Assembly: GCA_903869955.1 (NCBI GenBank)
Contig: CAIQBC010000214.1
Location: 1 to 33,837, forward strand
Direction: 5' to 3'
Length of the DNA: 33,837 bases
DNA from: an uncultured Opitutia bacterium
GTDB taxonomy: Bacteria; Verrucomicrobiota; Verrucomicrobiia; Opitutales; Opitutaceae
Made by a program: the position numbers and the translations under genes. The notes under the pieces are model-generated. The model made no database searches. It was not told the DNA's origin and saw only the letters and a list, made by a program, of their open reading frames with translations. This document shows, piece after piece, positions 1-33,837 of the stretch (the first letter of the stretch is position 1; every line of letters begins with the position of its first letter).

Positions 1-1185
1 ACCCTCATGGCCATCGCCACTACCGCGACGTACCTGACCCAAGGCACGGTCGTGAAGTCGTTCACCCCCGTCACCTACAACCTCTTTCTCCCTGAGGTCA
101 GTGGCCAGCACCCCAATGGCGGCAGTGCAACCGTCACGCACTTCATTGATCTGCCCACCTTGCGCGACACCCTCGTCGCACTTGGCCTCGTGACCGCCGG
201 CACACCGGAGGACGACGGCACCATCGCGGCCAAGGCCCCGCAGCTCAGCACCTTCAAGTTCTACTTTCGAACCTTTGTGGACTCGGACAACCAGATCACC
301 GAATCCAGCGAGACCAACCTCCAATTCGACCCCAACACGTTCACCCTCACCACGGTCCCGACATCGCTCAACGCCGGCCAGTATTTCGGCCAGACAATCT
401 TCAGCACTCTGGGCAACGCGACCGGCAACACCTCCATCGGCGCCGCGATCACCGCCGTCACTTTCACCAACAGTGCTCCGTTCGCCTCGCTCATCAAGGA
501 CTACGCTCTTGGCAAAAGCCTCGCCGGCTCGCCCCAGACGCTCTTCCAACCGACGACGGAGAACGGCTTCCCCACCCTCACCGTCCTCCCCGGTGGCAAC
601 GGCACCTACCTGACTGAGACCTTTGACTTTAACACGCGTGCCAACGATGTACAGATTGATGTGCAGTCCTCGCCCGACTTGGTCACATGGACGACACTGG
701 TGTCGCTCACGCCACCCTATGCCGGCACCTCCGGAGCACACAGCCTCTCCGGTTTCGGCGGCCTCACGGACAACCCCTTCGTGCTCGCCGTGGACGGCAA
801 CAACACCAACGTCCAGCAAACCTACCTCGCCCGCATGACCGTGCGCGACAGCGTGCCGGCGGCCAGCTCCGGCGCGCGTTTCATGCGGCTCAATATCAGT
901 CCGCTCTCGACCGTCTCGGTGCCGTTGGCCCCCACGAGCTTCGCTGCCGCCTACAGCTCCTCGCTCGGCATGGTGGTGCTCAGTTGGACCGCCGCAGCAC
1001 CCAGCCTGACCTATGTGATCGAGCGGGCCGCGTCAGCCTCGCCTGCAAGCTTTACCGTGATCGGCTCCTCCACCGGGACGAGCTTCAGTGAGACGGCCAG
1101 TTCCGACACCTACACCTACCGCATCCGCGCCGTCACTTCCGCCGGCGCCAGCGCGACCTTGACCGCCAGCGTCACCGTGCCTTGA
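1..1185 (+). CDS. C-terminal part of a large secreted protein (CARDB-like and fibronectin type III-like segments), truncated at left edge
   Basis: Frame is open to base 1 (ACC CTC before the ATG at 7). 'FRTFVDSDNQITESSETNLQF' resembles CARDB repeats; the C-terminus 'PTSFAAAYSSSLGMVVLSWTAAAPSLTYVIERA...YTYRIRAVTSAGAS' is FN3-like. No signal peptide at the ATG at 7. Confidence 0.65.
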   Translation, partial: TLMAIATTATYLTQGTVVKSFTPVTYNLFLPEVSGQHPNGGSATVTHFIDLPTLRDTLVALGLVTAGTPEDDGTIAAKAPQLSTFKFYFRTFVDSDNQITESSETNLQFDPNTFTLTTVPTSLNAGQYFGQTIFSTLGNATGNTSIGAAITAVTFTNSAPFASLIKDYALGKSLAGSPQTLFQPTTENGFPTLTVLPGGNGTYLTETFDFNTRANDVQIDVQSSPDLVTWTTLVSLTPPYAGTSGAHSLSGFGGLTDNPFVLAVDGNNTNVQQTYLARMTVRDSVPAASSGARFMRLNISPLSTVSVPLAPTSFAAAYSSSLGMVVLSWTAAAPSLTYVIERAASASPASFTVIGSSTGTSFSETASSDTYTYRIRAVTSAGASATLTASVTVP

Positions 1186-1368
1186 GCCAGCGGCGGGCGA
1201 GAGAATTGGCGTAAACCCATGGTCTGGTGCCCGTCGGGCCATTTCAAAACACACCGGCTCCAACCGTCGGAATGGCCCGATAAGCGGGCAACGAAAACCG
1301 TTCCGCAATCCTTCGCCCGCGAGCGCGCCGCGCTTGCCGTGCCGGCCTTTGGCTGTTTGCGTTTCGCC

Positions 1369-3012
1369 ATGTTTTCACGCGCCTTCTCCGTCCTCTTCAC
1401 CGCCGCGCTGCTCACGTTCACCGGTTGCGGTAAAAAAGATGCTTCGGCCACCTTTCCCACGCCGGCTGGCACCGCAGCCGCGCCCCGGCCACAAATCCTC
1501 CGGCTCGGCAATGGCGCGGAGCCGAAAGGCATTGATCCGCAGGACATCTCGGGTGTCACCGAAGGTAAAATCGTCATGGCGCTGTTCGAAGGGCTGCTCA
1601 CACCCGACCCGCATGACCTGCATCCGCTGCCCGGCGTCGCCGAGGCATGGGAAATTTCGCCCGACGGCCTCACCTACACGTTTCACCTCCGGGCCAACGC
1701 CAAATGGGCCGACGGCGAACCGGTTACTGCGCAGGACTTCGTTGAGTCCTACCGCCGGATGCTCTCACCCAAATTCGCCTCCGAATACGCCTACCTCCTC
1801 TATAATTTCGTCGTCGGCGCAAAGGATTATTACGACGGCCGGCTCGCGGATTTTTCGAAAGTTGGCTTTGCTGCGCCCGACGCACGCACCCTGCGCGTCA
1901 CGCTGCTCAACTCCACGCCTTACCTGCTCAACATCATCGCCTGCCATCAGGCGTGGGACGTCGTGCCGCTGAAAGTGATCGAGCGCTTCGGGCCGCCTGA
2001 CTCCAAAAATGGCGCGTGGACGAAGCCCGGAAACATTGTCGGCAACGGCCCCTTCATTCTGAAAGAGTGGCTGCCCAAGCAAAAAATTACCGTAGTTCGC
2101 AACCCGCTTTACTGGGACGCCGCCAATGTGAAGCTCGACGCCATCGAGTTTCACGCGATTGATGACGCGACCGCTGAGGAGCAGGCGTTTCGCACCGGGC
2201 GGCTCGACGCCACGGACACGATGCCGCTCTCAAAAATTGACACCTACCGCCGCGACCATGCGGACACGTTTCGCATCGAGCCCTACCTCGGCATTTACTT
2301 TTACCGCTGCAACGTCACCAAACCGCCGCTCACCGACAAGCGCGTGCGCCGTGCGCTCGCGCTGGCCATCGACCGCGAGTCCATCGTGAAAAACATCACG
2401 AAAGGCGAGCAGCTTCCCGCCTACGCCGTGAGCTACCCTGGCACCGCTGGCTACACGCCCATTGCCCGTCTCAGCGGCGATCTTGCCGAGGCGAAACGTC
2501 TCCTCGCCGAGGCCGGCTATCCTGAAGGCAAAGGCTGCCCGCCCATCGAGCTCCTCTACAACACCTCCGAGGCTCACAAGGCCATCGCCGAGGCCATCCA
2601 GCAGATGTGGCGCGAAAAACTCGGCGTCGAGGTACGCCTCACGAACCAAGAGTGGGCCGCCTACCAAGATACGCAGCACACGCACAACTACCAAATGATG
2701 CGCGCCGGCTGGATTGCCGACTACGAAGACCCGCACGTCTTTCTCGAAATCTGGAGTTCCGACAACGGCAACAACGACACCCTCTGGGTCAACGCCGACT
2801 ACGACCGCCTCCTCCAGTCCGCCCTCGCCGCCAAGACACAGGACGAACGTTACGGCATTTACCAAAAAATGGACGCCATCCTGGTGGACGAGTGCCCCGT
2901 GATTCCGATTTATTACTATACGCACGTCCACGCCATCAGTCCCAAGGTGAAAGGCTGGTTCCCCACGCGCCTCGATCTCCACCCCTACAAATACGTCTGG
3001 TTGGAGCCATGA
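1369..3012 (+). CDS. oppA: Peptide ABC transporter substrate-binding lipoprotein (SBP family 5, OppA/DppA-like)
   Basis: ORF 1219-3012; start at ATG 1369 gives lipoprotein signal MFSRAFSVLFTAALLTFTGCGKK; 'EPKGIDPQDISGVTEGKIVMALFEGLLTPDP', 'YTFHLRANAKWADGEPVTAQDFVESYRRML' are typical SBP_bac_5. Confidence 0.93.
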   Translation: MFSRAFSVLFTAALLTFTGCGKKDASATFPTPAGTAAAPRPQILRLGNGAEPKGIDPQDISGVTEGKIVMALFEGLLTPDPHDLHPLPGVAEAWEISPDGLTYTFHLRANAKWADGEPVTAQDFVESYRRMLSPKFASEYAYLLYNFVVGAKDYYDGRLADFSKVGFAAPDARTLRVTLLNSTPYLLNIIACHQAWDVVPLKVIERFGPPDSKNGAWTKPGNIVGNGPFILKEWLPKQKITVVRNPLYWDAANVKLDAIEFHAIDDATAEEQAFRTGRLDATDTMPLSKIDTYRRDHADTFRIEPYLGIYFYRCNVTKPPLTDKRVRRALALAIDRESIVKNITKGEQLPAYAVSYPGTAGYTPIARLSGDLAEAKRLLAEAGYPEGKGCPPIELLYNTSEAHKAIAEAIQQMWREKLGVEVRLTNQEWAAYQDTQHTHNYQMMRAGWIADYEDPHVFLEIWSSDNGNNDTLWVNADYDRLLQSALAAKTQDERYGIYQKMDAILVDECPVIPIYYYTHVHAISPKVKGWFPTRLDLHPYKYVWLEP

Positions 3013-3046
3013 CCGCCGTCGTTTCTTATCCTTCCTTTTTTCCGCA

Positions 3047-4024
3047 ATGTTCCGCTACCTCGCCCGCCGCCTGCTGTTGCAAGCCGTCCCGGTGCTCTTT
3101 GTCATCATCACGCTGACTTTTTTTCTGCAACGCTTCGCCCCCGGCGGCCCGTTCACGCGGGAGAAAGCCCTGCCCCCTGAGATTCAGCGCAACCTCGACG
3201 CCTACTACCACCTCGACGACCCGCTCTGGAGGCAATACCGCGATTACCTCTGGGACTTGTGCCCGAAAACTTTCCACCCGCTCGCGCTGCGCAACGGCTT
3301 CGACCTCAAGGCCGCGTTCGGCATCGACCTGCGTCCCTCGTTCAAATACGCCAACCGCACCGTCAACGAGATCATCGCCGCCGAGCTGCCCGTCTCCCTC
3401 ACCCTCGGCTCGCTCGCACTCCTTGTCGCCCTCGGTTTCGGCCTCGGCGCCGGCGCCCTCGCCGCGCTCAAGCACAACACCTGGACCGACCGTGGCGTCT
3501 CGGCCCTCGCGCTCACCGGCCTGTGCGTGGCGACGTTTGTCAGCGGACCGTTGCTCGCGCTCGTGTTTGCCGTACATTTCCACTGGTTCAACGCCTCCGG
3601 CTGGTATGAGACGCGCGACGCCGTGCTGCCTGTGCTTGTGCTCGGCATCGCCTACGCGGCCCCCATCGCACGTCTCACGCGCGGCGGCATGATCGAGGTG
3701 CTCGGCCAGGATTTTATCCGCACGGCGCGCGCCAAGGGTGCCTCGGAAAGTCGCGTGGTATTCAGGCACGCGCTGCGCGGCGGTCTGCTCTCGGTTGTCG
3801 CCTGGCTCGGCCCCGCCGCCGCCGGAATCCTGACGGGGTCGTTCGTCGTGGAGACCATTTTCCAGATTCCCGGCCTCGGCCGCGATTTCGTCATCAGCGT
3901 GACCAACCGCGACTATACCCTCGTGCTCGGCACGGTCGTGGTCTACGGCACGTTTATCGTCGTCTGCAACTTCCTCGCCGACGTCCTCCAAGCGTGGATG
4001 AACCCAAAGCTGACCCTGGAATAA
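3047..4024 (+). CDS. oppB: Peptide ABC transporter permease (OppB/DppB-like)
   Basis: Begins MFRYLARRLLLQAVPVLFVIITLTFFLQRFAPGGPF; EAA-like loop 'IRTARAKGASESRVVFRHALRGGLLSVV'. Confidence 0.93.
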   Translation: MFRYLARRLLLQAVPVLFVIITLTFFLQRFAPGGPFTREKALPPEIQRNLDAYYHLDDPLWRQYRDYLWDLCPKTFHPLALRNGFDLKAAFGIDLRPSFKYANRTVNEIIAAELPVSLTLGSLALLVALGFGLGAGALAALKHNTWTDRGVSALALTGLCVATFVSGPLLALVFAVHFHWFNASGWYETRDAVLPVLVLGIAYAAPIARLTRGGMIEVLGQDFIRTARAKGASESRVVFRHALRGGLLSVVAWLGPAAAGILTGSFVVETIFQIPGLGRDFVISVTNRDYTLVLGTVVVYGTFIVVCNFLADVLQAWMNPKLTLE

Positions 4025-4065
4025 GCGCTGCCAGATCATTCCCCATTTACAACCCATGCCGCTCC

Positions 4066-5031
4066 ATGAGCGATAACCAGCCATCCAGAAGCAATTCACC
4101 GCCTGGGGCGGTGGCCGCCGGCCTCTCCCCGTGGCAGGATGCTTGGCGTCGCCTGTGCCGAAACCGCCTCGCCCTCTTCGGGGGCATCACGCTGCTCGCG
4201 CTCGTTTTGCTCTGTTACGTTCTCGGCCCGCTGTTCGCACCCTCGTGGCGCGAGCAAAGCCTCTCCCTCGGCTCCACTCCGCCCAGCGCCGCGCACTGGC
4301 TCGGCACCGACCCCCTCGGCCGCGACCTGCTCGCGCGTCTCCTCTATGGCGGACGGATTTCCCTTCTCGTCGGCTTTGTCGCCTCCTTTGTCGCACTCGT
4401 CATTGGCGTCACCTACGGCGCCGTCGCCGGCTGGCGCGGTGGACGCACTGATACGCTGATGATGCGCGCCGCCGACATCCTCAACGCCCTCCCTTTCACG
4501 ATCATCGTCATCCTGCTGCTCGTTTTCCTGAAAGTGCCGATGCAACATTTCGACGCTTGGCTCACCGGCTTGCCTGGTTTTGGCAGCTGGCAGGGTGCGG
4601 GAAAAGTTCTCGTGATGTTTGCCGCCATCGGTGCGGTTGAGTGGCTCACGATGGCGCGCATCGTACGCGGCCACGTGATGGCGATCAAAAAGATGGAATA
4701 TATCGAGGCCGCGCGCGCGCTCGGCTACGGTCCGGGGCGCATCCTCTTCCGTCATGTGCTGCCCAATGCCCTCGGCCCCATCGTCGTCTATGCCACGCTC
4801 ACGGTGCCAGCGGTGATGATGCTGGAGGCGTTCCTCAGTTTCCTCGGTCTCGGCGTGGACGCACCCATGAGCTCGTGGGGCACACTCATCAAGGACGGTG
4901 CCGAGCACATGGAGGAATGCTGGTGGCTGCTCGTCTTCCCCGGCGGCATTTTTTCACTCACACTTTTTTCGCTCAATTTTTTCGGCGACGGCCTGCGGGA
5001 TGCGCTCGACGTGCGCGCCGCGAAGGACTGA
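4066..5031 (+). CDS. oppC: Peptide ABC transporter permease (OppC/DppC-like)
   Basis: Start MSDNQPSRSNS at 4066; 'HWLGTDPLGRDLLARLLYGGRISLLVGF' and 'YIEAARALGYGPGRILFRHVLPNALGPIVV' are OppC hallmarks. Confidence 0.93.
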   Translation: MSDNQPSRSNSPPGAVAAGLSPWQDAWRRLCRNRLALFGGITLLALVLLCYVLGPLFAPSWREQSLSLGSTPPSAAHWLGTDPLGRDLLARLLYGGRISLLVGFVASFVALVIGVTYGAVAGWRGGRTDTLMMRAADILNALPFTIIVILLLVFLKVPMQHFDAWLTGLPGFGSWQGAGKVLVMFAAIGAVEWLTMARIVRGHVMAIKKMEYIEAARALGYGPGRILFRHVLPNALGPIVVYATLTVPAVMMLEAFLSFLGLGVDAPMSSWGTLIKDGAEHMEECWWLLVFPGGIFSLTLFSLNFFGDGLRDALDVRAAKD

Positions 5032-5043
5032 AATGCCCTGGCC

Positions 5044-6786
5044 GTGAAACGTTTTCGCCCCTATCTTCGTTATCTTCGCACCGTGCGGCTGCCGCTCGGC
5101 GGTGCGCTTGTGTGCGCGCTGATCTACGGTGTGGCCAACGGCGCCGGACTGCCGCTCATGGTCAAGTGGGTGTTCCCGAAAATTTTCGCCGCAGACGCCA
5201 TGCCGCTTTCCACCGGCCAGCTCGTGCTTGTCGCCCTCTGGCTGCCCGCGGTCTTTATCGTGCGCGGCGTGGCCGGCTACCTGAACAGCTATCTTATCCA
5301 GCTCTGCGGCGTGCGCGTACTGGAGGCGATCCGGCTCGATTTTTTCCGCAAGCTCCAGGTGCTGCCGCTGTCGTTTCTCCAACGCCAGACTACGGGTGAC
5401 CTCATCTCGCGCGGCCTGTCCGACACCAACCAGCTCCAGTTCACGCTCACCACCGTCACCAACGAGATCATGAAACAACCCGCGACACTCGTCGGCTCAC
5501 TGGGGTTCCTGGTCTATCAGGCGTTCACCCAGAAAGGCATCACACTGGTGCTCGTCTGCCTCGCGCTTGTGCCGTTGTGTGTATTTCCCATCCGCTATGT
5601 CGGCCGCAAGCTCATCAAGCGCTCCGCGCAGATCCAAGGCCACCTTGGCACCGTGACCGAGCGCTTCAGCGAGAACCTCGGTGCCGCGCGCGAGGTGCGC
5701 GCTTTCGGGCTGGAGGCGCGCGAGGTCGCCCGCTTTGGGGCTGTCACGCGCGCGCTCATCACCGCCCAGATGAAGGCTGTCAAATATGCGCAGGCGCTCA
5801 CGCCCGCCATCGAGATCATCTCCGCCTTCGGCATCTCGCTCACCCTTGTCTACGCTTATCGTGTGCATGTGCCACTCGCGTCGTTTCTCGCGCTTATCAC
5901 CGCGCTCTACGCCAGTTATGATCCCATCAAACGGCTCGGCGGCATCACCAGTGAGCTCAAACGCGGCACCGCCGCCCTCGACCGGCTCGAAACCATCCTC
6001 AACGAGCCGGTCACCATCGCCGATCCCGACAATCCCGCGCCCGTTTCACGTCTGCGAGGTGAGGTGGAGTTTCGCCACGTGTCCTTTGCCTACCGGACCG
6101 ACACGCCCGTGCTGCGCGACGTCTCCGTCCGCATCCCCGCCGGCACCGTCTGCGCGCTCGTCGGGCCGGCTGGCGCGGGCAAGACCACCTTTGCCAACCT
6201 CGTGCCGCGGTTCTACGAACCTGTCGCCGGCACTGTCACCGTTGACGGCATTGACGTGCGCACGATGCGTCTCGCCGACCTGCGCCGCAACCTCGCCATC
6301 GTCTCGCAAGAAACTGTCCTCTTCCACGACACGATTTTTAACAACATTCTACTTGGTCGCGAAGACGCCACGCGCGCCGAGGTCGAGCAAGCCGCGCGTG
6401 ACGCCTTTGCGCACGACTTCATCACCGCCTTTCCGCAAGGCTACGACACCATCGTCAGCCCGCGCGGCTCCTCGCTTTCCGGCGGCCAACGCCAGCGCGT
6501 CGCCCTCGCGCGCGCCTTCCTGCGCAACGCGCCCATCCTCATCTTAGACGAGGCCACCAATGCCCTCGACAGCAAAAGCGAGGAGTTCATCCAGATCGCG
6601 TTGAAAAAACTCATGGCCGGCCGCACCGTCCTCATCATCGCGCACCGGTTCAGCACCATCCGCGACGCCTCGGTCATTCTCGTGTTCGACAAGGGCGGCA
6701 TCGTCGCCGCCGGCCCGCACGCGCAGGTCTACAGTGCCAGCCCGCTTTACAAGTCGCTCTACGACCTGCAAGGCGCGTCGGCCTGA
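5044..6786 (+). CDS. ABC exporter, fused permease and ATP-binding protein (MsbA-like)
   Basis: 580 aa, GTG start; N-terminal TM domain; Walker [10 protein letters not shown], signature [13 protein letters not shown], Walker [13 protein letters not shown]. Confidence 0.9.
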
Positions 6787-6857
6787 GTGCCTCAGACCGG
6801 ATGCAGTCGGCGTGCCACGATTATCTTCTCAGCCTGCTCCCTTCGCTTCAGCCAACC

Positions 6858-7244
6858 ATGGCCTCCGAACCAGTTCATTTCTCCCGCGCCGCCGAACGGC
6901 TCATCGCGGATTTCCGTGGCGTACCAGATGCCACGCCCACCCGGATGCGCCGCCGCCCCACACGCGAAATGGCCGGCCTCATCGAGGACCTGCTGGTAAA
7001 GCATCAGGTCGGCCGGCCTTCAGTGGAGCAAACCATCCGCGAACACTGGCCGGAACTGGTCGGCGCGGCCAATGCCGCCTACTCGCACGCCGCGCAAATT
7101 GATCCGCGCGGCCGGCTTGCCGTGCTCGCCTCGCACTCCGTCGTCCGCAACGAGCTTTTCCTGCACCGCGCGATGATCGTTGCCCGCATCCGCGCCCTCC
7201 CCGGCTGCGCCCATGTCCGCGCCCTGCAGCTTCGGAGCGGCTAG
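6858..7244 (+). CDS. DUF721/DciA-family protein
   Basis: 'PSVEQTIREHWPELVGAANAAYSHAAQIDPRGRLAVLASHSVVRNELFLHRAMIVARIRAL' matches the DUF721/DciA pattern; preferred start ATG 6858. Confidence 0.7.
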   Translation: MASEPVHFSRAAERLIADFRGVPDATPTRMRRRPTREMAGLIEDLLVKHQVGRPSVEQTIREHWPELVGAANAAYSHAAQIDPRGRLAVLASHSVVRNELFLHRAMIVARIRALPGCAHVRALQLRSG

Positions 7245-7338
7245 CTGCCACACCTCACGCAGCCCGGGTCTTGCGCACCTGAGCGACGTAAATAATGCGC
7301 TTTGTTTTCGTAACCGTTTGTGTGTTTGGTGTGCGATC

Positions 7339-8136
7339 ATGGCTTGCTCCGAAATTACCGCCCGCATCGCCGCCGCCCGACACGCCGTGCTCGCGCAGAC
7401 CGAACTGCTCCATCGCGAGTTTGGGCGCGTCAAGAGCGAGTGGAAGGCCGACGGCACGCGTGTCACGGCGGTGGATGTCGCGATCTCGGAAAACATTTTC
7501 CGCGAGCTGCGCGCGCAGTTTCCCGCCGACCAGTTTTTCAGCGAAGAACTCGCCGACTCCGGCGCACCCATCCCTGTGACTTCTCAGTTCGCGTGGGTGC
7601 TTGACCCGGTGGACGGCACCAACAACTACGCGCTCGGCATCCCGCACTGCGCCATCTCGCTCGGGCTGGTGCGGGCCGGCCAGCCGGCCTATGGTGTCGT
7701 TTATGACCTGAGCCGGCGCGTACTGCTGCACGGCGGGCCGGGCCTTGGCGCGTGGGACGGAGAACGGGCGCTGCGCGTGAACGACAAGCCGCTGACGCCC
7801 GAGACTCTCATCGGGTTCCACAGCCCGGCGGACAAGAAGTTCCTGCCGCTGGCCGATGCGGTGCTCGGTCAGTTCAAGATTCGCGGTCTCGGCACCGCGA
7901 CGCTGCACCTCGCCTACGTCGCCGCCGGGCTGCTCGACGGTTGTGTGGATTTCAACGTAAAGATCTGGGACCTCGCGGCGGCGGTTTCCATCGTGCTCGG
8001 AGCAGGCGGGGAGGTACACTTTCTCAACGGCGAGCAGTTCCCGATGCGCCAGTTCGACCTGAAGATGCCGCGCATCCTCTACTGCGCCGGCAGCCCGGCG
8101 ATGAGTGCGCGGCTGCGCGGTCTGATGCAAACATGA
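7339..8136 (+). CDS. Inositol monophosphatase-family phosphatase
   Basis: 'FSEELADSG', 'VLDPVDGTNNYALGIPHCAISLGL', 'KIWDLAAAVSIVLGAGGEV' IMPase motifs; start MACSEITARI at 7339. Confidence 0.9.
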   Translation: MACSEITARIAAARHAVLAQTELLHREFGRVKSEWKADGTRVTAVDVAISENIFRELRAQFPADQFFSEELADSGAPIPVTSQFAWVLDPVDGTNNYALGIPHCAISLGLVRAGQPAYGVVYDLSRRVLLHGGPGLGAWDGERALRVNDKPLTPETLIGFHSPADKKFLPLADAVLGQFKIRGLGTATLHLAYVAAGLLDGCVDFNVKIWDLAAAVSIVLGAGGEVHFLNGEQFPMRQFDLKMPRILYCAGSPAMSARLRGLMQT

Positions 8137-8141
8137 TGTGG

Positions 8142-8172
8142 GTCTCGGTGGAAAATCCGCAATTTCCGAGAC
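8142..8172. terminator. Possible terminator/stem-loop between convergent genes
   Basis: Inverted repeat GTCTCGG (8142-8148) ... CCGAGAC (8166-8172), just 3' of the IMPase gene; no strong T-tract. Confidence 0.35.
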
Positions 8173-8218
8173 AACATTCAGAAGCCCGAAAACCAATAAT
8201 CTGACCCTGTCTCATGGT

Positions 8219-8755
8219 TTATTTATTTTTATTAAATTCCGAATCTTCGAGCCGTTTCGTCCAGCGCCACAGGAGCCAGAGCGGCACGAGGCCAAAGACA
8301 CCGAACGAGCAGTCAAGCAGCCGCCAGTAGAGCGGGATGCCACGCACCTCGCCGCCAATAAGCGCGAGGGGGACGACCGCCACACACGCCGCCATGCCGG
8401 CGCGCAGCACTGCGATATTTCTCGCCGGGTCGCGCAGCGGTCCGACGAAGAAAAACGCGATGACGATGTGCGCGAACGCCAGCCAGTCCGTGCCGTAGGC
8501 GAGAAACGGGAAACGCGCGCGCTCCTCGGCCAGGGCGTGGCGCACGAGCAGCAGCCAGTAGGCGAGCCCGGTGTGTCCTTCGGGTAGAACGGTCACGTCG
8601 AAGCCGAGCCGCGCACAAAGCCAGTTCAGCTCGTGCAGGAGCGGAAACGCCGTCACCCCGCTCAGCACCAATGCGATAATAAAAAAACCCAGCACCCACC
8701 GGATACGCCGCCGCAACCGGGCCGGATCATCGGCTGTGTTTCCTATGGCGTCCAT
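8219..8755 (-). CDS. Small multi-pass membrane protein of unknown function
   Basis: 178 aa with several hydrophobic segments ('VLGFFIIALVLSGVTAFPLL', 'WLAFAHIVIAFFFVGPL', 'MAACVAVVPLALIGG', 'FGLVPLWLLWRW'); 41 bp downstream of the MBL-fold gene on the same strand. Confidence 0.7.
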   Translation of the reverse strand: MDAIGNTADDPARLRRRIRWVLGFFIIALVLSGVTAFPLLHELNWLCARLGFDVTVLPEGHTGLAYWLLLVRHALAEERARFPFLAYGTDWLAFAHIVIAFFFVGPLRDPARNIAVLRAGMAACVAVVPLALIGGEVRGIPLYWRLLDCSFGVFGLVPLWLLWRWTKRLEDSEFNKNK

Positions 8756-8796
8756 TTATACGGCTTTCCCATGCTTCCTAGCTTCTGCATGACTTC

Positions 8797-10155
8797 TCAC
8801 ACCTGATATTCCTGTCCCGGCACAGGGTCGAGCACCTTCGACCCTGGAGCTTTGACGGCGAGCTGGTCGGCGAACCATTTCCGAGCCGGCGGGTCGCCGT
8901 GGGTGAGCACAATACTGCGCGGCGTCGCCTGCACGGCAAACTCCAGCAGCTCCTCCCGGTCGGCGTGACCACTGAGGTGGAAACGCTCGACCTGCGCCTT
9001 GAGCTTCGCCTTCACATGGGCGGTCTTGAAGAGAAAATCGTCGCCAGGTTTGGCGGCGAGGAGCTGGCCCCCGGGCGTGTCGGGGTCGCAGTAACCGACG
9101 AAGCCGACCGTGTTGCGCGCGTGGCCAACGAGGCCGCTGGCGAGCGTGTAGCTGGGCGTGCGCTCGACCATCATGCCAGAACTGATGATGTAGAGTGCGT
9201 TTTGTTTCTGGTCCTCGCCGGGTTTGAGCTGGCGCGGCAATGGCTTGATCCGCAGGTCCTTGATGACGCTTTTGCTGAACTGCAGGTGACGGGTCTTGCG
9301 TGTGATCTCATCGAAATAGTCGGCGAGGTCCATGCCCAGGCCGCTGGCAAAGATGGGGCACTCGGCGAGGCGGTTGAATTTCCGCGCGTCGGCGACGATG
9401 GTGAGGATTTCCTGCATCCGCCCGAGCGCGAAGACGGGGAGGAGAAACGAGCCGCCGCGACCGATGGTGGCGTTGATGCTGGCGACGAGGCGGGCCATCT
9501 CGTCGGCGCGGCTGTGCTTGATGGCGCGCTCAGTGTTGCCGCGCGTGGTCTCGGTGATGAGGGTGTCGAAATGGCCGGCGGGAAATTTCGCGCCGGGCAG
9601 GATGCGCTGGTTGTCGAACAGCACATCGCCAGTGATGAAAATGGCGCGGTGCTTGTGGCGCAGCTCGACTCCCGCCGCGCCGGCCACGTGACCGGCCGGA
9701 TGAAAGGTGAGCTCGATCTCGTCCTTCGCGCCGCGGATTTTTTTGGCCTGCCCAAAGGGCAGCGCGGTGAAGCGGGGCGCAATGCGCTCGATCTCTTCGT
9801 GGGTGAAAAGCGGGTAGTCGGGAATGCTCTCCTCATCGCGCTGGCGGAGCATGACGTTGGCGGAGTTGTGGAGCATCCGCTCGGCGAGCATCCGGCTTGG
9901 CTGCGTCATCACGACGGGCGTGTCGGGGTGCTCGCGCATCACGACCGGCAGGCTGCCGAGGTGGTCGAGATGGCAATGGGTGAGAATGATGAGGTCGAGA
10001 CGCAGGCCACGCAGGCGGGCGAGATCGGGCGAGGCGGCGCGGCCGGTTTTCTTGGGGTGCAGGCCACAGTCCACGAGGAGGCGAAAGTCGCCGAGCTGGA
10101 GCAGGAGGGAGTTGGCGCCGATGCCGCCGTCGCGGTTCAAGTCAGTGAGCTTCAT
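8797..10155 (-). CDS. MBL-fold beta-CASP metal-dependent hydrolase/ribonuclease (CPSF73/YSH1-like)
   Basis: Start MKLTDLNRDGGIGANSLLLQLGDFRLLVDCGLHP at 10155; motif 'LTHCHLDHLGSLPVV', 'FHPAGHVAGAAGVEL', 'FITGDVLFD', C-terminal 'FHLSGHADREELLEFAV', 'IVLTHGDPPAR'. The 707-aa track ORF extends into moaA antisense and is not the true start. Confidence 0.9.
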   Translation of the reverse strand: MKLTDLNRDGGIGANSLLLQLGDFRLLVDCGLHPKKTGRAASPDLARLRGLRLDLIILTHCHLDHLGSLPVVMREHPDTPVVMTQPSRMLAERMLHNSANVMLRQRDEESIPDYPLFTHEEIERIAPRFTALPFGQAKKIRGAKDEIELTFHPAGHVAGAAGVELRHKHRAIFITGDVLFDNQRILPGAKFPAGHFDTLITETTRGNTERAIKHSRADEMARLVASINATIGRGGSFLLPVFALGRMQEILTIVADARKFNRLAECPIFASGLGMDLADYFDEITRKTRHLQFSKSVIKDLRIKPLPRQLKPGEDQKQNALYIISSGMMVERTPSYTLASGLVGHARNTVGFVGYCDPDTPGGQLLAAKPGDDFLFKTAHVKAKLKAQVERFHLSGHADREELLEFAVQATPRSIVLTHGDPPARKWFADQLAVKAPGSKVLDPVPGQEYQV

Positions 10156-10311
10156 TGATGCCGGGGAGCGAAAACGAGATTGGCGGGGAGAACGAGAACC
10201 AATTTCAAGCGGCAGGTGGGAGCAAACCCGCTGCGATCGTGCAAGGGTGCGACATGATGGCTGCATGAGGGTTGGTTTTCCCCGCCGATTGTGCTTTGGT
10301 GCGCGCCGACC

Positions 10312-11328
10312 ATGAGCGACCTCCGCGACCAGTTTCACCGTCCGCTGCGCGACCTGCGCATTTCGGTCACGGACCGCTGCAACTTCCGCTGCCCCTACTG
10401 CATGCCGGCCGAGGTGTTCGGGCCGGGCTACGCCTTCCTCAAGGACCCGCAACTGATGACGTTGCCCGAGATCGTGCGCATCGCCCGGGCATTCGTTGCG
10501 CTGGGCGTGGAAAAAATCCGGCTCACCGGTGGTGAGCCGCTGCTGCGCGCCGATGTGCCAGACCTGGTGCGGGCGCTCAAACAGGAGCTGCGCGTGCCCG
10601 ACGTCGCCCTGACGACCAACGGCTGGCTGCTCGAAAAACGCGCGCCCGAGCTGCGCGCCGCCGGTCTCGACCGCGTCAACGTCTCGCTCGACTCGCTCGA
10701 TCCCGCGACGGCGGGCCGGATGAACGGCCTCGGCTTTTCCACCGACCGGGTGCTGCGCGGCATCGCGGCGGCGGGCCAGGCGGGGCTGCCGGTGAAGCTC
10801 AACATGGTCGTGCAGCGCGGCGTGAACGACGGTGAGATCCTGGCGCTGGCGGAATTTGCCCGTACACGCGGGCACACGCTGCGCTTCATCGAGTTCATGG
10901 ACGTGGGCAACACGAACCATTGGTCGGCGGCGCAGGTGGTGCCAGCGCGCGAAATTGTGGAGCGCGTGGGCGCAGCGTGGCCGCTGGAGTCGACCGGCCC
11001 GGCGTATCGTGGCGAGGTGGCGGCCCGCTACCGCTATCGCGACGGGCGCGGCGAGATCGGGCTGATCTCATCGGTGACGGAGCCCTTTTGCAAAGACTGC
11101 CACCGCGCACGTCTCTCGGCCGACGGAAAAATTTATACCTGCCTGTTCACGGCGCTCGGCTGGGATGTGCTTGGCGCGCTGCGCGCCGGCGCGGACGATG
11201 AAGAACTGCGTCGGTTTGTGGGCCGCGTGTGGGGCGGAAGGCTGGACCGCTACAGCGACGAGCGCGCCGAACTGCTCGCGCGCGGCGAGCTGCGCCCGAA
11301 GGTCGAGATGAGCTACATCGGAGGGTGA
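10312..11328 (+). CDS. moaA: GTP 3',8-cyclase MoaA (radical SAM, molybdopterin biosynthesis)
   Basis: 'DLRISVTDRCNFRCPYCMPAE' CxxxCxxC motif, 'KIRLTGGEPLLRADVPDLV', C-terminal 'FCKDCHRARLSADGKIYTCLF' second FeS motif, ends in GG. Confidence 0.95.
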   Translation: MSDLRDQFHRPLRDLRISVTDRCNFRCPYCMPAEVFGPGYAFLKDPQLMTLPEIVRIARAFVALGVEKIRLTGGEPLLRADVPDLVRALKQELRVPDVALTTNGWLLEKRAPELRAAGLDRVNVSLDSLDPATAGRMNGLGFSTDRVLRGIAAAGQAGLPVKLNMVVQRGVNDGEILALAEFARTRGHTLRFIEFMDVGNTNHWSAAQVVPAREIVERVGAAWPLESTGPAYRGEVAARYRYRDGRGEIGLISSVTEPFCKDCHRARLSADGKIYTCLFTALGWDVLGALRAGADDEELRRFVGRVWGGRLDRYSDERAELLARGELRPKVEMSYIGG

Positions 11329-11346
11329 GGGCGTTCAAAATTGTCG

Positions 11347-11367
11347 GGGCGCAGACTTCCTGCGCCC
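11347..11367. repeat. Short palindrome GGGCGCAG-ACTTC-CTGCGCCC downstream of moaA
   Basis: Perfect 8-bp stem, 5-nt loop, in the moaA/CNNM convergent intergenic gap. Confidence 0.6.
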
Positions 11368-11394
11368 TCAGTGATGATCGAAAACGAAACGGGG

Positions 11395-11418
11395 GTACGG
11401 CAAGACCGTGCTCCTACA
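11395..11418 (-). repeat. REP-like palindrome with GTAG head (TGTAGGAGCACGGTCTTGCCGTAC on the minus strand)
   Basis: GTACGG (11395-11400) CAAGA CCGTGC (11406-11411) followed by TCCTACA (11412-11418); on the minus strand this reads GTAGGA plus stem-loop, the layout of GTAG-headed REPs. Confidence 0.5.
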
Positions 11419-11534
11419 TGGGGGCAGCTTGCATTGGGCGGGAGACGGATGGGGCACGATGTCCCCCGACGTGCTTGGAGCGCGTTCCAGCTTTTACCGG
11501 AGCGAGGTGAGGGCACCCCGCCCACATCGTCAGC

Positions 11535-12851
11535 TCACACCTGCACCGTCGGCAGTCGTTCGACCCGCACGCGGCGCAGGCGTTCGACGGCCATGTCCTC
11601 GGCCGTCACGCGGAGGTCGCCCACCGTCACGCTTTCGCCGCGCCGGGGCTCGCGGCCAAACTGCCGCAACGCCCAGACGCTTACATTTTCACGCGGTTGC
11701 AGCTCGAAATTCCACCCCGTCTCGGCCTGCAGCTCGCGCATGGTGAGGCGGCCGCTCACGACAATGGCGTGTTCGGTGTGTTCAAAAATCGGCCCGTGCT
11801 CGATGTCGAACTCGTCACGGATGTCGCCAACGATTTCCTCCAGCACATCCTCGAAGCTCACGAGGCCGGCGGTATTGCCCGTTTCGTCGAGCACAAGGGC
11901 GAGGTGGCTGCGCGAGGTGCGGAACAGCTCCAACATCGCGTGGATGGGGGTCTTGAGCGTGAACGTGAGCGGGGCACGCAGCAGCGGCTCGAATGGAGCG
12001 TCGGAACCGAGTGCCTGGATCTGCCAGAGCCATTCGCGCACCAGCAGCAGACCCTCGACATGGTCGAGGTCGCCGCGGCACGCCGGGAAACGGCTGAGCC
12101 CGCTGGTCTGCGCGATACGGAGGTTTTCCGAGTGTGGGCGGTCGAGCCAGAGCGCGACGATCTGGTCGCGCGGACGCATGATCTGCTGGGCCTGCGTATC
12201 ACGCAGGCGGAGCGAGCGCACCATCAGGCGGTTGATGAGCGCATCGCCGGGATGCGCGTGCCGGGCGTGGCTGAAGACATATTCCAGCTCCTCGGCGCTG
12301 GGAGCCTGCTCACTGGCGACCGGCTCGAGACCAAGCCAGCGCAACAAGGCGCTCGCCGCGCGGTTAAGCAGCCAGATGAACGGGAAAAACCCATAGTAAA
12401 AAACCACCAGCGGCCCGCCCGCGAGGAGCGTGACCCGCTTGGGCCGCTGGAGGGCGATCCATTTGGGTCCGAGCTCGCCCAAGACGATGTGCAGGAACGT
12501 GATCACCGCGAAAGCCAGCATGAACGCCAGGGACGAGACCGTGCCCTCGTTGGTGACGCCGCCCCACGCCAGCACGGGTGCGAGCCGCTGCGCGACAATC
12601 GGCTCCCCCACCCAGCCGAGGCCGAGGCTGGCCAGCGTGACGCCGAGCTGCGTGGCCGAAAGCGTGGCGTCGAGGTTTTTGAGCGCGCGCAACGCGAGCC
12701 GCACGCGCCAGCCGCCGGTACGCGCCATCGGCTGGAGCTGGCTCGCGCGCATCCGGACAAGCGCGAACTCGGCCGCGACGAAGAAGCCGTTGGCCAGCAC
12801 GAGGGCGATAATGACGAACCATTCGCCAAGGATGCTGAGAAAAGTGTGCAT
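11535..12851 (-). CDS. CNNM/HlyC-CorC family transporter-like protein (DUF21 + CBS pair + CorC_HlyC domain)
   Basis: Start MHTFLSILGEWFVIIALVLANGFFVAAEFALVRMRASQL; 'HIVLGELGPKWIALQRPKRV'; CBS-like 'SHLALVLDETGNTAGLVSFEDVLEEIVGDIRDEFD'. Confidence 0.92.
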   Translation of the reverse strand: MHTFLSILGEWFVIIALVLANGFFVAAEFALVRMRASQLQPMARTGGWRVRLALRALKNLDATLSATQLGVTLASLGLGWVGEPIVAQRLAPVLAWGGVTNEGTVSSLAFMLAFAVITFLHIVLGELGPKWIALQRPKRVTLLAGGPLVVFYYGFFPFIWLLNRAASALLRWLGLEPVASEQAPSAEELEYVFSHARHAHPGDALINRLMVRSLRLRDTQAQQIMRPRDQIVALWLDRPHSENLRIAQTSGLSRFPACRGDLDHVEGLLLVREWLWQIQALGSDAPFEPLLRAPLTFTLKTPIHAMLELFRTSRSHLALVLDETGNTAGLVSFEDVLEEIVGDIRDEFDIEHGPIFEHTEHAIVVSGRLTMRELQAETGWNFELQPRENVSVWALRQFGREPRRGESVTVGDLRVTAEDMAVERLRRVRVERLPTVQV

Positions 12852-13128
12852 GGCGTAAGCCGGCCCATGCCAGCGCAATTTCCCCGGCAAAGCAAGCCGC
12901 AGGCCCCGGCCGGAAGCCTGAAGCAGGAAACCAAGCATCTGCACAAGTGGGAAACGCCCCGCGCCCCCTCCGCCAACGGTTTTGTTTTTGCCCCTTTCCT
13001 GGCTGCCGGGTTTCCTGCTTCAAATTGTTCCCTCACCGAGTAACCTGTCAGCAACTTGCCAAAAATTTCCGGTAACTTCCGTTTGCCATTCCTCCCGCTG
13101 AGCGCGAACTTCCGCGCATGACCGCACC

Positions 13129-14073
13129 ATGCAAGACCCCTTCACCGGCAGGCCGACCTGCATCCAAGGCCGGCGCCTCCCCGGCCCGGCCGGGCGCGCC
13201 GCTCTTCAGGACGATCACGAGCGACGACTGGCGGCGCTCCATCGTCTCCGCGCGGTCGCAGCCGAATGTGGCGTGGCAACAGATCCAGACCGCGATCTCG
13301 TCACGCTCCCCGAAGACGCCGTAAGCCTGCTGGAGCTGGGCGACCCGATCTGGGCGCGGCTGGGCGCGGCGATCCGCGAGTGGCGGGCGCTGACGCCGTT
13401 GCGGGCGCTGGAGGACTTTGGGTTCCCGGCCGGCCCCGCCATCAATTTGGAAGAGGCCAGCCTGCGCCTGCGCTACCTGCACAGCGGGGTGGAGGCCTCG
13501 GCCTTCGTGGCGCTGACGGACCAGTCAGTTTACAAATTTTACCGGCCCGCTGAGGGCATTGACAAGCTCGTGGGCAGTACCTTCGCCTTCCGTCCCGGCG
13601 AGGAGCAGTTGCTGCAGGCCGAAGCGTGCCCCGGCGATTACCGCGCCCTGTTTGAGAAGCTGCTGCTGATTGACGCCCTGGGGATGGCGACCGAAATCGT
13701 CGGGGTGACGCCCGAGGGCATCGTGGTGGCGAAGCAGACGCTCGGTGACCCGCTGCCCCAAGGCGACGACACCTCGGGCCGGCTGCCGCCGGTGCTGATC
13801 GAGATTCCCTCCCGATTCTTGCGTGCGAACCGGGATCATCCGCGCTTGTTTTTTCATGGCGCGGAGAGGGGGCAGGCGCGCGCCTGGCTCGTGGCAGATT
13901 TACATGCGAGAAATTTTGTGCACGGGGCGGACGGCGCGCTGCACGTCATTGACATCGTGGCTGCGCCGTGGCCGGAGCCGCCCGGCGGCCCGCTCATCGC
14001 CGCCTGGCTGGCCCGCGTGCGCGAAAGTCCGCAGGCCGGCGCGCTGGGCCTCGTGGCAGATGAGGAATTGTAG
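13129..14073 (+). CDS. Uncharacterized protein with kinase-fold-like motifs
   Basis: 314 aa; 'ALTDQSVYKFYRP' (beta3 Lys-like), 'VADLHARNFVHGADGALHVIDIVAAPWP' (DLHxxN catalytic loop-like and a later ID, DFG-position-like). Confidence 0.7.
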   Translation: MQDPFTGRPTCIQGRRLPGPAGRAALQDDHERRLAALHRLRAVAAECGVATDPDRDLVTLPEDAVSLLELGDPIWARLGAAIREWRALTPLRALEDFGFPAGPAINLEEASLRLRYLHSGVEASAFVALTDQSVYKFYRPAEGIDKLVGSTFAFRPGEEQLLQAEACPGDYRALFEKLLLIDALGMATEIVGVTPEGIVVAKQTLGDPLPQGDDTSGRLPPVLIEIPSRFLRANRDHPRLFFHGAERGQARAWLVADLHARNFVHGADGALHVIDIVAAPWPEPPGGPLIAAWLARVRESPQAGALGLVADEEL

Positions 14074-14130
14074 GGCGCAAGAGGGAACGCGACTTCCGGC
14101 ATCCTACCAACGTCGCCAGCCGCAAACGAA

Positions 14131-14155
14131 AAACCCACCGACGAGCGGTGGGTTT
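14131..14155. terminator. Rho-independent terminator, strongest for the minus strand
   Basis: AAACCCACCG (14131-14140) ACGAG CGGTGGGTTT (14146-14155): perfect 10-bp stem; minus strand continues TTCGTTTG after GGGTTT; plus strand has ATTTTTT about 10 nt later. Lies between the two convergent genes. Confidence 0.75.
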
Positions 14156-14188
14156 GCCTGGGTATTTTTTGTCCGGTCTGAGCGCCGC

Positions 14189-14776
14189 TCACTTCGCCGC
14201 CGGAGCGGCAGGGGCCGCAGGCGTGGCGGGCTTCGCGTCCGCCGGCTTGGCCGCGGGGGCGGCGGCAGGCGCGCCGGACTCACGCGAGAGGAAGTTCAGG
14301 ATGTTCTCCGCCTGCGGGGCCATTTGATTAATGTCCTTATAGATAATTTTTCCGTCCTTGATCAGGTAGGCCTCGCGTGAGGCGTTCGTGAGACCTGACT
14401 GGCCGAAAGCCTTGGCGACCTTGTGGTCGGTGTCAGCGATAAGGGGGAAGGGGAATTTGTTCTCCTCCTTGAATTTTTTCTGCGTCTCCACGTCGTCAAT
14501 GCTCACGCCGACAACTGTGACCCCCTTTTTGGTCAGCTCGTCGTAGCTGTCGCGCAGCGCGCAGCCCTGGGTGGTGCAGCCCTTGGTGAACGCCTTGGGG
14601 TAAAAATAGACGACAGTGTATTTGTTCGCCTTGTAGACGGCACCGAGGTCGAGCGGCTTGCCGGTTTCGGCGGTGCCAGTGACCAGCGGGGCGGCGTCGC
14701 CGACCTGGAGCGGCGCGGCGTGGAGGAACGCGCCAAGCGCGAGGAACAGTGAGGTGGAGAGGAGGAGACGTTTCAT
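14189..14776 (-). CDS. Exported peroxiredoxin (AhpC/TSA, BCP/PrxQ-like) with Ala/Pro-rich tail
   Basis: Signal MKRLLLSTSLFLALGAFLHAAP; 'VVYFYPKAFTKGCTTQGCALRDSYDEL', 'VVGVSIDDVETQKKF'; C-terminus 'SGAPAAAPAAKPADAKPATPAAPAAPAAK'. Confidence 0.9.
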   Translation of the reverse strand: MKRLLLSTSLFLALGAFLHAAPLQVGDAAPLVTGTAETGKPLDLGAVYKANKYTVVYFYPKAFTKGCTTQGCALRDSYDELTKKGVTVVGVSIDDVETQKKFKEENKFPFPLIADTDHKVAKAFGQSGLTNASREAYLIKDGKIIYKDINQMAPQAENILNFLSRESGAPAAAPAAKPADAKPATPAAPAAPAAK

Positions 14777-14855
14777 GGGAGTGTGAGAACGAAACAATGG
14801 GTAGACGGAAAAAATTCGCAAGCCTTGAGTGCGTGGTCGAGTGCCGCACACCGGC

Positions 14856-15518
14856 TCAACTCCGTGGCGCGGCGCCGTCGCCGTCCGGCGCGACTTCGGC
14901 GATGTCAGCCAGGTCGCACACGATGTCCACGAGCGCGGGGAAGCGCTCGCAGCGCTTGGCATCGGCAAACGAGCCGGATTCGGCGTATGTTACCAAGCCG
15001 TCCGCCAGCGTGAAGCGGCCATGTGAGCCGGCGGCGTGCGCCGCCATGAGCTTCGCGCGCAGTTCCGGGAGCAGGGCGGCCGAAAAAAACTCCGGCCGGT
15101 TGCTTCGCGCCACCCACTCCGCGTCAAAGCCCGCGTCCCGCGTGGTCAGTGCAAGTTGGCCAAACATCTCGCCAATCTTTGTCAAAAAACTCCGCACGCC
15201 GAGAGTAAACGTCAGTCCGCGCGCGTGCGGCAACCGTGCCGACACCGCCGACCATCTCTCCGAATTTTTGCCATTGTAGGTGACGTAGTTGAACACCTCG
15301 ACCAGCTTGCCCCGCAACTCGCCCGTGGCACGGGAAAAGGTTGCCCTGATCAAGCGTTGCCCGCCGGACACAAACGCAAAATCGAGGCGCTCCGCCAACG
15401 CAGCCAGATTTTTTTCCGCCTTGCGGCATTCCCACTGCGCGAGAAAGAAAATCAGCAGCCCAAAAGAGATAAAGGAAACAAGGACCCAGAACATTTGGAT
15501 GAAGGGCGCGCTGTTCAT
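14856..15518 (-). CDS. Hypothetical single-pass membrane protein
   Basis: Start MNSAPFIQMFWVLVSFISFGLLIFFLAQWECRKAEKNL; 220 aa; same strand and adjacent to the peroxiredoxin gene. Confidence 0.65.
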   Translation of the reverse strand: MNSAPFIQMFWVLVSFISFGLLIFFLAQWECRKAEKNLAALAERLDFAFVSGGQRLIRATFSRATGELRGKLVEVFNYVTYNGKNSERWSAVSARLPHARGLTFTLGVRSFLTKIGEMFGQLALTTRDAGFDAEWVARSNRPEFFSAALLPELRAKLMAAHAAGSHGRFTLADGLVTYAESGSFADAKRCERFPALVDIVCDLADIAEVAPDGDGAAPRS

Positions 15519-15640
15519 AACGCCATCCTGACCGCCCATTGCCGGCCTGGCCAGCAGTTTTCGCCAAATCCCGATCCCGCCGTTCACGCGGCGGGCCACA
15601 AAAGGAATGTGGCCCTGCACGTGCACGCAGGGACTTAGGG

Positions 15641-17119
15641 CTACCGTTGTCCGGCGAGAAACGTTCGCAGCTCCGCCGCGCGCTTGGGACCGAGGCCCGG
15701 GGCCTCCGCGATTTCCGCTGCGCTGGCGGCACGGAGTTTTTCCAGGCTGCCAAAGTGCGCGAGCAGCGCGGCGCGGCGCTTGGGGCCGAGACCGGGGAAA
15801 TCGTCGAGCACACTCTCGCGGATTTTGCGCGAGCGCAGGTCGGCGTTATAGGTGTTGGCGAAGCGGTGCGCCTCGTCGCGCAGGCGCTGGAGCAGGCGCA
15901 GTCCGGGGTGCGCGAGCGGCAGGTTGAGCGGCGTGCGGGCGTCGGGGAAAACGACGGTCTCCTTTTTCTTGGCGAGGCCGATAAGCGGAGGCGGGTTGAG
16001 GTCGAGCGCGAAGAACGCCTTGAGCGCCGCGCCGAGCTGGCCGCGCCCGCCGTCAATCACCACCAGATCGGGAAATGGTTTCTGCTCGTCTGCAAGGCGG
16101 CGGTAACGGCGGCCCACGACCTCTTCCATCGCGCGGAAGTCGTCGTTGCCGACGAAGCTCTTGATCGCGAAGCGGCGATACTGGGCCTTGTCGGGCCGGC
16201 CGTCGGCGAAGCGCACCATCGAGGCGACGACAAACGTGCCGCTGATGTGCGAGATGTCGAAGCACTCCATCGAACGCGGCGGCGCGGGCAGGCCGAGCGC
16301 CTCCTGCAACGCGCGCAACGCCTCCTCGTCGCGCGCGGGCCGGGTCGGGTCGCCGCGCTCGAAGCGGCGCGTCTTGCGGAGCGTTTCCTCGAGGGCAAAG
16401 ACCACGTCGCGCAGCTCGGCGGCCTTCTCGAACGCCTGCCGCCCGGCTGCGGCGGTCATCTCGGCGCGAAGCGCGGCGAGCCACTCGCGCGACTTGCCTT
16501 CAAGGAACGCGCACGCGGCGTCGGCGCGCGCGCGGTAGGCCTCGGCGGTGACGGTGTGCTCGCCGCCATAGATTTCCTCGCGCACGTCGTCATAGAGTTT
16601 CCAGGAGCCGTCGGGGAGCTGCTGCGGCGTGGCGTCGGTGAGCAGGATGCCGAACTGGCGGCGCATTTGCGCGAGCGTCTTCCGCAGCAGTCCGCTGTGC
16701 GCGAACGGACCGAAGTAGCGCGAGCGGTCTTCCTTCCGCAGCCGCGTGAGACGGAACCGCGGCAACTCCTCGGCCGGGTCGAGGCGCACAAGGAGAAAAC
16801 GTTTGTCGTCGGTGAAGTCGGTATTGTAGCGCGGTCGCCATTGTTTGATGAGCTTGCCCTCCAGGAGCAGAGCCTCAGGCTCGGACTTCACTCCGATGGT
16901 GTCGAAGTCAGCGATGAGACTGAGGAGCGCGCGGATTTTCGGCTGCGCCACGGTGCGCGCCCGGCCGCGCTGGAAGTAGGAAGAGACCCGCTTCTTCAGC
17001 GACTTTGCCTTGCCGACGTAGATGATGCGCCCGAGCCGATCCTTCATCAAATAGACCCCAGGCTTGTCGGGCAAAGCCCTACATTTTTCTTTCAGGTTGG
17101 TGGGCGCGAACGCTGGCAT
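15641..17119 (-). CDS. uvrC: Excinuclease ABC subunit C
   Basis: GIY-YIG 'PDKPGVYLMKDRLGRIIYVGKAKSLKKRVSSYF'; 'MECFDISHISGTFVVASMVRF'; 'LVVIDGGRGQLGAALKAF'; C-terminal HhH repeats 'FPGLGPKRRAALLAHFGSLEKLRAASAAEIAEAPGLGPKRAAEL'. Confidence 0.95.
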   Translation of the reverse strand: MPAFAPTNLKEKCRALPDKPGVYLMKDRLGRIIYVGKAKSLKKRVSSYFQRGRARTVAQPKIRALLSLIADFDTIGVKSEPEALLLEGKLIKQWRPRYNTDFTDDKRFLLVRLDPAEELPRFRLTRLRKEDRSRYFGPFAHSGLLRKTLAQMRRQFGILLTDATPQQLPDGSWKLYDDVREEIYGGEHTVTAEAYRARADAACAFLEGKSREWLAALRAEMTAAAGRQAFEKAAELRDVVFALEETLRKTRRFERGDPTRPARDEEALRALQEALGLPAPPRSMECFDISHISGTFVVASMVRFADGRPDKAQYRRFAIKSFVGNDDFRAMEEVVGRRYRRLADEQKPFPDLVVIDGGRGQLGAALKAFFALDLNPPPLIGLAKKKETVVFPDARTPLNLPLAHPGLRLLQRLRDEAHRFANTYNADLRSRKIRESVLDDFPGLGPKRRAALLAHFGSLEKLRAASAAEIAEAPGLGPKRAAELRTFLAGQR

Positions 17120-17156
17120 TTCGCGGAGTTTGGCCTAGCCTGCCCCCGCAACAAGC

Positions 17157-18518
17157 ATGGTTTCGAGTCACGTCCAGCCCAACCCAACCCCCGCGCCACC
17201 GCGCTTCGAACTGCTCACGCTCGGCGACGAGCTGTTGCTCGGGCTGACCGCGAACACCCATCTCGCGTTCATCGGAGGCGAGCTGGCACGGCATGGCGTG
17301 GAACTGGCGCGCAACGTGACCGTGGGCGACGCGGCCACCGCCATCGCCGCCGAGGTCGCCACGAGCTGGGCGCGGGCCGACGTGGTCATCGTCACCGGCG
17401 GCCTCGGGCCGACCTGCGACGACCGTACCCGCGAGGCTGTCGCGGGCGTGTTGGGTGAGGAACTGGTGTTTGACCCCGCCATCGAACGCGCCATCGCGGA
17501 GCGGTTCGCGCGGTTTGGCCGGCTGATGACGCCGAACAACCGCAAGCAGGCCTGCAGGTTTGCGCGCGGCGAAGTGCTGCCCAACGCCCACGGCACCGCG
17601 CCCGGCCTCTGGTTGGGGCGCGACGGCAAGGTGCTCGTCATGCTGCCCGGCCCGCCCGGCGAGCTGCAGCCGATGTTCGCCACTCAGGTGCTGCCACGCC
17701 TCGCCCGGCTCGGCCTGCTCGCGGAGCGCGAGCCGTATGTGCAGTTCCGCACGGCGGGCGTCGGTGAGTCGCTGCTGGAGACAAAATTGCAGCCGCTTTT
17801 CGACCGCTACGGCGATGCGCTGACCGTGGGGTTTTGCGCACACCACGGCACGGTGGACGTGCGCCTCAGCTCGTCCGACAGCCGCCTCGGCCTCGCGCGG
17901 CTGGAGCAGCTCGCCGCCGGCTGCGCGCAGCTGCTCGGCGAAGACTTCGTCTGCCACGGCCATGACTCACTCGCCAAGGCTTGCGCCGAACTGCTGCGGA
18001 CGCGGGAGAAAAAACTCGCCGTGGCCGAGGCGGCAACCGGCGGGCTGCTGGCTGCGGCGCTGAACGAGCTGTGCGGCGCGTGCAAGTTTTTTGCCGGCGG
18101 GGTGGTATGCTGCGCGAACGAGGCCAAGATCCAGCTCCTCGGTGTGCCCGAGTGCCTGCTGAAACAACACGGCGCGGTGAGCGCCGAATGTGCCGTGGCC
18201 CTGGCCACCGGTGCCGCCGAAATGTTTGGCGCCGACTACGCGCTGGCGATCACCGGCAGCGTGGCGGACGGCAGCGCCCCCCCATGGGACGCACGGAATC
18301 TGCCGAGCAGCGCAGGCACGGCAGGTAACGGAGCCACCCCGCCCAACGGCGGGTCACTGGAGAACCCCGTCGGCACGATGTTCCTCGCGCTGCACGCGCC
18401 ACACGGCACATGGTCGAAAAAAATCACCGCGCCCGGCGCGCGCTGCGCCGCGCGGCAGAAGGCTGTAAGCACCGCCCTCGACTGGCTGCGCCGCGAACTG
18501 CTGCGCGCGGCAGCGTAA
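17157..18518 (+). CDS. cinA: CinA-family protein (MoCF-type N-terminal domain + nicotinamide-nucleotide amidase C-terminal domain)
   Basis: 'FELLTLGDELLLGLTANTHLAFIGGELARHG', 'VVIVTGGLGPTCDDRTREAVA', 'VMLPGPPGELQPMF', C-terminal 'VAEAATGGLLAAALNELCGACKFFAGGVVCCANEAKIQLLGV', 'NPVGTMFLALHAP'. Confidence 0.92.
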   Translation: MVSSHVQPNPTPAPPRFELLTLGDELLLGLTANTHLAFIGGELARHGVELARNVTVGDAATAIAAEVATSWARADVVIVTGGLGPTCDDRTREAVAGVLGEELVFDPAIERAIAERFARFGRLMTPNNRKQACRFARGEVLPNAHGTAPGLWLGRDGKVLVMLPGPPGELQPMFATQVLPRLARLGLLAEREPYVQFRTAGVGESLLETKLQPLFDRYGDALTVGFCAHHGTVDVRLSSSDSRLGLARLEQLAAGCAQLLGEDFVCHGHDSLAKACAELLRTREKKLAVAEAATGGLLAAALNELCGACKFFAGGVVCCANEAKIQLLGVPECLLKQHGAVSAECAVALATGAAEMFGADYALAITGSVADGSAPPWDARNLPSSAGTAGNGATPPNGGSLENPVGTMFLALHAPHGTWSKKITAPGARCAARQKAVSTALDWLRRELLRAAA

Positions 18519-18675
18519 GATCCTTGCCGCCTGGCGCAAAGACGCCCTCAGGCTGCATGCGCTGCCCGGTGTGTTTGGCCAAAGGGCAGGACGTCTGGTT
18601 GTCAGATGCCGCCGATGGAAAACCAGCGGCGCAAGCTACCACCGGCAAAGATTGTCGTAAGGCTACACAGCCCGG

Positions 18676-20412
18676 TCAGTTATCCGGCAACGGCTTGAAT
18701 TCCTGCGGACCGCCGACAGACTTGATCCCCGCGGTACTGCGGTCGGGAGTCGGATACTGTGGGACTTTGCGGTCGGTTGACGGGGCATGCGGGAGCGGGG
18801 CGCGGGGCGGCGGCGTGTTATGCAGCAGGTGATTCACGGTGTAGACGACCCACGGGCTAAGCAGCGCGTGCTGGCCGTCCTCGCTGACGACACCTTGCAG
18901 GCTCAAATCGTAAAGCCGCCAGGCCTCAAGGTTGTCGAGATGGAGTGTGACACGCCGATGGTCGGCGGACACGACGGCGGAGGTGATGCCCACGGGGTGG
19001 TTGTCGTATTTGTCGGAGCCGTATTGCTCATGGTAGTTGTAGAAATAGGTTTTCATCGCATAGGTCGCGACGTTGCCGGCGACTTCCGGGTTGACCGGGC
19101 GGGTGAACGCGAGCTCGAAACCGTCGTCGGTGAGCTTCATGGCGGACACCTCCAGCGGGACGACGCCTTTCCAGGTGATCCGTTGCAGCCCCTCTTCGCC
19201 CGTCCACGCGTCGTGAAACGTCTGGCCGACCCAGAGGCCGCCGTCGGCGTCGTAGGCGAGACGGTTGTTGCCGCGATGGAGCTTGGGATTGTTCGGGTCG
19301 TTGAGGAAGGGCGACACCGCACCCTGTGTCTGGCCATCCACTTCCTCCAGCATCACCCGCATGAGGTAGCGCTGGTTCATCTCACCAAGAAAGGCCTGTC
19401 CGGTGAACGGCCCGAATTTGCCGCCGGTGGTGTCCCAGAGGGGCTGTGTAGGCGAGTTGGACATGTCGCCGTAGGGAAACACAACGGCGGGCCGCGTGCG
19501 CAGCCTGTCGAGTTCCTCGACGGGCGTGTCAATGGCACTGATGCCACCCTGGAAATCCCCGCGCCAGATCAGGTCGGGCGCGTGGCCGTAGAAGTGATCC
19601 TGCTCGACCTTGTAGAGCGCGCTCGCGCCAACCCAGTCGCCCTGGTTGTCAATGGCGAAGAGCCGGTCCTGCGGGTCAATGCCGAGGCCGTTGGGCTCGC
19701 GAAAGCCGCACGCATACGGGATGGTCTTGCCATCGGGCGTGACCTTCATGATCCAGCCGCGATACGCCACGGGCGAAGTCATCCGGCTCACCGCGCCGAG
19801 CGGGTTGAAGAAGCCGCGCACCTCGTTCGTGAGCGTCATCGGCCGGGCTTGATTCGAGCCGGTGCCGAGACTGTAGAATAGGTTGCCCTGCCGATCCATC
19901 ACCGGTCCAAAGGCAAACTCGGCATAGTTAGTCGAGAGGCCGAAGTGGTCGGATTTGGTCTGAAAGCGGTCGGCCTTGCCATCGCCGTCCGTGTCCACCA
20001 GCAGCGTCAGTTCAGGCATCTGCATGACGAGCAGTTCACGGTTGCTCAGCGGCAGCACGCCCAGCGGCGTGTGCAGACCTTCGGCAAAGGTTGACCATTT
20101 CTTGGTCTTTGGGTCATAGAAGCACACCCAACCCCGGTAAAACGTGACGACCACACGACCGTCGGGCATGACGGCGAGTCCGTCCACGGAGAGGCTGCCC
20201 TCGGGCAGCGGGATGGTCTCGACCTCGAAGTAGGGGGAAAAATTGCTGGGTGCGTCGCTGGCAACCAGGGGTACCCGGTTGGGAGTGCCGCGGGCCGCGT
20301 GCGCCGGGCTGGTGGTGACGGCACCCAGCGTAAGGGCGATCACGACGGAAAAAAGGCGGCCAGCGGGGAGACGACTCGGGCGGGCGGAAAAAGAAATGAC
20401 GGAAGAAGTCAT
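18676..20412 (-). CDS. Secreted beta-propeller protein (glucose/sorbosone dehydrogenase/NHL-like)
   Basis: Signal-like N-terminus; 'LPEGSLSVDGLAVMPDGRVVVTFYRGWVCFYDPKTKKW', 'DTDGDGKADRFQTKSDHFGLSTNYAEFAFGPVMDRQGNLFYSLGT', 'ACGFREPNGLGIDPQDRLFAIDNQGDW', 'RGNNRLAYDADGGLWVGQTFHD'. Confidence 0.8.
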   Translation of the reverse strand: MTSSVISFSARPSRLPAGRLFSVVIALTLGAVTTSPAHAARGTPNRVPLVASDAPSNFSPYFEVETIPLPEGSLSVDGLAVMPDGRVVVTFYRGWVCFYDPKTKKWSTFAEGLHTPLGVLPLSNRELLVMQMPELTLLVDTDGDGKADRFQTKSDHFGLSTNYAEFAFGPVMDRQGNLFYSLGTGSNQARPMTLTNEVRGFFNPLGAVSRMTSPVAYRGWIMKVTPDGKTIPYACGFREPNGLGIDPQDRLFAIDNQGDWVGASALYKVEQDHFYGHAPDLIWRGDFQGGISAIDTPVEELDRLRTRPAVVFPYGDMSNSPTQPLWDTTGGKFGPFTGQAFLGEMNQRYLMRVMLEEVDGQTQGAVSPFLNDPNNPKLHRGNNRLAYDADGGLWVGQTFHDAWTGEEGLQRITWKGVVPLEVSAMKLTDDGFELAFTRPVNPEVAGNVATYAMKTYFYNYHEQYGSDKYDNHPVGITSAVVSADHRRVTLHLDNLEAWRLYDLSLQGVVSEDGQHALLSPWVVYTVNHLLHNTPPPRAPLPHAPSTDRKVPQYPTPDRSTAGIKSVGGPQEFKPLPDN

Positions 20413-21647
20413 GGGGTGGAGCTGACGGGGATAGGGCGAATGATGGTGAATTCTTTGGCGGCTTCGCCAGCGAACCTATAAAATGCGCCGGCCTTCGTGC
20501 CACTCGGCGCGTCCAGGCCCGCATTCTCAGCCGGAATGGCGAACCACACGGTGGCCTCTCCGCTTGTGCGGAAACGTCGGACGAGCTTGCCGTCCCTGAC
20601 CTCGGCGCGCTCACGCACCGTTACACCGTCCACCACGGTTTCGAATTCCGGGATACGTTGCGCGTCCAGGGTGTAGCCTTTGAAATCTATCTGCTTTGGC
20701 TCGGTCCCCGGAGCGGCCCCGAGGCGGAGCGGGTAGGCGGGCTCGGTGTAAAAGACCTCACCCTGAATTTTTGCCAGTCCGCGCTCGGCGGCGGCGGGCA
20801 TGGTCATATAACCGCCCGTCCACGCGTAGCGAAAGCGCCCCGCCCCGGCGTCCCAGCAATACGACACGCCGCCGGGCAGTTGCACGGCAATGGCGGCCGG
20901 GCCGGAATTCGGCATGAACGCGCGCATCGTGACGGCACGAGCCGCAGTCGCCGCAGTCGGGGTTCCGGCATGCTGGGCATGGTCCATCCCGTCCGGACTG
21001 GTGGCGGGAGCGCCCGTGCGCGCTGGCGGCTTGGGCAGTGAGACCGGATTCATCACGGCCGGCTGGGGAGTGTTGGTCACAATCATCGTGCCAAACATCA
21101 GGATGCCGTGGCCGGGAAAGGTGCAGACATACGGATACTCACCAAGCGCCGCCGGGGCGGTGAGTTTCAGTGTGACGGACTGGCCGGCTGGCACGACCTT
21201 TGACGCCCAAAGCACATCAGGCGAGTCCGGAACGAAATTTTTTTCCGCCGCGCCCGTCGCCAGCGCCAAGGCAGCCTGAACCACGCGCTCCCGCGAGCCG
21301 GGCTTCACCACAACGAAATTATGCAGCATCTCATCGTAGTTGCTGAACACCACCTCGACATCCGAGCCGGGCCGCACCGAAAACGCGCCGGTGTCAAAAC
21401 GCAGTCCCGGCAGCGTACCGATATGGATGACCTCGGTCGCGCCAGCGGCACCGACCGCACCGGGCAGCGACGCCAGCGCAGCGGCGAGCAGAAACAAATA
21501 GCGTACCCAGGCTCTGGTCGGATACCGCTGAGAGAAAACGGAGCAGGGAGCCGAAAAAACGCAAATACCGGGGTGCATCCAACCAATTTGGCAGGGAAAC
21601 CACCGGCAGGGAAAGTTCAAACTCACCGCGTCCGGCGCTTGCGGCAC
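20409..21647 (-). CDS. Exported azurin/auracyanin-type cupredoxin fused to an uncharacterized C-terminal domain
   Basis: 'FSNYDEMLHNFVVVKPGSRE' and 'YPYVCTFPGHGILMFGTMIVTN' (azurin-type Cys/His/Met site); alternative start ATG 21578; 4-bp ATGA overlap with the downstream beta-propeller gene. Confidence 0.88.
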   Translation of the reverse strand: MPQAPDAVSLNFPCRWFPCQIGWMHPGICVFSAPCSVFSQRYPTRAWVRYLFLLAAALASLPGAVGAAGATEVIHIGTLPGLRFDTGAFSVRPGSDVEVVFSNYDEMLHNFVVVKPGSRERVVQAALALATGAAEKNFVPDSPDVLWASKVVPAGQSVTLKLTAPAALGEYPYVCTFPGHGILMFGTMIVTNTPQPAVMNPVSLPKPPARTGAPATSPDGMDHAQHAGTPTAATAARAVTMRAFMPNSGPAAIAVQLPGGVSYCWDAGAGRFRYAWTGGYMTMPAAAERGLAKIQGEVFYTEPAYPLRLGAAPGTEPKQIDFKGYTLDAQRIPEFETVVDGVTVRERAEVRDGKLVRRFRTSGEATVWFAIPAENAGLDAPSGTKAGAFYRFAGEAAKEFTIIRPIPVSSTP

Positions 21648-21731
21648 AAGGACCTATCACCGAGAGTAGAGCGAATCGCAGATCAGATTTTTATGGTTTC
21701 ACCGCCCTCTCGCTAGGTGCAAGCTTCACCC

Positions 21732-22919
21732 ATGTCCGCCCCGTCAGTTGCAACCACCGCGTCCGCCGCCCGCGCAGAGGCCCGCCTTGAGGGCGACTGC
21801 ATGCACGTCGTGCTCGGCGGGCATTGGCGCATCACCCAGCCGCGTCCGGCCTGGGCTGACATCGTGGCCCGTGCCATGGCCGACGCGAAAACCAGCGCCA
21901 ACGCGGCGCACCCGCCCGCACCGAGGTGCGTGCGGCTCGCATTCGCCGACGACCTCGCGGGCTGGGACAGCGCGCTGGTGATGTTCGCCGGCGAGATTTT
22001 GCGCTGGAGTCGGGGGCACGACGCGTATTGCGACTTCGCCGCGTTGCCCGAGCCAGTGCGGCGGCTAGCTGACCAGCTCACTGGCGCGGCGGAGCAGGTG
22101 GACGCACCGCCGCCCGAGCCGGCGCAAAATTTTCTCGCGATGCTCGGCCATGCGGCGACAGACGTGTGGCGCAAAGCCGGCGAGATCGCCGCCTTCGTAG
22201 GCGAGTGCGCGCTGGGCGCGGCCCGCGTTGCACGCGATCCGCGCAAATTCCGGTGGCGCGACTGGCTCGACGAGATGCAACAGTGCGGCGCGATGGCGCT
22301 GCCCATCGTGGGCCTCATCGGTTTCCTCGTTGGCGTGACGCTCGCCTACACCGGCGCGATCGTGCTGCGCCAATACGGCGGCGACATCTATCTCGCCGAC
22401 CTCATCGGGCTGGCGATGGTGCGGGAGATGGGTGCCGTGATGACGGCAGTCGTGCTGGCGGGCCGCACCGGCGCGGCGTTCGCGGCCACGCTCGGCAACA
22501 TGAAGGCCGGCGAAGAAATTGACGCGCTCACGACGTTTGGCATCCGCCCGGTGGACTTTCTCGTGCTGCCGCGAGTCGCGGCGTTGGGCGTGATGATGCC
22601 GCTGCTCGCGCTTTATGCCAACGCGCTTGGCGTACTCGGCGGCATGACCGTGTCCTACGGGCTGCTGAATATCTCGCCCACCGCGTACTGGCACGAAATG
22701 CTCGCGACGGTAACGCAGCGATCCATCAATGTCGGCCTGATCAAGGCCGTGGCGTTCGGTCTGATCGTCGGTCTGGCCGGCTGCCTGCGCGGGCTGGAGG
22801 CCGAGCGCAGCGCGGCGGGTGTGGGCCGCGCAGCGACGTCGGCGGTGGTCACCGCTCTCCTGTTGCTCGTCCTCGCGGACGCGTTTTTTGCCGTGGCCTT
22901 CAACGCGCTCGGCTGGTGA
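21732..22919 (+). CDS. mlaE: MlaE-family ABC transporter permease with N-terminal extension
   Basis: 'VGVTLAYTGAIVLRQYGGDIYLADLIGLAMVREMGAVMTAVVLAGRTGAAFAATLGNMKAGEEIDALTTFGI' is MlaE; about 130-aa N-terminal soluble region; start ATG 21732. Confidence 0.92.
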   Translation: MSAPSVATTASAARAEARLEGDCMHVVLGGHWRITQPRPAWADIVARAMADAKTSANAAHPPAPRCVRLAFADDLAGWDSALVMFAGEILRWSRGHDAYCDFAALPEPVRRLADQLTGAAEQVDAPPPEPAQNFLAMLGHAATDVWRKAGEIAAFVGECALGAARVARDPRKFRWRDWLDEMQQCGAMALPIVGLIGFLVGVTLAYTGAIVLRQYGGDIYLADLIGLAMVREMGAVMTAVVLAGRTGAAFAATLGNMKAGEEIDALTTFGIRPVDFLVLPRVAALGVMMPLLALYANALGVLGGMTVSYGLLNISPTAYWHEMLATVTQRSINVGLIKAVAFGLIVGLAGCLRGLEAERSAAGVGRAATSAVVTALLLLVLADAFFAVAFNALGW

Positions 22920-23025
22920 AAAATTTCGACACAAATGAACCCGAAAAAACGCCTATTTCTAAAAACTTGCGCTAGCCAGCTTTGTCCTTCGCGTTCATTT
23001 GCATCCAATCGCGGTTAAACATCTC

Positions 23026-23796
23026 ATGTCCGCGCCCGATCCATCCACCCCCGCCATCGAGGTCAGCACCCTCGAATGCCGCTACGGAGACACGGTCGTA
23101 CTGCGCGACGTATCGTTCACGGTGCGGCGCGGAGAGATTTTTTTCGTCATCGGAGGCTCGGGCTGCGGCAAAAGCACGCTGCTGCGCAACCTGATCGGCC
23201 TGCATCCGCCAGCCGCCGGCACGGTAAAATTTTTCGGTGAGTCGTTTGCTGACGCCGGCGAGGCGCGGCGGCGCGAACTGCTGCGCACGTTTGGCGTGCT
23301 CTACCAAGGTGGCGCGCTGTGGAGCTCGCTCACCCTGCGCGAAAACGTCGCCCTGCCGCTCGAGGAATACACGCCGCTCACTGCCGCTGAGCGCGACGAA
23401 CTGGTGGCGCTCAAGCTCGCGCAGGTCGGCCTGACCGGCTACGGCGACCACTATCCGGCGGAGATCAGCGGCGGCATGAGAAAACGCGCCGGCCTGGCCC
23501 GCGCCCTCGCGCTCGACCCTGCGGTGGTGTTTTTCGACGAGCCCTCCGCCGGCCTCGACCCGCTCACCTCGCGCAGCCTCGACGAGCTCATCCGGCAGAT
23601 CCGCGACACGCTCGGCACGACGTGCGTGGTCGTGTCACACGAGCTGGCGTCCATCTTCGCCATCGCCGACCGGGTGCTCATGCTCGACAAATCCGCAAAA
23701 GGGGTGGTCGCCGAGGGCAACCCCCACAAATTGGCCAAGCCCGGGGCGGACGCGAGGGCGCGGGAGTTTCTCACCCGCGGCGAGAACCAACCTTGA
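23026..23796 (+). CDS. mlaF: MlaF-family ABC transporter ATP-binding protein
   Basis: Walker A GGSGCGKSTLLRN; signature EISGGMRKRAGLARALALDPAVVFFDEPSAGLDP. Confidence 0.93.
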   Translation: MSAPDPSTPAIEVSTLECRYGDTVVLRDVSFTVRRGEIFFVIGGSGCGKSTLLRNLIGLHPPAAGTVKFFGESFADAGEARRRELLRTFGVLYQGGALWSSLTLRENVALPLEEYTPLTAAERDELVALKLAQVGLTGYGDHYPAEISGGMRKRAGLARALALDPAVVFFDEPSAGLDPLTSRSLDELIRQIRDTLGTTCVVVSHELASIFAIADRVLMLDKSAKGVVAEGNPHKLAKPGADARAREFLTRGENQP

Positions 23797-23842
23797 CCAT
23801 TCGCACCACGCCACGGATTCTCCACGCTGCGCTCCTCTTCCC

Positions 23843-24907
23843 GTGAAAACCAAGATCAGCCCCTCCGTCATTGGCCTGTTTGTGCTGGGCGCGCTGCTGC
23901 TCGCGGGCGTGGGACTGGTCACGTTCGGCAACGTCAACCTCTTCACCAAGCCGCAGCGGTTCGTGGTGTTTTTTGACGAGTCCGTCCACGGCCTCGATCT
24001 CGGCTCGGCGGTGAAACTCCGCGGTGTGCGCGTGGGCCGCGTGGCCGACATCCGGGTGCGCTATGACGCCGCGCGCCAGCACTCCGAAGTCGAGGTGGTC
24101 TGCGAACTCAACCGCGACACCATCGCCGACGCCTCCGGCGGAACGCTCAACGTGACTGACCGCGCCGAGCTGAAAAAATTCGTGGACGAGGGCCTGCGCG
24201 CACAGCTCGGCGTGCTCGGCCTCGCCACCGGGCTGCTCTTCGTCGAGCTGGATTTTCTCAACCCGCGCCAGTTCCCCGCCGTCCGCTCGACTTTCGCCGA
24301 TGACACCTACGCGGCCATCCCCGCCGTCCGCTCGACCATCGCTGAATTCCAGGCCAGCCTCAACGAGATCCTCGCCAAACTGAAAGACGTGGACATCGCA
24401 ACCCTCTCGCGTGAAGCAACCGGCATCATTGTGGACGCGCGTCGGCAACTGAACGCACTCGATCTCCCCCAGCTCGTCAACGAGTCCACCCAAACCGTCC
24501 GCGCCGTGCGCGTGCTGGCCAGCGACCCCGCCTGGCAGTCCACGCTCGCCAACCTCAACGGCACCATCACCGATCTGCGCAGCGCGATCGCCCACCTCGA
24601 CGCCCAAGTCCTGCCCACGGGAGAAAAACTGGGGGAGATTCTCGCGCAGGCGAAGTCGGCCGTGGATGCCTTCAATGCCACCGCACAAACCGTGCGCCAG
24701 TTTATCGCCGCGCAGCAAGGTCTCGGAGCCGACGCCGATCTCGCGGTAAAACGCCTCGCCGAGGCCGCCGACTCCGTGCGGCGCCTGGCGGAATTTTTGG
24801 AACGCAACCCCGCCGCACTCCTCACCGGACGCAAGTCAGCCGAGCCGATGGCGCCGGCAACGCCCGCATCCAGCCCCACAAGCGGCCCCACCAACCGCCG
24901 TCCATGA
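23843..24907 (+). CDS. mlaD: MCE/MlaD-domain protein
   Basis: GTG start; 'VIGLFVLGALLLAGVGLVTFG...RFVVFFDESVHGLDLGSAVKLRGVRVGRVADI', MCE domain followed by a long C-terminal helical region. Confidence 0.92.
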   Translation: MKTKISPSVIGLFVLGALLLAGVGLVTFGNVNLFTKPQRFVVFFDESVHGLDLGSAVKLRGVRVGRVADIRVRYDAARQHSEVEVVCELNRDTIADASGGTLNVTDRAELKKFVDEGLRAQLGVLGLATGLLFVELDFLNPRQFPAVRSTFADDTYAAIPAVRSTIAEFQASLNEILAKLKDVDIATLSREATGIIVDARRQLNALDLPQLVNESTQTVRAVRVLASDPAWQSTLANLNGTITDLRSAIAHLDAQVLPTGEKLGEILAQAKSAVDAFNATAQTVRQFIAAQQGLGADADLAVKRLAEAADSVRRLAEFLERNPAALLTGRKSAEPMAPATPASSPTSGPTNRRP

Positions 24908-25599
24908 CGCCCGCGACCGCCAGATCCGATTTCGTCGCAGGGGCGCAGACTGGGCTAACCCTCGGATCCCGAACTGGGCGCAGAAAGCCTGCGTTCCTGC
25001 ACGGCCTGCTGCTCGCCGCACTGCTGCTCACCGGTTGCCACATTTTGCCCGCGCCGCAGGCCGACCCGGCGCGATTCTACCAGATCGGCGTAAAATTTAC
25101 CGCCCTGCCGGCGTCAAACGTCAGCGGCACTTTAAAAATCGGCCTGCGTCCGGTCGAACTGCCGGCGTATTTGCAGAACCGCGCGATGGTTGTGCGCAAC
25201 GGCACCGAAATCCGTTACGAGGACAACCACCGTTGGGCCGAGCCCCTCGATGAAGCCATTGCGCGTATCGTCCGCACCCGCCTGTTTGCCGCTGCAACGG
25301 TCGCGGCGGTGCAGCTCGCGCCATTTCCCATTGATGAGCCGCGCGATTTTGACGTGACCGTACGCGTGCTTACCTGCGAAGGAGCGCGCAGCGCAGACGG
25401 CAAGGGGACGGTGCAGTTCACCGCCATTGCCGAGATCACACGGAGCGACGCCAGCCACACGGTCGTGTGGCGGAAAAATATTCTCGCGCCTGCTGCGGCG
25501 TGGGACGGGAAGGATTTCTCCGCGCTCGCGGGCCTGCTTGACCTCGCAATCTCCACGACCGGCGAGGACATCGCGGCCGCGTTGCCGGCCAAAAAATAA
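24904..25599 (+). CDS. ABC-type transport auxiliary lipoprotein (PqiC-like)
   Basis: Lipobox 'LLAALLLTGCHILP'; 'ARFYQIGV...LKIGLRPVELPAYLQNRAMVVRNGTEIRYEDNHRWAEPLDEAIARIVRTRL' is PqiC-like; ATGA overlap with mlaD. Confidence 0.88.
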   Translation: MTPATARSDFVAGAQTGLTLGSRTGRRKPAFLHGLLLAALLLTGCHILPAPQADPARFYQIGVKFTALPASNVSGTLKIGLRPVELPAYLQNRAMVVRNGTEIRYEDNHRWAEPLDEAIARIVRTRLFAAATVAAVQLAPFPIDEPRDFDVTVRVLTCEGARSADGKGTVQFTAIAEITRSDASHTVVWRKNILAPAAAWDGKDFSALAGLLDLAISTTGEDIAAALPAKK

Positions 25600-25600
25600 C

Positions 25601-26218
25601 TCACTCCTCCAACTCGACGTTCCAATAGGCGAGGTCGAGAAAGTCCTTCCAACGCTCGCGCTCGCGGATGTTGAGCACGAGCGAAATCACCGGACGCCAC
25701 TTGGGGCGGACGGGCTTGCGGACGAGCCTCATATGCGCCTCATGCGGAAGCCGGTTGGCCTTGCGGGAATTGCAGCGGATGCACGAGCACACAATATTTT
25801 CCCACGTCGTCTTTCCGCCGCGGTCGCGCGGGATGACGTGGTCGAGATTGAGCGCCTCACGCGCGTGGCCCTGACCGCAATACTGGCAGGTATCGCGGTC
25901 GCGCTCAAAGACATTGTGCCGCGTGAGCTTCAGCTCCTTGCACGGCAGCTTGTCGAACCACGTCAGCAAAATCACCCGTGGCAACCGGATGACGCGGTTC
26001 GGCGTATGCACGGTTTCCCGCGCATCGAGCGTCGGATTGTGGTGTGAAAAATCCATCCAGTCCAGCAGCGAGAACACGCGGAAGTCATCTTCAGTGTGGT
26101 GGATGACCGAGGCGTGCTCGCGGGCAAGCAGCGCGAAGGCGCGACGCGCACCGATGACGTTCACCGCCTGCCAAAGGCGGTTGAGCACCAGCACCGGTTG
26201 GTCGAGGGCGGTCTCCAT
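25601..26218 (-). CDS. HNH endonuclease family protein
   Basis: 'FERDRDTCQYCGQGHAREALNLDHVIPRDRGGKTTWENIVCSCIRCNSRKANRLPHEA': CxxC, LDH, WxNxVxxCxxCN. Confidence 0.92.
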   Translation of the reverse strand: METALDQPVLVLNRLWQAVNVIGARRAFALLAREHASVIHHTEDDFRVFSLLDWMDFSHHNPTLDARETVHTPNRVIRLPRVILLTWFDKLPCKELKLTRHNVFERDRDTCQYCGQGHAREALNLDHVIPRDRGGKTTWENIVCSCIRCNSRKANRLPHEAHMRLVRKPVRPKWRPVISLVLNIRERERWKDFLDLAYWNVELEE

Positions 26219-26396
26219 ACGCGGCGACGGGATAGCGGCGCGCGGCGGCGGGTGTCAAGGGCGCGTGCAAGCAAAGGGGAAAGCCATCCCCTTGACGAAA
26301 TGAATCCGCCAGCTCGTCTCAATTTGACCCAAGCCTAGGCAGTCGAGGCTGAGTCAGCCCGGCCGGAATACGAATCCCGGGATTGTCCGTCCTTGT

Positions 26397-26431
26397 CTTC
26401 CGGCTTTCAACTTTCCGCTTTCGCCTTTCAA
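26397..26431 (+). repeat. Heptanucleotide tandem repeat (CTTTCNN)n upstream of coaX
   Basis: CTTCCGG(degenerate)-CTTTCAA-CTTTCCG-CTTTCGC-CTTTCAA, consecutive 7-nt units at 26397, 26404, 26411, 26418 and 26425. Confidence 0.75.
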
Positions 26432-26440
26432 CTGGCCGTC

Positions 26441-27220
26441 ATGGCTCCGCTGCTCTGCCTCGATCTTGGCAACACTCACACGCACCTCGGCGTGGTCGGG
26501 GCCACGGGCGTGGACGCGCTGGCCGCCGTGACAACGGCGGCGCTCGACGAGGTGACGGGCAACTTTGCGGCACGGCTCGCGCGACTGCACGCAGCCCACC
26601 CCGCACTCGGCGGCGTCGCGTTTTGCTCCGTCGTACCGGCCGCGACGCCGCGCCTGCTCCACGTGCTTGCCACTGCGCTGCCCACGCTGCCCGTTTTCCA
26701 GCTTACGCACGAATGCGAGCTCGGCGTGCCCATCACCTATCCGCACCCGGCGGAGATCGGCCAGGACCGGCTGGCTAACGCGGCCGGAGCGCGTGCGCTC
26801 GGGGACGGGGCCGCCGTGGTGGTTGACCTCGGCACGGCGGTCACCTTCGATATCATCACGTCGCGTGGCGGCTACGAAGGCGGCGTCATCGCGCCGGGCA
26901 TCGCGGTCATGCGCGAGTATTTGCACGCTCGCACCGCGCAACTGCCCTTGCTCGACGGCGCACTCACGGTCACGAGCGCCATCGGCAAGTCCACCGTCGA
27001 GGCGATGCGGATTGGCACCGTCGTCGGTTTCGCCGGCATGATCCAGGCATTGCTTGACGCCGTGCTCGGGGAGCTGGCAGCACGAGGCGAGCCGCCGCCC
27101 GCCGTGCTGGCCACCGGCGGTTGCGCGGAGTTGTTATTGGAAAAATTGCGCCCGCCCATCCGCCTCGTGCCCGACCTCACCTTGCGTGGCCTCGCGGCAG
27201 CGTGGCAGCTGAACCGGTGA
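26441..27220 (+). CDS. coaX: Type III pantothenate kinase
   Basis: 'MAPLLCLDLGNTHTHLGVVG', 'IGQDRLANAAGARALGDGAAVVVDLGTAVTFDIITSRGGYEGGVIAPGI', 'LATGGCAELLL'. Confidence 0.94.
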   Translation: MAPLLCLDLGNTHTHLGVVGATGVDALAAVTTAALDEVTGNFAARLARLHAAHPALGGVAFCSVVPAATPRLLHVLATALPTLPVFQLTHECELGVPITYPHPAEIGQDRLANAAGARALGDGAAVVVDLGTAVTFDIITSRGGYEGGVIAPGIAVMREYLHARTAQLPLLDGALTVTSAIGKSTVEAMRIGTVVGFAGMIQALLDAVLGELAARGEPPPAVLATGGCAELLLEKLRPPIRLVPDLTLRGLAAAWQLNR

Positions 27221-27283
27221 AGTTCAGCGGCACCAATTGCAAAGTCCCTTGTCCTTCCTCAAGAACTCACCACACTCCCCCTC

Positions 27284-28315
27284 GTGGTTTCCCTCCCCGA
27301 CAACTCCGCCGCTCCCGCCATCGAGGTTCGCGATCTCGTGAAAAGCTACGGCGGCGTCACGGCCGTCAGCCGGGTGAGCTTTGCCGTGGCGCGCGGCGAG
27401 ATCGTCGGCTTCCTCGGTCCCAACGGCGCCGGCAAAAGCACGACCATGCGCATCCTCACCGGCTGCATGCCGGCCACTTCCGGTTATGCCGCCGTTTGCG
27501 GTCTCTCCGTCGCCGCCCGCGCCGACGAAGTGAAACGTCTGCTCGGCTACATGCCGGAGAACAATCCGCTGCCCGAGGACATGCGCGTTTCCGAATACCT
27601 GCACTATCGGGGCCGGCTGAAGGAAATTTCCCGTAAAAAGCTCGGCCCGCGCCTGGACGAGGTGCTTGAGCTCTGTGACTTGAAACGCGTCCGCCACCGC
27701 ATCATCGGCACCCTGTCGAAGGGTTTCCGCCAGCGGGTCGGCATCGCCGAGTGCGTCCTCGCGGAGCCGCCGGTGATCATCATGGATGAGCCGACCATCG
27801 GCCTCGATCCGCATCAAATTTTGATCGTGCGCGACCTCATCGCCAGCCTGCGCGGGCGGATGGCGATGATCATCTCCTCCCATATCCTGCCCGAGATCGA
27901 GATGACCTGCGACCGCGTGATCATCATCAACCAAGGCCGCCTCGTCGCCCAAGGCACGCCCGCGCAGCTCCGCCGCGAGGTGCTCGGCGAGGCCCGTTAC
28001 GAGCTGGAGCTCGCCGGCCCCGACACCGGCCTCGCCGCCCTGCTCGCCGGCGTCGAACCGACGTTGAAAATCGCCGCGGTCGCCGCACCCGACGCCGACG
28101 GCTTCCGCCGCCTCACGCTCACCACCGCCAACGCCGCCGAGCTGGGCGAGCCGCTGCTGCGCGTCCTCGCCAGCGGCAGCCGCCGCGTGCGCGCGCTCAC
28201 TCGCCTGCGCCCCGCACTGGAGGAAGTTTTCCTTGCCGCCACCCGGCAGGGCTGGGAGGCGGCGAACGCTGTGCCCGGCAACGCCCGTCCAAGGCCCGGC
28301 AACGAGCCCGTATGA
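27284..28315 (+). CDS. ABC transporter ATP-binding protein (GldA/CcmA-like)
   Basis: GTG start; Walker A GPNGAGKSTTMRILTG, 'LSKGFRQRVGIAECVLAEPPVIIMDEPTIGLDPHQI'. Confidence 0.92.
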   Translation: MVSLPDNSAAPAIEVRDLVKSYGGVTAVSRVSFAVARGEIVGFLGPNGAGKSTTMRILTGCMPATSGYAAVCGLSVAARADEVKRLLGYMPENNPLPEDMRVSEYLHYRGRLKEISRKKLGPRLDEVLELCDLKRVRHRIIGTLSKGFRQRVGIAECVLAEPPVIIMDEPTIGLDPHQILIVRDLIASLRGRMAMIISSHILPEIEMTCDRVIIINQGRLVAQGTPAQLRREVLGEARYELELAGPDTGLAALLAGVEPTLKIAAVAAPDADGFRRLTLTTANAAELGEPLLRVLASGSRRVRALTRLRPALEEVFLAATRQGWEAANAVPGNARPRPGNEPV

Positions 28316-29088
28316 AACACTTCCTCACTATCCTTGGCCACGAGATTCGCATGCTGCTGGTCAGCGCGAGCACTTATGTTGCGGCCGTGCTGTTTCTCGC
28401 GCTGATGGGTTTTATCTTCGCCGGCCTGCTCGAGACCTACACCCCGACGCCGTCACAAGCGACGCCGGAGGCCCCACCGGCGGCCGTTTACTTCCAACTT
28501 TTTTGGTTCCCAACCTTTTTCATCATCCCGCTGCTCACGATGCGCTGTTTCGCCGAGGAGCGGAGACTCGGCACCTTGGAAACCCTGTTTGCCGCGCCGG
28601 TCAGCGCCGCCGAGGTTGTCCTCGGAAAATTTGGCGCGGCCTACCTGCTCTATCTGGCGCTATGGGGCGCGACGGGCGGCTTTTTCTGGCTGCTCAGCCA
28701 CTACGTCAGCGACCCGCGCCTGCTCGACCCCGGGCCACTCATCGGCGGCTACGTTTTCATCGCCGTGTCGGGCCTGCTGTTCGTCGCCGTCGGGGTGTGG
28801 GCAAGCTCGCTGACGCGCAACCAGGGCGTCGCGGCACTTCTGACGATTATCCCCATCGTGCTCATCGTCCTGGGGCCGAAGGTGGCGCTGGAAAATTCCG
28901 CCCTGCTTCAGCAGGACTCGATGCGATCCGTCCACGACGCGCTCGACTACGCCCAGGTCTTCCGTCATCTCGACGATTTCACGCGCGGCGTAGCCGACGC
29001 CCGCGCCCTGCTCTACTACCTGAGCGGTGCCAGCCTGGCACTCATCTTCAGCGCCTTCAGCGTCGAGGCGAAGCGTCTCCACAGCTAG
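28312..29088 (+). CDS. ABC-2 type permease (GldF-like)
   Basis: Multi-pass; 'TMRCFAEERRLGTLETLFAAPVSAAEVVLGKFGAAYLLYLALW'; ATGA overlap with the upstream ATPase gene. Confidence 0.9.
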   Translation: MKHFLTILGHEIRMLLVSASTYVAAVLFLALMGFIFAGLLETYTPTPSQATPEAPPAAVYFQLFWFPTFFIIPLLTMRCFAEERRLGTLETLFAAPVSAAEVVLGKFGAAYLLYLALWGATGGFFWLLSHYVSDPRLLDPGPLIGGYVFIAVSGLLFVAVGVWASSLTRNQGVAALLTIIPIVLIVLGPKVALENSALLQQDSMRSVHDALDYAQVFRHLDDFTRGVADARALLYYLSGASLALIFSAFSVEAKRLHS

Positions 29089-29091
29089 ACC

Positions 29092-30582
29092 ATGAGCCAA
29101 GAACCTAGTTTCCGTGCCGTGCGCCGCTCCCGCACCTTTCACCTGCTCGCACAGGCCGCGTTGCTGCTAACATTTTTCGGCGGGATCAACTTTCTCATCG
29201 GCCACGCTGGCGGGCGCTTTGACCTCACGGCCCGCCACCGCCACTCGCTCTCCACCGAGACCTTAGCCTACCTTAAAAATCTCCGCCAGCTCGTTCACAT
29301 CACAAGCACCTTGGACGAATCGGCCGGCGAAGACACGAATCGCGACATCACCGAGCTGCTCGCCGAATATAGCCATGCCACCGAGCACAATCCCGCCAGC
29401 GGGCGCGTGGTTACCGACACGATCAACGTCACGCAGCGCGCCCGCGAGGCCAAGCAACGCGGCCTCACAGAGCGCGCCAACATTCTCCTCGTCTCCACCG
29501 GAGAAGGGGACACGGCCCGACGCCATTTTATTGACCTGAGCGAACTTTACCGCATGGAAAAAGGGGAGAAGGTCGCCTTCCTCGGTGAGCAGGCCATCAC
29601 CTCCGCCGTCCTTGATGTCACCAGTGCTAAGCGGAAAAAAATCTATTTTCTCACCGGCCACGGAGAAATGTCGGTTGAAGGTCTTGACTCCAAGGATATG
29701 GACCGCGGTCTCGCCATCCTCGCCAGCCAGCTCTACTCGCGCGACCTGGCCCTTGCGCCCCTTGCCCTGGCCCGCGAGGCCAAGGTACCCGATGACGCGG
29801 CGCTGGTCGTAGTCGCCGGCCCGCAAGGCCCGGTGCAGCCCGAAGAAGCCGCACGACTCACCAAATACCTCGACAACGCCGGCCGCCTTCTCGTCCTGCT
29901 CGCCCCGAAAATGCCCCGTGGCCATGGACTTGACGATCTGCTCGAAAAATGGGGCGTGCTCGTTGACGATGTACTCGTCTACGACAGCGGTCCCGGCGGC
30001 CAAACCGACACAGGGGACCTCATCCTCTCCGCCAACAGCAAAGATGACCACCCCGTAATCCACACGCTCGCCAGCAACCACCTCTACGTCCGCTTCGGAG
30101 CCACTCGCACGGCCCGCCTCGACCTCGGTCGGAAAGAGGAGGCCGGCCTGCACGTCACCGAGCTCATCGGCACCGGCCCAACCGCTTGGGGCGAACGCGA
30201 TTACGACCGTGCCGGCCCGCCGGTTTTCAATCGTGACCGGGACCTGTCCGGCCCGTTCGCTGTTGCCACCGCCTCCGAACGGGTGAGCACCGGCGGAAAT
30301 AAGCCCGTGCCCTCCGGCCGTCTTGTCGTCTTTGGCAGTGCGGATTGGGTGGCCAACAGCCGCGTCGGTGCGGACGGCAATCTCACCCTTTTCCTCGCCG
30401 CCGTGAACTGGACGGTGGATCGCGGCCCCGGCCTGGGCGATGTGCCGGCCCGGCCCATCGAACGCGTCCAGCTCACTCTCACCTCCCAGCAGTTGCAGCA
30501 TCTTCGCTACGCCTTGGTCTTTGCGCTCCCCGGCGCGGCCGCCCTGCTCGGCCTCGCTGTCTTCTGGGCACGACGGCGCTGA
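29092..30582 (+). CDS. GldG-family ABC transporter auxiliary protein
   Basis: N-terminal TM, 'GGRFDLTARHRHSLSTETLAYLKNLRQLVHIT', 'GEQAITSAVLDVTSAKRKKIYFLTGHGE', C-terminal TM 'ALVFALPGAAALLGLAVFWARRR'. Confidence 0.9.
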   Translation: MSQEPSFRAVRRSRTFHLLAQAALLLTFFGGINFLIGHAGGRFDLTARHRHSLSTETLAYLKNLRQLVHITSTLDESAGEDTNRDITELLAEYSHATEHNPASGRVVTDTINVTQRAREAKQRGLTERANILLVSTGEGDTARRHFIDLSELYRMEKGEKVAFLGEQAITSAVLDVTSAKRKKIYFLTGHGEMSVEGLDSKDMDRGLAILASQLYSRDLALAPLALAREAKVPDDAALVVVAGPQGPVQPEEAARLTKYLDNAGRLLVLLAPKMPRGHGLDDLLEKWGVLVDDVLVYDSGPGGQTDTGDLILSANSKDDHPVIHTLASNHLYVRFGATRTARLDLGRKEEAGLHVTELIGTGPTAWGERDYDRAGPPVFNRDRDLSGPFAVATASERVSTGGNKPVPSGRLVVFGSADWVANSRVGADGNLTLFLAAVNWTVDRGPGLGDVPARPIERVQLTLTSQQLQHLRYALVFALPGAAALLGLAVFWARRR

Positions 30583-30618
30583 ATCCTTCGCCCGAAAAAT
30601 TGCCCCTGAAATTTTCCG

Positions 30619-32619
30619 ATGCGCACCAAAGTAACCCTCATCCTGGTCCTCCTCAACGTCGCGGTGTTCGCCTGGATCGTCCATTCTCGGCACCGCTGGC
30701 AACTGGAGGCCACCGCCGCCGACCGCGACCGCCACCCGCTGCGCGAGCTCGCGGTCAATCTTCAGGCGATCACCATCTCCGACCATGGTGGGACGGCGGT
30801 GCGCTTGGAGCGGCGGGCGGGCAAGCCGTGGAACCTCGCCGCGCCGGTGGACTGGCTTGCCAACCCCGCCGCCGTCGAGGGAATCATCGGCGAACTCCAG
30901 AACCTCGAAAGTGTGGCGGTGCTCGATCTCGCCATGAACAAACAGACCCCAGCCGACTTCGATCTCGACAAGCCCGATCTCACCTTTGTGCTCACTGCCG
31001 CGCCAGCCGATGCCACCGCCCCGTCGCCCGCGCCCGTCACGATTCGCCTCAGTTCTTCGGGCAAAGGTGGAAAGCTATATCTCCTCGCGCCTGACGGAAC
31101 CCATGTCCACGTCCTTGATGGCGCACTGCTCGAACGCCTGAAAGCTTCGCTCGGCGGCCTCCCGGCCAGCACAATCTTCAGCCTCCGCCCATTTGAGATC
31201 CGCTTTCTGAGTCTCCAAAAAGGTACGGATGCGCCGGTTCGGCTCCTCCGTCGCGACGATGCGCGCTGGCTGCTCGACTCTCCCATCACCACCCGCGCCG
31301 CCAAGCCTGCCATCGAGACCACGCTCAAGCAGTTGCTCGATCTCCGGCTCGGAGCCGACCGCTCCGGTGGCAACCCGGGCTTCGCCCCCGTCGGCTCCGT
31401 CCCGACCGAGGCGCTGAGCGAGCTTCGCATCAGCCTCGAAGGCGACAACCGCCACGAAGTTCTCCTGCTCGGTCAACCCATCCCCAAGGCCTCCGCAGGC
31501 GCAAACCGCACCCCCCGCTACGCCAAGCTGGAGGATCGCGCCCCCGTCTTCGCCCTCGCGTTTCCCAACGACCTGTTCGAGACGCTTCGTCATGCGCAGG
31601 AGACACTGCGCGACACCCATGTGCTCGATTTCGACCCGGCGACCGTCAGCACCGTCACCCTCTCCGCCCCCAGCCAGCCCGAACCCCTCGTCCTCCGGCG
31701 TCTTGATGCCACCACCGCATTGGTAAAAGGCGCGGCCCCCGACGGGGCCGATTGGCAAATCGTCCGCCCAAGCGGTGCGCTCCCGGCCGATGCCACCTTG
31801 GTGAAGAATTTCCTGCTCTGGCTGGCCGAGCAACTCCGTGCCACCAGCTTCGTCAACGACGCGCCGGCCAAAGCCGACACCGAAAAACTCGGCTTCAACC
31901 GCCCCGAGCGCGAGCTCACCCTCGCCTTTGCCCCCGGCACCACGCCCGCCAAACTCACCCTCGAGATCGCGCTCGACGACAAGGCTGCCGTCTACGCCCG
32001 TGTTTTTGGCCAACCTTTTATCTACGCCGTTTCACTCGACAGCCTTCGCTACCTATCAGTCGCACCAAGCACCTATCGCGACCGTCTGGTCCGGGCACTG
32101 CCTGAAAGTGCGCAAATCACCGCCCTCACCCTCGCGCCCGTTGGCACCGGCGTCCCGGTCTTCTCCCATATCCTCGCCGACAAAGAAACGTGGAATCAAG
32201 CCCTCGAAAATGAACCACCCGCGCGAAAAGAGGCATTGAGAAGCATTCTTCTGGGCGACAAGGACCACCCGGCGCTTCTGCGCCAGCTTCGTGCAGTCCA
32301 CTTCGCCAGCGACACCTTCGACACTAACGTCCTCGTCAACGGCACCCTGCGTCCTTGGTCCTATTCGCTTACCACCACTCTCGCGCTGCCCGGTGGAGCT
32401 GCTGGCGCAACGACCACAACCACGAGTACACTCTGGCTCGCCGAGCGGGCCGGCTCCATCCAGCTCGCCGGCTCGCCCAAGGCCGAGGCCGACACTGTCT
32501 TCGAGCTTGAGCCTCTGTTCATGGACGCACTCGACGCCCTCCTCAATAGCGGCCACGCCCATGACCCGGCTCCGGCCACGTCCGAGAAACCGACTGTCGC
32601 AACACCCCCTGCCAACTAA
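30619..32619 (+). CDS. DUF4340 domain-containing protein
   Basis: N-terminal TM anchor 'VTLILVLLNVAVFAWIVHSR', 'LQAITISDHGGTAVRLERRAGKPWNLAAPVDWLANPAAVEGIIGELQNL', 'LDKPDLTFVL'; immediately follows GldG. Confidence 0.85.
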   Translation: MRTKVTLILVLLNVAVFAWIVHSRHRWQLEATAADRDRHPLRELAVNLQAITISDHGGTAVRLERRAGKPWNLAAPVDWLANPAAVEGIIGELQNLESVAVLDLAMNKQTPADFDLDKPDLTFVLTAAPADATAPSPAPVTIRLSSSGKGGKLYLLAPDGTHVHVLDGALLERLKASLGGLPASTIFSLRPFEIRFLSLQKGTDAPVRLLRRDDARWLLDSPITTRAAKPAIETTLKQLLDLRLGADRSGGNPGFAPVGSVPTEALSELRISLEGDNRHEVLLLGQPIPKASAGANRTPRYAKLEDRAPVFALAFPNDLFETLRHAQETLRDTHVLDFDPATVSTVTLSAPSQPEPLVLRRLDATTALVKGAAPDGADWQIVRPSGALPADATLVKNFLLWLAEQLRATSFVNDAPAKADTEKLGFNRPERELTLAFAPGTTPAKLTLEIALDDKAAVYARVFGQPFIYAVSLDSLRYLSVAPSTYRDRLVRALPESAQITALTLAPVGTGVPVFSHILADKETWNQALENEPPARKEALRSILLGDKDHPALLRQLRAVHFASDTFDTNVLVNGTLRPWSYSLTTTLALPGGAAGATTTTTSTLWLAERAGSIQLAGSPKAEADTVFELEPLFMDALDALLNSGHAHDPAPATSEKPTVATPPAN

Positions 32620-32694
32620 AAATTCCATGCCCCGTTCCTTTTCGTCTGTCTTCCGGGCATTTTAGAAACCACCCAACGGCGCTTGGATTCATCC

Positions 32695-33837
32695 GTGCTG
32701 CAATTTTTCCGCACCCCTAGACTTACCCTTGTTCGCTGTCTCCGCAGCTGCGGCCGCATGACGTTGTTGCTGGGCTGGCTGCTGCTCCTTGGCCTGTTCT
32801 GGGTCCAGCTCCAAGTCGCCGCCCTCGACCATCTCGAGCTGCCCGACTTTGCGAAACACAAGCTGCAAGACTGGCTGGCCGCCGCCGGCCTGCGCATAGA
32901 ATTTGCCCACGCCCGGTTCGACACTTCCGGCCATATCCTCCTTGAAGATGTCAGCTTCGGTGACCCGGCCTTCCCTGGCCCCCTCTTGACTGCCCGCCGC
33001 GTTCACGCCGAGTTCAGCCCGTGGCCGCTCCTCGTCGGCACAGTAAGCCTAGGTGAGCAGCATCTCACCCATCCGAACCCAGTTTTGCCGGCCTTGATTG
33101 AATTGATTTCCTCAAATTTGCGCAGCATCCGCATCACCGGCGCGAGCCTGCTCGTACCAGCCGACTCCTCCCCGACCAAGCGGGCTGAGCCTCTCGTCGA
33201 GGATTTCAGCCTCACTCTGCCGCCGCGCGGGCACGACTTAGCCCTACCGCCCCTCACCACACGCCTCGGTGTGTTCGGTGTGGTGATGGATGGCGCGCTA
33301 CGGCTGCCGCGCGCCAAGACCTCTGTCCCGCCTGACCTGCCCTTGCTCTTGCGCGAATACCGCCATGTGGCCGGGCAAATTTATGAATATACCCGCGACA
33401 GCCAGGGATTTAAAGCCCCGCGGTTCACCATTCACCTTGAGCCGTCCACCGAACACATCGCCATTGTCAGTCTCGTGTTCCAAGCGGACGGTTTGTCCAC
33501 GGGTCGCCTGGCAGATTTTGTCCTCGGCCAGCCATTGCAAAGCGGCCCCGTGCGGCTGACCGCCATCACGCCGCTCGTCTCATCCGCTGTCATCCCGCTC
33601 GCCCTTGAGGGCACCATCAGCCATCCGGTCTATGCCGGCGACTTCAGCGCCGACGAGCTTGGCTTTGTTGTCCGCGGCGAGCTGGCGCCGCGAACTGGCA
33701 GCCTCACCGTTGTCGGCGTGGAGGTCGCGCTTGGTTCAATTGGCTGGGAGAGTCGCGCGCTCTCCACCGGTCCCGTGGTGGCCACGGCCGCCTTCGCCCC
33801 ATCGTCCAAGCTCACGGTAAACGCCAGCATCGGGCTG
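32695..33837 (+). CDS. AsmA-like/periplasmic-bridge-type protein, truncated at right edge
   Basis: Open frame from GTG 32695 (or ATG 32758) to the end, not listed in the track. TM 'MTLLLGWLLLLGLFWVQLQVAALDHL', then 'AAAGLRIEFAHARFDTSGHILLEDVSFGDPAFPGPLLTARRVHAEFSPWPLLVGTVSLGEQHLTHPNPVL', AsmA/DUF748-like layout. Confidence 0.65.
   Translation, partial: MLQFFRTPRLTLVRCLRSCGRMTLLLGWLLLLGLFWVQLQVAALDHLELPDFAKHKLQDWLAAAGLRIEFAHARFDTSGHILLEDVSFGDPAFPGPLLTARRVHAEFSPWPLLVGTVSLGEQHLTHPNPVLPALIELISSNLRSIRITGASLLVPADSSPTKRAEPLVEDFSLTLPPRGHDLALPPLTTRLGVFGVVMDGALRLPRAKTSVPPDLPLLLREYRHVAGQIYEYTRDSQGFKAPRFTIHLEPSTEHIAIVSLVFQADGLSTGRLADFVLGQPLQSGPVRLTAITPLVSSAVIPLALEGTISHPVYAGDFSADELGFVVRGELAPRTGSLTVVGVEVALGSIGWESRALSTGPVVATAAFAPSSKLTVNASIGL

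Follow-up and report, generated by a model that had tools for sequence, protein, structure and literature searches.

The window, by which we mean the whole stretch of DNA analyzed (33,837 nucleotides), comes from a 2.84-Mb genome assembly that is 89% complete and is most closely related, among named genomes, to uncultured Opitutae recovered from metagenomes. Two of its minus-strand genes are joined by a 4-base overlap of stop and start, with TCC ACC CC[ATGA]CT as the end of gene 1 and the start of gene 2. The features of the pair are the following.

20409..21578, minus strand: gene 1, predicted exported protein with a cupredoxin and a DUF6797-like domain (389 aa when read from the likely ATG)
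21066..21455, minus strand: azurin/auracyanin-type cupredoxin domain (Pfam PF00127, Copper-bind) with its ligands
21321-21323, 21123-21125, 21108-21110, and 21096-21098, minus strand: copper ligands His109, Cys175, His180, and Met184, respectively (numbering of the 412-aa frame)
20502..20939, minus strand: core of the DUF6797-like domain, which constantly accompanies the propeller
20409..20412, minus strand: ATGA stop/start overlap of genes 1 and 2
18676..20412, minus strand: gene 2, predicted exported DUF7133/GSDH-fold beta-propeller (578 aa, CxxCH absent)
18826..20229, minus strand: core of the propeller domain

Gene structure and domain composition

The open frame of gene 1 extends to a GTG at 21647 (20409-21647, minus strand; 412 aa). 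The likely start is the ATG at 21578 and not this GTG, because orthologues (e.g., L064 and L067) begin at the same MHP.. position. Both genes show dN/dS values of 0.08 to 0.22 against their congeners, indicating purifying selection, so they are real genes and not chance open frames. The pair is flanked by cinA on one side and by a Mla-type transport operon on the other, both on the opposite strand, and we found no additional partner genes for it within the window. The transport operon is divergent (21717-25599, plus strand) and codes for MlaE, an ABC ATPase, MlaD, and an auxiliary lipoprotein.

The gene 1 protein consists of a signal sequence, a cupredoxin domain, and a second domain. The cupredoxin passes the Pfam Copper-bind model (34.4 bits; cut-off, 21.2), and its closest solved structure is auracyanin A (4.6e-13), while its score against the azurin equivalog TIGR02695 (35.3 bits; cut-off, 105.1) indicates that it is not an azurin sensu stricto. 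The preliminary description had proposed the ATGA overlap and an azurin copper site made up of CTFPGHGILM and an upstream His; both are there, the site is complete, and the ligand motif is kept in all 33 cupredoxins of the sampled pairs. Two more azurin-like cupredoxins are encoded in the same genome (L002, G000:C175, and L003, G000:C32) and are possible soluble electron acceptors.

The second domain had been described as spanning roughly 230 aa and as impossible to assign to a family, and neither statement holds. Its length is about 150 to 180 aa, and, although on its own it has no match in Pfam, NCBIfam, or the PDB, with no match to DUF6797 (PF20601; gathering threshold, 24.9) either, 19 of 38 relatives match that family at an E value of 0.1 or better (best, 3.4e-7). 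Through these relatives the domain can be assigned, by sequence, as a distant relative of DUF6797. A literature search found no paper naming DUF6797 or DUF7133. One other DUF6797-like protein (L072:9077-10675, minus strand) carries an N-terminal ThuA-like domain, with a Pfam match below the cut-off.

Gene 2 codes for a signal sequence followed by a propeller, and a search of the protein for the CxxCH heme motif found none, in agreement with the earlier view of an exported propeller without heme. It passes DUF7133 (PF23500; 30.9 bits; gathering threshold, 27), a family matched by 37 of 41 relatives, and falls below the cut-off of the PVC-type heme-binding CxxCH family TIGR02604 (35.6 bits; cut-off, 122.2). 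The predicted structure (pLDDT, 87; pTM, 0.87) has GSDH-fold sugar dehydrogenases as its top 20 PDB matches, mostly PQQ enzymes and some of them PQQ bound, at 11 to 18% identity to the solved matches; the structural matches also include lactonases of the propeller type and propellers with a binding role (SMP30, RPA3624, and HHIP). A profile comparison with canonical GSDH gave a probability of 98.8 and an E value of 1e-16 over 279 columns. The proposed likeness to glucose/sorbosone dehydrogenases thus stands for the fold, by model and profile, and not for membership in the Pfam GSDH family (PF07995), where the score of 17.7 bits lies below the gathering threshold of 25. A PDB profile search was also tried as a means of identifying the propeller and was discarded, as designed "Pizza" propellers dominated it and it yielded nothing of use beyond a weak sGDH register.

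Conservation of the pair and exchange of carriers

All the locus counts given here rest on open frames and not on curated genes. The class-wide sample of 60 loci was picked by the DUF6797-like domain only and is therefore not biased toward pairs, whereas the order-level and named-genome samples were picked via the propeller and are biased in that direction. In 59 of the 60 class-wide loci a recognized propeller was encoded by the adjacent gene or formed part of the DUF6797-like protein itself, L164 being the only locus without it; the propeller of L132 is cut by a contig end and is still recognizable. Congeners carry the same pair, with two copies in G003, and searches with profiles built from both proteins showed such adjacency to be the rule. 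In six proteins (L094, L100, L141, L186, L188, and L190) the DUF6797-like domain is fused to the propeller, and L141 contains the cupredoxin, the DUF6797-like domain, and the propeller in a single frame of 875 aa that shares 54% and about 60% identity with the two window proteins. The predicted structure of a fused relative (pLDDT, 88.8; pTM, 0.72) confirms the propeller and cupredoxin folds. A further 75 loci from named genomes, mostly of Bacteroidota and Verrucomicrobiota and picked via the propeller, include 61 with the cupredoxin layout of the window and 12 with heme; the cultured Bacteroidota with the pair include Larkinella, Spirosoma, Runella, and Emticicia. The pairing, for which a neighborhood survey had been suggested, is conserved well beyond one genome, within the order and the class and also in other phyla.

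The electron carrier is the part that varies. It can be a cupredoxin, a single heme, or five hemes, and copper and heme occupy the same place across relatives, which bears out the idea that copper here stands in for cytochrome c. Among 99 loci, the carrier lies on the DUF6797-like partner in most (heme in 61, cupredoxin in 19) and at the C terminus of the propeller in others (cupredoxin in 10, heme in 5). Not one of the 99 combines two kinds of carrier in one pair. Four have no recorded carrier, and three of these are explained by contig ends or by the length filter: the cupredoxin of L066 is located at the opposite contig end, the heme motif of L076 is in a frame dropped by the filter, and the locus of L132 is cut by a contig end. 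As a control, CxxCH was found in only 6 of 389 neighboring genes. Such a pattern, in which the kinds of carrier exclude one another and the position is free to vary, would be expected if the enzyme requires a single electron acceptor of whichever kind. Of the two domains of gene 1, the DUF6797-like one and not the cupredoxin constantly accompanies the propeller, and the conserved pairing together with the carrier exchange supports a dedicated electron transfer pair with interchangeable carriers.

Some of these loci have features of their own. A recurrent architecture (L080, L084, L096, L097, L136, L144, and others) joins a pentaheme cytochrome (five CxxCH motifs) to the DUF6797-like domain, with PA14 often present as well. 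The contig of L066 (G004:C76, 5,708 bases) starts close to the DUF6797-like domain and stops past the cupredoxin, apparently within the same gene, as if it were circular or a collapsed tandem copy. No carrier was found in the DUF6797-like/propeller fusion at L190:3317-5710 (minus strand), whose acceptor may be a separate gene.

Active site and cofactor

For the comparison with soluble glucose dehydrogenase (sGDH), we take His144 to be its catalytic base, Arg228 to bind the PQQ carboxylate, and Asn229 and Gln231 to be PQQ ligands. Profile alignment places two residues of the window propeller opposite the first two.

19921..19923, minus strand: Ala164 (GCC), in place of a near-invariant histidine, aligned with sGDH His144
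19699..19701, minus strand: Arg238, aligned with sGDH Arg228

Arg238 is kept in 61 of 61 relatives, and the weak sGDH register from the PDB profile search places it in the same way. The equivalents of Asn229 and Gln231 vary across the DUF7133 propeller family and are not kept. Position 164 is a histidine in 55 of 61 relatives (about 90%) and an alanine in the window; four congener copies have a serine, L141, L204, and L205 have an alanine, and all the other sampled relatives have the histidine, a distribution that requires at least two changes on the tree. The PQQ-site residues of the propeller, where the ligands had been singled out for checking, are thus represented by the Arg228 equivalent and not by Asn229, Gln231, or the catalytic histidine. 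At one locus (L063, G001:C7, 7075-10636), a single cupredoxin gene is followed by two tandem propeller genes, of which only one has the near-invariant histidine.

PqqC was found in none of the 66 genomes with the pair (46 plus 20 named Bacteroidota), while the same model reaches about 1e-100 in six genomes from a different family within the phylum; the search for PqqE gave only matches below the cut-off. We dropped the argument that the lack of pqq genes means a lack of PQQ, since canonical PQQ-type GSDHs with the full ligand set are present in some pair-bearing genomes without PqqC. Given these enzymes, the bacteria with the pair may scavenge PQQ. The pair could then be an ordinary, if distant, PQQ-dependent GSDH with an unusual acceptor domain, which would be a special case of the oxidoreductase module proposed below. 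The fold and profile similarity to GSDHs, the invariant Arg228 equivalent, and the canonical enzymes in PqqC-negative genomes all fit this explanation; the altered Asn229 and Gln231, the histidine lost in the window copy, the Pfam GSDH score below its cut-off, and the absence of PqqC from every pair-bearing genome do not, and we consider it unlikely.

A different possibility is that the propeller is no dehydrogenase and instead binds sugar or acts as a hydrolase resembling lactonases, with the carrier serving another redox step such as electron exchange with a partner enzyme. This would account for the missing histidine in the window clade, which is under strong purifying selection, and the matches to SMP30, RPA3624, and HHIP agree with it. 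Nevertheless, the best structural matches are GSDH-fold dehydrogenases, most relatives keep both the histidine and Arg238, and the rule of one carrier per pair is hard to account for without redox chemistry in the pair, so this role seems improbable to us. It is equally hard to favor a window pair that is a paralogue without catalysis, decayed or regulatory, the enzymes being the histidine-bearing paralogues of sister genomes G001 and G003: sister genomes do hold both His and Ser copies and a His copy may be missing from an assembly that is 89% complete, but dN/dS is 0.08 to 0.15, there is no frameshift, every other near-invariant residue and every copper ligand is kept, and the Ala form recurs in L141, which fuses all three domains, and in L204 and L205.

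A putative oxidoreductase module and its relation to known systems

A carbohydrate substrate is suggested by the domain company of the DUF6797-like partners, some of which bear 3-keto-disaccharide hydrolase (DUF1080), PA14, CBM6, CBM35, LamG, or ThuA-like domains; PA14-like domains are present on 26 of the 60 partners in the class-wide sample. The genes beyond the pair give a weak carbohydrate signal by their annotation, with little enrichment: there are sulfatases (5 of 89), Gfo/Idh (3), and 3-keto-disaccharide hydrolases (2) in a first set of neighbors and MeaB (6 of 76), sulfatases (3), and ThuA (2) in a second.

The explanation we favor, and hold to be somewhat more probable than its negation, is that both genes together encode a single extracytoplasmic oxidoreductase module. 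The subunit that handles the substrate, probably a carbohydrate or glycoside, would be the DUF7133 propeller, which shares its fold and some of its active site with PQQ-type sugar dehydrogenases. The DUF6797-like domain would be the obligate partner of this propeller, encoded separately in the window and fused to it elsewhere, and the cupredoxin tethered to this domain would act as a one-electron acceptor relaying electrons toward the respiratory chain, in the role that a mono- or pentaheme cytochrome c would have in relatives. We infer the physical complex, the electron transfer, and the sugar substrate from the evidence above. The original proposal of a dedicated, dehydrogenase-like redox pair survives in the conserved pairing, the replacement of cytochrome c by copper, and the sugar dehydrogenase fold; as a dehydrogenase using PQQ or another cofactor the propeller is putative, with the Arg228 equivalent in place and Asn229, Gln231, and the catalytic histidine not kept. 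A broader and rather speculative extension, which we think will probably not hold, is that DUF7133 and DUF6797-like proteins make up an unrecognized class of extracytoplasmic glycoside oxidoreductases in Verrucomicrobiota, Bacteroidota, and Planctomycetota, whose copper or heme acceptors plug in interchangeably and whose cofactor site is non-PQQ or altered, acting upstream of 3-ketoglycoside cleavage by DUF1080 proteins.

Two domains of unknown function are here tied into a unit that carries its own electron acceptor, and, as the pair occurs in many cultured species, its function is directly testable. If the pair oxidizes glycosides, it would help to account for the numerous redox proteins of PVC bacteria that still lack an explanation, and polysaccharides would have a second route of degradation, by oxidation.

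With azurin and auracyanin, the gene 1 protein shares the type 1 copper ligands, in the azurin spacing C-x4-H-x3-M; unlike them, its cupredoxin is joined to a DUF6797-like domain. A survey of azurins excluded proteins of >200 aa (PMC8779525), so fusions of this kind would be missed. Soluble PQQ sugar dehydrogenases (Acinetobacter sGDH, 1cq1/1c9u; aldose sugar dehydrogenase, 3das and 2g8s; fungal AA12, 6jt5 and 6h7t) have the propeller fold in common with gene 2, with the Arg228 equivalent invariant and the His144 equivalent present in most relatives; they differ in the residues at Asn229 and Gln231, in the histidine that the window copy lacks, and in having neither the constant DUF6797-like partner nor the dedicated carrier of the DUF7133 pair. 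The PVC-type heme-binding CxxCH proteins (TIGR02604) are alike in their DUF7133-type propeller, in their PVC hosts, and in the carrier fused in some relatives, whereas the window propeller has no CxxCH and scores below their cut-off. Cytochrome-CBM gene pairs without known function have been described from lake Verrucomicrobia (PMC5615132), and, in the part of that report considered here, the planctomycete-specific cytochrome c proteins resemble our case in forming conserved gene pairs of cytochrome and CBM with sulfatase neighbors and a function not known; their domains are different (PSCyt/PSD), and that part describes no copper alternative. Last, DUF1080 proteins work with lactose 3-dehydrogenase in other bacteria (PMC9007349). 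The likeness of the pair to this system of LacABC and the DUF1080 3-ketoglycoside hydrolase is one of proposed role, that is, extracytoplasmic sugar oxidation, with DUF1080 domains found also on some of the DUF6797-like partners.
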